64,000 bases of DNA, taken from positions 124,001 through 188,000 of the forward strand of contig NZ_QASA01000001.1 in the NCBI RefSeq assembly GCF_003340495.1, written 5' to 3'. Both the position numbers and the translations under genes were made by a program. The notes under the pieces were generated by a model. The model saw nothing but the letters and a program-made list of their open reading frames with translations, was not told where the DNA came from and made no database searches. Of this stretch, positions 1 through 64,000 are shown piece after piece. The stretch's first letter is position 1. Each line of letters begins with the position of its first letter. Origin of the DNA: Adhaeribacter pallidiroseus. GTDB taxonomy: Bacteria; Bacteroidota; Bacteroidia; Cytophagales; Hymenobacteraceae.

Positions 1-13
1 AATTAGTTAGCAA

Positions 14-1099
14 TTAACCTCTGAAATATTCGTAAGTTAAAATAATAGCTCCGGTCAAAACGATATTGATAATGGATAAAGGAATCAATCCTTTCCAACC
101 TAAATTTAAAAGCTGATCGTAGCGGAAACGAGGTAAGGTCCAGCGCACCCACATGAAGAAGAATATAAAACCGAATATTTTTAAAAATAATACCCCCGTT
201 CCAATGATGGTTACCGCATTATGCGCTACCACCGGATCGCTGGAAATTAATCGGCCAACCTGGTCTTGAAAAGGAAAATTAAAACCGCCAAAGTACAGCG
301 TACTCATTACCGCCGATGCCACAATGATATTCACGTACTCCGCAAACAAGTACAAGCCTAACTTCATGGAACCATACTCCGTGTGGTAACCACCTACTAA
401 TTCCGCTTCCGACTCTGGTAAATCAAACGGTGTACGGTTGGTTTCGGCAAACGAGCAGGTTAAGAAAATAATAAAACCTAAAGGCTGGTAAAAAATATTC
501 CAATTAAAGCCCGATATGCCGAACAACGGTTCGGATTGTTGTAATGCAATTTCGCGCAACGATAAAGTTCCCGTCATCATGAGCATTGCAATAATGGAAA
601 GTCCCATGGCAATTTCGTAGCTAATGTTCTGCGAAGCTGCCCGGATAGCGCCTAATAAAGAGAATTTATTATTAGAGGCCCAGCCACCAATCATAATGCC
701 GTATACTCCCAGCGACACTACTCCAAAAATATAGAGCATCCCAATGTTTACTTCAATCCCTTGAATCCGAGTGGTGCCAAAAGTATCGGATAAAATAGTA
801 TTTCCGAAAGGAACCACAGCGCTGCTCATTAAAGCCGTTAACATAGCTAAAGAGGGGCCAGCTATAAACAGCCATTTATTGGCAGTAGCCGGAATAAATT
901 CTTCTTTAAAAAATAACTTTACCGCGTCGGCTAAAGGCTGGCCTAATCCCCATGGACCTACCCGGTTTGGTCCGGGACGGTCTTGCAGGTAACCGGCAAT
1001 TCTTCGCTCCGCCCAGGTACAATAGGTTGCAATTAAAAGGGTAATACCAAAAATAGCTAATATGATAAGGGCCTGTATGGCCAATGCTGGGATCTCCAT
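14..1099 (-). CDS. nuoH: NADH-quinone oxidoreductase subunit H
   Basis: This is the complex I membrane subunit at the junction of the peripheral arm and the proton-pumping arm, forming part of the quinone chamber. The 361-residue protein is almost entirely hydrophobic with about eight membrane helices. The conserved loop containing AERRIAGYLQDRPGPNRVGP near residues 30-49 and the FAETNRTPFDLPE segment near residues 220-232 identify the NuoH/ND1 family. Length is as expected. It starts 6 nt after the nuoG stop, so the two are probably translationally linked. It is the last nuo gene visible; nuoI and later genes would lie beyond the left edge, which I cannot see. Confidence 0.97.
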   Translation of the reverse strand: MEIPALAIQALIILAIFGITLLIATYCTWAERRIAGYLQDRPGPNRVGPWGLGQPLADAVKLFFKEEFIPATANKWLFIAGPSLAMLTALMSSAVVPFGNTILSDTFGTTRIQGIEVNIGMLYIFGVVSLGVYGIMIGGWASNNKFSLLGAIRAASQNISYEIAMGLSIIAMLMMTGTLSLREIALQQSEPLFGISGFNWNIFYQPLGFIIFLTCSFAETNRTPFDLPESEAELVGGYHTEYGSMKLGLYLFAEYVNIIVASAVMSTLYFGGFNFPFQDQVGRLISSDPVVAHNAVTIIGTGVLFLKIFGFIFFFMWVRWTLPRFRYDQLLNLGWKGLIPLSIINIVLTGAIILTYEYFRG

Positions 1100-1105
1100 G
1101 CTGGG

Positions 1106-2098
1106 TTAATATGGTCTCGGAATAAGATTTAATTCTTTAGTTGTACTTTCGGGTAAATCGGCAATAATTTGCGGATTTATTACCGGCAACTCGTAATGGT
1201 TAGCCGAAATAACAGAAGCACGGGCAATATGACGCGGGCCTTCGATAGTCCAATCCGCTACTTCTTTTTTCTCGAAACGACATTCGTTACAGATAAAATC
1301 TACTACTTCGCCATACTCATTTTTGCGAGCCGTTACCCGAAGCACATCATTTCCCCGGGTCCAGAGTACAACTTTACCCGTACATTTTGGGCAGTCGCGG
1401 TGTGCATCAACGGGTTTGGTAAACCACACCCGATTTTTAAACCGGAATGTTTTATCGGTTAAGGCTCCAACCGGGCACACATCTATTACATTACCAGAAA
1501 AATCATTATCAATTACGTTCTCTATGTAAGTGCCTATTTCCGAGGCGTCTCCACGGCCTAAAACCCCGTGTACCCGCTTGTCGGTAATCTGGTCGGCAGT
1601 ATACACGCAGCGGTAGCACAGAATACACCGGTTCATGTGCAATTGAATCAGCGGACCAATGTCCTGCCGCTCAAAAGTACGCCGCTCTTCTTCGAAACGA
1701 GTAGCCGAGGTGCCGTGGTCGTAAGAAAAGTTCTGTAAATCGCACTCGCCTGCCTGGTCACAAACCGGGCAGTCTAACGGGTGGTTTATCAATAACATCT
1801 CTACCACCCCTTTGCGCGCTTCCAATACTTGCGGCGATAAGGTGTTTTCTACCACCATGCCATCTTGCACCGGCGTTACACACGATGCTACCAGTTTCGG
1901 CATGGGACGGGGATCTTTTGCGGAGCCAGCGGTTACTTTTACCAGACAGGCACGACATTTACCGCCGCTGCCTTTTAAAGGCGTATAGTAACACATGGCG
2001 GGTGGCACTACATCACCACCTATTTTACGGGCAGCATTCAGGATAGTAGTTCCGTCTTCTACTTCTACCTCTATGCCGTCGAAAGTTATTTTTGCCAT
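1106..2098 (-). CDS. nuoG: NADH-quinone oxidoreductase subunit G, short form (2Fe-2S/4Fe-4S)
   Basis: Iron-sulfur subunit of the complex I peripheral arm, relaying electrons from NuoF. The N-terminal ferredoxin-like domain holds the 2Fe-2S ligands (CYYTPLKGSGGKCRACLVKV, residues about 36-55). Next comes the His/Cys 4Fe-4S motif NHPLDCPVCDQAGECDLQN (about 104-122), then NRCILCYRCV and DVCPVGAL for a further 4Fe-4S cluster. At 330 residues it lacks the molybdopterin-oxidoreductase-like C-terminal domain of the E. coli 900-residue NuoG. A short form is common in Bacteroidota. An extra Cys pair set (CPKC...CNEC) near residues 237-270 may hold another metal site. The nuoF-nuoG gap is 118 nt. Confidence 0.93.
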   Translation of the reverse strand: MAKITFDGIEVEVEDGTTILNAARKIGGDVVPPAMCYYTPLKGSGGKCRACLVKVTAGSAKDPRPMPKLVASCVTPVQDGMVVENTLSPQVLEARKGVVEMLLINHPLDCPVCDQAGECDLQNFSYDHGTSATRFEEERRTFERQDIGPLIQLHMNRCILCYRCVYTADQITDKRVHGVLGRGDASEIGTYIENVIDNDFSGNVIDVCPVGALTDKTFRFKNRVWFTKPVDAHRDCPKCTGKVVLWTRGNDVLRVTARKNEYGEVVDFICNECRFEKKEVADWTIEGPRHIARASVISANHYELPVINPQIIADLPESTTKELNLIPRPY

Positions 2099-2196
2099 TT
2101 AAATTATATTGTTGACTACTTTTCGCCTTTTAAAACTACTCAGCTTCAGTTTTTTAAATTTTTTAAATTTTAGAGGCTAGATTAGACGTTTATAAA

Positions 2197-2216
2197 GTCC
2201 AGCATCCAGCTTCTAA
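2197..2216. repeat. short heptad-period repeat between nuoF and nuoG
   Basis: The plus strand reads CCAGCAT CCAGCTT CTAATTA with 7-nt spacing and abuts the nuoF stop codon. It is short, and is listed because longer arrays of the same period occur in other gaps of this operon. Confidence 0.4.
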
Positions 2217-3563
2217 TTACGCGAAAGCCAGATCTTCTGCTCCGCGGTAAACCGCACCCGGTGCTGTTGCTTTATCCGGATGGTTTACATGCCATTCAAA
2301 TTCTTCCCGGAAGTGACGAACCGCACTCGCTACCGGCCAAGCGGCAGCATCACCCAGTGGGCAAATAGTATTTCCTTCAATTTGCTTCGATACATTTACC
2401 AGCAGATCAATATCGTGCATGTGGCCATGGCCGTGCTCAATCCGATGCAGAATTTTTTCCATCCAACCGGTTCCTTCGCGGCATGGGCTACACTGGCCAC
2501 ACGATTCGTGATGGTAGAAGCGGGCAAAATTCCAGGTATTTCGTACAATACAGGTAGTATCGTCCATGGCAATAAAGCCACCAGAGCCTAACATAGTACC
2601 ACTTACAAAACCACCTTCCGATAACGACTCATAAGTCATTACCCGCGGGGTACCTTCCGCTGTTTTTAAAAATAATTGCGCTGGCAAGATAGGCACCGAC
2701 GAACCACCCGCCACAACGGCTTTAAATTCCCGGCCTTTCCAGATACCACCGCAGTATTCATCCGAGAATAAAAATTCCTCCACGGGTAAGCCTAATTCAA
2801 TTTCGTAAACACCCGGGCGGTTTAAATGCCCACCCGCCGAAATTAACTTAGTACCGGTACTCCGACCTACGCCAATTTTAGCGTATTCTTCGCCGGTATT
2901 GTTTACGATCCACGGCACCGCCGCTATCGATTCTACATTGTTTACCACCGTAGGGCAGGCGTACAAACCTTGCACTGCCGGAAATGGCGGCTTGTTCCGA
3001 GGATTGCCCCGCTTCCCTTCTAAAGATTCCAGAAGGGCTGTTTCTTCCCCACAGATATATGCACCGCCACCAGGGTGCACATGTAAATCTAATGAATAAC
3101 CGGAACCCAGAATGTTCTCTCCCAGAAAACCTGCTGCATAAGCTTCGGCAATTGCTTTTTCTAAAATCCGCAGCACAAACATTAATTCGCCGCGAATGTA
3201 GATATAAGAAGTGCGGGCACCCAAAGCATAGCTCGAGGTAATCATCCCTTCAATTAAGGAATGCGGAATTTTTTCCATTAGTACCCGGTCTTTAAAAGTA
3301 CCCGGTTCTGATTCGTCGGCGTTGCAAACTAAATAGCGGGGTTTGCCTTCTGGTTTAGCCAAAAAGCTCCATTTCATACCGGTTGGAAACCCAGCCCCGC
3401 CGCGACCACGTAAACCAGATTTTTTTACTTCATCCACCACTTCGTCGGGCGTCATGGTTTTCAAAGCTTTCTCTACTGACCGGTAACCACCCATTTTACG
3501 GTAGGTTTCCAGAGTGTTAATGCCCGGAACGTTTATATGTTCAGTTAATATTTTAACTCCCAT
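2217..3563 (-). CDS. nuoF: NADH-quinone oxidoreductase subunit F (NADH-binding)
   Basis: Catalytic NADH dehydrogenase subunit carrying FMN and the N3 4Fe-4S cluster; it accepts hydride from NADH and passes electrons to NuoG. FMN/NADH-binding signatures are visible: SGLRGRGGAGFPTGMKWSF (residues about 49-67), NADESEPGTFKDR (about 81-93) and HPGGGAYICGEETALLESLE (about 162-181). The cluster ligands are ESCGQCSPCREGTGW near residue 355 and TICPLGDAAAWP near residue 400. At 448 residues it is full length. It lies 127 nt downstream of nuoE, a gap filled with short direct repeats. Confidence 0.97.
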   Translation of the reverse strand: MGVKILTEHINVPGINTLETYRKMGGYRSVEKALKTMTPDEVVDEVKKSGLRGRGGAGFPTGMKWSFLAKPEGKPRYLVCNADESEPGTFKDRVLMEKIPHSLIEGMITSSYALGARTSYIYIRGELMFVLRILEKAIAEAYAAGFLGENILGSGYSLDLHVHPGGGAYICGEETALLESLEGKRGNPRNKPPFPAVQGLYACPTVVNNVESIAAVPWIVNNTGEEYAKIGVGRSTGTKLISAGGHLNRPGVYEIELGLPVEEFLFSDEYCGGIWKGREFKAVVAGGSSVPILPAQLFLKTAEGTPRVMTYESLSEGGFVSGTMLGSGGFIAMDDTTCIVRNTWNFARFYHHESCGQCSPCREGTGWMEKILHRIEHGHGHMHDIDLLVNVSKQIEGNTICPLGDAAAWPVASAVRHFREEFEWHVNHPDKATAPGAVYRGAEDLAFA

Positions 3564-3578
3564 TATTTATTTATTTTA

Positions 3579-3606
3579 GACACTAGTATCAGGACACTAG
3601 TATCAA
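3579..3606. repeat. 14-nt direct repeat, two copies
   Basis: GACACTAGTATCA occurs twice in tandem at 14-nt spacing (2 x 7) just upstream of the nuoF start. It belongs to the group of 7-nt-period intergenic arrays found across the window. Confidence 0.6.
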
Positions 3607-3663
3607 GACTTTGAAATTTTGTATTTCTCAGGTGAAGCTTCAAGTAAAATTTAAATATTTTAT

Positions 3664-3690
3664 ACTTGTTACTTGCTACCTGATACTTGT
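3664..3690. repeat. heptad array ACTTGTT/ACTTGCT
   Basis: Four consecutive 7-mers (ACTTGTT, ACTTGCT, ACCTGAT, ACTTGTT) run into the nuoE stop codon. The exact 7-nt period with one or two changes per unit is the pattern of the other intergenic arrays. Confidence 0.65.
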
Positions 3691-4199
3691 TTATTGTTTA
3701 CTTAACTCGTCGAGTAACTGATCTGTTTTTTCCGGGTCGAGGTTCTCGTAGTACTTTTCCCGAATCTGCAGCATCGGACCAAAGCCACAAGCCGCCAAGC
3801 ATTCTACTGTTTTCAACGTAAATAGGCCATCCGCACTATTTTCGCCCACGCGGCAACCTAAGCGATTCTCCAGATGCTCAATTAATTGGTCGGCGCCCCG
3901 TAACATGCAAGGTCCGGTACGGCACACTTCCAGAACGTGCTTACCAACCGGTTTTAAATTAAACATGGTATAAAAAGTGGCTACTTCGTACACCTCAATT
4001 GGCTGAATGTCTAAAATTTCGGCCACTTTATCTTGAACCGCGGGGCTTACCCAACCACCAAACTCCGCTTGCGCAATGTGCAGTATGGGAAGAATAGCTG
4101 ATTTTTTCCGATCCGGGGGTAGTGTGAAATATATCTTCTGATTTCGGCCATTGCCTCCTCAGAAAATTGTACTCTGTTTTGAGTTGTTGTTGATTCCAT
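3691..4199 (-). CDS. nuoE: NADH-quinone oxidoreductase subunit E (2Fe-2S), apparent frameshift
   Basis: 24-kDa-type subunit of complex I carrying the N1a 2Fe-2S cluster next to NuoF. The thioredoxin-like C-terminal part reads in frame from 4026, with cluster ligands CRTGPC and CLAACG and the family motif YEVATFYTMFN. The expected N-terminus (MESTTTQNRVQFSEEA, then IRRYISHYP) starts at an ATG at 4197-4199 but is in another frame. The frames meet at a run of five G (4115-4119). One more G there would join ISHY to PPDRKKSAILP and give a 169-residue protein of normal family length. The plain open frame has only a GTG start at 4026. I interpret one gene with a single-base deletion, most likely a homopolymer consensus error. 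Confidence 0.85.
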
Positions 4200-4302
4200 C
4201 AACGGTTTATTCTTGTTTATTTTATCAACATTTAAGTATTCCTTAACTGCTGTTTATTTTTATTTACTTTAAATCTCTGGCAAAGAGAATCAGCATTATA
4301 TT

Positions 4303-4667
4303 TTAAAATTGTTGACTTGCTGCTTCCAAATCTTTTAAAGCTTGTACTATTATTGGTTTTGAGTCTGGTAAATTATCATGTATAAGTTTCCAAACTACCG
4401 CTTTGTTGACTTTAAAATATTCATGCACTATTATATTTCTAAATCCTTTTATCCCTAACCAATCAACCGTATTATATTTATCTTTAATATCGGCTGATAT
4501 ATGATTTGTGGCTTCACCAATAATCATCAGGTTTCTTACACAGGCTTCTGCATCATCCGGTTTGATTCAAAATCTGAAAAAGGAATTCCTTCTACAAAAT
4601 CATCCAGTTCAGCAATTGCATCTAATATATGGTGCAACCTGTGTCGATCACCAATTTTATCGCGCAT
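4303..4667 (-). pseudogene. hepT: HepT-like toxin (HEPN/DUF86 RNase), frameshifted
   Basis: HepT proteins are HEPN-fold RNases paired with MntA nucleotidyltransferase antitoxins. The N-terminal half begins at the ATG at 4665-4667 (MRDKIGDRHRLHHILDAIAE) and stops about 43 residues later. The C-terminal half is open in the next frame from about 4550 and contains IIGEATNHIS and the catalytic RNIIVHEY, which fits the RX4HXY motif. Adding one base near 4545-4550 joins SNRMMQ to EACVRNL and restores the whole family profile (about 121 residues). The start codon overlaps the mntA stop by 11 nt. The break could be genuine toxin inactivation or the same kind of consensus error seen in nuoE. The shift is not in a long homopolymer. 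Confidence 0.8.
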
Positions 4668-4950
4668 ATATTAGCTTTTTGTCTTTTTCGATATACGGTC
4701 GGATATTATCATAAACATCATATGATGGAATTACGTCTACTTTTCGATGTAATATTTCTTCTAATTCCAGGTGCATGCCAAAAAAACGCCAACCAATATT
4801 TTGCGAATAATCTAAGTCAACCAGTAAATCAATATCGCTCTCGGCATCTGCTTCCCCGCGGGCAAATGAACCGAACAAGTAAGCTTTTAACACGGGCTGA
4901 TCTTTAAAATATTCCCGGATTAATTGTATTTCCTGTTCTGTTAGGTTCAT
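4657..4950 (-). CDS. mntA: MntA-like nucleotidyltransferase antitoxin
   Basis: Small 97-residue nucleotidyltransferase of the MNT/DNA polymerase beta superfamily. The motif GSFARGEADAESDIDLLVDL (residues about 27-46) supplies the GSx(10)DxD catalytic signature. In the studied Shewanella pair MntA transfers AMP to the HepT toxin, near the RX4HXY motif, to silence it. It overlaps hepT by 11 nt, the usual tight coupling of this toxin-antitoxin family. The pair sits between nuoD and nuoE on the same strand, where no gene is normally found, so it appears to be an insertion into the complex I operon. Confidence 0.88.
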   Translation of the reverse strand: MNLTEQEIQLIREYFKDQPVLKAYLFGSFARGEADAESDIDLLVDLDYSQNIGWRFFGMHLELEEILHRKVDVIPSYDVYDNIRPYIEKDKKLIYAR

Positions 4951-4958
4951 TGTTTGGC

Positions 4959-4995
4959 CACTCCCTAAATCCCTACCCGGTGGAGAGGGACTTTT
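4959..4995. repeat. CTCCCTAAATCCC-type dispersed repeat fragment
   Basis: The segment reads CACTCCCTAAATCCCTACC followed by CGGTGGAGAGGGACTTTT, so TCCCT and AGGGA form an imperfect inverted repeat. Similar CCCTAAATCCC/GGGACTT words recur between genes in many Bacteroidota from my memory. Only one copy was noticed here, between nuoD and the toxin-antitoxin pair, so it may mark one side of the insertion. Confidence 0.45.
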
Positions 4996-5027
4996 GATTA
5001 CAGTTAGCAGATAACTTTTAACTTTAC

Positions 5028-6284
5028 TTAAGCGTCTAATTCTCCCGCAATTACGTTCATGCTACTCAAAATTAAAATAGCATCGGATAACTGGGTGCCC
5101 ACCACCATTTCGGGATAGGCTTGGTAATAAATAAAACAAGGGCGCCGGAAATGTAAGCGGTAAGGCGTACGGCCCCCATCACTGATTAAATAAAAACCTA
5201 ACTCGCCGTTACCACCTTCTACGGAGTGGTATACTTCGCCTACCGGAGCTTCAATTTCACCCATAATAATTTTGAAGTGATAAATTAAAGCTTCCATGTT
5301 CTTATAAACGGCTTGCTTCGGCGGCAAAAAGTACTCCGGAGCATCGGCGTGATATGGGCCTTCGGGTAAGTTTTCCAAGGCTTGCTGCACAATCCGGAAG
5401 CTTTGCCAGATTTCTTCGTTCCGAACCATAAACCGGTCGTAAGTATCACCCGTGGTGCCTACCGGAATTTCAAAATCAAAGTCTTCATAAGACGAGTAAG
5501 GATTCATTACTCGCACATCATAATCTACACCAGCCGCCCGAAGGTTAGGTCCAGTAAAACCATAATTTAAAGCTTTTTCAGCAGTAATGGGGCCAACATC
5601 TTTAATTCGGTCTACGAAAATCCGGTTACGGGTAAACAAAGCTTCGAATTCCTTCATTACTTTCGGGAACCCGGCAATCCATTCGCGCAGTTTATGAATA
5701 GCAACCGGCGATAAATCGCGTTCCATACCGCCAATGCGACCCATGTTGGTAGTTAAACGGGCACCGCTCAATTCTTCGTAAATCTCGTAAATTTTCTCCC
5801 GCTCCTGGAACACGTACAAGAAACCGGTAAAAGCGCCGGAGTCAACCCCCAAGATACTGTTACAAATCAGGTGATCGGCAATCCGGGCCAGTTCCATTAC
5901 AATTACCCGGATATAATCGGCCCGTTTTGGGGTTTTAACACCTAAAAGCTTTTCTACCGTCATCCACCAGCCCATATTATTAATAGGGGAGGAGCAGTAG
6001 TTCATCCGGTCAGTAAGCGGGGTTATTTGATAGAACGGGCGGCGTTCGGCAATTTTCTCGAATGCCCGATGAATGTAGCCAATGGTCGGAACACCCGACA
6101 CAATCCGCTCCCCATCCATTTGCAAAATATTCTGGAAAATACCGTGCGTAGCCGGGTGCGTTGGGCCCAGATTCAGCGTGGTAAGTTCGCGTTCGTGTTC
6201 GTTATATTGAGCAGGCAATGAATCCGGAATTTTTTCAATTCCCACATTCGTGTTTACCTTGTCTTCTATTATAATATCTGCCAT
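5028..6284 (-). CDS. nuoD: NADH-quinone oxidoreductase subunit D (49-kDa)
   Basis: Quinone-site subunit of the complex I connecting module, related to the large subunit of NiFe hydrogenases but without the metal ligands. Family signatures are LNLGPTHPATHGIFQNIL (residues about 38-55), EKIAERRPFYQ, and the C-terminal VEGGNGELGFYLISDGG with RLHFRRPCFIYYQ. At 418 residues it is full length, encoded separately from nuoC and not fused. The start ATG is followed upstream by a heptad array and a 164-nt gap to nuoC. Confidence 0.97.
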   Translation of the reverse strand: MADIIIEDKVNTNVGIEKIPDSLPAQYNEHERELTTLNLGPTHPATHGIFQNILQMDGERIVSGVPTIGYIHRAFEKIAERRPFYQITPLTDRMNYCSSPINNMGWWMTVEKLLGVKTPKRADYIRVIVMELARIADHLICNSILGVDSGAFTGFLYVFQEREKIYEIYEELSGARLTTNMGRIGGMERDLSPVAIHKLREWIAGFPKVMKEFEALFTRNRIFVDRIKDVGPITAEKALNYGFTGPNLRAAGVDYDVRVMNPYSSYEDFDFEIPVGTTGDTYDRFMVRNEEIWQSFRIVQQALENLPEGPYHADAPEYFLPPKQAVYKNMEALIYHFKIIMGEIEAPVGEVYHSVEGGNGELGFYLISDGGRTPYRLHFRRPCFIYYQAYPEMVVGTQLSDAILILSSMNVIAGELDA

Positions 6285-6290
6285 GTTAGC

Positions 6291-6325
6291 GTTGTTCGTT
6301 ATTCGTTATCTGTTATCCGCTATCT
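6291..6325. repeat. heptad array GTTATTC family upstream of nuoD
   Basis: Five consecutive 7-mers (GTTGTTC, GTTATTC, GTTATCT, GTTATCC, GCTATCT) begin 6 nt upstream of the nuoD start, inside the operon. The same word family recurs at 16772-16806. Confidence 0.7.
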
Positions 6326-6448
6326 CTGTCTATGCAACCTGAAACAAATAACGCATGGTTAATTTTTAAATTTATTCGTTGCTTTGCTTTAATATCCTTC
6401 TTTCAAATATGGTTTAAACAACTAACTACGAATAGGGGTAAACTAAAA

Positions 6449-6961
6449 TTAACGGCCAAAGAAAGTATCCACCTTATCTTCCCGGGTACCATCTTCTAGG
6501 GGATAGTGCTTGCGCATGGGGTGATAAGTCATGTCTTCTACATTTAAAATGCGGATGAGATTCGGATGCCCTTCGAACTGAATACCGTAAAAATCAAAAG
6601 TTTCCCGTTCCATCCAGTTTGCCGCCGCGTACAAATTAGTGGCCGTAGGCACGATAGGGTTATCAATCGGAAAGAAAATCTTTATCCGCAACCGTACATT
6701 GTGCACCAAGCTATGAACATGATAGATAACCCCTAACTCCTGCTCTTTGTTATCGGGATAATGAATGCCGCACATGGTGGTGAGGAAATTCATTTTAAGA
6801 TCCGCATCGTTATATAAATGCGTTAAAAGCGGAATAATCTGATCGCGGGTAGTGGTTACCGTTAACAGGCCGTAGGGCTCTTCTACATTAAAAATAGATT
6901 CGCCAAATTTAGCAGTAATATTATCTAAAACGTGTTGGTTGGTTAACCCTTGCTCGGCCAT
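6449..6961 (-). CDS. nuoC: NADH-quinone oxidoreductase subunit C (30-kDa)
   Basis: Peripheral-arm subunit that packs against NuoD and NuoB. The family block ANWMERETFDFYGIQFEGHP (residues about 113-132) and the end PMRKHYPLEDGTREDK identify it. At 170 residues it is the stand-alone form. It begins 3 nt downstream of nuoB, indicating translational coupling. Confidence 0.95.
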   Translation of the reverse strand: MAEQGLTNQHVLDNITAKFGESIFNVEEPYGLLTVTTTRDQIIPLLTHLYNDADLKMNFLTTMCGIHYPDNKEQELGVIYHVHSLVHNVRLRIKIFFPIDNPIVPTATNLYAAANWMERETFDFYGIQFEGHPNLIRILNVEDMTYHPMRKHYPLEDGTREDKVDTFFGR

Positions 6962-6964
6962 GGA

Positions 6965-7507
6965 TTATTTAATGTTGTAAGAAGCTAATAGTTCCTGGTA
7001 TTCCGGTGAGTTCCGGCGGCGTAAAGATTCGTTTTTAGCTAATTCCTGTACTTGCATTAAGCCATCCAGTACTTGCTCCGGACGGGGAGGGCAGCCGGGA
7101 ATGTACACGTCTACCGGAATAATGCGGTCGATGCCTTGTAACACACTGTAAGTATCAAAAATACCCCCGCTGCACGCACATGCCCCCATGGCTAATACCC
7201 ACCGGGGTTCGGCCATCTGCTCATAAACTTGCTTTACAATAGGCGCCATTTTCTTAGCAATCGTACCCATTACCATTAATAAATCGGCTTGGCGGGGCGA
7301 GAAGCTAGGACGCTCGGAACCAAAACGGGCAATGTCGTAAGTAGAGCCCATCGTTGCCATAAATTCAATACCACAGCAAGACGTAGCAAAAGGTAGGGGC
7401 CAAAGCGAATTACTGCGGGCAATTCCTACCACTTTTTCTAAAGAAGTAGCAAAAAAGCCTTGTCCTTCTACACCTTCGGGCGCCTCTACCGTTTTTATAT
7501 TACTCAT
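6965..7507 (-). CDS. nuoB: NADH-quinone oxidoreductase subunit B (N2 cluster)
   Basis: Subunit holding the terminal 4Fe-4S cluster N2 that donates electrons to quinone. The tandem cysteines in [16 protein letters not shown] (residues about 41-56), GACACSGG (about 107-114) and [12 protein letters not shown] (about 138-149) are the four N2 ligands. At 180 residues the length is standard. It follows nuoA by 97 nt. Confidence 0.97.
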
Positions 7508-7604
7508 GATTGTTTCTATTTAGATTTAAGAATAAGAAATATCCTACTTCTTAACATACCTGTAATCTTAAAAGTTTATCCACACCTAAGTATTTAGGCT
7601 GGGG

Positions 7605-7985
7605 TTACTCCCACTTTAATATTCCTTTTTTAATTACGTAGAAGAATCCTAACATCAGCATGGCCATAAATACGATCATCTGTATAAAGCCCTCCATGCC
7701 TAAGCCCCGGAAATTAACGGCCCACGGATAAAGGAAAATAACTTCTACGTCAAAAAGTACAAAAAGAATAGCGGTCATGAAGTATTTATAGGAAACCGGT
7801 GTACGGGCATTGCCTACAGATTCAACGCCGCATTCCCAGGCCGCATCTTTTACTTTACTGTGGCGTTTAGGGCCGATTAAGTGCGTAACTACAATAGCAA
7901 ATACGACAAAGCCTAAAGCGGCGGCAAATTGTATTAATATCGGTAAATAATCGGAAGGCAATTGAGCGGTGGCGGCTGTTTCCAT
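7605..7985 (-). CDS. nuoA: NADH-quinone oxidoreductase subunit A
   Basis: Small membrane subunit of complex I with three predicted helices (residues about 13-35, 66-88 and 95-118). The conserved loop KDAAWECGVESVGNARTP and YFMTAILFVLFDVEVIFLYP are diagnostic of NuoA/ND3. It is the first gene of the operon, reading leftwards, with a well-formed promoter about 35-60 nt upstream of its ATG. Confidence 0.96.
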   Translation of the reverse strand: METAATAQLPSDYLPILIQFAAALGFVVFAIVVTHLIGPKRHSKVKDAAWECGVESVGNARTPVSYKYFMTAILFVLFDVEVIFLYPWAVNFRGLGMEGFIQMIVFMAMLMLGFFYVIKKGILKWE

Positions 7986-8016
7986 CTCTAAAAAATCGGT
8001 TATTAAAATTTGGGAG

Positions 8017-8046
8017 CAAAAGTACGCATTAATCAGAATTATTCAA
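8017..8046 (-). promoter_or_regulatory. nuo operon promoter, Bacteroidota type
   Basis: On the minus strand the -7 element TACTTTTG (8017-8024) matches TAnnTTTG exactly. A -33 TTG (8044-8046) lies 19 nt upstream of it, the optimal spacing known for the Bacteroidota housekeeping sigma factor. The implied start site is roughly 20-30 nt upstream of nuoA. Confidence 0.8.
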
Positions 8047-8317
8047 AAGAAAGCAGTACCGGATATAAAAGGATCGGCCACAATTTAAAACCCGAAAGAA
8101 GATTAAGCGGCCATAATAGCTCTAACGAAGTAAAAACTTCGATTTTTTTAAATTTTAGACTAATTATAAATTACTTGGTGAGTTACAAACTGGTTTAAAT
8201 TAAAAAGTACCTGTAGCACTTGGGCGTATTTATAATTGGTTTTAGATAAAAGTAATTAGCTTGAGTTCGAGATAAGAATAGAACAAAGTTTAGTCTAAAG
8301 TTATCCTTCTTTATTTC

Positions 8318-8374
8318 GGTCATTTCGAAGGAATCAAATCAGTAGGTAACCGGTTAGATTCCTTCGGAATGACC
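8318..8374. repeat. 18-bp inverted repeat (GGTCATTTCGAAGGAATC)
   Basis: The left arm 8318-8335 and right arm 8357-8374 are complementary over 18 bp with a single mismatch and a 21-nt loop. The sequence would fold as a hairpin on either strand but lacks a T-tract, so it is not an obvious terminator. It resembles palindromic intergenic repeats scattered in Bacteroidota genomes. Confidence 0.65.
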
Positions 8375-8554
8375 AAATTAGATAGGAAGAAACAGCCGAA
8401 ATAAATCTTTAAAGTTTTTCTATAAAATAAATAAGTGCGGTTTTATGCATAAATGCTTATGTCGAACTCACGTTAATTAGATGAATTTTTAGATTTTGAT
8501 TAAGAAAGAGTGTTGGAGTTTTATCAGCCAGACTGTTTTTATAATAGCGTGCAA

Positions 8555-8589
8555 CAAAAAAGACCTTTGCTAAACTTAACAAAGGTCTT
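8555..8589 (-). terminator. intrinsic terminator of the esterase gene
   Basis: A 10-bp perfect stem (AAGACCTTTG at 8560-8569 against CAAAGGTCTT at 8580-8589) is followed on the minus strand by a run of T. It lies 22 nt past the stop of the leftward esterase gene. Confidence 0.85.
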
Positions 8590-8610
8590 GGTATAAAATG
8601 GGGTCGTTGG

Positions 8611-9549
8611 TTATTTTACAGTAGTATTTTTTATAAAGTTGCTGGCCATCATCCAGTTTAAACACCGGTCGAACCAGTAGTCTGGCGTGGTCGGGTTTTT
8701 AAGTCCGAAACCATGGCCTCCTTTGGGGTAAATATGCAGCTCGGCGGGAATGTTTTGCAGTTGTAAAGCCTGGTAAAATAAGATACTGTTATTAGGCGGT
8801 ACCACCTTGTCATCGGAGGCGTGGACCAGAAAGGTAGGCGGCGTTTGTGCGGTAATCTGCTGATCGTTGCTGTATTCTTTTAACTTTTCCGGAGAAGCAT
8901 TTTTACCTAATAGTTTTTCAAAAGAACCCGCGTGGGCTACTCCCGGTTGGCTACTAATTACCGGGTAAACTAAAATCATAAAATCGGGGCGCACCGAGAT
9001 ATTATCCGGGTTCGGGATAACGGCTTTTTGAAAATGAGTACCCGCGGTAGACGCCAGATGGCCACCTGCCGAAAAGCCGATAATGCCGATGCGTTGCGGA
9101 TCTATCTGCCATTCGGTTGCCCGTTTGCGTACTACCCGGATAGCTTGTTGGGCATCTTGCAACGGCGAAATTTCGGGGTTAGTAGAAATATTGGCGTCAG
9201 GTAAACGGTACTTTACCACAAAAGCGGCAATGCCGTGTTCATTAAATTTCCGGGCCACGTCTGCGCCTTCGTGGGCGGCGGCCAAAATAGAGTAACCACC
9301 ACCCGGACAAATAACAACCGCGGCTCCGGTTGCTTTTTCTTTTGGTGGTAAGTAAGCAGTCAGGGTTGGATTGCGAACCTTACTAATGCGCAGAATGCCA
9401 TCTGTTTCGGATTTTTCTTCGTTCGGACCGGGCTTTTCATTCGGGATTTTGCCTTCGTATAAGGGCATCTCCGAAGGTTTAGTTTGAGCAGACACAGAAA
9501 GTAAACTTAGGCTGGTAAGAGCAAGCAGCAGAATAGCTAATTTTTTCAT
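8611..9549 (-). CDS. secreted alpha/beta hydrolase, acetyl-xylan-esterase-like
   Basis: 312 residues with a clear Sec signal peptide (MKKLAILLLALTSLSLLSVS, cleavage near the AQ at residues 21-22). The mature part is an alpha/beta hydrolase: oxyanion motif CPGGGYSILA (about 80-89), nucleophile GFSAGG (about 155-160), Asp in SDDKVVPP (about 250) and His in GGHGFG (about 277-282). The closest family I recognise is the polysaccharide acetyl-esterase group (BD-FAE/Axe-like), acting outside the inner membrane on plant glycans. No other glycan genes are adjacent, so the substrate is uncertain. It is a single-gene unit with its own terminator. Confidence 0.85.
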   Translation of the reverse strand: MKKLAILLLALTSLSLLSVSAQTKPSEMPLYEGKIPNEKPGPNEEKSETDGILRISKVRNPTLTAYLPPKEKATGAAVVICPGGGYSILAAAHEGADVARKFNEHGIAAFVVKYRLPDANISTNPEISPLQDAQQAIRVVRKRATEWQIDPQRIGIIGFSAGGHLASTAGTHFQKAVIPNPDNISVRPDFMILVYPVISSQPGVAHAGSFEKLLGKNASPEKLKEYSNDQQITAQTPPTFLVHASDDKVVPPNNSILFYQALQLQNIPAELHIYPKGGHGFGLKNPTTPDYWFDRCLNWMMASNFIKNTTVK

Positions 9550-9569
9550 GGTTCGATTATTATAAATCG

Positions 9570-9600
9570 CAAATTAATCTTTTCTGGAATAGCTGTTCAA
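9570..9600 (-). promoter_or_regulatory. possible promoter of the esterase gene
   Basis: On the minus strand TTAATTTG (9570-9577) matches TAnnTTTG at seven of eight positions. It is preceded by TTG (9598-9600) at 20-nt spacing, about 20 nt before the ATG. Confidence 0.45.
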
Positions 9601-9666
9601 TTTAATTCTTTATACCTGATTTTTTTAAATTTTTTCTCAAGAGCTAAATCTGTGTGTGGATTAAAA

Positions 9667-9697
9667 ACAAAGCCCGGAATTCGCCGGGCTTTGTTTT
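9667..9697 (-). terminator. intrinsic terminator of pruA
   Basis: An 11-bp perfect GC-rich stem (ACAAAGCCCGG against CCGGGCTTTGT, 6-nt loop) is followed on the minus strand by a T run. It lies 10 nt beyond the pruA stop. Confidence 0.9.
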
Positions 9698-9706
9698 AAG
9701 TTTAAA

Positions 9707-11334
9707 TTAATCTGCTTGCAAAAAAGGGTAACGATAATCTACGGGCGGCACAAAGGTTTCTTTAATGGTGCGGGTAGAGGTCCAGCGAATCAAGTTAAAA
9801 ACGGAACCGGCTTTGTCGTTGGTGCCAGAGGAGCGGGCTCCCCCAAAAGGTTGCTGACCCACTACTGCTCCGGTAGGCTTATCGTTTATGTAAAAGTTGC
9901 CGGCAGCGTGTAGCAATTTACTGGTTGCTAAATCAATGGCGTACCGGTCGCGGGAAAAAATAGAACCCGTTAAAGCATACGGCGAAGTGGTGTTCACAAT
10001 CTCCAACATTTCTTCAAATTGCGATTCTTCGTACACGTAAATGGTAATCACCGGCCCAAATATTTCTTCGCACATGGTTACGTAAGCCGGGTCTTTTACC
10101 AATAATACCGTTGGTTCGATAAAATAACCTACTGATTTATCGTAATTTCCGCCCGCAATCACTTCTACCTCTGGGTCGTTTTTGGCCGATCCGATGTATT
10201 TGGAAATCTTATTAAATGATTTTTCGTCGATTACAGCGTTGATAAAATTGCCAAAATCTTCGGGCGATCCCATTTTAAACGTTTCTAAATCATCCACGAT
10301 GGCTTGTTTTACTTCCGGCCACAAGTTAGCCGGAATATAAGCCCGCGAGGCCGCCGAGCATTTTTGTCCCTGGTACTCGAAAGCTCCGCGGGTAATGCCG
10401 GTGGCTACTTCTTTGGCAATAGCCGATGGATGCGCCACGATAAAATCTTTACCGCCGGTTTCGCCCACAATGCGCGGGTAGCCCCGGTACAGGTGTAAGT
10501 TGTTGCCAATGGTTTTCCAGATGCTGTTAAATACCACGGTAGAACCGGTAAAGTGGATGCCCGCAAACTGCCGATGGCTGAAAATTATATCGCCAGCCAC
10601 GGGGCCATCTACATAAATTAAATTAATAACGCCATCGGGTAAACCGGCAGCCCGGAATAACTGCATTAAAAACTGCGCGGCATATATTTGGGTGTACGCG
10701 GGTTTCCAAACCACTACGTTGCCCATCATGGCGGGTGCGGCGGGCAAATTACCCGCAATGGCGGTAAAGTTAAATGGCGTTAAAGCAAACACGAAGCCTT
10801 CTAAAGGCCGGTGCTCTAAACGATTCCAGATGCCAGGGCTTGATTCAGGTTGTTGCGCATAAATTTCGGTCATGAACTTGGCATTGAAACGCAAAAAATC
10901 GATCATTTCGCAAGCCGAGTCAATTTCTGCTTGATAAGCATTTTTAGATTGCCCCAACATGGTGGCCGCGTTTAAACGGGCTCGCCAAGGACCAGCCAGA
11001 AGTTCGGCCGCTTTTAAAAAAATAGCGGCCCGGCTTTGCCACGGCATGTTAGCCCATTGTTCCCGGGCCGCCAAAGCGGCTTCAATGGCTTGCGTTACGT
11101 GGTTGGCATCGCCTTCGTGGAAATAACCTAATACATGCTGGTGATCGTGGGGCATAGTAAGCGGTAGTTTATTGCCGCTCCGTACTTCCTCGCTGCCAAT
11201 GTACATAGGCACATCTAGTTGTTGGCTTTTTAAATCCTGATAGGTTTGTTGTAATTCTTTTCTTTCCGGCGAACCCGGGGCATAACTTTTTACCGGCTCG
11301 TTTACCGGATGTGGTACTTTAAAAATCCAGACAT
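9707..11334 (-). CDS. pruA: 1-pyrroline-5-carboxylate / L-glutamate gamma-semialdehyde dehydrogenase, apparent N-terminal frameshift
   Basis: NAD-dependent aldehyde dehydrogenase of proline catabolism, oxidising glutamate-semialdehyde to glutamate. It shows ALDH motifs PFNFTAIAGNLP (NAD site), GGKDFIVAHPSA, the catalytic Cys in YQGQKCSAASRAY, and EEIFGPVITIYVY. The in-frame reading has no ATG; its only upstream start is a TTG inside a repeat, giving an unlike-family N-terminus (QPATEKLKYYVWIFK). An ATG at 11332-11334 in the neighbouring frame encodes MSGFL. One extra A in the five-A run at 11321-11325 would give MSGFFKVPHPVNEPVKSYAPG, which looks like the family start. I therefore place the start at 11334 with a suspected single-base deletion. 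Total length is about 542 residues. Confidence 0.88.
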
Positions 11335-11351
11335 AATATTTTAGTTTTTCA

Positions 11352-11439
11352 GTTGCAGGTTGCAAGTTATTTGGTTGGAAAGTTAGAAGGTTGCAGGTTG
11401 CAAGTTACAGGTTATAAGGTTAAAGAGTTACGAAGTTAG
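11352..11439. repeat. heptad array GTTGCAA/GTTACAG family
   Basis: About twelve degenerate 7-8-nt units run head to tail on the plus strand (GTTGCAG, GTTGCAA, GTTACAG, GTTATAAG and similar) immediately upstream of pruA. The matching reverse-complement array is at 11519-11569, so the pair forms a large inverted repeat. Confidence 0.8.
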
Positions 11440-11518
11440 ATTCTTAGATAGTTGAACTGTTAAGGGAATAAACCATTTAGTGCCTTATATATGTGAGATG
11501 CTCTTATAAAGCAGACTT

Positions 11519-11569
11519 TCAACTTGCTAATTTCCCAACTTGCAACCTGCAACTTGTAACCTGCAACTT
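11519..11569. repeat. heptad array CAACTTG/CAACCTG family
   Basis: Units CAACTTG, CAACTTG, CAACCTG, CAACTTG, TAACCTG, CAACT run up to the stop codon of the HAD hydrolase gene. They are the inverse of the array at 11352-11439, about 80 nt away. Confidence 0.8.
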
Positions 11570-12278
11570 ATAGCACCCGCATCAATTCGCTGAGACAGCT
11601 TATTTCGTAGGTTACTTTTTGATGGTGGCGTTTTTTATCGGGGTTAAAGAATATCTGGTCAATACCCGCATTTTTGGCGCCTAATATATCGGCTTCCAGG
11701 CTATCTCCAATCATAAGACAATCTGCGGCTTTTACATTAGCCCGGCTCAAAGCATATTCAAAAATTTTACGGTCGGGTTTGCTGCAATTAATGCATTCCG
11801 AGGTAATTACTTCGGTAAAATAACCGTGTAGTTTAGACGCCGTCAGTTTAATTTTTTGCACCTCTTTAAAGCCGTTGGTAATAATGTGCAGCTTGTATTT
11901 GGTTTGCAGATAGCTTAATACATCGTAGGTATACGGAAAAACGGCCGTTTTCGTGGGGCAAAGCGTGGTAAAAGCGTCGGGCAAACCCGTTGGTATTTGT
12001 TCGGGCGTTAGACCGAGCTTAGTTAAAGTTTGCTCAAAACGACTTACACGTAATTCTTGCTGCGTTATTTTGCCTTCGTGGTACTGGCGCCACATGCGGT
12101 GGTTGATATAACTGTATTTTTTGTAAAAATCAGTAGAGGTAAATTTGCCAAATTTGGCCAGCTCATACTGGTTATATAAAGTAATGATAGTTTCTTCGGC
12201 GTTTTTTTCAAAATCCCAGAGCGTATGGTCCAGGTCGAAGAAAATGTGCTTATAGGTTTTTAACGGAAAAAATTTCAC
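11568..12278 (-). CDS. HAD-family hydrolase, YjjG-like nucleotidase
   Basis: 236-residue haloacid dehalogenase-superfamily phosphatase. Motif I is FFDLDHTLWDF (residues about 13-23), motif II is IITNGF (about 133-138), motif III lies in CSKPDRKIF, and motif IV is MIGDSLEADILGAKNAG (about 191-207). The alpha-helical cap and the DHTLWDFEKNAEE start resemble the YjjG pyrimidine 5'-nucleotidase subfamily, proposed to clean non-canonical nucleotides. The substrate is inferred from similarity only. The terminal stop abuts a heptad array. Confidence 0.85.
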   Translation of the reverse strand: MKFFPLKTYKHIFFDLDHTLWDFEKNAEETIITLYNQYELAKFGKFTSTDFYKKYSYINHRMWRQYHEGKITQQELRVSRFEQTLTKLGLTPEQIPTGLPDAFTTLCPTKTAVFPYTYDVLSYLQTKYKLHIITNGFKEVQKIKLTASKLHGYFTEVITSECINCSKPDRKIFEYALSRANVKAADCLMIGDSLEADILGAKNAGIDQIFFNPDKKRHHQKVTYEISCLSELMRVL

Positions 12279-12333
12279 GGAATTAAGTTAAATCTGTTTA
12301 GTAAGCAACCAGCGGTAGCTCTTTTGCATCTGT

Positions 12334-12720
12334 TTATTGTGGCATCCATTTACGGTTGTGTAGTTTGTTTACGGCTAATTCGCGGTTTGAGTATAAAACC
12401 TGATACGTTTCTTGATCTTTCAGTAACAATTCGTCTTTTTCCAGGTAATTATAGATGGTGTGCAGCAAATCAGCCGTTTCGTCGCGTATGTAATAAAATA
12501 CCCAGTTATCGATGCGCTTAAACGCAACTAAACCCGAAAGTTTTAAATAAGACAAATGTCGGGAAGTTTTGGTTTGCGTAAAATCCAGAACCTGTTCTAT
12601 ATCCGAAATACACATTTCGGTATTTCGGTAAATCAGGTTTAAAATCCGGAGCCGTGATTCATCGCCTAAAGCTTTGAATACTTGTTCGCCAAAAGCTACG
12701 TTAAAATGTTTCAGCCGCAT
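12334..12720 (-). CDS. ArsR-family winged-helix transcriptional regulator
   Basis: 128 residues. The segment VFKALGDESRLRILNLIYRN (residues about 14-33) and the recognition region TQTKTSRHLSYLKLSGLVA (about 48-66) are typical of ArsR/SmtB winged-helix repressors. The metal-binding CxC pair of classic ArsR proteins is absent; there is only one Cys (CISDIE). It may therefore sense something other than a metal, or respond through a partner. It lies 55 nt upstream of the HAD gene and may be cotranscribed with it. Confidence 0.85.
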   Translation of the reverse strand: MRLKHFNVAFGEQVFKALGDESRLRILNLIYRNTEMCISDIEQVLDFTQTKTSRHLSYLKLSGLVAFKRIDNWVFYYIRDETADLLHTIYNYLEKDELLLKDQETYQVLYSNRELAVNKLHNRKWMPQ

Positions 12721-12801
12721 TTGCGTTAGTTAAGGAGTTTGTACGGGATAGATTAAAATATTTTTAAACATTTGCCTTTTTTTTAAAATAAAGTAGTACA
12801 A

Positions 12802-12809
12802 CAAAATTA
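12802..12809 (-). promoter_or_regulatory. possible -7 element upstream of the ArsR gene
   Basis: TAATTTTG on the minus strand matches TAnnTTTG exactly, about 80 nt before the ATG. I found no TTG at the right spacing, so support is partial. Confidence 0.35.
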
Positions 12810-12933
12810 AACGGCAAATTGATTTTTAATAAAACCGTAAAGATTCTATATTTAATAAATGGCTTATTTAAAATAGAGTTGCTCGCTGAATACTTTCAGA
12901 AAAACAGTATAATTGTAAAGAATAAATGTAGAT

Positions 12934-13632
12934 ATGTTACTTAATCACCTTAATTATATACGGCTTTTTAACGGTACCGTAAAGCTGCTTTTTATTTGTT
13001 TCCTGTGTGGTGCCGGATTAATAATCCCGGAAAAAGCTTTTGCCCAAGGTAAATCAACGGTGGTGCAGTTATCAGGGGTGGTGGCTAGTGGCGATAGTTT
13101 GTACGGGGTACCCGGCGTTACGGTCTTTGTGCCCAAAGCAGGTCGCGGTACGGTAACCAACGAATATGGCTACTTCTCGATGCCCGTGCTGGCCGGCGAC
13201 AGCGTGGTAGTACGGGCCCTGGGTTTTAAACACCTGACCGTAATGATTCCAAAAAATTACAATAAACAAAGTTACTCCGTAGTGCTGGAATTAAAAGAAG
13301 ATGCCACCTTACTACCCGAAGTGCGCGTTTTCCCGTACCCCACGGAAGAATTATTTAAAAAAGCGTTTCTGGCTTTACGCGTACCCGACGAGCAAAAATC
13401 AGCGGCCGAAAAGAACCTGAACGAACAACTAATGGCCCGGATTTTTGATAATACCTCCATCGGACCCTCGGCTAATTTCCGCAACACCATGGATATGCAG
13501 CAGATGTATCTGAACAAGCAATCCATGCCCAACCAATACAACAACAACCCCTTACTTAATCCTTTTGCCTGGGGACAACTCATCAAACAAATTAAAAACG
13601 GCGACTTAAAACGTAAGTATAAAGACGATTAG
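12934..13632 (+). CDS. exported carboxypeptidase-regulatory-like (CarboxypepD_reg) protein
   Basis: 232 residues with an N-terminal signal segment (hydrophobic residues about 18-36, ending EKAFAQ). A beta-sandwich follows, typical of CarboxypepD_reg-like domains at the start of TonB-dependent receptors: GVVASGDSLYGVPGVTVFVP (about 47-66), GRGTVTNEYGYFSMPVLAGD and VVVRALGFK. There is no receptor barrel; the C-terminal 100 residues are charged and Asn/Gln-rich (NKQSMPNQYNNNPLLNPF). A cell-envelope role is inferred and the function is unknown. The stop codon runs directly into a heptad array. Confidence 0.75.
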   Translation: MLLNHLNYIRLFNGTVKLLFICFLCGAGLIIPEKAFAQGKSTVVQLSGVVASGDSLYGVPGVTVFVPKAGRGTVTNEYGYFSMPVLAGDSVVVRALGFKHLTVMIPKNYNKQSYSVVLELKEDATLLPEVRVFPYPTEELFKKAFLALRVPDEQKSAAEKNLNEQLMARIFDNTSIGPSANFRNTMDMQQMYLNKQSMPNQYNNNPLLNPFAWGQLIKQIKNGDLKRKYKDD

Positions 13633-13660
13633 GTTATAGGTTGCAAGTTACAGGTTGATA
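13632..13660. repeat. heptad array GTTATAG/GTTGCAA
   Basis: Four units (GTTATAG, GTTGCAA, GTTACAG, GTTGATA) start at the stop codon of the upstream gene. They are of the same family as the arrays at 11352 and 22807. Confidence 0.7.
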
Positions 13661-13843
13661 AAATTAGAACTTTGCGTCGTGTTATGTTCCCAGATAATCA
13701 ATTTTTTAAATATTTTACCTTCTGCAAGACCTATCTTTCCGTGGATTAGCAATATTAAACGCTGGTAAGTAACAAGTTTTGGTAATTATCAGTTTATAAC
13801 AAGGTTAGGTTTAACCTGATTATTCATTAAACTGTAATTTCCG

Positions 13844-15433
13844 ATGAAAATTAATATACCTGTTACCGATCAACCGCGTGTAGTTATTATTGGCTGCGGC
13901 TTTGCGGGCTTGCGGCTCGCCAAAAATCTACGGCACGCCAACTTGCAAGTTGTACTCGTGGATCGCAATAATTACCACAACTTTCAACCGCTGTTATACC
14001 AGGTGGCTACTGGCGGCCTCGAAGCCGATTCCATTGCTTATCCGATCCGGAAAATATTTACCGGTCAACAAAACTTTTTCTTCCGGATGGCCGAAGTAAC
14101 GGCTATTCACCCGGAAATCAACCAAGTGCAAACGACTATCGGCGACATTCGCTACGATTACCTGGTTATTTCGTCGGGCAGCGCTACCAATTTCTTCGGC
14201 AATAAGCAAATCGAAGAAAATGCCATGCAGATTAAGAGCATACCGAGCGCTTTAAATTTGCGCAGCTTAATTTTTCAGAATTTCGAAAAAGCTTTGCTGA
14301 TGACCCGCGAAGACCAGCGCGACCCTTTAATGGATATTGTGGTGGTAGGCGGTGGCCCAACCGGGGTGGAGTTAAGCGGTACTTTAGCCGAAATGAAAAA
14401 GTACGTGCTGCCCAAAGATTATCCGGAGCTGGATCTAAAAATGATGGACATTTACCTGATGGAGGCCGGGCCTACTTTACTCAACGGCATGAGTAAAGAA
14501 TCGCAGGAGAAAGCTTTAAATTACCTGAAAGATATGGGAGTACATGTACTACTCAGCTCTCCCGTAGAATCCTTCGAAAATAATGTAATTAAGTATGGTG
14601 GGGGTAAAACCATCAACGCTTCTACCATGATTTGGGCGGCCGGCGTTTTTGGCGCCAATATCCCCGGCTTAAATGAACCGGCAGTTGCCCGTAACAAACG
14701 GGTAAATGTAAACACTTGGAACCAGGTAATTGGTTACTCTAACATTTTTGCCATTGGCGATCTCGCCAATATGGAAACCAAGGATTTCCCGAAAGGACAC
14801 CCCATGGTAGCACCCGTTGCGATCCAGCAGGCCGAGTTGCTCGCCGAAAATTTACCTAAAATAATGGCCGGACAAACCCCCCGCGAATTTGTGTACAAAA
14901 ACAAAGGCGTTATGGCAACGGTTGGCCGTAACCGGGCGGTAGTAGATTTACCGAATTTTAAATTTGGCGGCTTCTTTGCCTGGCTGGTTTGGATGTTTGT
15001 GCATTTAATGACTTTGGTAGGATTCCGGAACAAACTGGTAACCTTTGTAGGTTGGGTCTGGAATTACTTTGCCTTCGATACCGCTTTGCGTTTAATTATC
15101 CGGCCGTATTTAAAAGAAACCCGCGATGGCAAACAGCAACAACCTTCACCACCGCAACCACCTGCCGCGCAGGGCGGTAATCCTGCGAAGCCCGAAGCGC
15201 CGCAACCGGCTATTCCCACGGTGCAAAATGATCAGAAGCAAACCGCCGAAGTATCGCAGCCCGCAGTGGCCACAGTTAAGCCAGAACTGACTGCTGCTCC
15301 GGTAAATGCAACGGCAACAACGGTGCAAAATACGTCAGGAGCTAATTCGCCGGAAAAAGTAACAACCGCCACCACCGGTAGCTTTAATCAGCCGGCACCC
15401 AATGCGGTTAAGATTCCGCCGGGCACTCCCTAA
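13844..15433 (+). CDS. ndh: type II NADH dehydrogenase (NDH-2) with Pro/Ala/Gln-rich C-terminal tail
   Basis: Single-subunit, non-pumping NADH:quinone oxidoreductase at the inner face of the membrane. The FAD site is VVIIGCGFAGLRLAKNLR (residues about 13-30), the NAD site is VVVGGGPTGVELSGTL (about 166-181), and the second FAD motif is IFAIGDLANMETKDFP. Residues about 374-408 are hydrophobic and would anchor it to the membrane. The catalytic part ends near residue 425. The last roughly 105 residues are low-complexity, rich in P, Q, A, T and V, unlike standard NDH-2 of about 430 residues. It gives the cell an alternative to complex I, encoded in the same window. A terminator follows. Confidence 0.9.
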   Translation: MKINIPVTDQPRVVIIGCGFAGLRLAKNLRHANLQVVLVDRNNYHNFQPLLYQVATGGLEADSIAYPIRKIFTGQQNFFFRMAEVTAIHPEINQVQTTIGDIRYDYLVISSGSATNFFGNKQIEENAMQIKSIPSALNLRSLIFQNFEKALLMTREDQRDPLMDIVVVGGGPTGVELSGTLAEMKKYVLPKDYPELDLKMMDIYLMEAGPTLLNGMSKESQEKALNYLKDMGVHVLLSSPVESFENNVIKYGGGKTINASTMIWAAGVFGANIPGLNEPAVARNKRVNVNTWNQVIGYSNIFAIGDLANMETKDFPKGHPMVAPVAIQQAELLAENLPKIMAGQTPREFVYKNKGVMATVGRNRAVVDLPNFKFGGFFAWLVWMFVHLMTLVGFRNKLVTFVGWVWNYFAFDTALRLIIRPYLKETRDGKQQQPSPPQPPAAQGGNPAKPEAPQPAIPTVQNDQKQTAEVSQPAVATVKPELTAAPVNATATTVQNTSGANSPEKVTTATTGSFNQPAPNAVKIPPGTP

Positions 15434-15454
15434 AAGATTATTGAATTTTAATAC

Positions 15455-15488
15455 AAAAAGCCTTTCTATAAACCAGAAAGGCTTTTTT
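15455..15488. terminator. bidirectional-looking intrinsic terminator after ndh
   Basis: The stem AAAAAGCCTTTCT (15455-15467) pairs with AGAAAGGCTTTTTT (15475-15488) over a 7-nt loop. A T-tract on the plus strand terminates ndh; the A-tract on the left also gives a T-tract for leftward transcription of the S41 gene. Confidence 0.88.
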
Positions 15489-15588
15489 AATAGAGTAGAA
15501 GGACTAAAATTTAAAAATTGATTGGTTTGTTTCAATTTTAGATACGTTTAACCGGCACTTTAACTTACAAACATTTCTTAAGCTACTT

Positions 15589-16608
15589 TTATTTATTGCT
15601 TGAGTTCAGCCTTTGAACCAATAATTCTTGAGCTTTTTCTAATGCTTTTTCTGCAGGTACTTCATGATCCGGAATTACTCCAACGGCTTCCCAATTCGTA
15701 TTAGTATGCTGGTTTACCAATCTTCCATACGGTACTGTCATTATATATTCCTTTGTAACTTTCATTTCTTTGTAGGTATGTGCCCCGCCAACGGTTTTTT
15801 CTCCAACAATTGTGGCTCTTTTGGCAGCTTGCAAAGAATAACAAAAAGCTTCACTGGCCGAGAATGTTTCCTTACTGGTTAGTATTAAAATTGGAATTTC
15901 CAGGAAACGATGCCCCTCTACATAAGGCAAAGTCCAGGATTGTTCTGTCGCCGCTGTACCACGAAAATGCCAGGTATATAAAAGCATATTGGGTGGTAGA
16001 AAATAGCTTAGTAATAGCGCTAAAGTATAGGAATTACCGCCGCCGCGACTTCTTAAATCAAGTATTAATCCATCAACATGCTTCAGAAAAATAGAACTAG
16101 CCATCATCACAGGGCCTGCCATTTCAGGTGATGTAAACTTCGATATTTTTAAATAACCGATATTGTTCTCCAAAACTTTGGCTTCTGGTAAACCGAAGTT
16201 GCTTTTTTTTCTTTCAGTAAAATCTTCTTTGTAAAGCTTTAAACTGTCTTGTTTGGTTTTTACTTGTTCTAACTCCTTCACCATGTTAGGGGAGTATAAT
16301 ATTCTTAAATGTTTGTCAAGCGTAACTTCTTGCATTAACAGCTGTAGTTCTTTACCAAAGGCTTTCGGGTCAGCTACTTTTTCAAAATCACCCGCTTTAA
16401 ACTTTTCATTTAATAGCTTTTCAATTTTCTTTGCCTTGTTTGGGAAAAGATAATTATCATTAAGAATCTGAGACGCCGACTGTATAACACTATATTTTTT
16501 CGTATCGGTTAAATCAAAATTTAGCTGCTGACAAAATGCCGGATTCAAAACTAATACAAGGAACATAAAAACAATATGGCCGATATAGGCCTTATATGTA
16601 GTATCCAT
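15589..16608 (-). CDS. exported S41-family peptidase
   Basis: 339 residues with an N-terminal signal segment (hydrophobic residues about 10-25, ending AFCQQ). An IRBP/tricorn-like N-terminal helical domain comes first, followed by the S41 catalytic core: GYLKISKF (about 151-158), VDGLILDLRSRGGGNS (about 178-193), the Ser-containing TSKETFSASEAF (about 245-256) and VGEKTVGGAH (about 270-279). No PDZ domain is evident between them, as in the retinoid-binding-protein-like branch. It is likely periplasmic or secreted; the substrate is unknown. Confidence 0.85.
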   Translation of the reverse strand: MDTTYKAYIGHIVFMFLVLVLNPAFCQQLNFDLTDTKKYSVIQSASQILNDNYLFPNKAKKIEKLLNEKFKAGDFEKVADPKAFGKELQLLMQEVTLDKHLRILYSPNMVKELEQVKTKQDSLKLYKEDFTERKKSNFGLPEAKVLENNIGYLKISKFTSPEMAGPVMMASSIFLKHVDGLILDLRSRGGGNSYTLALLLSYFLPPNMLLYTWHFRGTAATEQSWTLPYVEGHRFLEIPILILTSKETFSASEAFCYSLQAAKRATIVGEKTVGGAHTYKEMKVTKEYIMTVPYGRLVNQHTNTNWEAVGVIPDHEVPAEKALEKAQELLVQRLNSSNK

Positions 16609-17019
16609 TTTTTTGACATTTTATGTTTGCAGAAACGATTGTATTCCAAATAATTAACGAGTATCTGTTAATATATTATATTATTCCTCTAAATGAAACC
16701 TACATGCATACTTCGTTTGATATTAACGCAATCTGGTGCGAGTCTTAGCGCAGCAAGACTGGAACTAAGTAGTTGGTCGTTATTAGTTGTTCGTTGTTCG
16801 ATCTATAAATTATTGATAACTAAAACATTACCTTGAAATATCCTTACGTTTATTTTTGTCCCGATACTTAGTTATCTATTTGTTTTCTGTATCCAGAATA
16901 AAAGTTTCCTAAATCTGCTTTAAAGCAATAAAAGTGAAATACATCCTTTCAGCCCTTATTAAAGAATTTTGTTTTAATTTGAATCGGAGTACATTTACCC
17001 CGAAGCAAAACGAGTATTT
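16609..17019. other. intergenic region upstream of transsulfuration gene
   Basis: About 410 nt between divergent genes without a credible open frame. It contains a small stem (AGTCTT-AGCGCAGC-AAGACT, 16741-16760), a GTTATTC-family heptad array (16772-16806) and an isolated TATTTTTG -7-like word at 16851-16858. The last 60 nt before the ATG include TTG-N18-TACATTTA, a poor match to a promoter. I looked for a SAM riboswitch because of the downstream enzyme and could not recognise one. Confidence 0.5.
16772..16806. repeat. heptad array GTTATTC/GTTGTTC family
   Basis: Units GTTGGTC, GTTATTA, GTTGTTC, GTTGTTC, GATCTAT follow one another at 7-nt spacing, the same word family as upstream of nuoD (6291-6325). 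Confidence 0.65.
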
Positions 17020-18165
17020 ATGTCGGCTAACGAACACGCCCCTATCAAACCCAAAATAACCCCTATTTACCAGACTTCTGTTTTTACCTTTGCTGATTTA
17101 AACGAACTGGAACTGTACTTCGACCAGCCGGGGCAACATTACATGTACAGCCGCTTTGGTAATCCTAATTCGGATGAGTTAGCAGCCGAAGTAAACAAAC
17201 TGGAAAAAGGGGACGGGGCGGTGGTAACTTCGTCGGGTATGTCGGCGATTTTAACGGCGGTGCTTACTTTTTGCCAGGCCGGCGATCATATGCTCTGCGC
17301 TGAGGAAATTTACGGTGGTTCGGCTACTTTACTTAACCAAGAGTTACAACGTTTAGGTATTACCGTAACTTTTGTGCCTACCGAGCACACCTACAATTTA
17401 GCTTCTTACGTGCAAGAAAATACCAAAGCCATTCTGGCCGAAACCTTTAGTAATCCGCTCTTAACCGTACTGGATATTGCCCGTTTGGCAGCGCTTTGCC
17501 AGCAACACCAAATTAAATTAATTATTGATAATACTTTTGCCTCACCCGTAATAACCCGTCCCTTAGACTTAGGCGCTGATCTAGTGATGCACAGCGTTAC
17601 TAAATATTTAGCCGGTCACAGCGATGTTACGGCCGGGGTAATTGTGGCCAAGGGTGAAGAAGCGGCTAAACGGATTAAACAAATCGTGATGTACTACGGG
17701 CTAAACTTAAGTCCGTTTGATTCGTGGTTGGCGACCCGGGGTTTGAAAACGTTGCGCCTGCGCATCAAACAACACAGCGCTAATGCTCAGGAAATCGCCA
17801 TTTTTTTAAGCCAGCATCCTAAAGTACGCCGGGTTTATTACCCCGGCCTCGCGGACCATCCGCAGCATGAACTGGCCCAGCAACAAGGTAAAGGTTTGTT
17901 CGGAGGAATGTTATCTTTTCAAATCAGCGATGAACTGGAGAAAGTAAATGCCTTCATGCAGGCTTTGCCCCATATTCCATTTGCCCCGTCTTTGGCCGGC
18001 GTTACCACTTCCATCTCGCATCCGCTTCGTACTTCGCACCGTTCTTTTAGCCCCGAAAAGCAGGAAAAACTAGGCATTACGCTCGGCCTGATTCGCCTAT
18101 CGGTGGGAGTAGAAGAAGCAGAAGATTTAATTCAGGAGCTGGATACAGCATTAGCGGCCATCTAA
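17020..18165 (+). CDS. Cys/Met-metabolism PLP-dependent transsulfuration enzyme
   Basis: 381-residue PLP enzyme of the cystathionine gamma-synthase / gamma-lyase / methionine gamma-lyase family. Signatures are the start PIYQTSVFTF, YSRFGNPN (residues about 43-50), ALEKLEK-like VNKLEKGDGAVVTSSGMSAI (about 58-77), and the PLP lysine in HSVTKYLAGHSDVTAG (about 190-205). The C-terminal part includes LAGVTTSISHPLRTSHRSF and LIRLSVGVEEAEDLI. The reaction (gamma-synthase with O-acyl-homoserine, or a lyase) cannot be told from sequence alone. It stands alone, 35 nt from a convergent glycosyltransferase gene. Confidence 0.9.
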   Translation: MSANEHAPIKPKITPIYQTSVFTFADLNELELYFDQPGQHYMYSRFGNPNSDELAAEVNKLEKGDGAVVTSSGMSAILTAVLTFCQAGDHMLCAEEIYGGSATLLNQELQRLGITVTFVPTEHTYNLASYVQENTKAILAETFSNPLLTVLDIARLAALCQQHQIKLIIDNTFASPVITRPLDLGADLVMHSVTKYLAGHSDVTAGVIVAKGEEAAKRIKQIVMYYGLNLSPFDSWLATRGLKTLRLRIKQHSANAQEIAIFLSQHPKVRRVYYPGLADHPQHELAQQQGKGLFGGMLSFQISDELEKVNAFMQALPHIPFAPSLAGVTTSISHPLRTSHRSFSPEKQEKLGITLGLIRLSVGVEEAEDLIQELDTALAAI

Positions 18166-18200
18166 AATTTTAAAAAATGAGCTAATTTTTAAATTTTTAG

Positions 18201-19745
18201 CTATTCTATCCCGAATTTCCGGCGTTCAGCTGTTATCTCGGCGTTCCAGTACTGCAATAAAGCCTGATCCGGTTCCCGCAGAATACTCACCTGCGTTTCC
18301 GATTCGCGGTACAAGGGGTTATTAAGCCGGCCAACAATTTGAGCCGATTTAAAGTGCGGTAATAAGTCGGTGGGCGCTTCATCACTTACCAAAATTACAA
18401 TCTTAGGATTTACCCGGGCGGGGCTCCACAAAGAGTAACTGGCATTGGTACTGTGCGCACGGGGTAATTGGTACTTGGCGTTGTAATAGTTTACCGCACC
18501 CGCTTCGCCGTAATTATCGCACCAGATGATAGTTTCGGCTCGCTCCGCCGCTGGAATTTGGGCATAAGCTTTCCGGACTAAAGTAGCCATTTCTTCCCAG
18601 CCCAGCATGTCGGCGTAATCTTGCGGCAGTAAGTGGTCCTGACCGTCTTCCCAACGCAAAACTCCCGTTGCTTTAAACTTCTGGCAATAACGAGTAGTAG
18701 CTTCCGGTGATAAAACCGGTAATAGCATGGGAATTAAAGGAGCTACTAAGAATGAAGGTAAAACCAATAATAGGGGTCGCAAATAGGGTAAGTGCTTATT
18801 AATGAGTACCCTTTCCCAGGTTATCCCGCCAAAGGCCATTAGTACCGGATAAAGACCCAGGGCGTAATAACTTTTGCCGTGTAATATTAAAAAAATACCG
18901 ATTACCACCAGATAAATCCAGCCAATTGCCCGGTAAGGTTTAGTCCATTGGGCCAGAAACAAAGCTATTAAACCTGCTATCCAAACAAAAGCCGCCGGTA
19001 AATTGAGTAACAGTTGGTCTACCAGAAAGTCGGAAGGCTTTACCAAATCGAGTTGCGTAGCTTTTAGCTCCTGCATATGCTGGAAAAACGGAAACTGATG
19101 CTGCCATTGCCAGATGAGATTTGGGAGAAAAACTACTGTTCCAATTAACAAAGCCAGGTAAAAGGCTGGTTTCAGGAACATAAAGCGGTACCGCGAAATA
19201 GCAATTACCGGGAGTGCTGCCGCCAGAAAAAAGATAACGGAGTATTTGTTTAATAATCCTACCCCGACAAAAAAGCCTAATAAGTACAGGTATTTGTTTT
19301 TAGGATGTTGTATGTAACTAATCAGTAAATAAAAATAAACCGTCCAGCATAAAAACTCCAGGGCATTAGGTTGAAATAAAATATTAATCCGGAGGTAAGC
19401 TGATGCTAGAAAACCAACACCCGCCAGCGCCAACGCAAACCAACTACCTTGCAGGCGTTTAACAGTTAAGCCAATTACCCACATGGTTAAAGCCCCGAAA
19501 ATAGCGGGCCAAAAACGCACCAGGTACCAATGGTTCCCAAGCGCCTTTGTAATCCAGGCTTGGATAGACAAAGCCGGCGGGACTTCCAGAAATCCCCAGG
19601 CTAAATGATTGGCTTCATCCAGGTATAAGTATTCATCACGCTGAAACTCGTAAGCCGGATGCACGGAAGCATAAGAAAGCGCAAATTTAGTAAGCACCAG
19701 TATTAATAAAATAATCTGAAAACGGGAGTTGTTGTTTGGAGCCAT
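18201..19745 (-). CDS. GT39-family membrane glycosyltransferase (ArnT/PMT-like)
   Basis: 514 residues with about ten to twelve membrane helices. The first periplasmic loop has EFQRDEYLYLDEANHLAWGF (residues about 33-52), holding the acidic DE motif expected for polyprenyl-phosphate-sugar transferases, and VPPALSIQAWITKALG. A soluble C-terminal domain starts near residue 350 (SPEATTRYCQKFKATG). Enzymes of this family move sugars from undecaprenyl-phosphate donors to lipid A, proteins or other acceptors. The acceptor here is unknown. It is divergent from ispE. Confidence 0.85.
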   Translation of the reverse strand: MAPNNNSRFQIILLILVLTKFALSYASVHPAYEFQRDEYLYLDEANHLAWGFLEVPPALSIQAWITKALGNHWYLVRFWPAIFGALTMWVIGLTVKRLQGSWFALALAGVGFLASAYLRINILFQPNALEFLCWTVYFYLLISYIQHPKNKYLYLLGFFVGVGLLNKYSVIFFLAAALPVIAISRYRFMFLKPAFYLALLIGTVVFLPNLIWQWQHQFPFFQHMQELKATQLDLVKPSDFLVDQLLLNLPAAFVWIAGLIALFLAQWTKPYRAIGWIYLVVIGIFLILHGKSYYALGLYPVLMAFGGITWERVLINKHLPYLRPLLLVLPSFLVAPLIPMLLPVLSPEATTRYCQKFKATGVLRWEDGQDHLLPQDYADMLGWEEMATLVRKAYAQIPAAERAETIIWCDNYGEAGAVNYYNAKYQLPRAHSTNASYSLWSPARVNPKIVILVSDEAPTDLLPHFKSAQIVGRLNNPLYRESETQVSILREPDQALLQYWNAEITAERRKFGIE

Positions 19746-19870
19746 ATTGGAAGCTTAGCTTGCGGCTCAATATCTGCATTTTATATGTAATTTTTAAAAA
19801 ATTATCCGGCCGGGTTTCCTAAGGTTTAAACCGGGAGAAAGTTTAGTAAATTGCCCGCAAAAATTTCATA

Positions 19871-20683
19871 ATGATTGCTTTCCCCAACGCTAAAATAAAC
19901 ATTGGTTTACGGGTTACCGGGTTGCGGTCCGATGGATTCCGGAATTTAGAGTCGTGCTTTTATCCGGTAAACTGGTGCGATGCACTGGAGATTATACTGG
20001 CCCAAACAACTCAGTTTACTTCTTCGGGATTGGATATACCGGGCGATTCCATTAATAATCTTTGTTTAAAAGCCTATAAACTGCTGCAACAGGATTTTGA
20101 TTTACAACCCGTGCACATTCATCTGCACAAAAACATTCCTATCGGAGCAGGTATGGGAGGTGGTTCCGCGGATGCGGCTTTTACTTTAAAGTTATTGAAT
20201 GATCTGTTTGAGTTAAAAATAGCAGTGCCGGAATTAGAAAATTACGCCCGAAAGCTAGGGAGCGATTGCGCTTTTTTTATTCAGAATAAGCCGGTATTTG
20301 CGATTGAGAAAGGCGATGTTTTTGAACCCTTAGCCATAGATCTGACCAACTACAAAGTAGTAGTGATTTATCCGGATTTACACATTACCACCGCCGAAGC
20401 TTACCAAACCGTAGTGCCCCAAGTTCCCGCCGAAAATTTAAAAAAACTACTGCAACAACCGCTAGCTACCTGGAAAGACCACGTGCAAAATGATTTTGAG
20501 AAGGCTTTATTTTTAAAATACCCGGTTTTACCGCAGCTAAAAGAATATTTGTACCAAGCCGGAGCGCTGTATGCTTCCATGACGGGCTCCGGGTCGGCGG
20601 TATTTGGGATTTTTTCGCCGGATTTTACCGGACCATTACTCGTGCCCAACGCCACCTATGCCGTTTGGCAGGGTAGTTTGTAG
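19871..20683 (+). CDS. ispE: 4-diphosphocytidyl-2-C-methyl-D-erythritol kinase
   Basis: GHMP-family kinase of the MEP isoprenoid pathway, phosphorylating CDP-methylerythritol. The start FPNAKINIGLRVTGLRSDGF (residues about 4-23) and the ATP loop PIGAGMGGGSADAAF (about 90-104) are diagnostic; the C-terminal MTGSGSAVFGIF (about 237-248) completes the GHMP set. At 270 residues it is full length. Its last 48 nt overlap the 3' end of the convergent transporter gene. Confidence 0.95.
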   Translation: MIAFPNAKINIGLRVTGLRSDGFRNLESCFYPVNWCDALEIILAQTTQFTSSGLDIPGDSINNLCLKAYKLLQQDFDLQPVHIHLHKNIPIGAGMGGGSADAAFTLKLLNDLFELKIAVPELENYARKLGSDCAFFIQNKPVFAIEKGDVFEPLAIDLTNYKVVVIYPDLHITTAEAYQTVVPQVPAENLKKLLQQPLATWKDHVQNDFEKALFLKYPVLPQLKEYLYQAGALYASMTGSGSAVFGIFSPDFTGPLLVPNATYAVWQGSL

Positions 20684-21571
20684 CTGGCGGCTTTCGTAAC
20701 GCCGGTCCAGGAACGGATGAATAAACACGCTAAACAAAATAATAAGCGCTCCTAAATAAAACCCCGTGGACATGTGCTCGCTTTCACCAAAGATAAAGTA
20801 GGCAAATACAATTCCGTAGACCGGCTCCAGATTAATGCTCAGGTTCATGTTAAAAATGGGAATCCGTTGCATGAGCCGCACCGAGCCCGTAAATGGATAA
20901 ACCGTGCAGACCAAGGCTAAGGTAAACAAGTAAACCCAATCCATAGCGGTTAAAACCAAAAGTAAGGTATTATCCGGACTGAGGAAAAGCAGGTAAAAAG
21001 GCATAAACAATGCCGTGCCCAGGCAAGCGCCTACCATCTCGTAGCAGGTAATATTAATCGGCGAGTAGGTGCGGGTTAACCGGCTATTAATTATCGAAAA
21101 AGCAGCCCCCAGCATAGCCGAACCTACGCCCATTAAAATGCCCAGAGCATGATCAAATTCAAATTGAAAAATCAAATACAAACCAAAAAATATCAGCAGC
21201 GCCAAGCCAATTTCGTGGGGTTTAATTTTTTTCCGGAAAAACAAAGGCTCCAGGATCGCCGTCCATAAACTGCTGGTAGCCATGCCGGCTAAACAAATAC
21301 TCACCGAAGAAACCCGGGCCGAAGCAAAAAATAACATCCAGTGTGCCGCGATCATCATACCTACCCCGATTATTTTAATAATCGGTTTACGACCAATGCG
21401 GTACGATTTACCGGTAAACTTGATAATTATGGCTAAAGCCGCTGCCGCAATCAAAGTTCGGAGAAATACCAGTTCTACTGCCGGAATCGAAATCAACTTG
21501 CCCAGGATGGCCGTGAATCCCCACACGAATACAATAAAATGCAGTTCTAAATAATGCCGGAATGAAGCCAT
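20636..21571 (-). CDS. EamA/DMT-family transporter
   Basis: 311 residues with about ten membrane helices in two repeated five-helix halves, the layout of drug/metabolite transporters. The N-terminal LELHFIVFVWGFTAILGKLI is the EamA signature. The second half includes INLEPVYGIVFAYFIFGESE, the conserved proline-containing helix of the family. The substrate is unknown; relatives export amino acids or metabolites. The gene converges on ispE and overlaps it by 48 nt, so both C-termini are coded by opposite strands of the same DNA. Confidence 0.88.
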   Translation of the reverse strand: MASFRHYLELHFIVFVWGFTAILGKLISIPAVELVFLRTLIAAAALAIIIKFTGKSYRIGRKPIIKIIGVGMMIAAHWMLFFASARVSSVSICLAGMATSSLWTAILEPLFFRKKIKPHEIGLALLIFFGLYLIFQFEFDHALGILMGVGSAMLGAAFSIINSRLTRTYSPINITCYEMVGACLGTALFMPFYLLFLSPDNTLLLVLTAMDWVYLFTLALVCTVYPFTGSVRLMQRIPIFNMNLSINLEPVYGIVFAYFIFGESEHMSTGFYLGALIILFSVFIHPFLDRRYESRQLQTTLPNGIGGVGHE

Positions 21572-21574
21572 AGA

Positions 21575-21732
21575 TTAGTCCATAGTCCACGGTCCACAGA
21601 CCACAGATAGAATTGTCTGATTGTTGAATTGTTAAATTGTTTTTAGTTTGAAATTAACCGGCCAGAAAAGTTAAACGTAGAACTTTACAACTTTCAACTT
21701 TCCAACTTTTTAACCTTACAACCTTCCAACTA
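21575..21732. repeat. composite 7/8-nt array element, copy A
   Basis: Three word families follow in order: AGTCCAT-type heptads (21575-21607: TAGTCCA, CGGTCCA, CAGACCA), TTGTTGAA-type octads (about 21612-21640), then after a spacer with GTTAAACGTA, CAACTTT/CAACCTT-type units (about 21680-21732). The element fills the gap between the EamA and LptF/G genes. Copies B and C flank tgt. Confidence 0.8.
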
Positions 21733-22806
21733 CCTTGGTACCGTTTTGTACAAAATAATACCAATGCCGGTAAAGATAATGGAAGGAATCCAGGAAGCCA
21801 GAAAAGGACTTACGTCGCCGACTTGCGCGAGACTTCGGCTAAGAATAACGAATATAATAAAGATAAAAGCTAATGTAAAGCCTAAGGCTACCTGTAGACC
21901 AATACCCCCACGGCGTTTGCGCGAGCTCAGAATTACACCAATTACCGTTAGAATAATAATGGCAAAAGGATAACTAAATCGCTCGTACTTTTCAATCAGA
22001 TAAGTTTCGGTATCATCGGCACCCCGCATTATTTTTTGTTTGATAAATTTATTTAACTCCGGCAAAGTAAGGGTTTCGGCTAAGCGGTAAGTACTGGCAA
22101 AATCTTTTGGTAACAAGTTTAAAGTAGTATCCAGCGGGCCGTATTGTTTGGTTATTTCTTTATCACCTTCGAACTTGCGAAGGATGTAATTATCCAGGTG
22201 CCACTTATTCTTTTTCTCGTCCCAGGTAATGGCGTCGGAGGTAAGTTTAGCTTTTAGTTCGGCGTCTTTAATGGTTTCGAGCGTAAATTTATAGCCAATG
22301 TTGGCGGTGTTATTATAACTTTCGATGTAAGCGTACGATTCCGGATTTAATTTAAAATGTATGTTGCGGCCTTCGAAGGTGTATGGTTTTTTAATGTATT
22401 TTACTTCAAAAGCTACCCGGGTTTTGTTGGAATTCGGAATAACCCAGCCGATCATGGCAAAAGTAAAAGCCCCAATTACAATGGCGCCCATAATATAAGG
22501 CCACAACATGCGCTTAAAACTTACCCCGCTACTCAAAATAGCCACAATTTCGGTACGCCCGGCCAATTTAGCCGTTACAAATACGGTGGCAATAAACACC
22601 GTAATGGGGCTGAGCATGTTGGAGTAGAAAGGAATCAGGTTTAAATAATAATCGAAAATAATAGACTTAAACGGCGGGTTCGTTTCTAAAAAATCGTCGT
22701 TTTTCTCCGTAAAATCGATGACGCAAATAATTATCACCAAAATCAGCACCACAAACACGAAAGTGCTCAGGTACTTCTGGAGAATATATTTATCAAGTAA
22801 TTTCAT
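21730..22806 (-). CDS. LptF/LptG-family permease (YjgP/YjgQ)
   Basis: Membrane subunit of the LPS export ABC transporter that extracts lipopolysaccharide from the inner membrane and feeds the periplasmic bridge. Six membrane helices are arranged as three N-terminal (residues about 12-32, 50-75, 100-122) and three C-terminal (about 280-355), with a periplasmic beta-jellyroll between them. The opening LLDKYILQKYLSTFVFV and the cytoplasmic LSSGVSFKRMLWPYI are typical. 358 residues is standard. I cannot decide between LptF and LptG. It is flanked on both sides by heptad-array elements. Confidence 0.9.
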   Translation of the reverse strand: MKLLDKYILQKYLSTFVFVVLILVIIICVIDFTEKNDDFLETNPPFKSIIFDYYLNLIPFYSNMLSPITVFIATVFVTAKLAGRTEIVAILSSGVSFKRMLWPYIMGAIVIGAFTFAMIGWVIPNSNKTRVAFEVKYIKKPYTFEGRNIHFKLNPESYAYIESYNNTANIGYKFTLETIKDAELKAKLTSDAITWDEKKNKWHLDNYILRKFEGDKEITKQYGPLDTTLNLLPKDFASTYRLAETLTLPELNKFIKQKIMRGADDTETYLIEKYERFSYPFAIIILTVIGVILSSRKRRGGIGLQVALGFTLAFIFIIFVILSRSLAQVGDVSPFLASWIPSIIFTGIGIILYKTVPR

Positions 22807-23016
22807 GTTGTGGTTACAAGTTGCAGGTTACAGGTTGCAAGTTGGTTAAAAGTTGAAAGGTTAGAAAGTTGCAAAGTTAGAAGGTTGGAAAGTTTTGCGT
22901 TATACGTAGTACGTTAAGTTTTTTACCTATCAGCCATTTAACATGAAAAACCATTCAACAATCCAACAATTTAACAATTTTATCCGTGGACTATCGACCA
23001 TGGACTGTGGACTATA
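22807..23016. repeat. composite 7/8-nt array element, copy B (inverted)
   Basis: On the plus strand the order is GTTGCAA/GTTACAG heptads (22807-22894), a spacer of TACGTAGTACGTTA words, AACAATCC-type octads (22956-22980) and GGACTAT heptads (22986-23016). This is the reverse complement layout of copies A and C. The last heptads include the tgt stop codon. Confidence 0.82.
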
Positions 23017-24142
23017 ATCTTACCATTAAATCTTTTACCATTTTGTCTTTCCAGGTCCGGAAAGTGCCGGCCAGAATTTGCTTGCGGGCTTGCTTTACCA
23101 GCCACAAATAAAACGTTAAGTTATGCACGCTCGAGATTTGCGCTCCCAGCATTTCGCCGCTGTGTACCAGGTGGCGTAAATAGGCTTTGGAGTAAAACGT
23201 ACTGGCATAACCGCCTAGTGTTTCATCAATCGGCGAAAAATCGTTTTTCCACTTTTCGTTGCGGATATTAATAATGCCTTGGGTAGTAAATAACATGCCG
23301 TTGCGGGCGTTACGGGTTGGTAACACACAATCAAACATATCTACGCCTAAAGCAATATTTTCCAGAATATTAGCCGGAGTGCCCACGCCCATTAAATACC
23401 GCGGCTTATCGGCAGGTAAAATATCGCACACCAGTTCGGTCATTTCGTACATCATCTCGGCGGGTTCGCCCACCGATAAACCGCCAATAGCATTACCGGC
23501 CCGGTTAAACGACGCAATGGTTTCGGCGGATTTAACGCGTAAATCTTTGTAAGTGCTGCCCTGCACAATCGGGAAAAGATTTTGCTCGTAACCGTATTTA
23601 CTTTCGGTGGCATCAAAGCGGTCGCAGCAACGCTGCAACCAACGGTGGGTCATGTCCATGGATTTGCGGGCGTAATTATACTCGCAAGGGTAGGGGGTAC
23701 ACTCGTCAAAAGCCATGATAATATCGGCGCCAATGGTCCGCTGAATATCCATCACGTTTTCCGGCGAAAAGAAATGCGTCGAACCATCGATGTGCGATTT
23801 AAACTTTACGCCTTCTTCTACAATTTTGCGGGTACCCGATAAAGAATACACCTGGTAGCCGCCGCTATCAGTTAATATAGGTTTATCCCAGCCATTAAAA
23901 CGGTGCAAGCCACCCGCCTGCTCCAGGGTTTGTAACCCAGGACGCAAGTATAAATGGTAGGTATTCCCTAAAATTATCTGCGCTTGAATATCGTCTCTTA
24001 TTTCGCGTTGGTGCACGGCTTTTACGGTGCCCGCGGTGCCTACCGGCATAAATATGGGGGTTTGAATAAGACCATGGTCGGTGGTGAGCGTACCAGCCCG
24101 GGCTTTGGTTTCTTTATCGTGAGCAGTTAAAGTAAATAACAT
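23012..24142 (-). CDS. tgt: tRNA-guanine transglycosylase
   Basis: Exchanges guanine 34 for preQ1 in tRNAs decoding NAY/CAY codons, the key step of queuosine formation. The catalytic Asp lies in ILTDSGGYQVYSLSG (residues about 89-103); the second signature is FNRAGNAIGGLSVGEPAEMM (about 208-227), followed by MGVGTPANILENIALGVDMFD. At 376 residues the length is right. The usual zinc-site CxCxxC is not evident near the C-terminus, where the region after DETLGGYAS looks altered. The gene is bracketed by mirror-image array elements. Confidence 0.95.
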   Translation of the reverse strand: MLFTLTAHDKETKARAGTLTTDHGLIQTPIFMPVGTAGTVKAVHQREIRDDIQAQIILGNTYHLYLRPGLQTLEQAGGLHRFNGWDKPILTDSGGYQVYSLSGTRKIVEEGVKFKSHIDGSTHFFSPENVMDIQRTIGADIIMAFDECTPYPCEYNYARKSMDMTHRWLQRCCDRFDATESKYGYEQNLFPIVQGSTYKDLRVKSAETIASFNRAGNAIGGLSVGEPAEMMYEMTELVCDILPADKPRYLMGVGTPANILENIALGVDMFDCVLPTRNARNGMLFTTQGIINIRNEKWKNDFSPIDETLGGYASTFYSKAYLRHLVHSGEMLGAQISSVHNLTFYLWLVKQARKQILAGTFRTWKDKMVKDLMVRL

Positions 24143-24148
24143 TCTTTT

Positions 24149-24312
24149 TAGTCCATAGTCGATGGTCCACGGACCACGGCTTTTTAGTTGAATTGTTGGA
24201 TTGTTGGATTGTTGAATGGTTGATTATTGCTAAAAGCTGAAAATGCTAAAGTTTTTCGTTAAACCCAGTACATTCAACTTTTCAACCTTAAAACCTTTCA
24301 ACCTTCAAACTA
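24149..24312. repeat. composite 7/8-nt array element, copy C
   Basis: AGTCCAT-type heptads (24149-24180), TTGTTGGA octads (24186-24228), a spacer with CGTTAAACCCAGTAC, then CAACTTT/CAACCTT units (24271-24311). The order and orientation match copy A and mirror copy B on the other side of tgt. Confidence 0.82.
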
Positions 24313-24313
24313 A

Positions 24314-24925
24314 TTATAGTCTTTCACCGAGCGGTTTCGGATCAGTTAAAGCGGTATGCAGATACTCCACGAGTTGCTGAACGGCCCGGCCCCGGTGGCT
24401 GATTTTGTTTTTTTCACCTGAATTTAGTTCTGCAAAGGTTTGGGTATATCCTTCCGGAATAAATACAGGATCGTAGCCAAAGCCTTGGTCTCCTTGCGGT
24501 TCTTCCGCAATCTTACCCTGTACCGTACCATCAAATTGAAACAGGTTGTTGTCCAGAATTAAGGTAATGGAAGTGCGAAACTGCGCGGTGCGGTTTTCTT
24601 TGCCGCTTAAGTTTTGCAACAGTAAGTTGATGTTATCTTGGCTGCTTCGTTGCGGGCCCGCATACCGGGCCGAGTACACGCCGGGTTCCATGTTGAGGGC
24701 TAAAACTTCTAAACCAGTATCGTCGGCAAAACAATTTACGCCGTATTTTTGCCAAACATATTCGGCTTTCTGGCGCGAGTTGCCTTCTAATGTAGTTTGT
24801 TCTTCGGGTAGTTCTTCGTGGCAGCCAATATCGGCCAAGCTTTTAACCGCGTATTGATCACCCAGGATTTCCCGGATTTCGGCAAGTTTATGCGCACTGT
24901 TACTGGCAAAGCAAATTGAGAGCAT
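24314..24925 (-). CDS. rdgB: dITP/XTP pyrophosphatase (RdgB/HAM1)
   Basis: Removes non-canonical purine nucleotides by cleaving them to monophosphate and pyrophosphate. The start ICFASNSAHKLAEIREILG (residues about 4-22), CFADDTGLEVLALNMEPGVY (about 65-84), GFGYDPVFIPEGY (about 148-160) and NKISHRGRAV (about 172-181) are the family blocks. The 203 residues include a short C-terminal extension after the RAV motif. It follows the alpha/beta hydrolase gene by 22 nt in a leftward operon. Confidence 0.94.
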   Translation of the reverse strand: MLSICFASNSAHKLAEIREILGDQYAVKSLADIGCHEELPEEQTTLEGNSRQKAEYVWQKYGVNCFADDTGLEVLALNMEPGVYSARYAGPQRSSQDNINLLLQNLSGKENRTAQFRTSITLILDNNLFQFDGTVQGKIAEEPQGDQGFGYDPVFIPEGYTQTFAELNSGEKNKISHRGRAVQQLVEYLHTALTDPKPLGERL

Positions 24926-24947
24926 AGTTTTACAATTTTTTAAATTT

Positions 24948-25631
24948 TTACTCCGGATAAAAGATCTGGTTGGCCGCTTGCGTAATTAATCGGCTAATTT
25001 CGAGGGCCGCACTAAAAATAACGAGGTGCCCGCCGGAATAAACTACCGCCGGATCTTTGATGTAAGGTAACGGAAATATTTTATCCTGATTGCTGTGTAC
25101 GTGTAATAAACCGGGTACTTGATCCTGACTTTGCCAATTAACAATGGCGGTTAAGGCCCATTTAACAAACGCTACATCGGTATCCTGAATAATTTCGCGC
25201 AGCATTTTCTTTTCCGTAAAGGTTGTTGCGCCGAAGATCCAGTGATACAGCCAAGGTAATTTCTTCGCCCAGTGCAGCGGCAGGTAATGGTGTAGATTTA
25301 GCTTACCTAGAATCTGCAAATAATGGGGCAGCTCCTGGCTGGTTTTAATACTGGAAATTAATATAGTACGGGCAACCGGCCGTATTTTACTAATTTCCAC
25401 CGCTAGCATACCCCCGAAAGAAACGCCTACTAGCACAATCGGCTGGTGGTGTTCCGGAATTTGCGCGGCCATTCGTTGCGCGTACGCTGCCAAAGACTCG
25501 TTTTTACGCGGGGGTAGCCAGGTTAATACTGATTTTTTAAATTTATGACTATCTAGTTGTACCAACTGGTACATGCGGGCATCGGCTCCTAAACCCGGGA
25601 TAAAATAGATGGCTGGTAAAGTAGCTGGCAA
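24948..25631 (-). CDS. alpha/beta hydrolase
   Basis: 227-residue soluble hydrolase. FIPGLGADARMY (residues about 10-21) forms the oxyanion turn, GVSFGGML (about 77-84) holds the nucleophile Ser, HSNQDKIFPL (about 182-191) carries the acid and SGGHLVIF (about 200-207) the His. No signal peptide is present. The substrate is unknown. It lies 3 nt downstream of a phosphoribosyltransferase gene and 22 nt upstream of rdgB, so the three probably form one transcript. Confidence 0.82.
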   Translation of the reverse strand: MPATLPAIYFIPGLGADARMYQLVQLDSHKFKKSVLTWLPPRKNESLAAYAQRMAAQIPEHHQPIVLVGVSFGGMLAVEISKIRPVARTILISSIKTSQELPHYLQILGKLNLHHYLPLHWAKKLPWLYHWIFGATTFTEKKMLREIIQDTDVAFVKWALTAIVNWQSQDQVPGLLHVHSNQDKIFPLPYIKDPAVVYSGGHLVIFSAALEISRLITQAANQIFYPE

Positions 25632-25634
25632 ACG

Positions 25635-26165
25635 TTATATTAAATAAGCTCCGTACGACTCTTCGTGCAGCACCACCCGGATGTGCTCCAGCAAAGTAGT
25701 AGCCAGCGATAAACCGGTGTAAGTAACCGTGATAGGATATAAAGTATTATTCCGATTAATAAGCGTAGCGGTTTCTACCTTTTTTACTTCGGCTTTTAAA
25801 AATAAAGGCAAGCTGTACGCCATGGTTTTACCGGAATTCAGCACATCATCCACCAAAATAACAACTTGGTTTTCTAAGTTCAAGCTATCGGGTTCCAGTA
25901 CAATGGGCTGGTTTAACGGACGCACTTTATCCAGGGTTATGCCTAATAAATGAATGGTTAGCGGGGAAATTTGCCGTAGCTCGGCCGCCAAAAGTTCCGC
26001 CAACTGGTACCCGTTTTCGTGAATACCGGCCAAGTACAGTACTTCTTCTGCAAAGTTTTTCTCGTAAATTTCATAAGCCATCCGCTTAATCTTTTGCATA
26101 ATTTCCTGGCGGGTAAGAATGCAGGAACTAGGGCTAAAACTCACTGGTTCGGTAAACATAGGCAA
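25635..26165 (-). CDS. phosphoribosyltransferase-family protein (PyrR-like)
   Basis: 176 residues with a type I phosphoribosyltransferase core. The PRPP-binding loop is VVILVDDVLNSGKTMAYSLP (residues about 104-123). The N-terminal part (ILTRQEIMQKIKRMAYEI, then YLAGIHENGYQLAELLA) resembles PyrR and purine salvage enzymes. The substrate cannot be assigned. The neighbouring rdgB suggests nucleotide housekeeping. It is divergent from rpmE. Confidence 0.82.
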   Translation of the reverse strand: MPMFTEPVSFSPSSCILTRQEIMQKIKRMAYEIYEKNFAEEVLYLAGIHENGYQLAELLAAELRQISPLTIHLLGITLDKVRPLNQPIVLEPDSLNLENQVVILVDDVLNSGKTMAYSLPLFLKAEVKKVETATLINRNNTLYPITVTYTGLSLATTLLEHIRVVLHEESYGAYLI

Positions 26166-26186
26166 TTATTTTAACGAGTTCAGGCA

Positions 26187-26194
26187 CAAAAATA
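26187..26194 (-). promoter_or_regulatory. possible -7 element of phosphoribosyltransferase operon
   Basis: TATTTTTG on the minus strand matches TAnnTTTG, 21 nt upstream of the ATG. No TTG at normal spacing was found. Confidence 0.4.
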
Positions 26195-26281
26195 CAGAAG
26201 GAACTATTCGGAAACACTAATTATTAATAATTTATAGAAAAATTAATACCCCAAATAGGTAATATTTCTCCAAAAATTTTG

Positions 26282-26289
26282 TAATTTTG
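26282..26289 (+). promoter_or_regulatory. possible -7 element of rpmE
   Basis: TAATTTTG matches TAnnTTTG exactly, 46 nt upstream of the L31 start. The -33 TTG is not at the expected place, so the promoter is only half supported. Confidence 0.45.
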
Positions 26290-26335
26290 CATCCTGATTT
26301 TTGAAACTAGTTATTATATAAACATATAAGTACCA

Positions 26336-26581
26336 ATGAAAAAAGATATTCATCCCACCTACAGAGAAGTAGTGTTTCAGGATACATCCAGCGATTTTAA
26401 ATTTGTTACCCGCTCTACCATGACATCCAACGAAACGATTACCATGGAAGATGGTAAGACTTACCCAGTGATTAAGGTAGAGGTTTCTTCTGCTTCGCAC
26501 CCTTTCTACACCGGTAAAAACATTTTCGTGGATACTGCTGGTCGCGTTGAAAAATTCCAGAAGCGTTACGCCAAAAAATAA
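26336..26581 (+). CDS. rpmE: 50S ribosomal protein L31, type B
   Basis: 81-residue large-subunit protein bL31. [20 protein letters not shown] opens the protein, followed by [20 protein letters not shown] and the basic end KFQKRYAKK. The zinc-binding cysteines of type A L31 are absent, so this is the zinc-independent type B. It is a monocistronic gene with its own terminator. Confidence 0.95.
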
Positions 26582-26606
26582 GGAGTTTATCCTTTTTAAT
26601 TTTAAT

Positions 26607-26645
26607 AGAGTCTTCCGGAGTAAAGTCGGGAAGACTTTTTTATTT
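26607..26645 (+). terminator. intrinsic terminator after rpmE
   Basis: AGTCTTCC (26609-26616) pairs with GGAAGACT (26629-26636) and is followed by a T-rich tract. It separates rpmE from the next gene, which starts at 26653. Confidence 0.85.
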
Positions 26646-26652
26646 TTGCCTT

Positions 26653-27873
26653 ATGAATATTATTCTTTTTGACGATAAACTCATTCGTCCGAATTTATTG
26701 CCGCTTACTTTTACCCGCCCGGTAGCGGACATCCGGGTAGGGATTTTAACCATTGCCGAAAAATGGCAAAAGTTTACGGGCCAGCCGGTTTCGTACTTAA
26801 CGCAGCCTTATCTTCAAAAAAAATACCTCTACGATCCGGAATTAACCGCTAATCTGTACGTAAACGGGGCCGTTTGCCCGGATGCGGAATTACTGAAAAC
26901 GCTGAAGAAGCTAAAGCCCGGCAAAGCACTTTTTTTAAATGATGTTCTTTTGGCCTACAACGCCAATGAACAAATTTTCGAATCGCTGGCCGAATTTTAT
27001 AACTTTAGTAACGCTATTCCAAAAACCTACTCCGGCCTAGCCACGGTTATTCAGGAAGTCTGGGAAATATTTACCCGCAATGGGGAGCAAATTAGAACTG
27101 ACTTTGCATTAATTACCAAAGGTCGGCAAAGTTGCCCCATTACTGATCCGCATACCGTAGTCTATGCTCCCGAAAGCATTTTCCTGGAAGAAGGCGTAAA
27201 GCTACGGGCAGTAGTATTGAACGCCGAAAGTGGCCCGATTTACTTAGGTAAAAATAGCGAAGTGCAAGAGGGAGCCGTTATTCGCGGTTCATTTGCGCTC
27301 GGCGAAGGCAGTATGCTTAATATGGGCGCTAAAATGCGGGGCGATATAACCATAGGGCCATTTTGTAAAGTAGGAGGTGAAATAAGTAATTCGGTAATCT
27401 TTGGTAACTCTAACAAAAGCCACGATGGGTTTTTAGGTAACTCGGTACTGGGCGAATGGGTGAATTTGGGTGCCGATACGAATACTTCTAACATGAAAAA
27501 TAATTATGCCGATGTAAAACTCTGGAACTACGCCAAGAATGGTATGAAGAATACTGGTTTGCAGTTTTGCGGTTCTATTATGGGCGATCATACCAAATGT
27601 GGCATTAACACCATGCTCAATACCGGCACCGTTACCGGCGTAAGCGCTAATGTATTTGGGGCCGGTTACCCACGTAATTTTATCCCGTCGTTTACCTGGG
27701 GCGGAGCACCCGGTATGGAAACTTACCAATTACCTAAATTTTTTGAATCAGCAGCCCGGGCCATGGAGCGCCGCAACCGAGTGTTAGACGAAGTGGAAAA
27801 AGGAATATTAAGTAACGTGTACGAACAAACCAAAGGCGATCGCCCCTGGGAAAGAAAGGTAGTGCTTGAGTAA
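26653..27873 (+). CDS. GlmU-family putative sugar nucleotidyltransferase (Bacteroidota type)
   Basis: 406 residues. The N-terminus (NIILFDDKLIRPNLLPLTFT) is a diverged nucleotidyltransferase domain. The C-terminal half is a left-handed beta-helix with hexapeptide-like repeats (for example VQEGAVIRGSFALGEGSMLN and GAKMRGDITIGPFCKVGGEI). This matches the GlmU-like family seen across Bacteroidota, thought to supply UDP-GlcNAc or a related activated sugar. The canonical GlmU pyrophosphorylase motif is not evident at the N-terminus, so catalysis of that step is uncertain. Confidence 0.85.
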   Translation: MNIILFDDKLIRPNLLPLTFTRPVADIRVGILTIAEKWQKFTGQPVSYLTQPYLQKKYLYDPELTANLYVNGAVCPDAELLKTLKKLKPGKALFLNDVLLAYNANEQIFESLAEFYNFSNAIPKTYSGLATVIQEVWEIFTRNGEQIRTDFALITKGRQSCPITDPHTVVYAPESIFLEEGVKLRAVVLNAESGPIYLGKNSEVQEGAVIRGSFALGEGSMLNMGAKMRGDITIGPFCKVGGEISNSVIFGNSNKSHDGFLGNSVLGEWVNLGADTNTSNMKNNYADVKLWNYAKNGMKNTGLQFCGSIMGDHTKCGINTMLNTGTVTGVSANVFGAGYPRNFIPSFTWGGAPGMETYQLPKFFESAARAMERRNRVLDEVEKGILSNVYEQTKGDRPWERKVVLE

Positions 27874-28021
27874 TGAGTAAAAGATTGTAAGAGGAGTTTT
27901 CTTTATATTTTTTAAAAATTTATAGGTTTAGCAGGTAAAAGGTGCTTTTAAAAGGTACAATCTCCTGAGCAGTTTTTCGTTTATCGGTACGTACTTTTAT
28001 CTGCTTTAAGAATCTGCCGGC

Positions 28022-28348
28022 ATGCAAGCAAACAGTATTATTTTAATGGTGGTATTTAGCCTCTGTGGTATTCTGCTGGGCCTAATTGGGCATCATATCC
28101 GGAAAAAGCAAGCGATTGAATCTATTATGTTGCCCGGTTTGGTTTTACGAAACGTGAAAGATAAAAAAGCCCTGGCTACCTTTGTGGGCAACAATCTGAG
28201 CAGTATGGGATTTATCAGTTTGCTGATTGGCGGCAGTATTCTATTGTTACCTACCGTTAAAATGATTGTACTTCTGATGTTCCTGGTGGCGCTGATTGCC
28301 ATTTGCATCCGGCTGATTGTAGGGTTACGTAAATTTAAAAGTTCATAA
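28022..28348 (+). CDS. small membrane protein (DUF3784-like topology)
   Basis: 108 residues with three hydrophobic stretches (about 4-24, 62-77 and 78-101) and a polar loop GHHIRKKQAIESIMLPGLVL. The layout and the loop with LVLRNVKDKKALATFVGNNL vaguely recall DUF3784 proteins, but I do not recognise it firmly. It lies between the GlmU-like gene and holB with gaps of about 150 and 120 nt. Function unknown. Confidence 0.65.
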   Translation: MQANSIILMVVFSLCGILLGLIGHHIRKKQAIESIMLPGLVLRNVKDKKALATFVGNNLSSMGFISLLIGGSILLLPTVKMIVLLMFLVALIAICIRLIVGLRKFKSS

Positions 28349-28405
28349 TCCCCAATCCACAAATTTTAATTCAACACCTATTATTAACAAGAGGAAGTGT
28401 TTTCT

Positions 28406-28446
28406 TCCGTGGACTATGAACCACAGCCTATAGACTAATAACTGTC
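28406..28446. repeat. degenerate GGACTAT-type heptads upstream of holB
   Basis: The plus strand reads GTGGACTATGAACCACAGCC then TATAGACTAATAACTG, a decayed version of the GGACTAT words of copies A-C, ending about 25 nt before the holB start. Confidence 0.5.
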
Positions 28447-28468
28447 TGTGGCCTAACAACTAAACTGC

Positions 28469-29596
28469 ATGTTTTTTTCTGAAATACAAGGACACGACGA
28501 AACCAAACGCTTATTGCTCAACTCGGTGCAGAACAAGCACGTCGCGCACGCGCAATTGTTTCTGGGCCCCGAAGGTAGCGCCAATCTGGCTTTAGCGTTG
28601 GCCTATGCCACTTACCTGAACTGCGAAAACCAGCAAGCCACGGATGCCTGCGGTACGTGTGCGAGTTGCGTGAAGATTAACAAGTTAATTCATCCGGATG
28701 TAAATTTTGTAATGCCGGTAACTACTACCAAATCGCAACCCAAAGATCCTTTAAGTCAAAAGTTTTTAACGGAATGGCGGGAGTTTGTGCTGGCGGCTCC
28801 TTACCAGACGCTAAACGATTGGATGCAGTTTATCGGTGCCGAGAACAAACAAGGTAACATCTCGAAAGACGAAAGCCGCCAATTAGTAAAGTTTGCTTCT
28901 TTAAAAGCGTTTGAGGCAGAATTTAAAATAATTTTAATTTGGTTACCCGAGCTCATGCACCCGGCGGCCGCCAATGCTTTGCTGAAGTTGTTGGAAGAAC
29001 CGCCCGCTAATACTATTTTTTTGCTGGTGGCGAATAACCCGGATAAGTTGTTGGCCACTATTTTATCGCGCACCCAACTGGTAAAAGTACGCGCCTTCAC
29101 GGACCAGGAAGTAATTGCTTACCTTACGCAAAAAAACTTAACCGACGAAACCGGCGCGCAGCAAATTGCTTTGTTAGCCGAAGGTAATTTACAGGCGGCC
29201 GTGCAGTTAAGCACCAAAAGAACGAACGATTATTTTGCTTTTTTTGTGCAATGGATGCGGCATTGTTACGCCAACAAATTCGGCGAAGTGGTAGAATTAA
29301 GCGAAGAATTTCAAAAAATGGGTCGCGAAAACCAGAAGAATTTTTTGCATTATGCTTTAAGCAGCTTGCGCAAAGTTCTGCTTTACGGCATCGATACGCA
29401 ATTAATTTCGTTTATACCCGCGGCCGAAGCGGATTTTGTTGGTAAATTCTCGAAAATTGTGCGGGAAGCCAACGTGCCGTATTTAACCGAAGAACTGAAC
29501 CAGGCGCATTACCATATTGAGCGCAATGCTAATCCCAAAATGGTGTTTATTGATTCTTCCATTCAGATAGCGCGCTATTTAAAATTACAAAATTAA
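28469..29596 (+). CDS. holB: DNA polymerase III delta-prime subunit
   Basis: Clamp-loader subunit of the AAA+ family. The start FFSEIQGHDETKRLLLNSVQ, the degenerate P-loop GPEGSANLALALAYA (residues about 33-47), the zinc-type CENQ...CGTCASCVKI (about 52-71) and PAAANALLKLLEEPPANTIF (about 168-187) are typical of HolB/DnaX proteins. The sensor segment ILSRTQLVKV follows. 375 residues is normal for Bacteroidota. It is followed 8 nt later by hemC. Confidence 0.9.
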   Translation: MFFSEIQGHDETKRLLLNSVQNKHVAHAQLFLGPEGSANLALALAYATYLNCENQQATDACGTCASCVKINKLIHPDVNFVMPVTTTKSQPKDPLSQKFLTEWREFVLAAPYQTLNDWMQFIGAENKQGNISKDESRQLVKFASLKAFEAEFKIILIWLPELMHPAAANALLKLLEEPPANTIFLLVANNPDKLLATILSRTQLVKVRAFTDQEVIAYLTQKNLTDETGAQQIALLAEGNLQAAVQLSTKRTNDYFAFFVQWMRHCYANKFGEVVELSEEFQKMGRENQKNFLHYALSSLRKVLLYGIDTQLISFIPAAEADFVGKFSKIVREANVPYLTEELNQAHYHIERNANPKMVFIDSSIQIARYLKLQN

Positions 29597-29604
29597 AATA
29601 CTGC

Positions 29605-30552
29605 ATGTCCGAACAACCCGGAAATATTATTCGCATTGCTACTCGCGGGAGTCGACTGGCCCTCTGGCAAACCCACCACGTGGCCGAGAAACTGCGTGCC
29701 GCCAATTTTACTGTGGAGATAGAAATAATTCAGACCAAGGGCGATTTGGTACTGGATCGGTCGCTAGATAAAATCGGCGCCAAAGGCGTTTTTACCGAAG
29801 AATTGGAAGAAAGCCTACGTAACGGCGTAGTGGATATTGCGGTACACAGTGCTAAAGATTTACAATCTACTTTACCCGACGATCTGGAGATTCTGGCTTT
29901 TATGGAGCGGGAGAAAGTAAACGATGTGGTTATTTCCTTTGACTCTACGTTTACCCTCGATCGCGAACAAATCGTGGTAGGTACTTCGTCCACACGCCGA
30001 CGGGCTTTATTGAAGCGTTATTACCCGGAAATTATTACGGCCGAGTGCCGGGGTAACCTGCAAACCCGTTTACAAAAGTTAAAAGATGGGCAGTACGATG
30101 CCATTTTACTGGCGTACGCGGGAGTTTTCCGGATGCAATACAGCCATTTGATCACCGAAATTTTACCCGAAGATAAATTTGTACCGGCCGCTGGGCAAGG
30201 TAGTATTGCCATTGAGTGTGCCAAAAACTTGCCGTTGGCTAAAAAGCTGGCGCTTCGTAATTGCCTCGATCATGAAGTTACGCATATTTGTTTAACCGCC
30301 GAACGGGCCTTTCTGCGGACGATGGAAGGCGGTTGCAGCATTCCGTCGTTTGCCTTAGCTACCTTGCACGGTGCGCACGTAGAAATAACCGGCGGTATTG
30401 TGAGTTTAGATGGCCAGCAAATGATTACCGATACTTTACAGGCGGCGCCCCACGAAGCCGATGCGTTGGGCGTGCGTTTAGCGGAAAACATTCTGGCTAT
30501 GGGCGGCGATCAAATTTTAAATTTTATTAAAGCAGAACGTTCTTCCATTTGA
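29605..30552 (+). CDS. hemC: hydroxymethylbilane synthase (porphobilinogen deaminase)
   Basis: Polymerises four porphobilinogens into hydroxymethylbilane on the heme pathway. Motifs: IRIATRGSRLALWQTHHV (residues about 9-26), GVVDIAVHSAKDLQSTLPDD (about 74-93), GTSSTRRRALL and the cofactor-attachment Cys in MEGGCSIPSFALATL (about 243-257). 315 residues is full length. Heme supply is relevant to the cytochromes encoded further right, though the gene is not linked to them. Confidence 0.95.
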   Translation: MSEQPGNIIRIATRGSRLALWQTHHVAEKLRAANFTVEIEIIQTKGDLVLDRSLDKIGAKGVFTEELEESLRNGVVDIAVHSAKDLQSTLPDDLEILAFMEREKVNDVVISFDSTFTLDREQIVVGTSSTRRRALLKRYYPEIITAECRGNLQTRLQKLKDGQYDAILLAYAGVFRMQYSHLITEILPEDKFVPAAGQGSIAIECAKNLPLAKKLALRNCLDHEVTHICLTAERAFLRTMEGGCSIPSFALATLHGAHVEITGGIVSLDGQQMITDTLQAAPHEADALGVRLAENILAMGGDQILNFIKAERSSI

Positions 30553-30564
30553 TATTTTCCTTTT

Positions 30565-31227
30565 ATGCCACAACAAAATCACAATCTAACTATTGGTTCT
30601 TTAAACTTAAAATTATTCCTTTTTCTACTGCTCTTTGGGTTAAGCCTTACGGAGAGCTTCGCCAAAAAGAAATCCAAAAAAGATACGCTTGTTACTATTT
30701 CCACGCAATTTGGGGATATGGTAGTAGTGCTTTACGACGAAACGCCCCAGCACAAAGCCAATTTTTTAAAATTAGTTAAAGAAGGTTTTTACAACAACAC
30801 TACTTTTCACCGCATCATCGACGATTTTATGATTCAGGGAGGCGATAAAAACTCCAAGGACGAAGATAAAACCAACGATGGGGCCGGCGATATCGGTTAC
30901 CAGATTCCCGCTGAATTTAATCCGCAGCTAAAACATGTACGCGGGGCTTTGGCGGCGGCCCGTCAAGGCGATTATGTTAATCCGCAACGCCAATCGAGCG
31001 GTTCGCAGTTTTACATTGTGGAGAACCACCAAGGCACCCCGCACCTTAATAATCAATATACGGTATTTGGTCAGGTAATTAGTGGCTTAGACGTGATCGA
31101 CAAGATTGCCGAACAACCGAAAGATGCGCGCGACCGGCCGGTTACGGATATTCGAATGACGGTAAAAGCCGAAAAGCTGAAGAAGAAGAAAATTACAAAA
31201 AAATACGGTTACGCTTACCCGGTTTAA
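30565..31227 (+). CDS. exported cyclophilin-type peptidylprolyl isomerase
   Basis: 220 residues. An N-terminal hydrophobic stretch (about 14-32, ending LTESFA) looks like a signal peptide, followed by a lysine-rich linker and the cyclophilin domain. Blocks include NFLKLVKEGFYNNTTFHRII (about 70-89), FMIQGGDKNSKDEDKTNDG, QSSGSQFYIVENH and LNNQYTVFGQVISGLDVIDK. It probably assists folding in the periplasm. It lies 12 nt after hemC. Confidence 0.9.
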   Translation: MPQQNHNLTIGSLNLKLFLFLLLFGLSLTESFAKKKSKKDTLVTISTQFGDMVVVLYDETPQHKANFLKLVKEGFYNNTTFHRIIDDFMIQGGDKNSKDEDKTNDGAGDIGYQIPAEFNPQLKHVRGALAAARQGDYVNPQRQSSGSQFYIVENHQGTPHLNNQYTVFGQVISGLDVIDKIAEQPKDARDRPVTDIRMTVKAEKLKKKKITKKYGYAYPV

Positions 31228-31316
31228 AAATACTGCTTTTCAAAGCCTAACCTTTGGGAAGAACTACTCGGTAATAAGCAGAATAGTTGTTACAGGGAAA
31301 ATCTGGTAGCCTGGGT

Positions 31317-31337
31317 CTGTGTCCGCACAGCCTTTTT
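31317..31337 (+). terminator. possible intrinsic terminator after cyclophilin gene
   Basis: CTGTG-TCCG-CACAG forms a short stem followed by CC and five T. The stem is only five base pairs, so it is a weak candidate between convergent genes. Confidence 0.45.
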
Positions 31338-31344
31338 GATTTCT

Positions 31345-31689
31345 TTATAACTGCAAGTAAACCCCATCGGGTTGCACCTCTATCTTGTACGTTTTTAAAC
31401 GGTTGGTGCGGTTATTACATTCCTGCCCATTTTCCAGCGAAAAGCGGTAACTATGCCAGGGGCATACTACTTCGTTTAGGTAATTAGTAGTGCCTTTACT
31501 TAACGATTCGCCTAGATGCGGGCAAACATCCGATACCGCAAATATACCCGCGCGGTTGCGCACCAAGCAAATTGCATCCGCCCGGCCTGCCACCCATAGT
31601 TTTTGGGGCTTTCCTAAAGGAAGCGCTTTTTCGGCCTCCAGAAAAGAATCAAACAATTTATGTGGCGTAGAAGAGGTGGGTTCGGGCAT
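31345..31689 (-). CDS. Rieske 2Fe-2S domain protein
   Basis: 114 residues. The Rieske cluster ligands are CPHLGESL (residues about 56-63) and CPWHSYRF (about 76-83), each with one Cys and one His. There is no signal peptide or membrane segment, so it resembles soluble Rieske ferredoxins such as the nitrite reductase small subunit or dioxygenase ferredoxins. The protein partner is not adjacent. It lies 60 nt upstream of the 3' end of the preceding leftward gene. Confidence 0.85.
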   Translation of the reverse strand: MPEPTSSTPHKLFDSFLEAEKALPLGKPQKLWVAGRADAICLVRNRAGIFAVSDVCPHLGESLSKGTTNYLNEVVCPWHSYRFSLENGQECNNRTNRLKTYKIEVQPDGVYLQL

Positions 31690-31749
31690 AAATCAATAGG
31701 ATAATTTTCGCAGAATACCCGTAATTCGGGGCAATTGATCCGGGGTATT

Positions 31750-32508
31750 TTAATTTTTTTTAAAAATCAGGATGTGCTGTAAGGGTAAAATATTTTGATT
31801 TTCTACGAATTTCAAGCCAATACCCGTAACTTCTTTTACGGCTTGTTTCTCCGACATGCGGTGCAAAGCTTTAATCGGCACGTACGGATCTTCGGCTTTG
31901 TACTCTACTAATACCAGGCGGCCACCCGGTTTTAAGGCATTTTTTATTCCCAGCAACATCTCGTGCGGATACGAAAATTCGTGGTAAGCATCTACCAGCA
32001 ATACTACATCCACGCTGTCGGTGGGTAAGTTCGGATCTTGTAAAGACCCCAGAATAGGTTCTACATTAAAGGCGTTTTTTAAAATGCGATTATCCATCAG
32101 CATATTCAGGAATTCTTGCTGCACATCTACTGCCAGTACTTTACCCTGCGGTACCAACGGACTTATGCGAAACGTGAAATAACCACTGCCTGCCCCAATA
32201 TCGGCTACTACATCAGTGGGCTTTAGCTGTAAAGCTTGCAGCAGTAAATCGGTGCGTTCTTCTTTTTCGCGTTCGGCGCGTTCGAGCCAACTAGCTTCGG
32301 TATGGCCCATGGTATAAGCAATCTGGCGCCCGCGGTAGTACTTGCCAATGCCGTTGGGGTCGATGGGCTTTTTATAAACGTATAATGAGTCGGGCTTAAC
32401 AGTAGTAGCATTAGTAGTAGCACTGCTATCGTATTTACAACCCGAGGCACACCAAAAAATTAAAAAAATGATGATAGCTTGGCCTGTCCATTGTGTTGGG
32501 TGCGTCAT
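31750..32508 (-). CDS. SAM-dependent methyltransferase with lipoprotein-like signal
   Basis: Class I methyltransferase fold: VVADIGAGSGYFTFRISPLV (glycine-rich SAM site), VLAVDVQQEFL with the acidic ribose ligand, and DVVLLVDAYHEFSYPHEMLL. I choose the ATG at 32506-32508, giving 252 residues, because it starts right before a hydrophobic segment ending in CASGC, a lipobox-like cleavage site. A longer frame to 32562 adds 18 residues with no support. A methyltransferase exported as a lipoprotein is surprising because SAM is cytoplasmic. The alternative is that the segment is a plain N-terminal anchor facing inwards. Confidence 0.8.
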   Translation of the reverse strand: MTHPTQWTGQAIIIFLIFWCASGCKYDSSATTNATTVKPDSLYVYKKPIDPNGIGKYYRGRQIAYTMGHTEASWLERAEREKEERTDLLLQALQLKPTDVVADIGAGSGYFTFRISPLVPQGKVLAVDVQQEFLNMLMDNRILKNAFNVEPILGSLQDPNLPTDSVDVVLLVDAYHEFSYPHEMLLGIKNALKPGGRLVLVEYKAEDPYVPIKALHRMSEKQAVKEVTGIGLKFVENQNILPLQHILIFKKN

Positions 32509-32596
32509 GTGTTTCCGTTCTGAACTTAACTTCGTACTTGTTAAGTAGAACGCAAAAGACAAGCGTTAAGATATAAGAATATATAAGCTGTTATTT

Positions 32597-32637
32597 TATA
32601 GGGGTAGTTTAGCTTATTATAGGGGTAGTTTAGCTTA
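32597..32637. repeat. 20-bp direct repeat, two perfect copies
   Basis: TATAGGGGTAGTTTAGCTTA is present at 32597-32616 and 32618-32637, spaced by 21 nt, two helical turns. It lies 90-130 nt upstream of the methyltransferase start and just past the DUF6588 gene. Confidence 0.8.
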
Positions 32638-32654
32638 ATTTTAAAAGTAAGCTT

Positions 32655-33719
32655 TTAGTTATAGCCTAAACCAATGCCAGCCGAAACAGTGGGGTATTTG
32701 GCCCAGGTTCCTTCGGCGTTCAAAGTGAAAATAGCTAATTTTAAGCGAAAGCCGCCGGTAATTCCTAACTGGGTATAATCAGTAATAAAATTTACCGGAT
32801 CGGTAACATTCTGCACTTGACGCGTATAAGGCGGCTGTTCCCGCAAAACGGTTATTGGATAGTTGCCCAGCATGCCCGTAGTTGTTGAGGCACTGCTGTA
32901 ACTAAAACTCGCGTATCCGGTAATTACCGAAATAGTTTTAGAGGCTACTAATTGGCCTATGAAGGCTTTCGTATCAAAGATAATTCTTTGGTTAGTATAA
33001 TCGGCTGGGTTTGGGTTAACCACTCCACTCTGGGGATTTACTTCTAGCTGATAACTCGAGCGGAAAGAAGAATACGCTGCGGCCGCCGTAATGTCAAATG
33101 GTAAATCGGCTATACCTGGAATCCATTGGCGAATGCTGTGTTTTAAGCCAACGCCCCATAAATCCACATTAAAATCACCAGCTTTGCTTTTAGGTATAAA
33201 CCGAACCATTAACTCCGTTTCTTTTACTAAACCAACGGTGACCTGAGCCATGGGAATAGGAGCGATACCAGTGCCAATGCCTTCGGGCGTGTTAAAAGAG
33301 GTAACTTGTTCTTCTTGCTTGGTGTCGGGGCGGGTAGCGTACACGTTTAACAATGGGCCAGGCGAATCGTCTCCGAAAACCGTAGGGGCTAATTTGCTAC
33401 TGCCAGGCGCTAAACGTACGTTCGAATTTAAACCAATGGTACTTACATCAAATGTCCGGTCTTTTTCCGGCACAAAAGCCGCATTGGCAAATACCCGTAT
33501 TTCAAAGCGCCCCGGTTTAAAAGCTTTGCCTGTGGTTATCCAGCCGGTATTGATATCGGTACCAAAAGCTTTACTTAAGGGTTGGCTGTACGCTTTGGCT
33601 AATAACTCGGCATTGGTTATACCGCTTTTAATTATTTCTGCCGTTTCGTTCTGGGCCCTTACTGTTTTTACTGTTCCACATAAACCAATAAGTAAAATAA
33701 GAGTAAAAGATTTTTTCAT
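32655..33719 (-). CDS. exported DUF6588-type outer-membrane protein
   Basis: 354 residues with a signal peptide (hydrophobic residues about 5-20, ending VRAQ). The mature part has many alternating beta-strand segments rich in aromatic residues and Gly, ending GIGLGYN, as in outer-membrane barrels. NAELLAKAYSQPLSKAFG and LNTGW-like TDINTGWITTGKAFKPGRFE near residues 36-75 resemble the Bacteroidota DUF6588 family. Function unknown. Confidence 0.75.
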   Translation of the reverse strand: MKKSFTLILLIGLCGTVKTVRAQNETAEIIKSGITNAELLAKAYSQPLSKAFGTDINTGWITTGKAFKPGRFEIRVFANAAFVPEKDRTFDVSTIGLNSNVRLAPGSSKLAPTVFGDDSPGPLLNVYATRPDTKQEEQVTSFNTPEGIGTGIAPIPMAQVTVGLVKETELMVRFIPKSKAGDFNVDLWGVGLKHSIRQWIPGIADLPFDITAAAAYSSFRSSYQLEVNPQSGVVNPNPADYTNQRIIFDTKAFIGQLVASKTISVITGYASFSYSSASTTTGMLGNYPITVLREQPPYTRQVQNVTDPVNFITDYTQLGITGGFRLKLAIFTLNAEGTWAKYPTVSAGIGLGYN

Positions 33720-33886
33720 TTCTGATTTTATAAATAAAGTCCTAAATTAAAGTAGTTTAAAATTTGACTAGAGTAGCAAGAAACGCTTTAAACTAGACTA
33801 ATAGTACAAATTGCAAACTTGATGGCTTAGTTCCGGAAATAAAAACAATTTGATAAAGAGGAATGGAGATGGTATAAAAAATGACC

Positions 33887-36415
33887 TTAAACCGGATCCA
33901 CATCCACTACCACCCGAATATTTCGGAAATCCTTGTTAAATTTTATTTGGTTAATGGCATCTGCTATTACCAGTTTGGCCGATTTTAAACTGGTATGTTC
34001 GCGGTCGAGTTTAATATGAATTTCGCTGAGGAAGTAGTTGCGAATTTTAAAAATATAAGGCACCTCCGGACCCAGAACCTGATTGTTCGGCAAACGATCG
34101 GTAAATTCTTTAGCTAATAGGGCAGCGGCTTGTTCGTTTAATTTTTCGTCCACGTGTTTTACGGTAACTTTTATTACCCGCATAAACGGCGGGAAATTAA
34201 ATTTGCGGCGTTCCTGAATTTCGTGTTCGTACAAAGCCATGTAATCGTTTTCCATTACTTTCTGGAAAATACCTTGCGAGGGATTACCCGTTTGAATAAT
34301 TACTAAGCCTTTTTTACCTTTCCGGCCGGCCCGGCCGCTTACCTGCACAAACATCTGATAAGCCCGTTCGTGCGCCCGGTAATCGGGATAATTAATAATA
34401 CTGTCGGCGTTTATGATGCCCACTAAACTTACATTTTCGAAGTCCAGGCCTTTGGTTACCATTTGGGTACCCACCAGCACGTTGGTGTTATTGGCTTCAA
34501 AATCCGCGATAATTTGCTGGTAGCTGTTTTTACTGCGCGTAGTGTCCAGATCCATGCGCTGGATGTTGGCTTCGGGCAGTAAAAGTTTAAGTTCGTCCTC
34601 TATTTTTTCGGTGCCAAATCCTACAGTTTTAATCATAGCGGAGCCGCACGCCGGGCATTCATGGGGCATGGTTTCGTGGTAGCCGCAGTAATGGCAGCGT
34701 AGTTCGCGGTTGTATTTATGATAGGAGAGACTCACCGCGCAGTTTTTACATTTCGGAATCCAGTCGCAGTCGTGGCAGTTAATGTAGGGCGCGTAGCCGC
34801 GGCGGTTCTGAAACAAGATTACCTGTTCTTCCTTTTTTAATTTTGACTCAATCATAGCCAGCAATTTCTGCGAAAAGTGGCTGTGCATGGTTTTCTTCTG
34901 GCTCTCGCGACGGGTATCCACCAATTCAATATCCGGTAAACCTGCCTGACCGAACCGCTTGTTCATGGTAACTAAGCCCCAGCGTCCGGTTTTAGCGTTA
35001 TAGTAGGTTTCTACGGCTGGCGTAGCGGAACCGAGCAAGGTTTTACATTTGTGGTAGGTGGCGAGCATTAAGGCTACTTCGCGGGCATTATACCTAGGAG
35101 CCGGTTCGTATTGCTTGTAAGACGATTCGTGTTCTTCGTCCACGATTATCAGCGACAAGTTATAGAAAGGTAAGAATATCGCGGATCGTACGCCAATTAC
35201 CACCGAAAACCGACCTGAGAGAATGCCGTTCCAAACCTCTACCCGCTCGTTGTCGGAGAATTTGGAATGGTAAACACCTAAACGATTACCAAAAACTTTA
35301 ATTAAACGGGTTACAATTTGGGCCGTGAGCGCTATTTCGGGCAGCAGGTACAAAACCTGGCCGCCGCCCTCCATGGCTTTTTTGATCAGATCAATATAAA
35401 CTTCGGTTTTACCACTTCCCGTAATCCCGTGCAATAATACAATGTCCTTGCTGCCGAATAAATTTAAAATTTCGTCGCGGGCCGCTATTTGATGTTCTGA
35501 TAAATTAAAAGCGGGTATAGGTTTCGTATCATCAACCGGGAACCGCGATACAATGGTCTCAAACTGCTCCAGAATGCCTTTTTTAATTAAAGCATTAATA
35601 GATGACAGCGACAAATGCGGATTGGAAGTCAGGATGTTTTTATCTACTCCTTTTTCGTTTAAGTGTACGTTCTGGTGCACCGGTACTTTTTGCAAATAAT
35701 GCAGCACCACATCCAATTGTTTTGGCCGAACGGCTAGCTGGTTCATTAACTCCTCCAGCATTTCGGCTTCATGGACGAAATTAGGGGATAACCGCAGTTT
35801 CTTAACTACTTTAGGGGTGTACTTATCGGCAATTTCTTCAAAAATAATAATAACTTCTTTTTGAATCAGAGACTTAATAATTTTATGAAAATGATTGATT
35901 TGTAATAAATTACCAACTTCGGTAAAGGTTAAAGTTTTGTTTTGGCCTAAAGCAAAAACAATTTTTTCTTCGGCAGGGGAGAGCGGATAAACCGGATATT
36001 CTGCATTAAACTGCGGGTGTAATTGGATGCGCGATTCGCTGCTCAATTTTAAAGCCGATGGTAAAGCCGCATTTATTACTTCGCCGATGGTACACATGTA
36101 GTATTCGGCAATCCAGTTGAAAATTTTTAATTGTTGCGGCGTAACTACGGGCTTTTCATCGATAATTTCCAGAATGTACTTGGCCTGGTAACCGGCTGGC
36201 GGCGTTTCGTGTACATCGGCCACAATACAGCTTAAAATTTTCTTCGCGCCAAACTGTACAATTACCCGGGTGCCCACAAAAATATCGTCGTTCATATCAA
36301 AGGGCACGCGATACGTGTATAATTTAGGCAACGGCAAAGGCAAAATTACATCAGCAAATAAAGTTATTCGCTCGGTGGCCTGGTCAGAAGATTGAAATAA
36401 TAAAGGCTGGCTCAA
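33887..36415 (-). CDS. priA: primosomal protein N' (PriA helicase)
   Basis: 3'-to-5' DNA helicase that reloads the replisome at stalled forks. Walker A LLHGITGSGKTEVYIDLI (residues about 330-347), the DEEH box IIVDEEHESSYKQ (about 425-437), and a zinc domain with CHDCDWIPKCKNC and CHYCGYHETMPHECPACG (about 550-595). The helicase C-terminal motifs VGTQMVTKGLDFENVSLVGI and VSGRAGRKGKKG are present. 842 residues is full length. It is monocistronic. Confidence 0.97.
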   Translation of the reverse strand: MSQPLLFQSSDQATERITLFADVILPLPLPKLYTYRVPFDMNDDIFVGTRVIVQFGAKKILSCIVADVHETPPAGYQAKYILEIIDEKPVVTPQQLKIFNWIAEYYMCTIGEVINAALPSALKLSSESRIQLHPQFNAEYPVYPLSPAEEKIVFALGQNKTLTFTEVGNLLQINHFHKIIKSLIQKEVIIIFEEIADKYTPKVVKKLRLSPNFVHEAEMLEELMNQLAVRPKQLDVVLHYLQKVPVHQNVHLNEKGVDKNILTSNPHLSLSSINALIKKGILEQFETIVSRFPVDDTKPIPAFNLSEHQIAARDEILNLFGSKDIVLLHGITGSGKTEVYIDLIKKAMEGGGQVLYLLPEIALTAQIVTRLIKVFGNRLGVYHSKFSDNERVEVWNGILSGRFSVVIGVRSAIFLPFYNLSLIIVDEEHESSYKQYEPAPRYNAREVALMLATYHKCKTLLGSATPAVETYYNAKTGRWGLVTMNKRFGQAGLPDIELVDTRRESQKKTMHSHFSQKLLAMIESKLKKEEQVILFQNRRGYAPYINCHDCDWIPKCKNCAVSLSYHKYNRELRCHYCGYHETMPHECPACGSAMIKTVGFGTEKIEDELKLLLPEANIQRMDLDTTRSKNSYQQIIADFEANNTNVLVGTQMVTKGLDFENVSLVGIINADSIINYPDYRAHERAYQMFVQVSGRAGRKGKKGLVIIQTGNPSQGIFQKVMENDYMALYEHEIQERRKFNFPPFMRVIKVTVKHVDEKLNEQAAALLAKEFTDRLPNNQVLGPEVPYIFKIRNYFLSEIHIKLDREHTSLKSAKLVIADAINQIKFNKDFRNIRVVVDVDPV

Positions 36416-36816
36416 CAGTACTCTGGTTTAAAACGCTGAAGAAATTTCAGCTCTAGCAAAGGTCGCAAGAACCCGAATCTTTCCCAAACAGTTGAGCTAG
36501 TTGGAAGGTTTTAAAGTTGGAAGGTTGGAAAGTTTTAAAGTACGAACGCCGATTTAGTAATTACCTTAATTTATTGCTGGTGCGAATAGTAGATAGAAAG
36601 AATTTTTAAATTTTTCTTAATTTTATTACTCTAAAATTTGTTTTCATATCTACAAGAATGAATTTTAAAATTTTAAGAATCAGACTTGCCTGCATTTTAA
36701 ATTAAGTTATTTGAATGCGCCCGGCTGGAGGCCTATCAAATAAGTAGCCACGAGCGAAGACACTCACGCCAGCATCATTTTTTTGATTTTTGGTAAATTC
36801 TCAACCTTCTAACTTT
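36416..36816. other. intergenic region between YyaL-like gene and priA
   Basis: About 400 nt without a gene. Heptad arrays lie at both ends (36491-36540 and 36801-36824) in opposite orientation, enclosing an AT-rich core. Within the core a GC-rich stretch (about 36718-36775) stands out, including GCCACGAGCGAAGACACTCA and GGCTGGAGGCC. I see no tRNA fold or open frame there. Confidence 0.5.
36491..36540. repeat. heptad array GTTGGAAG/GTTTTAAA
   Basis: Units GTTGAGCTA, GTTGGAAG, GTTTTAAA, GTTGGAAG, GTTGGAAA, GTTTTAAA follow each other at 7-9-nt spacing; same family as 11352 and 22807. Confidence 0.65.
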
Positions 36817-36824
36817 TCAACTAA
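36801..36824. repeat. short CAACCTT-type array
   Basis: TCAACCTTCTAACTTTTCAACT abuts the stop of the YyaL-like gene and is the inverse of the array at 36491-36540. Confidence 0.55.
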
Positions 36825-38844
36825 TACTATCTAATTGTTCCAAAGCTTCGCTTAAAGTATGTACCGGTAACTGGCAGGTTTTATTGTAACAGATGTAGAT
36901 GGTTGTTTCTTCACCAATGGCAAAACGATCGGTGAGTAGGGGTAAGGTGCTTTCGGTTTTGGTTCCTGTAAAAATAGCGTTCGGAAGATAAAAGTCGGCA
37001 AAGGATTGCCTAACGGCTTGAGCTTCCGGACCCACAATGGCTATTTCGGCGGTGGGTTTTAATTTGTAATAATAAACAGTAGCCCAATTAGCTAAGTGCG
37101 AAGGTTGTTTTACCAGCAGCTCTTTCACCTGGCTCAGCATGGCATCCGATATATCGGCGTATTTGGGCCGGTCGAAATGTAATGCTAAGAACAAAAGGTT
37201 TAAAGCCATCACGGAGTTAGATGCCGGTATTACATTATCCATTATCTCTTTCTTGCGGGCGATTAGTTGTTCCCCTTCTTTATCAGTATAAAAGAATAAG
37301 TTTTCTTTTTCATCGAAGAAGTTGCTCAGCGTATACTTGGCTAGTTGGTGCGCTTCGTTCAGCCAGATTTCATCAAAAGTTACTTCGTAGAGCCGGAGAA
37401 ATGCCTGGATCAGGAGCGCGTAATCTTCCAGGAAAGCATCAATGGTGGCCTTACCATTTTTGTAATTACGAAACAGCTTTGGGCCATTTTTTAAATTTTG
37501 TCTTAAGAAGCTTGCGTTTTGTAAAGCTAATTTTAAAAATCTTTCTTCCTGAAAAACGTGGTAAGCATCGGATAGGCCTTTTAACATTAAAGCATTCCAG
37601 GAAGTTAGAATTTTATCATCCAGACCGGGGCGAACACGTTTTGCACGGGCTTGCATAACTTTTTCTTTCCAGCCTTTTATTAGTTCTTTTAAAACCAATA
37701 CCTCTAATTGATGTTCGGCGGCAAAAGCTTCATCGGTTTGCCGGCGGTGCAATATGTTTTGGTTGTGTTCCCAGTTGCCTTCGGCCCGAATGTTATAGTA
37801 CGCCGAAAACAAAGGTTCTTCGGTGCCGATTATTTCTTGTAATTCTTCTTTCGTGAAAACGTAAAACTTACCTTCCTCACCTTCGCTATCGGCATCCAAT
37901 GACGAGTAAAAGCCGCCTTCCGGGCTCATGAGTTCGCGCTCTACAAAAGCTATGGTTTCGTAAACTACCTCCTGGTACAATGGATTTTTAGTTACCTGGT
38001 AAGCTTCGGCGTATAAACTTACTAACTGGCCATTGTCGTAAAGCATTTTTTCAAAATGCGGCACCAGCCATTCGCTATCCGTGGAGTACCGGGCGAAACC
38101 GCCACCGGCCTGGTCGTAAATACCGCCAAAGGCCATTTCGCGGAGCGTTACGTTTACGTGTTCCAGCGCAGTGGTTTGGTTGCTGTATTGGTGGTAGCGT
38201 AATAAAAATAAGTAATTTACCGGCATCGGGAATTTAGGCGCTTGGCCCATACCGCCGCGTTCTTTTTCGAAACGAAGGCTTAAGTTGTGGTATATTAATC
38301 GAAAATCCTGGTCGGTAAATTCAGAATTTACTTGTTGAATGCCGTATTTTTTTAAATCAGAAGTGTTGAGATGCTCCGCAAACTGCTCCGCCGATTGGTC
38401 TAATTCTTCGCGGTTCTCGCGGTAAGCTTTGGCTATGTTTTGCAACATCTGCGACCAGTTTTGCGGCGGGAAATAAGTGCCCCCGTAGAAAGGTTTTGCC
38501 TCCGGATTTAAAAAAACGTTTAACGGCCAGCCGCCTTGTAAACCCATAGCGTGTACGGCATCCATGTAAATCTGATCCACGTCCGGGCGTTCCTCCCGAT
38601 CTACTTTAATGCATACAAAATGCTCGTTCATTAACTGAGCAATGCCTTCGTGCTCGAACGATTGGTGTTCCATCACGTGGCACCAATGGCAAGCGGCATA
38701 ACCAATGCTCACGATAATCGGCTTTTGTTCCGATCGGGCTTTTTGCAACGCTTCTTCGCCCCACGGATACCAATCAACGGGATTATAGGCGTGTTGTAAC
38801 AGGTACGGGCTAGATTCGTGGAGCAGGCGATTGGCTTTTTTCAT
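36817..38844 (-). CDS. thioredoxin-domain protein, YyaL/SSP411 family (DUF255)
   Basis: 675 residues. The N-terminal DUF255 thioredoxin-like domain has [20 protein letters not shown] (residues about 4-23), the CxxC-like site [14 protein letters not shown] (about 50-63) and [19 protein letters not shown]. An (alpha/alpha)6 barrel of the N-acylglucosamine-epimerase type follows ([21 protein letters not shown] and [15 protein letters not shown]). This is a widely conserved family whose biochemical role is not settled, possibly redox or sugar related. No signal peptide is visible. Confidence 0.88.
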
Positions 38845-38914
38845 AGTTAAAGGTATTTACATTAAGCAAAAAGACAAATAGTACCAGTAGAGCTACATAC
38901 GAAAGAATCTGGTT

Positions 38915-39901
38915 TTAGCCCGTAGTTATTCTATTTTTTACCTCCAAAATTTCGGACTGGCAGTCAATCTGAGTGGCTAAAGTTTCTAGCTGAATTAACA
39001 GTTTTTTTAAAAAAAGTTGATGGCTAACCGATGCAGGATGAAATGGTTTGTGCGCTAAGGCCTGCCGAACCTTATCCCATTGCAAAGCGAACTGCTGAAA
39101 ATCTGAATCGAAATACGCAACTTTGAATTTCTCCCAGATATAATCTTCGGCTACTTCCGAGGGGTGAATCATATCGGGTTTATAAAACCGGTAATCCCGT
39201 AAATCATCCAGCATCAGCTCATAAGCTGGGAAATATTCTACAGCGGCATATTGCATACTAAGTTCATAGCAGGCTACCCGCAAAATAGATTTACTCACGC
39301 TATTGCCCACTATCGTTTCTTTTAAGTGCCGCACCGGGCTAACCGTTAAAATAATCCGGACTGGTGCATTTACCTCCAACAAGGCTTTGTAGAATAAGCT
39401 GAAGGCGGTAGTAATTTCGGAAACAGATAACACACGTTTCTCAAACTGCGATTGCGGTATTTTATGGCAATTAGCAACTAATCGATTACTAGCCTGATGA
39501 ATGTATCCAACAGCGGTACCAAAAGTTAAAATCAAAGTATTTGCTTGTTGTAAGAAGGCGTTGGTTTGCGTTAAGGTTTGATTAATGCGGGATAAAAGTT
39601 CGGTTTGCGAAGTAAAAGCAAAAGAAGAATGAAAATCATACGCTAACCATAAATCTGCCCGCTGAACCAACTCGCCGGTGAATTTCGGCTGCGGCTTTAA
39701 AGAAGTCTGTAATAAATTAAAAAGAGAGATTGGGTTGAAAATAGTACCAAATGGATTTACTAAGGCCGCTAACTTGTATTGCATTAATTTTTGACCAATT
39801 ACTTCCGCAAAGCAAGACCCTGCCGTAAAAATACTAGATTGTAAGGTTAATAGTTTTCCCGTAGTTTGGGGAAGAAGTTCGGTACGGAAAGAAGTTGCCA
39901 T
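38915..39901 (-). CDS. GSCFA-domain protein
   Basis: 328 residues. The name-giving motif is present: IFTAGSCFAEVIGQKLMQYK (residues about 24-43), followed by NPFGTIFNPISL. LILTFGTAVGYIH and LTVSPVRHLKETIVGNSVSK are further blocks of an SGNH/GDSL-like fold. The C-terminal MIHPSEVAEDYIWEKF holds the His of such hydrolases. GSCFA proteins are thought to be esterase-like; the substrate is unknown. It is downstream of the rplI terminator. Confidence 0.88.
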   Translation of the reverse strand: MATSFRTELLPQTTGKLLTLQSSIFTAGSCFAEVIGQKLMQYKLAALVNPFGTIFNPISLFNLLQTSLKPQPKFTGELVQRADLWLAYDFHSSFAFTSQTELLSRINQTLTQTNAFLQQANTLILTFGTAVGYIHQASNRLVANCHKIPQSQFEKRVLSVSEITTAFSLFYKALLEVNAPVRIILTVSPVRHLKETIVGNSVSKSILRVACYELSMQYAAVEYFPAYELMLDDLRDYRFYKPDMIHPSEVAEDYIWEKFKVAYFDSDFQQFALQWDKVRQALAHKPFHPASVSHQLFLKKLLIQLETLATQIDCQSEILEVKNRITTG

Positions 39902-40026
39902 ACGGTAAAGGTAATTTTTTAAAGAAGGTTATAAACTAATTGTACAAGAGTAATAAGCCGCTATTTAATCAAGAAAGTTGCATTTCAACAAAGCTGGTTT
40001 TAAAGAGGCTAGTGTAGGAAAAATTT

Positions 40027-40067
40027 AAAAAAAAAGTCCTGCTGAAGATCTCAGCAGGACTTTTTTT
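40027..40067 (-). terminator. intrinsic terminator of rpsF-rpsR-rplI
   Basis: The perfect stem AAGTCCTGCTGA against TCAGCAGGACTT with a 5-nt loop is flanked by A and T tracts on either side. It lies 18 nt past the rplI stop. Confidence 0.93.
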
Positions 40068-40084
40068 AAATTTTTTAATTTTAT

Positions 40085-40528
40085 TTATTCTGCCACTACG
40101 TTAAAACGTACAGAATGCTTTACTTCTTTGTGCAAGGCAACAGAAGCGGTGTACTCCCCAGCCGCTTTTACTTCTTGATCGAAAGAAATTTTCTTGCGAT
40201 CTACTTCAATACCTTTAGCTCGTAAAGCTTCAGATAATTGGGTAGTAGTAACCGCCCCAAAAATTTTACCGCTTTCGCCTACTTTGGCCCGCAATTCAAA
40301 TACCTGGTCACCAATTTGGTCCGCAATTGCTTGCGCATCTAACTTAACTTTCTCGGCTTTATGCGATGCCTGACGAATGTTTTCCGCTACAATCTTTTTA
40401 TTGGTTTTATCCGCCATTACCGCTATTCCTTGCGGAATAAGGTAGTTACGACCATAACCTGGTTTTACTTCTACGATATCGTTTTTAAAGCCTAAGCCTT
40501 TAACGTCGTCTTTTAATATAACTTCCAT
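40085..40528 (-). CDS. rplI: 50S ribosomal protein L9
   Basis: 147-residue bL9. The N-terminal signature MEVILKDDVKGLGFKNDIVE, then VKPGYGRNYLIPQGIAVMA (residues about 21-39), is diagnostic; a long helix and a C-terminal domain (GKIFGAVTTTQLSEALRA) follow. The start is confirmed by an AAGGAGG Shine-Dalgarno site 10 nt upstream that overlaps the rpsR stop codon. Confidence 0.97.
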   Translation of the reverse strand: MEVILKDDVKGLGFKNDIVEVKPGYGRNYLIPQGIAVMADKTNKKIVAENIRQASHKAEKVKLDAQAIADQIGDQVFELRAKVGESGKIFGAVTTTQLSEALRAKGIEVDRKKISFDQEVKAAGEYTASVALHKEVKHSVRFNVVAE

Positions 40529-40538
40529 TTGTCTCGGG

Positions 40539-40545
40539 CCTCCTT
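40539..40545 (-). promoter_or_regulatory. strong Shine-Dalgarno site of rplI
   Basis: AAGGAGG on the minus strand ends 10 nt before the rplI ATG and includes the TAA stop of rpsR. The following CCCGAG is nearly the same as at the rpsR site. Most genes in this window lack such a site. Confidence 0.8.
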
Positions 40546-40795
40546 ATTTTAACGAATCTGCAACATACGGTAAAATAGCCAAATGGCGGGCACGGGCTAC
40601 TGCCTGCGCTACCCGGCGCTGAAACTTCAGGCTAGTACCGGTAATCCGGCGAGGCAATACTTTACCTTGTTCGTTCACAAATTTTAATAAAAAGTTACCA
40701 TCTTTATAATCGATATACTGAATACCGTTTTTCTTAAAGCGGCAGTATTTTTTGCGGGTATCCTGCTTGTGGATTTTTTCGTTAACTAAACTCAT
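40544..40795 (-). CDS. rpsR: 30S ribosomal protein S18
   Basis: 83-residue bS18. The family core is KYCRFKKNGIQYIDYKDGNF (residues about 16-35) with LLKFVNEQGKVLPRRITGTS and FQRRVAQAVARARHLAILPY. It binds S6 on the platform near the 3' end of 16S rRNA. Its ATGA start overlaps the rpsF stop, and an AAGGAGG site lies 10 nt upstream inside rpsF. Confidence 0.97.
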   Translation of the reverse strand: MSLVNEKIHKQDTRKKYCRFKKNGIQYIDYKDGNFLLKFVNEQGKVLPRRITGTSLKFQRRVAQAVARARHLAILPYVADSLK

Positions 40796-41172
40796 GATGC
40801 TTGGGCCTCCTTCTCTCTTTTAGCAGCTTTCTGCTGATTCATTTCGCCATTACGCCGACGCTCGTTGTACGATAAAGCGTGTTTGTCTAAAACCGTGGTT
40901 AAAAACCGCACTACTTTCTCATCCCTTCGGTAAGCAACTTCCAACTGATCTACAATCTCAGCCGGACCTCTAAACTCCATCAGGATATAAAAACCAGTTG
41001 ATTTTTTCTGAATCGGATAGGCTAACTTCCGTAACCCCCAGTTTTCTTCATGAATAATTTCGGCGCTATTTTCCTTAAGCACCTGTCTGAACTTCTCGAT
41101 CGTTTCTTGTACCTGGGCTTCGTTGAGCAACGGAGTCAGGATAAAGACCGTTTCGTAATTTTTTAATACCAT
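40792..41172 (-). CDS. rpsF: 30S ribosomal protein S6
   Basis: 126-residue bS6, binding partner of S18. NYETVFILTPLLNEAQVQET opens the protein; IIHEENWGLRKLAYPIQKKS and GFYILMEFRGPAEIVDQLEV are the core. A charged C-terminal tail (residues about 106-126) rich in Lys, Glu and Gln follows. First gene of the operon; unlike rpsR and rplI it has no Shine-Dalgarno site. A well-formed promoter precedes it. Confidence 0.97.
   Translation of the reverse strand: MVLKNYETVFILTPLLNEAQVQETIEKFRQVLKENSAEIIHEENWGLRKLAYPIQKKSTGFYILMEFRGPAEIVDQLEVAYRRDEKVVRFLTTVLDKHALSYNERRRNGEMNQQKAAKREKEAQAS
40806..40812 (-). promoter_or_regulatory. strong Shine-Dalgarno site of rpsR
   Basis: AAGGAGG on the minus strand ends 10 nt before the rpsR ATG, inside the 3' end of rpsF. 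Spacing and flanking CCC are the same as at the rplI site. Confidence 0.8.
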
Positions 41173-41206
41173 TTGGCTTAAAATTTTTAATTTTTAGTTA
41201 AGGGCG

Positions 41207-41236
41207 CAAATATAAGAATAAATATTTTAATAACAA
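41207..41236 (-). promoter_or_regulatory. rpsF operon promoter, Bacteroidota type
   Basis: On the minus strand TATATTTG (41207-41214) matches TAnnTTTG exactly, with TTG (41234-41236) 19 nt upstream. The element lies 35 nt before the rpsF ATG. Confidence 0.82.
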
Positions 41237-41911
41237 GCTGATATACTACTTAATACAAGCAACTACTTACAAGACTCTATCTTCGTTTAAAAATTTGAAT
41301 AAGTTATACAACAAATAATGCTGCTACTCCTAATTATAGGTTCATAAAGCTCCACCCAAAGTGGACGGAAAAATAATTTGTATAAGCAATCAACTTCTCT
41401 GAAAATTTTACCTAAATAAGGCTAGCAAATCTGCTTAAATACAGAATGGCAAGCCTTACCTTTTTTGTTGATATAAACCAAGCGCAAAAAAAACAGTAAA
41501 TATTTAATTATAATCAATAGGGTAAGAACCGCCTGGCCAACTCAACTACTTAGTTTTTATGCTTTTGCTAAGTATTGTTTATTTTGCTAAAAAAACGAAC
41601 AAAAATAAGGTTATGAAGGTTGATATAACAGATAATAATGCTAAAGAATGTGGTAAACGATTAAAATAATGTTGTTCAGCATATATAGGAAAGATATTGT
41701 TTAAGTCTAACAATTATTATTTCTAATTTCCCAGACCCTCCCGCAAATGGCTAAATATTTTTAAATTATAATCTTTGATTTTTACATGTTTTATAATTTA
41801 AAGCTATTCTAAATAATGTAGTTTAATGGCCTTTGTTTATTGGTAATCAACAATTTAAATAACTGCAATTAGAGCATCCGGAATAAGGTTCAAAAATCTA
41901 GATTATTATGT

Positions 41912-41941
41912 TTGAATAATAAGATTCGCATAGTAGATTTG
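41912..41941 (+). promoter_or_regulatory. act-cox cluster promoter, Bacteroidota type
   Basis: TTG (41912-41914), a 19-nt spacer and TAGATTTG (41934-41941) give a perfect TTG-N19-TAnnTTTG promoter. The actA ATG is 45 nt downstream. Confidence 0.82.
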
Positions 41942-41985
41942 TGCCCATATTGTAGTTCCATCTTACTAAAAAAGCGATCCTGGCT

Positions 41986-43299
41986 ATGATTAGCTGTAAA
42001 ATCAAATCAACATATTCGTTCTTTTTCTTTCTTTTATTTTTTCTTTTTACTGCGTTTTCTTCTTTTGCTCAAGGTGAGCAAGCTTCTATTGCGCAAGATG
42101 GCCTTACTGCCGGTACGGCTACGGGCGATGATGCCGTAGCAGCCGCAGGAGAAACTTTATTTAAAAATAACTGCTCTTCTTGCCATGCGATTGGTGAGAA
42201 AGTAGTAGGGCCAGCTTTACGTGATGTGCAGAAGCGGCATAAATTGCCTTGGCTAATTAGCTGGATTCGTAACTCCAGCCAAATGGTGCAAAAGGGTGAT
42301 AAAGAGGCCGTGGCATTATTTAATGAGTACGACAAGCAGCAGATGCCCAGCTTTGCTTTCTCTGACGATCAGATCACTTCTATACTTAAATATATTGAGA
42401 AAGCAAGTGCTGCTCCGGCTGCTTTACCTGCTGATCCGGCCACTGGTGGTTCTGGGGTAGCGCAAGGCGGGACAGATGGACCTGGTGGAGGAACTGCCGC
42501 TGCTGGCGCAGGGGCGGCCGGAAAATACCTGGATTACGTCCTAATTGCGCTTATAGTAGTACTTATTGTAATGGTTATTACCTTGTTAATAATTGCTAAT
42601 ATTCTAAGCGGCTATTTACGAGGTAAAAAAGACTTAGATGGCCGGGATATAGAGCTGGTTGACCAACGTTTTGATTTTTCAAAAGTTTATAAATCCAGAG
42701 CCGTTCAAGTTATTGTAGGGTTAATTTTTACAGTGATAGTTTTGGATGCTGCTATCGAAGAAACTTATGGGGTAGGTATTCAACAAGGATATCAACCTAC
42801 GCAGCCAATTGCTTTTTCGCACGCCCAACACGCTGGTCAGCACGAGATTAATTGTAATTACTGCCATACTTCGGTTTATAAAAGCAAAAATGCCAATATT
42901 CCTTCGGCAAACATCTGTATGAACTGCCACAGCCAGATTAAAAAGGAGTCGCCGGAAATACAAAAAATATACCGAGCTATTGAAAACAACAAACCTATTG
43001 AATGGGTTCGGGTGCACAACTTGCCTGATTTAGCGTATTTCAATCATTCGCAGCATACACAAGTTGGAAAAATAGAATGTCAGACTTGCCACGGACCTAT
43101 CCAAACAATGAATGTGGTTTATCAGTATTCGCCGCTTACCATGGGTTGGTGTATAAACTGTCACCGCGAAACCCCTTTAAATACCGAAGGTAATAAATAT
43201 TACGATAATCTGGTAAAACTGCATGATCAGGCCAATAAAGGAGCAGCATTCACGGTGTCATCTAACGGTGGTACCGAGTGTTCTAAATGCCATTATTAA
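41986..43299 (+). CDS. actA: alternative complex III subunit A, multiheme cytochrome c
   Basis: 437 residues. A signal segment (about 10-29, ending FAQG) precedes a monoheme cytochrome domain with CSSCH (about 64-68). An Ala/Gly/Pro-rich linker and a membrane helix (about 184-209) come next, then a second hydrophobic segment (about 240-262). The C-terminal part has five more heme sites: CNYCH, CMNCH, CQTCH, CINCH and CSKCH. The last five are the pentaheme core that collects electrons in alternative complex III, a quinol oxidase unrelated to bc1. First gene of the cluster. Confidence 0.93.
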   Translation: MISCKIKSTYSFFFFLLFFLFTAFSSFAQGEQASIAQDGLTAGTATGDDAVAAAGETLFKNNCSSCHAIGEKVVGPALRDVQKRHKLPWLISWIRNSSQMVQKGDKEAVALFNEYDKQQMPSFAFSDDQITSILKYIEKASAAPAALPADPATGGSGVAQGGTDGPGGGTAAAGAGAAGKYLDYVLIALIVVLIVMVITLLIIANILSGYLRGKKDLDGRDIELVDQRFDFSKVYKSRAVQVIVGLIFTVIVLDAAIEETYGVGIQQGYQPTQPIAFSHAQHAGQHEINCNYCHTSVYKSKNANIPSANICMNCHSQIKKESPEIQKIYRAIENNKPIEWVRVHNLPDLAYFNHSQHTQVGKIECQTCHGPIQTMNVVYQYSPLTMGWCINCHRETPLNTEGNKYYDNLVKLHDQANKGAAFTVSSNGGTECSKCHY

Positions 43300-43346
43300 T
43301 CCTAATCTGAGTTAAATTTAGAATCCGAGTTTTCTTTATTATATAT

Positions 43347-46300
43347 ATGCAAGAAACAATTAAGTACTGGAAAGGGCTGGAAGAGCTCGAAAATACTCCC
43401 GAATTCAATAAAACAAAGCATAATGAGTTTGCTGAATTCCTTCCGGTAAAAGAAACAAATCAAGCAACAAATAAGGAAGTAGCGCCTCGCCGTGATTTCC
43501 TCAAATTATTAGGATTTGGAATTGCGGCAACTACCCTTGCTTCTTGTGAAGCTCCTGTTAGAAGGGCTATTCCTTACTTAAATAAGCCCGAAGAAGTTGA
43601 TCCAGGTATAGCCAACTGGTATGCCTCTACTTATTTCGTAGGCAGTGATTACAACAGCGTTATAGTTAAAACCCGCGAAGGTCGGCCCATTAAATTAGAA
43701 GGTAACACTCTTTCACCGGTTACCAAAGGTGGATTAAGTGCTCGGGCTCAAGCTTCTGTTTTAAGTTTATATGATAAAAATCGTTTAAAAGCTCCCTTAG
43801 CTGGTGGTAAACCAGCTACCTGGGAAAAAGTAGATGGCGAAATTACTTCTAAGTTAAGAAGTGTACGAGGTAAAGTTGCTATCGTTTCTAATACTATTAT
43901 CAGTCCTACTACAAAGCGGGCAATTGCCGAATTTGGAAGAAAGTTTACTTCGTTTGAACATGTTATGTATGATCCGAATTCTGCTTCGGGACTTTTAAAA
44001 GCAAATGGTGGCGTTATTCCGGGTTTTGATTTTAGTAAAGCCAGAGTAATTGTAAGTATAAGTGCTGATTTCCTGGGAACCTGGTTATCTCCAGTAGAAT
44101 ACGCCAAGCAGTATATTACTACCCGCAAGGTAAGTAAGACAAATCCTACCATGTCTCGGCATTATCAATTCGAGTCGATGCTTACCTTAACCGGCGCTAA
44201 TGCGGATATACGCGTACCAGTAAAACCATCAGAACAAAGTTTGGTGGTAGCTGCATTGTATAACAGAATCGTCAGCCAACCAATTAATACTCCGGCTTAC
44301 AATAATGCCCGTTTAGATGCCGCGGCTAAAGAGTTGCTGGCTAATAAAGGGGCAGCTTTAGTAGTTGCCGGATCTAATGACCCTGCGGTACAAATGTTAG
44401 TTGCCGAAATTAACCGGACCTTAGGGGCAGAAGGTACTACTATAGGTACCACTCCTTCGCTGGTACGTCAAGGAGATGATGCGAGTATGATTCGGTTAAT
44501 CAATGAAATGAATGCTGGTACTATAGGAGCTATTATTTTCTATGGCGCTAATCCAATTTACGATCACCCGCAATCTGAAAAAATACTAAGTGGAATACAA
44601 AAAGTGCCGTTAAGTATTGCTCTTACAGATCGCATAGACGAAACGGCGACACGGGTGGCTTATGTTTGCCCGGATCACAATTATTTAGAATCTTGGAACG
44701 ATTTTGAACCAAAGCGCGGTCAGTTTAGCTTCTCTCAACCTGCTATATCACCTTTATTTCAAACGCGCCAGGCTCAGGAAAGCTTGTTAAGATGGTCGGG
44801 GAACAATACTTCTTATTACGACTATTTACAAAATAATTGGCGCGGAGTATTTGGTTCCCAGGCGGCTTGGGATAAAGCAATCCATGATGGGGTTTATTCC
44901 GGTACAGGTGTTAGTAGCCCAGGTACAACCACTCCAACTGCTCCCGCTATGACTATTGCAGCAGCAGCCGTTTCTATTAATAAAGCAGCTAGTGCAGCAA
45001 GCAGAGGAATTGAAGCGGTTATCTACGAGAAAGTAAATATTGGTCCAGGTCGCGAGGCAAATAATCCTTGGTTACAAGAAAACCCTGATCCTATCACCAA
45101 AGCTACTTGGGATAATTATGTAACACTTCCACGGACTTTGGCAGTGGAGATGGGAGTAGAGCAAAATGACATTTTAAGTGTAAGTGCTAACGGTGTAACA
45201 TTTGAGTTACCTGCTCTAATCCAACCAGGTCAGGCTAAAGGTTCTGTGGGGATTGCTACAGGGTATGGCCGTACGCAGGCAGGACCAGCGGCAAACGGAG
45301 TAGGTGCTAACGCTTATAAATTGATATCAGTTAATAATAATGGATTAGTTTACGGAAATACGGTAAGCTTAAAGAAAACAGGTGCTCAAAAACCAATTGC
45401 TCAAACGCAAACGCACCATACCATTATGGATCGTTTGGTCGTTCAGGAGTCTACTTTAGATAAGTATAAGAAAGATCCTAAAAGTGTAACGGAGTATATC
45501 AAAATTGCGACACCAGAAGGTGCTCAGACTCCTGCTAAAGTTTCATTGTGGCAGGATTACGAATATAAAAATCACCATTGGGGAATGGTGATCGACCTGA
45601 ACTCTTGTATCGGTTGTACATCTTGTTCTGTAGCTTGCCAAGTAGAAAACAACATAGCGGTAGTAGGAAAACAAGAGGTTTTAAATCGTCGCGAAATGCA
45701 TTGGTTACGTATCGACCGCTATTATAGCAGTGATGCACATAAAACGGATGAGGGTAAAGGTACGGTTGAGAAATACCACGCGATGGAAGAGCCATCCGAA
45801 AATCCATCAGTTATTTTCCAGCCAATGCTTTGCCAGCACTGTAATCATGCTCCTTGCGAAACGGTTTGTCCGGTGGCGGCAACTATGCACAGTTCAGAAG
45901 GTATTAACCAAATGGTGTATAACCGTTGTGTAGGCACGCGTTACTGTGCCAACAACTGCCCATATAAAGTCCGTCGTTTTAACTGGTTTGCATACTACGA
46001 CAATGAAAAATTTGCTGAACAAAATCCACAAATGAATTCTGATTTGGGTCGGATGGTATTAAATCCAGACGTAACTGTCCGGGCTCGTGGGGTGATGGAA
46101 AAATGCAGTTTCTGCGTACAGCGTATTCAGCTAGGTAAACTAGAAGCTAAAAAGCAAAACCGTCGTCCGAAAGATGGTGAAATCATTACAGCCTGTGCTC
46201 AATCTTGTCCAACAAATGCCATTGTATTTGGCGATATGAAGGATCCAGATAGCCAAGTTTCTCAAATTTTACGGGAGCAGCAAGGCGAAAGAGCTTTCCA

Positions 46301-46367
46301 TGTGTTGGAAGAAATTAATGTACAGCCAAACGTTACTTATTTAACTAAAATCAGAAATTTAGTTTAA
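43347..46367 (+). CDS. actB: alternative complex III subunit B, iron-sulfur protein
   Basis: 1006 residues. A twin-arginine signal (RRDFLKLLGFGIAATTLASC, residues about 48-67) leads to a molybdopterin-oxidoreductase-like domain that in this family holds no cofactor. The C-terminal ferredoxin-like domain has four Cys clusters: CIGCTSCSVACQ (about 754), CQHCNHAPCETVCP (about 830), CVGTRYCANNCP (about 861) and CSFCVQRI with CAQSCP (about 920-955). These bind 4Fe-4S and 3Fe-4S clusters. The mature protein sits on the periplasmic side against ActA. The cysteine after the Tat region (LASCE) could also be lipidated. Confidence 0.95.
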   Translation: MQETIKYWKGLEELENTPEFNKTKHNEFAEFLPVKETNQATNKEVAPRRDFLKLLGFGIAATTLASCEAPVRRAIPYLNKPEEVDPGIANWYASTYFVGSDYNSVIVKTREGRPIKLEGNTLSPVTKGGLSARAQASVLSLYDKNRLKAPLAGGKPATWEKVDGEITSKLRSVRGKVAIVSNTIISPTTKRAIAEFGRKFTSFEHVMYDPNSASGLLKANGGVIPGFDFSKARVIVSISADFLGTWLSPVEYAKQYITTRKVSKTNPTMSRHYQFESMLTLTGANADIRVPVKPSEQSLVVAALYNRIVSQPINTPAYNNARLDAAAKELLANKGAALVVAGSNDPAVQMLVAEINRTLGAEGTTIGTTPSLVRQGDDASMIRLINEMNAGTIGAIIFYGANPIYDHPQSEKILSGIQKVPLSIALTDRIDETATRVAYVCPDHNYLESWNDFEPKRGQFSFSQPAISPLFQTRQAQESLLRWSGNNTSYYDYLQNNWRGVFGSQAAWDKAIHDGVYSGTGVSSPGTTTPTAPAMTIAAAAVSINKAASAASRGIEAVIYEKVNIGPGREANNPWLQENPDPITKATWDNYVTLPRTLAVEMGVEQNDILSVSANGVTFELPALIQPGQAKGSVGIATGYGRTQAGPAANGVGANAYKLISVNNNGLVYGNTVSLKKTGAQKPIAQTQTHHTIMDRLVVQESTLDKYKKDPKSVTEYIKIATPEGAQTPAKVSLWQDYEYKNHHWGMVIDLNSCIGCTSCSVACQVENNIAVVGKQEVLNRREMHWLRIDRYYSSDAHKTDEGKGTVEKYHAMEEPSENPSVIFQPMLCQHCNHAPCETVCPVAATMHSSEGINQMVYNRCVGTRYCANNCPYKVRRFNWFAYYDNEKFAEQNPQMNSDLGRMVLNPDVTVRARGVMEKCSFCVQRIQLGKLEAKKQNRRPKDGEIITACAQSCPTNAIVFGDMKDPDSQVSQILREQQGERAFHVLEEINVQPNVTYLTKIRNLV

Positions 46368-46454
46368 TAAGTAAAGTAGTTTAGTAGACAGTAGTTGCGA
46401 TTGTTCGTAAGATTACAATGGAAGAATTAGAATAAGAAACAATAAATTAAGCAT

Positions 46455-47882
46455 ATGCAGCACGTATCTCCGATAAGGGAACCTCTTGTAACAGGAGGGA
46501 AAACATACCACGACATCACCGAAGATGTTAGCCGGCAGGTAGAAGCGAAACCGAATATTCGCTGGGCAATCGCTTTAGCCGTAGCCTTATTTTTTTTAGG
46601 TATATTTATTTACTCTGTTTATCGGACTCTGTGGTACGGTATCGGAGAATGGGGATTGAATAAAACAGTAGGTTGGGCTTGGGACATTACCAACTTTGTA
46701 TGGTGGGTAGGTATTGGCCACGCCGGTACGCTTATTTCCGCCATTTTATTATTATTTCGCCAAAAGTGGAGAAGTTCTATTAACCGCGCTGCAGAAGCAA
46801 TGACAATCTTTGCGGTAATTTGTGCCGCCATGTTCCCCGTATTACACATGGGGCGTCCTTGGTTAGCCTATTGGGTATTACCCTTACCTAACACATTTGG
46901 TTCCTTGTGGGTTAACTTTAACTCTCCCTTACTCTGGGACGTATTTGCAATCTCGACTTACTTTACTGTTTCGTTGGTGTTTTGGTATTTAGGTTTAGTA
47001 CCGGATTTCGCTACCATTCGGGATAGGGCAACTGGCCCAATTGCTCGTAGAGCTTATGCTTTATTAAGTTTAGGTTGGAAAGGTTCTGCTAAGCATTGGT
47101 CGCGTTACGAAACTGTTTCCTTAATTCTAGCGGGCGTTTCCACTCCCTTAGTGCTTTCCGTACACACTATTGTTTCCATGGACTTTGCAACGGCTGTTAT
47201 TCCTGGGTGGCATACCACTATATTCCCTCCATACTTTGTGGCGGGTGCAATCTTCTCGGGATTTGCAATGGTGTTAACCCTTATGATTATTACCCGGGAT
47301 GTGTTCCGTTTAAAAGATTATATCACCTTGGAACATATTGAATCCATGAATAAAGTAATTATTCTGACAGGTTCAATAGTAGGGGTTGCATACATCACGG
47401 AGTTCTTTATCGCCTGGTACTCTGGGGTAGAGTATGAACAATACGCATTTATCAATCGGGCTACCGGACCATATTGGTGGGCTTATTGGTCCATGATGAC
47501 TTGTAACGTAATTACACCCCAGCTTTTCTGGATACGCAAGATTAGAAGAAGCATTGTAGCTACTTTTATCATTACCATATTTGTGAATATAGGAATGTGG
47601 TTCGAGCGATTTGTAATCATTGTAACCTCCCTACACCGCGATTATTTGCCATCCAGTTGGGTAATGTTCTCACCAAGTAAAATAGATGTAGGAATATATG
47701 TGGGTACACTGGGTTTATTTTTTACTTTATTCCTACTGTTTGCAAAGTACTTTCCGGTGATAAACATGTTTGAAGTTAAAACAATTTTAAAATCATCCTC
47801 TGGTGTACCGCATTCTTTGGAACCAGAAAAATCAATGCACGCTACAACACCTGTAACCCACCATAACAAGCATCATGACTAA
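46455..47882 (+). CDS. actC: alternative complex III subunit C, NrfD-like membrane protein
   Basis: 475 residues with about ten membrane helices of the NrfD/PsrC type. The block [20 protein letters not shown] (residues about 77-96) and [20 protein letters not shown] (about 131-150) are family hallmarks near the proposed quinol site. It pairs with ActB, and its end overlaps actD by 8 nt. Confidence 0.95.
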
Positions 47883-48402
47883 TAAAAAGTTTATTCTGGG
47901 CGTATTTGAAGATGAAGAAGTACTCCTTCATGCCATCGAAAATATAAGATGCGCAGGTACCAAAATCTATGAAGTATTTTCGCCTTTTCCGGTACACGGA
48001 ATTGACGATGTTTTAGGAATTAAGCGTTCTCGGTTACCCATAGCGGCATTTCTATATGGATGTGGTGGACTTGCTTTTGCTTTGTGGATGCAAATTTATA
48101 TGATGGGATTTGACTGGCCGATGATTATTGGAGGTAAACCGCATATAGCTCTACCATCTTTTATTCCGGTAAGTTTTGAGTTAACTGTATTTTGTACAGC
48201 TCATGGTATGGTAATTACATTCTTAATTGTATGTGGGTTATATCCACGAATGAAAGTGCCAGTGTTAGATGTACGGTCTACGGACGATAAGTTTGTAATG
48301 GCCATTGAAGTAAAAGATGGGGTAACTGATATAAATAAAGTAAATGACCTGCTTCGCTCTAATGGAGCTATTGAAGTGAATCAGAAGGAGGTAGAAGAAT
48401 AA
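47875..48402 (+). CDS. actD: alternative complex III subunit D (DUF3341)
   Basis: 175 residues with two central membrane helices (about 58-80 and 102-124). [20 protein letters not shown] and [20 protein letters not shown] are the DUF3341 N-terminal blocks. It is a small structural subunit of the complex. The stop codon shares one base with the actE start (TAATG). Confidence 0.93.
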
Positions 48403-49082
48403 TGAAAAATAAATTAGAAGATATACTAAGAACATCTTTCGTAATCTTTGTATCTGTGTCCATGTTCGCCTGTAACAAAGGGCCTAATGATACGGGAACT
48501 CAATATGCACCGCAAATGTACGATGACCCTGCTTACGAAGCTTTGAAGCAAGTAGATTACAACAAAGTAAATCCGGGTCGAATGAATATGCGGGTGCCGG
48601 CTAAAAATACCATACCTAGAGGCAAATTAGCTTATTTTAACCACATACCTAAAAACGATAGCTTAAATCAAGCCGATGCACTTAAAAATCCTTTGGTAGC
48701 CAACGATCAGGTGCTGGAAGAGGGTCAAGTTTTGTATGAAAGATTTTGCCAGCATTGTCATGGAGCAGAAGGCAGAGGTGATGGTTTAGTAGGACAGAAA
48801 TTCAAAGGGGTAGCCAACTTACAATCAGATGCATTAAAAGCGGCAACGATGGGGCATATATATCACGTAATTACTAATGGTAAAGGTCGTATGTTGCCGC
48901 ACGGATCTCAAGTGAATCCTGAGGAACGGTGGAAAATTGCATTATACGTAAAAAATGTGTTGCAAGGAGCAGGCGAGCAATCAACACAGGTGAGTGGTGA
49001 AGCAGCAACAGAAGCTTCTTCAAAAGACGGAGACAATATCCAACAAGCAACCGGAACCCCAAACACTACTGAAACAGAATAA
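48402..49082 (+). CDS. actE: alternative complex III subunit E, monoheme cytochrome c lipoprotein
   Basis: 226 residues. The N-terminus ends in the lipobox SMFAC (Cys about residue 24), so it is probably lipid-anchored in the periplasm. The heme site is CQHCHGAEGRGDG (about 117-129), with Met in GRMLPHGSQV a candidate sixth ligand. A Ser/Thr/Glu-rich tail ends the protein. It hands electrons to the terminal oxidase. An AAGGAGG at 48385-48391 lies 10 nt before the ATG, within the actD coding sequence. Confidence 0.93.
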   Translation: MKNKLEDILRTSFVIFVSVSMFACNKGPNDTGTQYAPQMYDDPAYEALKQVDYNKVNPGRMNMRVPAKNTIPRGKLAYFNHIPKNDSLNQADALKNPLVANDQVLEEGQVLYERFCQHCHGAEGRGDGLVGQKFKGVANLQSDALKAATMGHIYHVITNGKGRMLPHGSQVNPEERWKIALYVKNVLQGAGEQSTQVSGEAATEASSKDGDNIQQATGTPNTTETE

Positions 49083-49128
49083 CTAACCAAGTTCTAATAG
49101 TTAAACACAAGCGTAAATTTTACTGATA

Positions 49129-50397
49129 ATGTTAGAAGAAAGATTGAATATTTCTAAAAGAACAAACAACCGGTTCTACATGATGATTGGGCTAGGTTTG
49201 GTGCTGCTTATTTTGGGAATATTTTTAACAAATAGTGGTGGCGCGCATCACGGTAGCGGCGAACACGAAGCTGCTAATGCAGCAGGTCATCATGCTATTA
49301 CCTGGAAGAATCGCTTATTCGCGAACTTATGGCTAAATAATGTTTACTTCACTGGTATAGCTGTAATAGGTTTGTTTTTTACCGCTGTACAATATGTGGC
49401 ATATGCAGGTTGGTCAGTTCTGATTAAACGTGTACTAGAAGCACTTAGCTATTATTTGCCAGTAGGTGGGGTAGTAATGTTAGCAGTTTTCTTGTTAGGT
49501 CAGCATCAATTATTTCACTGGACGGATCATACTTTATATGAAGTAGGTAATCCAAACTATGATCCGATCATTGCAGGTAAAGCCGGATTTTTAAATATTC
49601 CGTTCTATTTGATAAGAATGGTAGGTTATTTTGCCTTATGGATCATATTTTTCCTGTGGATGCGGAAGCAATCTCTTGCAGAAGACTTAGAAGGTGGTCT
49701 GGAATATTATAATAAAAGTATCCGAATAGGAGCCATGTTCTTGGTTATATTTGGAGTTACTTCTTCCTTATCTGCTTGGGACTGGGTACTTTCTGTAGAT
49801 ACTCATTGGTTTAGCACTATGTTCGGCTGGTATGTTTTTGCAAGCTGGTTTGTTTCAGGGTTAGCGGCAACAACATTAACGGTAATTGTTTTAAAACAGA
49901 ATGGCTATTTGCAAATGGTGAATGCAAATCACCTGCACGATTTAGGTAAATTTGTGTTTGCTTTTAGTATTTTTTGGACGTATGTGTGGTTCTCCCAATT
50001 TATGCTTATCTGGTATGCAAATTTACCAGAAGAGTCAATCTACTTCATGGAAAGGTTAAGTGGTTATCAAGACCATTATACCTGGATCTTCTTTGTTAAC
50101 TTAATTGTAAACTTTGTGTTCCCATTCCTTGTTTTAATGACAAGAGATGCCAAACGCCAAATGATTATGTTAAAATTAGTTTGTATAGCAATTTTAGTGG
50201 GTCATTGGTTAGATTTTTATCTAATGATTATGCCAGGTACTTTACGTGGTGAAAGTGGTTTTGGATTAATAGAATTGGGTGCCGCACTTACTTTCCTTGG
50301 TATATTTTTATTGACTTTCACTAGAGGATTAAGTAAAGCTTCCTTGGTTCCGATAAATCACCCGTTCCTGGAAGAAAGTGTTCACCATACCGTTTAA
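49129..50397 (+). CDS. actF: alternative complex III subunit F, NrfD-like membrane protein
   Basis: 422 residues with about ten membrane helices. It is a weaker relative of ActC and forms the second membrane module. A His-rich periplasmic or cytosolic stretch (AHHGSGEHEAANAAGHH, residues about 39-55) follows the first helix. SAWDWVLSVDTHWFSTMFGW (about 216-235) is conserved in the family. It is followed 24 nt later by coxB. Confidence 0.94.
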   Translation: MLEERLNISKRTNNRFYMMIGLGLVLLILGIFLTNSGGAHHGSGEHEAANAAGHHAITWKNRLFANLWLNNVYFTGIAVIGLFFTAVQYVAYAGWSVLIKRVLEALSYYLPVGGVVMLAVFLLGQHQLFHWTDHTLYEVGNPNYDPIIAGKAGFLNIPFYLIRMVGYFALWIIFFLWMRKQSLAEDLEGGLEYYNKSIRIGAMFLVIFGVTSSLSAWDWVLSVDTHWFSTMFGWYVFASWFVSGLAATTLTVIVLKQNGYLQMVNANHLHDLGKFVFAFSIFWTYVWFSQFMLIWYANLPEESIYFMERLSGYQDHYTWIFFVNLIVNFVFPFLVLMTRDAKRQMIMLKLVCIAILVGHWLDFYLMIMPGTLRGESGFGLIELGAALTFLGIFLLTFTRGLSKASLVPINHPFLEESVHHTV

Positions 50398-50421
50398 GCC
50401 AAAAATTAAAAACATTCTATA

Positions 50422-51467
50422 ATGATTACATTCGCTATAGTATTATCAATAATTCTAATTGGGATAATTTTAGCTTTACTCTTTCGAATACAAATACTGG
50501 CATCTATTTTTAATGGCAGTTTTCAAAAAAGAGCAGGTAAGAGTAATAAAATTAATGCCATTTTTCTGTTACTTTTTTAATTTTAGGTGGAGCAGCATTT
50601 ATTTGGTCTTTCCAAAATGCAGAAGAACGTATTCACATTCCCGTCGGTTCTGTACATGGTGTGTGGATTGATGACATGTTCTGGTTAACGATGGTAGTAA
50701 TTGGAATTGTGTTTGTGATTACTCAAATCCTTCTTTTCTATTACTCTTACCGGTACCAATATAAGGATGATAAAAGAGCTTATTTCTTTCCTCATAATAA
50801 TAAATTAGAGATCATCTGGACAATGATTCCGGCTGTGGTTATGGCCTTGTTAGTCTTTAAAGGTTGGAAAACCTGGACAAAGATTACAGATCCGGCACCA
50901 AAAGAAGCAATGGTAGTGGAAGTTGTAGGAAAACAATTTAACTGGATTGTTCGGTATCCTGGTACCGATAATGCTTTAGGTAACGTAAGAACCAACTTGA
51001 TTGATGCTACGAACGAATTAGGTATTGATTTTTCCGATCAAAGAAGTGTTGATGACATTGTACCAAGTGAAATTCATATACCAAAAGGCCGACCTGTATT
51101 GTTTAAAATTCGGTCGCGTGATGTAATTCACAGTTTCTATCTGCCTCATTTCCGGGCGCAGATGCACGCTGTACCTGGTATGCCAACAAAATTTTGGTTT
51201 GTGCCAACAAAGACTACAGCGGATATGGCGACAGAAACAGGAAATCCCGATTTTAAATACGAATTAGTTTGTAATCAAATCTGCGGAGCTAATCACTTTG
51301 CTATGCGAGCCGTTGTAATTGTAGATGAACCGGAAGATTACCAAAAATGGCTGGAAAGTCAAAAAGCATTTGTAGCGGATAAGCCTGATTTATTAAAAAA
51401 CTTGAAAACACCCCAAGGAGTAGTTTTAGAATCAAAGGTGAAAAATGCTGAAAAAGCGTCATTGTAA
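50422..51467 (+). CDS. coxB: cytochrome c oxidase subunit II, apparent frameshift
   Basis: Carries the CuA centre that receives electrons from cytochrome c. The reading from the ATG at 50422 (MITFAIVLSIILIGIILALL) stops after 52 residues at a run of six T (50573-50578). One more T would continue as LILGGAAFIWSFQNAEERIH and join the frame that is open from 50582 to 51467. That frame has the second membrane helix and CuA ligands in YELVCNQICGANHFAMR. The repaired protein has about 348 residues. No fused cytochrome c domain is present. I read this as one gene with a single-base deletion, probably a consensus error. Confidence 0.88.
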
Positions 51468-51564
51468 ACTAATTTAAAAATATAACTGCTCTTGCGAAGC
51501 TATTATATTTTAAGTTTAAAGAAATAGCGCAAGCAGTTAAATAGTAAACGAATAACAATTTTAT

Positions 51565-53399
51565 ATGTCAAGCACAGATATTTCTTTACACAATAATGTG
51601 CCAATTGCACATGAAGAGCATGATCATGACCACGATCATCATGACCAGCCATTTATTTTTAAATATATTTTTAGCCAAGACCATAAAGTAATTGCTAAAC
51701 AGTTTCTGATTTCTGGAATTATTTGGGCATTCATTGGGGGGCATTGTCTAGTTTATTCCGTTTACAATTAGGTTGGCCTAATGAGACCATGCCTTTCCTA
51801 GAACCAATCTTAGGTAAATGGATTGAAGGTGGTAAATTAAATCAAGAGTTTTACTTGGCATTAGTTACAATGCACGGTACCATCATGGTTTTCTTTGTTT
51901 TAACAGCTGGTCTCAGCGGTACCTTTAGTAACTTTTTAATTCCGTTACAAATTGGAGCCCGCGATATGGCTTCCGGATTCTTGAACATGTTGTCGTACTG
52001 GTTCTTCTTTTTATCCAGTATGGTGATGTTCCTTTCCCTCTTTCTGGAAACTGGTCCTGCTTCTGCCGGATGGACGATATATCCTCCGTTAAGTGCTTTA
52101 CCTCAAGCTATTCCTGGATCAGGTACAGGCATGACTATGTGGATAGTAGCTATGGCTTTGTTTATTGTTTCTTCTTTATTAGGAAGTATAAACTACATTT
52201 CTACCATTATCAACCTACGTACCGCTGGGATGTCGATGACTAAGTTGCCCCTAACTATTTGGGCATTTTTCTTAACGGCAATCTTGGGAGTTTTATCATT
52301 CCCAGTTTTATTTTCTGCCGTTCTGCTTTTAATTTTTGATCGATCTTTTGGTACAAGTTTTTACTTGTCTGATATCTATGTAGCAGGACAAGCTTTAACG
52401 AACACTGGTGGTAGCCCTATTTTGTTCCAACATTTATTTTGGTTCTTAGGCCACCCGGAAGTTTACATTGTTATTTTGCCAGGCTTCGGTATCGTATCTG
52501 AAATCATCGCTACAAACGCTCGCAAGCCAATATTTGGTTATCGGGCTATGATTGGCTCTATGCTAGGAATATCCATTTTATCATTTGTAGTATGGGCGCA
52601 TCATATGTTTGTTTCTGGCATGAATCCGTTTTTAGGATCGGTTTTCATGTTCTTAACATTAATTATTGCCGTTCCATCGGCGGTTAAAGTGTTTAACTGG
52701 ATTGCAACGCTCTGGCGGGGTAATATCATTTTCACACCAGCCATGTTATTCTCCATCGGTTTCGTCTCTTTATTTATTTCTGGTGGTTTAACTGGAATTA
52801 TATTGGGTAACTCAGCATTGGATATTCAATTACATAATACCTATTTTGTTGTTGCCCACTTCCATTTAGTAATGGGATCATCGGCTTTCTTTGGCATGTT
52901 TGCTGGTGTTTATCATTGGTTTCCAAAGATGTTTGGTCGTATGATGGACGAAAAACTAGGTTATGCTCATTTCTGGTTAACCTTTTTAGGAGTATATTTA
53001 GTATTTTTACCCATGCATTATGTAGGTATTGCCGGATTCCCTAGACGATACTATTCCTGGACAGCTTTTGAGACTTTTAGCCAATTTGCGGACTTAAATA
53101 TGTTTATAAGCTCGGCAGCAATTGTTGCTTGGTTTGCTCAATTTATTTTCCTCTTTAATTTTGTTTACAGTATATTCCGTGGAAGACGTGCTGTTGAGAA
53201 TCCTTGGCGGTCAAATACATTAGAGTGGACTACACCAATCCATCCTGGACATGGTAACTGGCCAGGTGCTATTCCATCTGTTCACAGATGGCCTTATGAT
53301 TATTCTAAACCGGGTGCGGAAGAGGATTATATACCACAAACAGTACCTTTTGCACAAACCAAGTCTTCTAACCTGCCTAATGAGAAGGAGCTTGAATAA
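51565..53399 (+). CDS. coxA: cytochrome c oxidase subunit I, apparent frameshift
   Basis: Catalytic subunit with heme a, heme a3 and CuB. The first 60 residues (MSSTDISLHN, a His/Asp-rich stretch, then FSQDHKVIAKQFLISG) are in one frame up to a run of six G (51736-51741). One extra G joins IWAFIGG to ALSSLFRLQLGWP in the frame that runs to 53399. That frame has GHPEVYIVILPGFGIVSEI with the cross-linked His/Tyr, HHMFVSGMNPFLG for CuB and NTYFVVAHFHLV for the heme ligands, as in A-type oxidases. The repaired length is about 611 residues. Without repair only an odd TTG start at 51723 is available. Confidence 0.9.
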
Positions 53400-53408
53400 T
53401 TAAAATTT

Positions 53409-54482
53409 ATGAGTAATGAATCTTTTATTTTTAAAAGATTTAGAAATATAGGAGTTCTAACAATTACTTCAGTATATTTTTTGATCTTGGTGGGAGGAGT
53501 CGTACGAAGCACTGGCTCAGGAATGGGTTGCCCGGATTGGCCTAAGTGTTTTGGTAGCTGGATTCCTCCTACTAATGTTAATCAATTGCCAAGTAATTAT
53601 CTAGAGATTTATAAGAATAAGCGTATTCAAAAGAATGAAAAGCTTGCTGAAAAACTTAGTAAATTAGGATTTACCGAAGTAGCTGCAAATATTTTCTCAC
53701 ATCCATCTCAATATATAGAAACGGAGTTTAACGCAACTAAGACTTGGATTGAGTATTTAAACCGATTAGTGGGAGCTTTAATAGGTGTTTTTGTATTTCT
53801 TACCTTGCTTTTCTCTGTTTCTTATATAAATAAAGATAGAACTATATTCCATTTTTCTCTTTTGAGTTTCTTTATAGTTGGAATTCAAGGCTGGTTAGGG
53901 TCATTAGTGGTTTCCACAAATTTGTTGCCTATAATGGTTACAATTCATATGGCTTTAGCTTTAATATTAGTTGCAATCTTGATTTATGTAGTGACACGAT
54001 CTCAAAAGAGCAGCTTTAAACAGCTAATTCAAACTTCAAACACTAAGATTTATTGGACTTTCTACTTAGTAATCTTTTTATCTTTTACTCAAATTCTTTT
54101 AGGTACTCAAGTACGGGAACTAATAGATGTAATTGCCTCAGAGCTGAATTATTCAGGACGTGAAACCTGGATAGGTAAATTAGGAACTCCCTTTTATATC
54201 CATCGTTCTTTTTCGGCGATTATCTTTTTGGTGAATGTGTATCTATGTTGGCAGCTTTATAACCTTCACGAAAATCAATTATTTAAATTAGCTAATAGTT
54301 TACTGGCCTGCATTGGTATTGAAATTATAGTAGGTACAATCTTAACATATTTTGCTATTCCAGCACCTTTACAACCGGTGCATTTAGTATTAGCTACTGT
54401 TTTGTTTGGGTTGCAATTTTACATGTTATTAGTTTATTATTACTTAACCCGAAGTCGGGTTTTAACAATGGCAATTAGATAA
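53409..54482 (+). CDS. ctaA: heme A synthase (CtaA/COX15)
   Basis: Oxidises the C8 methyl group of heme O to make heme A for the oxidase. 357 residues with about eight membrane helices. GGVVRSTGSGMGCPDWPKCF (residues about 28-47) and TWIEYLNRLVGALIGVFVFL (about 116-135) are signatures, with His ligands in the second half (YIHRSFSAIIFLVN, PVHLVLATVLFG). It is immediately followed by ctaB (TAATG overlap). Confidence 0.93.
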   Translation: MSNESFIFKRFRNIGVLTITSVYFLILVGGVVRSTGSGMGCPDWPKCFGSWIPPTNVNQLPSNYLEIYKNKRIQKNEKLAEKLSKLGFTEVAANIFSHPSQYIETEFNATKTWIEYLNRLVGALIGVFVFLTLLFSVSYINKDRTIFHFSLLSFFIVGIQGWLGSLVVSTNLLPIMVTIHMALALILVAILIYVVTRSQKSSFKQLIQTSNTKIYWTFYLVIFLSFTQILLGTQVRELIDVIASELNYSGRETWIGKLGTPFYIHRSFSAIIFLVNVYLCWQLYNLHENQLFKLANSLLACIGIEIIVGTILTYFAIPAPLQPVHLVLATVLFGLQFYMLLVYYYLTRSRVLTMAIR

Positions 54483-55378
54483 TGTTGGTAGATAAAGTAG
54501 ATCATAGATTGCCCACTTTGTTAGCTATGACGAAAGTAAAGCATTATTTCGGATTGTTAAAGTTTCGGTTATCCAGTACCGTAGCTTTTTCAAGTGCGAT
54601 TGGGTATATGCTTGGAGAAGGGCACTTAGAATTGTTAAATGTTATACTTATTATGCTTGGCGGTTTCTTGGTTACGGGATCTGCAAATATCATAAACCAG
54701 ATCTTAGAAAAAGACCTGGATAAATTAATGAAGCGTACAGCGCAACGACCATTGCCTACGGGCGCATTATCTGTTGCCGAAGCTGCTGTATTTTGTTGTA
54801 TAATAGGAATAATTGGTATCAGTTTATTAGCTTTTTATTTTAATATTCTTACGGCAGTTTTAGCTTTAATGTCCTTAATTTTATACGGTTTTGTTTATAC
54901 ACCATTAAAAAGAATTTCTCCTATTTGTGTATTAGTTGGTGCAATACCGGGCGGTTTACCTCCCTTGTTAGGTTGGGTGGCTGCAACTGGGGTAATTAGT
55001 ATAGAAGCCTGGATATTATTTGGTATTCAATTTACTTGGCAGTTTCCACATTTTTGGGCTATTGCCTGGGTGTTAGATGATGATTATAAAAGAGCAGGAT
55101 TTAAAATGTTACCTATGGAAGGGGGTAAAAATTTAAAAACAGCCTTCCAGATAATGACTTACACATTGCTGCTTATACCTTTAAGTATGCTGCCACTGCA
55201 GTTCGGTATGACCGGTAAAACTTCGGCTATTATAGCTGTTTTATGCGGAGTCTTATTTTTAGCACAAACTCTTTATCTTATGCAGACTTGTTCGAAGAAA
55301 GCTGCTATGAGTATTATGTTTGGGTCCTTTTTATATTTACCAATTGTTCAAATTGCATTAGTATTAGATAAGCTTTAG
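54482..55378 (+). CDS. ctaB: protoheme IX farnesyltransferase (heme O synthase)
   Basis: UbiA-family prenyltransferase that converts heme B to heme O. The Asp-rich motif region NIINQILEKDLDKLMKRTAQ (residues about 65-84) with RPLPTG is typical, and the second motif is IAWVLDDDYKRAGFKMLP (about 193-210). Nine hydrophobic helices, 298 residues. A later ATG giving MTKVKHYFGLLKFRL could be the real start, since homologues often begin there. Confidence 0.94.
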   Translation: MLVDKVDHRLPTLLAMTKVKHYFGLLKFRLSSTVAFSSAIGYMLGEGHLELLNVILIMLGGFLVTGSANIINQILEKDLDKLMKRTAQRPLPTGALSVAEAAVFCCIIGIIGISLLAFYFNILTAVLALMSLILYGFVYTPLKRISPICVLVGAIPGGLPPLLGWVAATGVISIEAWILFGIQFTWQFPHFWAIAWVLDDDYKRAGFKMLPMEGGKNLKTAFQIMTYTLLLIPLSMLPLQFGMTGKTSAIIAVLCGVLFLAQTLYLMQTCSKKAAMSIMFGSFLYLPIVQIALVLDKL

Positions 55379-55386
55379 ATAGATAA

Positions 55387-55974
55387 GTGATGAACGCGAA
55401 AGCAATAGATGAAAGAACAACCACAACGGGAGTGCATCCGCTTAAATTTACATTGTGGTTATTAATAATGAGTATAATAATGATGTTTGCTGCATTTACA
55501 AGCGCTTACATTGTTCGTCGGGAAGAAGGAAACTGGTTAGAGTTTAATCTTCCTAATGGTTTAGTACTAAATACAGTTTTTATTGTGTTGAGTAGTATAA
55601 CCATGCAATGGGCTTATATCTCAGCTAAAAAAGATAATTTGATTAACTTAAAGATTTCATTATTGATTACCTTTATTCTGGGATCCGTTTTCTTAGTGGG
55701 TCAATGGAATGTGTGGGGAGAATTAGTAATAAATAAAATATTTTTCGGTGGACCTACTGCAAATCCTTCTGGCTCATTTATGTATGTATTAACTGGTGTG
55801 CATGGATTTCACCTGATAACCGGATTACTATTTTTACTCATTGTGCTTATTTCTGCTTTCCAGTACAAGGTGCATTCTAAAAATTTGGTGAGAATGGAGC
55901 TATGTACTACTTATTGGCATTTTTTAAGTGCACTTTGGGTGTATCTTTACGTGTTTTTAGCAGTATACCATTAA
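55387..55974 (+). CDS. cytochrome c oxidase subunit III-like protein (short form)
   Basis: 195 residues with five membrane helices. Its sequence pattern (VHPLKFTLWLLIMSIIMMFA, TGVHGFHLITGLLFLLIVLI and CTTYWHFLSALWVYLYVFLA) matches the heme-copper oxidase subunit III family. It supports subunit I without binding redox centres. A second, longer subunit III paralogue follows directly. Confidence 0.9.
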   Translation: MMNAKAIDERTTTTGVHPLKFTLWLLIMSIIMMFAAFTSAYIVRREEGNWLEFNLPNGLVLNTVFIVLSSITMQWAYISAKKDNLINLKISLLITFILGSVFLVGQWNVWGELVINKIFFGGPTANPSGSFMYVLTGVHGFHLITGLLFLLIVLISAFQYKVHSKNLVRMELCTTYWHFLSALWVYLYVFLAVYH

Positions 55975-56044
55975 TAGTTATTTAGGGCAACATTGTCTAT
56001 AAATTAGTATTAACATAAAAATTAGAATACTTAATAACCAAATT

Positions 56045-56803
56045 ATGTCTAGCACAACATCTAGTTCAACAACTCTAGATCGGCCAAAAACAGGAACCTG
56101 GGATGGCGGCAATGAACCCATGAAAGCCAGTTATGGAAAACTCATGATGTGGTTTTTCTTGCTGTCGGACACCTTTACTTTTGCCGCTTTTTTAACTACT
56201 TACGGTTTAATCAGACACCGCCATTTGGCTTATATTGGAGCTCACGATAAATTCGTTTTTTCTAATGATTATTGGCCTATTCCGGATAAGGTTTTTAATG
56301 CTTTTCCTTTTTTTCACGGCATTGACTTGCCTTTAGCATTTGTGGCTTTAATGACCATGATTCTTATTCTATCTTCTGTTACGATGGTATTGGCAGTGGA
56401 GGCTGGGCATAGAATGGATAAAAAAGATGTTGAAAAATGGTTGTTGTGGACTATCTTATTTGGTTCTACTTTCTTAGGTTGCCAAGCATGGGAATGGACT
56501 CACTTTATAACCGGTACCGAAGCAGGATTAACTTTATACGATGGTTCAAAAATATTTGGTGCTAATCTTACCGTAAACCAATACGGTCCACCTTTATTCG
56601 CGGATCTTTTCTTTTTTATTACAGGCTTCCATGGCACTCACGTATTTAGTGGCATTGTATTATTGATTATAATGTTTATTATGGCTGTAAATGGCGCTTT
56701 CCAGAAAAGAGGTCATTATGAAATGGTGGAAAAAGTAGGCTTGTACTGGCACTTTGTAGATTTAGTTTGGGTATTTGTATTTACCTTCTTCTACTTAGTA
56801 TAA
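56045..56803 (+). CDS. cytochrome c oxidase subunit III
   Basis: 252 residues with five or more membrane helices. KLMMWFFLLSDTFTFAAFLT (residues about 32-51), FFITGFHGTHVFSGIVLLII (about 190-209) and LYWHFVDLVWVFVFTFFYLV at the end are the subunit III blocks. An inserted loop (HDKFVFSNDYWPIPDKVFNA) and the segment after QAWEWTHFITGTEAGLTLYD distinguish it from the shorter paralogue upstream. Confidence 0.92.
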   Translation: MSSTTSSSTTLDRPKTGTWDGGNEPMKASYGKLMMWFFLLSDTFTFAAFLTTYGLIRHRHLAYIGAHDKFVFSNDYWPIPDKVFNAFPFFHGIDLPLAFVALMTMILILSSVTMVLAVEAGHRMDKKDVEKWLLWTILFGSTFLGCQAWEWTHFITGTEAGLTLYDGSKIFGANLTVNQYGPPLFADLFFFITGFHGTHVFSGIVLLIIMFIMAVNGAFQKRGHYEMVEKVGLYWHFVDLVWVFVFTFFYLV

Positions 56804-56890
56804 TAGAACTACTGTTCTCTACGTACATCAATATAATGGCTCACAAGTTAAGCTTGGAGTGTATAAAAAAATTTAAAAAAATATTAAGAT

Positions 56891-57238
56891 ATGGCTTCGC
56901 ATTCACATCATTCAGACGAGGGAGAATATTCAGGTGATATTCCAGCCCCTCAAACCAAAGGTATTTGGCGTGTTTTTTTAATTTTATGTGTTCTTACAGC
57001 CATAGAATTTGCTTTTGCTTTTTTGATGGATCCAAGTACTTTACGGAATAGCATATTTATTGTGCTTACTTTATTTAAGGCGTTCTTTATTGTGGGAGAG
57101 TTTATGCACTTAAAGCACGAAACTAAGTCATTGATATGGAGTGTTTTAATTCCTACTGCTTTATTGGTCTGGCTTTTAATAGCTTTAATTACTGAAGGAA
57201 CTTACTTTGGTGATAGTGTTTATAATTATTTAAAGTAA
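56891..57238 (+). CDS. cytochrome c oxidase subunit IV-like protein
   Basis: 115 residues with three membrane helices. A His-rich N-terminus (MASHSHHSDEGEYSGD) precedes RVFLILCVLTAIEFAFAFLM; the central helix has FKAFFIVGEFMHLKHETKSL, characteristic of the prokaryotic subunit IV/CyoD-like family. It is a small accessory subunit. Confidence 0.88.
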   Translation: MASHSHHSDEGEYSGDIPAPQTKGIWRVFLILCVLTAIEFAFAFLMDPSTLRNSIFIVLTLFKAFFIVGEFMHLKHETKSLIWSVLIPTALLVWLLIALITEGTYFGDSVYNYLK

Positions 57239-57247
57239 TACGTTTAT

Positions 57248-57922
57248 ATGTCTCCTAAAAAGGTACTAATATTAGGTTTACTTTTATTAGTACCTATTTT
57301 TTTGTTTTTGTTTTTAAAAGGTTTTGGTACAAACCATTATTCTTTACAAACTTATTATCCGGAAATTGATTCCACAACAGAGTTGCCGGTAGTTAAAAGT
57401 GGTGATACTGTTTTTCAGAAAATACCTGATTTTCGATTTGTTTCGCAAGAAGGTAAAACGGTGACACAAGCCACCTTAAACAACAATGTTTACGTGGCTA
57501 ACTTTTTTTTTGCATCTTGCCAGGATGTTTGTAAAAAAATGTCAGCACAAATGGTGCGGGTAAATGAAGCTTTTCGCAACAATCCTCAAGTAAAGCTTGT
57601 TTCTTATACAGTAGATCCGGAACGTGATTCAGTAGCTGTGTTAAAGCGGTATGCGGAGATGTATCAGGCTGACGCAGCTAAATGGTTATTTTTAACTGGT
57701 TCTAAAAAGGAACTTTATACCCTGGCTCAAAACGGTTATAAGGTAGCGGCAATGCAAGCGCCAGGCAGTGTTCCTGATTTTATACATTCTGAAAAATTAA
57801 TATTAGTAGATAAAGGAAAGCATGTACGCGGCATTTACGATGGTACCAACTCGCAAGATGTTGACCGTTTGATTACCGAAATAACTGTGCTGTTGCACAG
57901 TTATCAGCAAAATGAAAAATAA
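57248..57922 (+). CDS. SCO1/SenC-family copper chaperone
   Basis: 224 residues. One N-terminal membrane segment (about 6-23) anchors a thioredoxin-like domain on the periplasmic side. The copper-binding site FFFASCQDVCKKMS (residues about 86-99) keeps the CxxxC, and the distant His is in VPDFIHSEKLILVD (about 178-191). Family proteins deliver copper to the CuA site of subunit II. Its end overlaps the next gene by 11 nt. Confidence 0.9.
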   Translation: MSPKKVLILGLLLLVPIFLFLFLKGFGTNHYSLQTYYPEIDSTTELPVVKSGDTVFQKIPDFRFVSQEGKTVTQATLNNNVYVANFFFASCQDVCKKMSAQMVRVNEAFRNNPQVKLVSYTVDPERDSVAVLKRYAEMYQADAAKWLFLTGSKKELYTLAQNGYKVAAMQAPGSVPDFIHSEKLILVDKGKHVRGIYDGTNSQDVDRLITEITVLLHSYQQNEK

Positions 57923-58445
57923 CGATCGGAAATATTTGATATTAATTACCATTCTCTCGGTGGTAGTTCCCTTATTAGTAGCTTTATTAATGTTTAAGCC
58001 GCAAACCGGTAGATTAGGAAATGTAGATGTAACTTTTTTGCCTAAACTGCATGCTTTATTAAACTCTTTAACCGCTATATCTTTGCTGATTGGCTATTCT
58101 TTTGTAAAAAGCAAAAATATTCGCGGCCATCGATTTGCTATGGTTACGGCATTTACTTTATCTGCTTTTTTTTTAATTTCTTACGTTACTTACCACTACC
58201 AAGCTGCTCCTACCAAATATGGAGGTGAAGGAACCCTCAAAACTATTTATTACGTTATATTAATAACCCATATAGTTTTAGCTGCCGTTATTGTTCCGCT
58301 AGTATTATTATCGTTGTATTTTGCGGTAAGTGAGCAGATAAATCGGCATCGTAAAATTGCTCGTTGGACCTTTCCTATTTGGTTGTATGTGGCGATTACG
58401 GGGGTGGTAGTGTATTTTATGATTGCTCCTTATTATCAGGTTTGA
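57912..58445 (+). CDS. DUF420 family membrane protein
   Basis: 177 residues with five membrane helices. LPKLHALLNSLTAISLLIGY (residues about 38-57) and the GVVVYFMIAPYYQV end resemble DUF420 proteins, which are commonly encoded with cytochrome oxidases. It is presumed to help oxidase assembly; the biochemical role is not known. It overlaps the Sco gene by 11 nt. Confidence 0.85.
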   Translation: MKNNDRKYLILITILSVVVPLLVALLMFKPQTGRLGNVDVTFLPKLHALLNSLTAISLLIGYSFVKSKNIRGHRFAMVTAFTLSAFFLISYVTYHYQAAPTKYGGEGTLKTIYYVILITHIVLAAVIVPLVLLSLYFAVSEQINRHRKIARWTFPIWLYVAITGVVVYFMIAPYYQV

Positions 58446-58466
58446 TAAAACTAATTGTTTAATCAC

Positions 58467-58712
58467 ATGAAAAAATTTTCAAAAATAATTGTCTTTCTAT
58501 TTACAGTAACCTTGTTAGTTGCTTTAGCTGATATTCCTGCCTCTGCACAATGTGCTTTGTGTCGTTCTTCGGTAGAATCTAATCGGGCCGATGACAAATT
58601 AAGTAAGTTTGGTAATGGCTTAAATAAAGGTATCTTGTTTTTAATGTCAGTGCCTTACATATTAGTGGGTACAGTGGGATTCTTATGGTATCGAAACAAT
58701 CGTAAAAAATAA
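58467..58712 (+). CDS. small exported membrane protein with CxxC motif
   Basis: 81 residues from the ATG at 58467; a TTG twelve bases earlier is in frame but unlikely. A signal-like hydrophobic stretch (about 8-22) ends at ASAQ. The motif QCALCRSSVESNR follows at once, then a polar loop and a C-terminal helix LMSVPYILVGTVGFLWYRNN. I do not recognise the family. Its place as the last gene of the oxidase cluster and the CxxC pair suggest a redox or metal-handling helper for oxidase assembly; this is inference. Confidence 0.78.
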   Translation: MKKFSKIIVFLFTVTLLVALADIPASAQCALCRSSVESNRADDKLSKFGNGLNKGILFLMSVPYILVGTVGFLWYRNNRKK

Positions 58713-59092
58713 TGAAAGATACTTCTGGCATTAAAGCTACTGCATGCACAGAATACTCCATTACCTAAGAGGTATCCTACCTGTGGGCTTCGTTAAGAAG
58801 TAGAAGTTTTCTTTATTTATTAATATATTTAAGTTTAGGCTTTCAGCGGACTTTATAGTACTTATTGGTATTATGTTGTAATATCATGCCCATTGCCTGC
58901 TTGGGTTTATTATAAGCATGGATTAATGGTGTTTGCTAATATATATTTCGTTATGCACAGCTTCTGACGCTATACTTATCTGATAGTATCAGTTACACTC
59001 CTTATTATAGCCTTTCACAATCTTAATAACTCTTAATATTTGAGGTATTTGCACATTTTTTGAATAAATTCGTGTAACCATACTTTTTTAAA
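58713..59092. other. intergenic region before histidine kinase gene
   Basis: About 380 nt. I see no gene, no heptad array, no convincing terminator hairpin and no full TTG-N19-TAnnTTTG promoter. The kinase must nonetheless be expressed from here or from the oxidase transcript. Confidence 0.55.
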
Positions 59093-62000
59093 TTGAAGTC
59101 TCGTCCGTTTCCTTATATTCATTTAATTGCGGCCATCATCTGTTTTGCAGCAGCAGCTGTCTTAAATCTATATACCTATTTTTCTCAATCGTCGGCTGAT
59201 AAAAACATTTCGTTTGTGGCTGATAATATAAGCAAAGTTATCAATGGCGCAGATCAGGATATGGTGTTGGCCAGAACGTATATACGGGAGGATACAGTTC
59301 TATTTTCTAGATTACTAGGTAAAACCCAGTATCCTTGTTTTATTCTAAAACAAGATCGCCTAATTTTCTGGTCTAATCATACTACCGCCACTGAGTTCGA
59401 TAATACTGCTATTAAAGAAGGTTTTAGTGTTGTTGAATCAAAATACGGTAAACATTTGGTCAGTAAAAAAAGCTATTTAAACTTTACAATTCTTATTTAT
59501 ATTCCGCTGGAAGTTAGCTTTGGAATAAACAACAGTTATCTACAATCGGGTTTAAACGATGCTATTTTTGGGAGTATGCAAGCTCGAATACTTACGGAGC
59601 CTAATTCTCCATTTCCAAAGCTTAGAACCGCCGATGGTACTTATTTATTTTCGCTGCAGCAGTTTGGAGAAACCGATGTACGGAAAAGTAGCCAGGCTGC
59701 TATTGCTATTATTACCTTAGGTATAGGTTTTCTGGTGTATTGCTTAGTCTTTATTAGCCAATCTTATTTAAGAAAGGAGAAATATCTGCAAGGCTTAGGA
59801 ATATTAATATTACCGTTATTTGGGCTACGTGTCATGTTGTTATCTTTTCACTTTCCTTTTTCGGTTTTAGAATTAGATGTTTTCAATCCTAAGCTTTACG
59901 CCGCATCCTTTTGGTCACCTTCTATTGGTGATTTATTATTAAATGCAATTTTGTTAGCCGTACTTACTTTTAATCTGGCTTATATTTTCCGGAAATTGCA
60001 TGTTACCAGTTTGCTCAAAAATTTAAAAGCGAGAGGCCGCATTCTGGTAAAACTAAGCTGTGCCCTTATTTTTTACATCATGTTGCACAGTTTGTATGGG
60101 TTTTATTTAGATTCCTTTACCGATTCAGTCTTAGTTTTAGATGTATCGCAGAGTTTAGATTTTTCTTTTTATAAGTTTTTGTTGTACACCGCTTTTATTC
60201 TGCATACAGCTATATTTTTTATTTTTGTTCATTTTCTCACGCAGGTTTTTCATGCGGTTCAGCCAGATAATACAGCACCTTTTTGGTATTATTTATTAAC
60301 TGGTTCGGGTGGACTTTGTGTAATTTTGGGCGCTTTAAACAATAAAGCCGGCGTTATCTTATTTGGGCTAAGCCTATTGTTTTTTGTAGCTATTATTTTT
60401 GTTCGGTTTCGCCGCAACATCACTGCAAATCCATATCAAACGTACCTGTTTATTTTTTGGATTATTGGTATGAGCTCGGCGGCCGGCAGCTTAGCCATGT
60501 ATGTGCATTATCAAAATTTACTTTTAGTAAATAAAAGAAAGTTTGCATCCGGTATATTACTGGATAATGATATTCAAGGCGAATATTTGCTAAATGATAT
60601 TTCGCAGAAAGTACAAGCAGACCTTTCTATCCGGAATAAGTTTGCCTTAGATCCTTTTGTAAATGTAAATTTTATCAAGCAAAAGATTGAACGTTATTAT
60701 TTACGCGATTACTTTGATAAATACGAAGTTAATGTTTTAATATTTGACGCCAATGATCAAGCCTTAAACGCCAACGATGTAGGCATAAAAGGGGAAGATG
60801 ACGCTATGAACTTACCTCTTTATCTTAAATATGTGCGCCGCGATGCAGTACCTACCGAAAGAGATGGTTTATTTTTAATTAAAGAAGAAGAAGAGCAAAA
60901 TTCTCGAAGGTACATTCAGTTTATCCAGCTTCACGCTGCGGATAAAATAGTAGCTACCATTGTTTTGGAGTTAAATTTAAAAAAATTAACTCCTTACAGC
61001 GTTATTCCGGAATTATTAGTTGATCAGAAATTTTTTCAGCCTTTGTATAACCGGGATTTTAGTTATGCTTTTTATCAAGATAAAAAACTTACTTACAACG
61101 AAGGCGATTATAATTATACCCGCTATTTTTCACCAGCTATTCTCGATAATCCGGAACTAAAATTAAATGGGTTACAGGTAAATGGTTACCATCATTTAGG
61201 CTTTCCAACCAAAGATGGTAAATTGTTAGTAGTAACTACGGCGCACTATTCTTTCCGAGATGTAGGATCTAATTTTTCTGCATTGTTTTTAGTACATACC
61301 TTATACCTGCTGCTTTACATGTTGCTCTTTTTCTTAATGCGAGCACGTTATATTCAGGCATTTAGCACTAATTTTAGTACTAAGATTCAGTTATACCTAA
61401 ACTTTGGTATTTTAATCCCTTTGATTTTAATAAGCATTGCTACTGCCAGTTTAGTTACCGGTTCTTATCGCCAGGATTTAGAAGAGACTTACAATAAACG
61501 CGGCAAGTTAATTCAGGAAAACTTTCTAAGTACAATTACCAGAAAAGACGACCGCGATGGACAAGACGGATTAGCCGCTCAAGTAAGGCAATTGGCAGAT
61601 CTATCGGAAACAGATATAAACTTATACGATAGTCAAGGGAAATTACTTTTTTCGAGTCAGCCTCTAATTTTTGAAGCAGGCTTATTGTCGCGGTTCATTA
61701 ATCCAGAAGCTTTTGTGAACATTGAAGAAGGACAAGCTCGTAAAGTGTTATTACAGGAACACGCTGGTAACATTCAGTTTAACGCCTTGTATATCCCGCT
61801 TTATACCGATGGCTACAATAACCGGGTAAAAGCCTTTATTGGTTTACCTTTTTTTGATTCGGAGAAAGAGCTAGATTCCAAGTTAATTGAACTTTTTACG
61901 ACTATAATGAACATTTTCACGGCCATGTTCATTGTGTTTATGGTATTGACCTACATTGCTTCCCGGGCCTTGACGGTTCCTCTAAAACTAGTTACTCAAA

Positions 62001-62812
62001 AGCTGAAACAAACCACGCTTACCGGCCAAAATGAAAAGCTCGAATATTATTCAGCTGATGAAATTGGCTTGCTGGTAAGTGAATACAATAACATGTTGCT
62101 AAAGCTGGAAGAAAGTAAAAAAGAACTGGCTACCCGTGAGAAAGAAGCCGCTTGGCGCGAAATGGCCCGGCAAGTTGCTCATGAGATAAAAAATCCGCTT
62201 ACTCCCATGAAGTTATCTTTGCAGTACCTGCAAAAAGCAATTGCCGAAAAACGCGAAAATACGGAAGCATTAATAAGTAAAATTTCGGGTACTTTAATTA
62301 CCCAGATAAATACTCTGAGCGATATTGCTACTTCTTTTTCCAGCTTTACCGCTATGCCAGAGTTAAAGCAGCATGAGATTGATATTGCTGATATATTACA
62401 ACAATGCGCCGAATTACACCAAGACGCTCATAACCGTATCCAAATTCATATTCCGGAAGGCCATTATCACGTGATAGCGGATGAAAGTTTGATGGTTAGA
62501 ACTTTCAATAACCTACTCATTAATGCTTTACAAGCTATTCCGGCGGGCCGTAAACCTTGTGTTTTAGTTTCGTTGCAAAAAACAACGCCCGACAAGGTGC
62601 TTATTTCGGTGCGGGATAATGGCAGCGGTATTCCGGCAGAAATATGTCATAAAGTATTTATTCCTAACTTTAGTACTAAGTTTTCTGGTTCTGGAATTGG
62701 TTTGGCTGTCGCTAAACGTGGCATAGAAAGTGCCGGTGGTCGCATTTGGTTTGATACCATTGAGGATCAAGGAACCACCTTTTTTATTGAACTACCAGCA
62801 ATGGCAACATGA
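59093..62812 (+). CDS. large multi-pass membrane histidine kinase, NtrY-like
   Basis: 1239 residues. The N-terminal 480 residues contain about eight or nine membrane helices. An extracytoplasmic-looking domain follows (about 480-725), two more helices (about 727-790), a second sensor-like region, a helix at about 933-959, a HAMP domain, the H-box RQVAHEIKNPLTPMKLSLQY (phosphorylated His about 1030), the N-box NNLLINALQAI and G-boxes VRDNGSGIP and GSGIGLAVAKRG. The only in-frame start is TTG at 59093, with a stop just upstream. No response regulator is adjacent. The end overlaps the next gene by ATGA. Confidence 0.9.
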   Translation: MKSRPFPYIHLIAAIICFAAAAVLNLYTYFSQSSADKNISFVADNISKVINGADQDMVLARTYIREDTVLFSRLLGKTQYPCFILKQDRLIFWSNHTTATEFDNTAIKEGFSVVESKYGKHLVSKKSYLNFTILIYIPLEVSFGINNSYLQSGLNDAIFGSMQARILTEPNSPFPKLRTADGTYLFSLQQFGETDVRKSSQAAIAIITLGIGFLVYCLVFISQSYLRKEKYLQGLGILILPLFGLRVMLLSFHFPFSVLELDVFNPKLYAASFWSPSIGDLLLNAILLAVLTFNLAYIFRKLHVTSLLKNLKARGRILVKLSCALIFYIMLHSLYGFYLDSFTDSVLVLDVSQSLDFSFYKFLLYTAFILHTAIFFIFVHFLTQVFHAVQPDNTAPFWYYLLTGSGGLCVILGALNNKAGVILFGLSLLFFVAIIFVRFRRNITANPYQTYLFIFWIIGMSSAAGSLAMYVHYQNLLLVNKRKFASGILLDNDIQGEYLLNDISQKVQADLSIRNKFALDPFVNVNFIKQKIERYYLRDYFDKYEVNVLIFDANDQALNANDVGIKGEDDAMNLPLYLKYVRRDAVPTERDGLFLIKEEEEQNSRRYIQFIQLHAADKIVATIVLELNLKKLTPYSVIPELLVDQKFFQPLYNRDFSYAFYQDKKLTYNEGDYNYTRYFSPAILDNPELKLNGLQVNGYHHLGFPTKDGKLLVVTTAHYSFRDVGSNFSALFLVHTLYLLLYMLLFFLMRARYIQAFSTNFSTKIQLYLNFGILIPLILISIATASLVTGSYRQDLEETYNKRGKLIQENFLSTITRKDDRDGQDGLAAQVRQLADLSETDINLYDSQGKLLFSSQPLIFEAGLLSRFINPEAFVNIEEGQARKVLLQEHAGNIQFNALYIPLYTDGYNNRVKAFIGLPFFDSEKELDSKLIELFTTIMNIFTAMFIVFMVLTYIASRALTVPLKLVTQKLKQTTLTGQNEKLEYYSADEIGLLVSEYNNMLLKLEESKKELATREKEAAWREMARQVAHEIKNPLTPMKLSLQYLQKAIAEKRENTEALISKISGTLITQINTLSDIATSFSSFTAMPELKQHEIDIADILQQCAELHQDAHNRIQIHIPEGHYHVIADESLMVRTFNNLLINALQAIPAGRKPCVLVSLQKTTPDKVLISVRDNGSGIPAEICHKVFIPNFSTKFSGSGIGLAVAKRGIESAGGRIWFDTIEDQGTTFFIELPAMAT

Positions 62813-64000
62813 ACAAATGGTGGTTGATGGGAATTTTGTGGGGACTTATTTCGTGGTCGGCCCAGGCCCAGTATTCCAACCAACGGTGTAAATGGGTAAT
62901 GCTAGCCGATGCACCGATTCAATTAGATTCGCTTACTATTTTGCCGGGTTCTATTGTGCTTCGGGGAGCGGCAGCCGATACGTTGAAGTTTATTTATAAT
63001 CCTAGTTTAAACCAATTTCAGCTGCTGCGTGCACCAGTCCCGGCTATTTTGTTGGATAGTTTAAAAAATGTAAAAACCACCTCTAATTTACCCCGTGATT
63101 CAGTTTTGGTTTGTTACCGGGTTTTGCCATTTAATTTGTCAATGGCACGTTACCGACGAAAAATAACGGCTAACGATTCGGTTTACTTACCCGGTACTAA
63201 ATTATATACCGAAGAAATTGGGGTTAAAAAAGAAGAATTGTTCCGTACACCAGGACTAAACAAAAGTGGAACGATTACCCGCGGCATTTCTTTTGGTAAT
63301 ACACAAAATGTATTCGTTAACTCTGCCTTAAACCTCCAACTGGAAGGTAAATTATCGGAAGACATTGGCATTACCGCTTCTATCTCGGACCAGAACGTTC
63401 CTTTCCAGCCGCAAGGTAATACGCAGCAATTGCAAGAGTTTGACCGCATTTTTATAACATTGCAGCATAAACTTTGGAATGTTACCGCCGGCGATATTGT
63501 ATTGCGCAATAAGCCCGATTATTTTCTACGTTATTACAAAAATGTGCAAGGAGCCGCTTTTGAAGTAAACTATACTCCCAAACCGAACCAAAAAGCCAGT
63601 ACCTCCGCCGTGGCTTCGGTAGCTAAAGGTAAATTTTCTTCTATTCAGGTTAAGCCAATTGAAAACGTGCAGGGGCCTTACCGGCTAACCGGACCCGCAT
63701 CGGAAAAGTACGTTATTGTGCTGGCTAATTCCGAAAAGGTTTACTTGGATGGTAAATTACTGACCCGCGGTTTTGATTACGATTATGTCATTGATTATAA
63801 TCAAGCTGAAATTACCTTTACCACCCGCAATGTAATTATTCAGAGTTCCCGCATCCGTATTGACTTCGAATATTCTGATCGCAATTACAATCGTACGATT
63901 TACCAGGCTAGTCACTATCAGCAAATTAATAAGTTAAATATCCATGCCAACCTGTATAACGAATCGGATAACCCGAATAACTTATTAAACTTAGATTTAA
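62809..64000 (+). CDS. large exported protein, beta-rich, partial (runs off the window)
   Basis: Open from the ATG at 62809 to the window edge, 397 residues so far. A signal peptide (MNKWWLMGILWGLISWSAQA) is followed by a beta-rich sequence with no recognised domain. Conserved-looking blocks are TRGISFGNTQNVFVNSALNL, LEGKLSEDIGITASISDQNV, QGNTQQLQEFDRIFI, GPYRLTGPASEKYVIVLANS and VYLDGKLLTRGFDYDYVIDY. They look like a conserved Bacteroidota envelope protein. Its start codon overlaps the kinase stop (ATGA), implying translational coupling. The function is unknown. Confidence 0.85.
   Translation, partial: MNKWWLMGILWGLISWSAQAQYSNQRCKWVMLADAPIQLDSLTILPGSIVLRGAAADTLKFIYNPSLNQFQLLRAPVPAILLDSLKNVKTTSNLPRDSVLVCYRVLPFNLSMARYRRKITANDSVYLPGTKLYTEEIGVKKEELFRTPGLNKSGTITRGISFGNTQNVFVNSALNLQLEGKLSEDIGITASISDQNVPFQPQGNTQQLQEFDRIFITLQHKLWNVTAGDIVLRNKPDYFLRYYKNVQGAAFEVNYTPKPNQKASTSAVASVAKGKFSSIQVKPIENVQGPYRLTGPASEKYVIVLANSEKVYLDGKLLTRGFDYDYVIDYNQAEITFTTRNVIIQSSRIRIDFEYSDRNYNRTIYQASHYQQINKLNIHANLYNESDNPNNLLNLDL

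Follow-up and report, generated by a model that had tools for sequence, protein, structure and literature searches.

We interpret the two genes between nuoD and nuoE of Adhaeribacter pallidiroseus as a class I HEPN/MNT module that is likely a passenger of the complex I (nuo) operon, carried on the nuo transcript at a place which such modules have colonised repeatedly and where they have been exchanged in situ. The window, meaning the whole stretch of DNA that was analysed, comprises 64,000 nucleotides, and its relevant features are collected in Table 1.

Table 1. Features in and around the nuoD-nuoE junction (positions in the window).
Feature	Position	Strand	Evidence or remark
nuoE, downstream neighbour of the pair, one-base frameshift at about 4115-4119	3691..4199	-	reading frames, Pfam, comparison with relatives
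hepT, HEPN toxin gene, one-base frameshift at about 4543-4566	4303..4667	-	Pfam and RX4HXY
mntA, minimal nucleotidyltransferase antitoxin, 97 aa, uninterrupted	4657..4950	-	Pfam PF01909 and motif
mntA codons 1-46	4813..4950	-	segment that tracks nuoD history and is retained through exchange in Hymenobacter relatives
dispersed intergenic repeat, 34 nt	4961..4994		single flank of the module only
nuoD, 418 aa, upstream neighbour of the pair	5028..6284	-	Pfam Complex1_49kDa, 5.6e-111

The product of mntA matches the NTP_transf_2 family (Pfam: PF01909) with an E-value of 1.2e-14 (54.8 bits, cut-off 21) and contains the motif GSFARGEADAESDID, a GSX10DXD signature (G27, S28, D39 and D41) with a third aspartate within KVDV. 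The hepT gene matches HepT-like (Pfam: PF01934) with 1.2e-16 (61 bits, cut-off 23.5), and its 3' part (4303-4527) looks whole and bears RNIIVHEY, which fits RX4HXY. The catalytic residues of MntA are unchanged across 14 nuo-located sequences, as are the R, H and Y of RX4HXY in 13 HEPN sequences. Pfam and motifs thus agree with the preliminary description, which had named the pair a nucleotidyltransferase with a HEPN toxin, and the coordinates likewise confirm the overlap of 11 nt (4657-4667, antitoxin gene first), the nuo strand and the position between two genes that are adjacent in relatives without the pair. Three marks of class I HEPN/MNT are present, namely GSX10DXD, RX4HXY and adjoining PF01909 and PF01934 genes; the fourth, that both genes are open, is absent in the window, where hepT is frameshifted. 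The relatives fit class I, and the window copy is a broken or misread member of it. With the NCBIfam models NF047752 and NF047751 the two proteins fall below the equivalog cut-off of 60, MntA scoring 50.2 bits (MntA_antitoxin) and HepT 36.6. A search of the PDB with MntA gave 1wot, a putative minimal nucleotidyltransferase, as the sole match and the same search with HepT gave no match, while the best PADLOC match of MntA is the candidate defence family PDC-S09. The pair is AT-rich (33-37% GC, versus 42-48% in the nuo genes), and its flanking gaps of 77 and 103-105 nt exceed those of most relatives. Two further MNT/HEPN pairs lie outside nuo in the same genome (G000:C1:3549050-3549645 and 4156159-4156744; loci L002 and L003), with MntA proteins of 39% and 32% identity to the nuo-located one.

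The type VII HepT/MntA system of Shewanella oneidensis (SO_3166/SO_3165; PMC7641770) shares the PF01934/PF01909 combination, RX4HXY, GSX10DXD and the adjacency of antitoxin and toxin genes with the window pair, which differs in scoring below the NCBI equivalog cut-offs, in lying inside nuo and in having a broken toxin frame. By its description, the HEPN-MNT system of Legionella pneumophila is also a two-gene module with an antitoxin that transfers AMP, and its abstract does not describe the setting as nuo (PMC11586414).

Transcription of the pair together with nuo, which the preliminary description had raised as a condition, is probable. No terminator-like site was found on the nuo strand between the pair and its nuo neighbours, and a promoter scan of the region gave no more sites than shuffled sequence. 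The mntA start lies at most about 16 nt past the nuoD stop in most filled relatives. In Hymenobacter, the end of hepT overlaps or adjoins the nuoE start codon, so there is no space for a terminator between the two. These compact junctions suggest that the pair is probably cotranscribed with nuo.

Exactly at the nuoD-nuoE junction, MNT/HEPN genes were found in 14 of 204 Hymenobacteraceae genomes from four genera (the window genome, three of Rufibacter type, nine of Hymenobacter type and one of a fourth genus, with genera as inferred from matched contig coordinates and organisms), and 190 had no detectable pair there. All seven other Adhaeribacter genomes lack the pair and have a nuoD-nuoE spacing of 64-159 nt. 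Within the genus, only the window genome carries the pair; across the family, occupancy of the junction is neither private to this genome nor universal. A one-off event is not borne out, since the junction is filled in four genera and other nuo junctions are filled in other Bacteroidota. Both gene positions were listed for 108 genomes, of which 97 have a short spacing, and all 11 with a long one (>800 nt) contain mntA; nothing other than MNT/HEPN was found in the enlarged nuoD-nuoE gaps of these genomes. Fifteen of the family's 99 HepT-like genes sit at this junction, where four are broken and about 11 look unbroken. As a control, the listed rplB positions of 150 family genomes were matched by hand to HepT positions, and no HepT-like gene lay less than 15 kb from rplB; the control is limited in that insertions may be tolerated less well in a ribosomal operon than in nuo. 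The suggestion that selection for intact nuo would maintain the pair is doubtful in view of the 190 genomes without it and the four broken toxin genes; because presence is patchy, retention of the pair by nuo appears weak. In one draft genome (G150; L055:1501-2900), nuoD and nuoE are separated by two tandem MNT/HEPN pairs that differ from each other; both mntA and hepT of the second pair contain stops.

Beyond the family, 13 of the best 80 GTDB loci for the window MntA lie within nuo operons, at the junctions C/D, D/E, after E, before G, G/H, H/I and L/M, and seven of these 13 hold more than one MNT in one operon. No recurring non-nuo context was seen by eye among these best 80 loci when pairs of close relatives (Hymenobacter L096/L099; L070/L072; L091/L092) were set aside. 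Because this list had been seeded with nuo-located sequences, we also drew 120 nuo operons evenly from the class Bacteroidia. Six of them contain MNT or MNT/HEPN genes, at F/G, K/L and L/M. Five HEPN genes were observed inside the sampled operons against about 0.4 expected (from 147 HepT-like genes summed, a mean scanned nuo span of 10.2 kb and genomes estimated at ~3.7 Mb), which is about 12 times the genome-average density, a rough ratio given that a Pfam model was used for the genomes and our own model for the operons. In a quick tree built from 118 MNT proteins, which are short and give modest support, nuo residence switches at least eight times. On the same tree, MNT lineages tend toward one junction, forming an H/I group, a G/H group, an F/G plus K/L group and D/E groups.

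L096 and L099, from two Hymenobacter genomes, each have an MNT/HEPN pair that belongs to another subtype and runs into a dihydroorotate dehydrogenase-like (pyrD) gene, which is a second recurrent housekeeping site for MNT/HEPN. In one sampled nuo operon (G491), nuoD and nuoE are separated by an insert of 5.6 kb (L224:3082-8658 in nuo-strand coordinates) with a secreted-looking protein of 1574 aa; the same operon has small genes at C/D and E/F and an MNT/HEPN pair at L/M.

Within the family, the module itself appears to have changed in place. Two HEPN types are found between nuoD and nuoE, RNxxxHxYF and RHxxVHxYD. Between the Hymenobacter genomes G079 (type A) and G169 (type B), identity is about 90% in nuoD and over the initial 100 nt of mntA, drops to about 50% (47%) for the remainder of mntA and for hepT, and in nuoE is mostly above 90% once more. 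Their dS is 0.32 both for nuoD and for mntA codons 1-46, and it is saturated for codons 47-95. Noisier pairs give 0.27 for nuoD versus 0.49 for codons 1-46 (G079/G028) and 0.93 versus 0.96 (G150/G067), and the tandem copies of G150 show the same step, from 90% in codons 1-46 to 46%. Since silent sites diverge equally, the front half of mntA shares the history of nuoD, beyond what active-site constraint would explain. The simplest reading of the few Hymenobacter pairs and of the tandem copy in a single draft genome is that the back half of mntA and hepT were replaced in place as a unit, most likely by homologous recombination through the flanks; codons 1-46 of the window mntA would correspond to the conserved front half. 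In polymorphic toxin systems, too, the 3' part is swapped at one fixed site behind a 5' part that stays constant; the nuo module differs in that its unchanging segment consists of half an antitoxin gene plus a housekeeping gene, and no secretion is involved. The HEPN/MNT family is already known, and our literature search found no description of HEPN/MNT within nuo operons, of residence that keeps to a junction or of in-place exchange.

Both genes of the Rufibacter pairs, mntA and hepT, have dN/dS values of 0.04-0.15, indicating purifying selection. The dS of mntA (0.50-0.78) is like that of nuoD and nuoE (0.36-0.87), with hepT spanning 0.19-1.25. Taken with the low dN/dS, this similarity suggests that the Rufibacter pair was probably inherited along with the nuo operon and maintained.

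The repeat next to mntA had been proposed as a trace of the insertion event. We rejected it as a scar, as it lies on one side only and has two more copies in the genome, each at three mismatches, which marks it as a dispersed intergenic element. The empty relative G007 has a different, hairpin-like element in the same nuoD-nuoE gap.

The window genome has two frameshifts in this region. Residues 1-36 of hepT (MRDKIGDRHRLHHILDAIAELDDFVEGIPFSDFESN) and the remainder (..EACVRNLMIIGEA..) are in two different frames, with one base absent from the gene. The nuoE shift, about 0.45 kb from that in hepT, leaves an open frame only from the GTG at 4026. Both breaks were overlooked in the preliminary description, whose identification of the pair stands. 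If the sequence is correct, the window HepT is probably inactive, and the family's toxic activity cannot apply in this genome unless the hepT frameshift is a sequencing error. Each shift is either a true mutation or such an error, and nuoE may possibly be a recently broken complex I subunit. That both are errors and the pair fully functional in the living strain seems to us an even call: the other nuo genes seen are whole and nuoE alone is broken, it is open in every relative examined, and its shift falls where the nuo strand has five consecutive C. However, errors are not rife, nuoE being the only split gene among about 40 compared with the nearest relative, and broken HepT genes are frequent at this junction. 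A sequencing artefact at a methylation motif was considered, with both shifts beside CCGGAT, and dropped because the alignment with relatives lets the hepT shift sit a few bases off.

A wider question is whether the location matters to the module at all. About 57 junctions are enlarged among the 120 Bacteroidia nuo operons, and they are mostly filled by small genes other than MNT/HEPN: about 16 four-helix-bundle (23S rRNA IVS) proteins, about five GxxExxY proteins, one ParE toxin and, further, DUF2442/DUF4160-like, Uma2-like, ORF6N-like, secreted-looking and other proteins (counts by eye from the sequences, with one to two per kind confirmed by Pfam or NCBIfam). The four-helix-bundle and GxxExxY genes are likewise small and stand-alone, but they belong to other protein families and are not known to form toxin-antitoxin pairs; they share junctions with MNT/HEPN (L140-L259; e.g. 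L178, L188, L215, L193 and L226). Nuo of Bacteroidia thus resembles an all-purpose harbour for small genes rather than a specific respiratory partner. Carried further, this would mean that nuo gaps merely tolerate small genes and that MNT/HEPN pairs drift in and decay there with no benefit from the place. The other occupants and the four broken HepT genes of 15 speak for such neutrality, which we regard as a serious contender falling somewhat short of an even chance, since both genes are under purifying selection in Rufibacter, the family's enlarged nuoD-nuoE gaps held MNT/HEPN only and lineages tend to stay at one junction. At the other extreme, an antitoxin that uses ATP, made from the complex I transcript, could turn HepT into an energy sensor that halts growth. 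Arrival in the complex I operon has been recurrent and independent, and MntA silences HepT using ATP (PMC7641770), both of which favour a coupling to respiration; we nevertheless find it improbable, as the pair is missing from most nuo operons and the toxin is broken in the window genome. Small genes of unrelated kinds occur at these junctions too, which weakens a specific link to respiration.

Under the passenger reading that we prefer, the nuo transcript would carry the pair and MntA would be produced first. MntA transfers AMP to the RX4HXY tyrosine of the HepT RNase, using ATP (PMC7641770), and by analogy with the family the nuo-located MntA would silence its HepT in this way. In the window genome, if its sequence is right, HepT would be truncated and the antitoxin alone left. 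The nuoD-nuoE junction would belong to a set of several nuo junctions that were settled on repeated occasions by MNT/HEPN lineages of Bacteroidota and retained separately thereafter. The specificity half, i.e. the 3' part of mntA with hepT, would be swapped by recombination between arms formed by nuoD with the 5' part of mntA on one side and nuoE on the other. A strong and always needed operon may supply the antitoxin, and careless deletion of the pair may carry a cost through damage to the nuo genes downstream.

Toxin-antitoxin pairs are commonly regarded as genes of mobile elements or islands. More speculatively, and as something we would put forward only tentatively, the complex I operon of Bacteroidota could be a standing docking site for toxin-antitoxin modules, with an anchored catalytic antitoxin front, recombining cassettes of specificity plus toxin and expression tied to respiration. 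Recurrent, junction-specific residence within a core respiratory operon, where the toxin half is exchanged in place, offers a natural series of empty, filled, swapped and decayed sites for testing a long-standing question, the role of chromosomal toxin-antitoxin pairs in their host.
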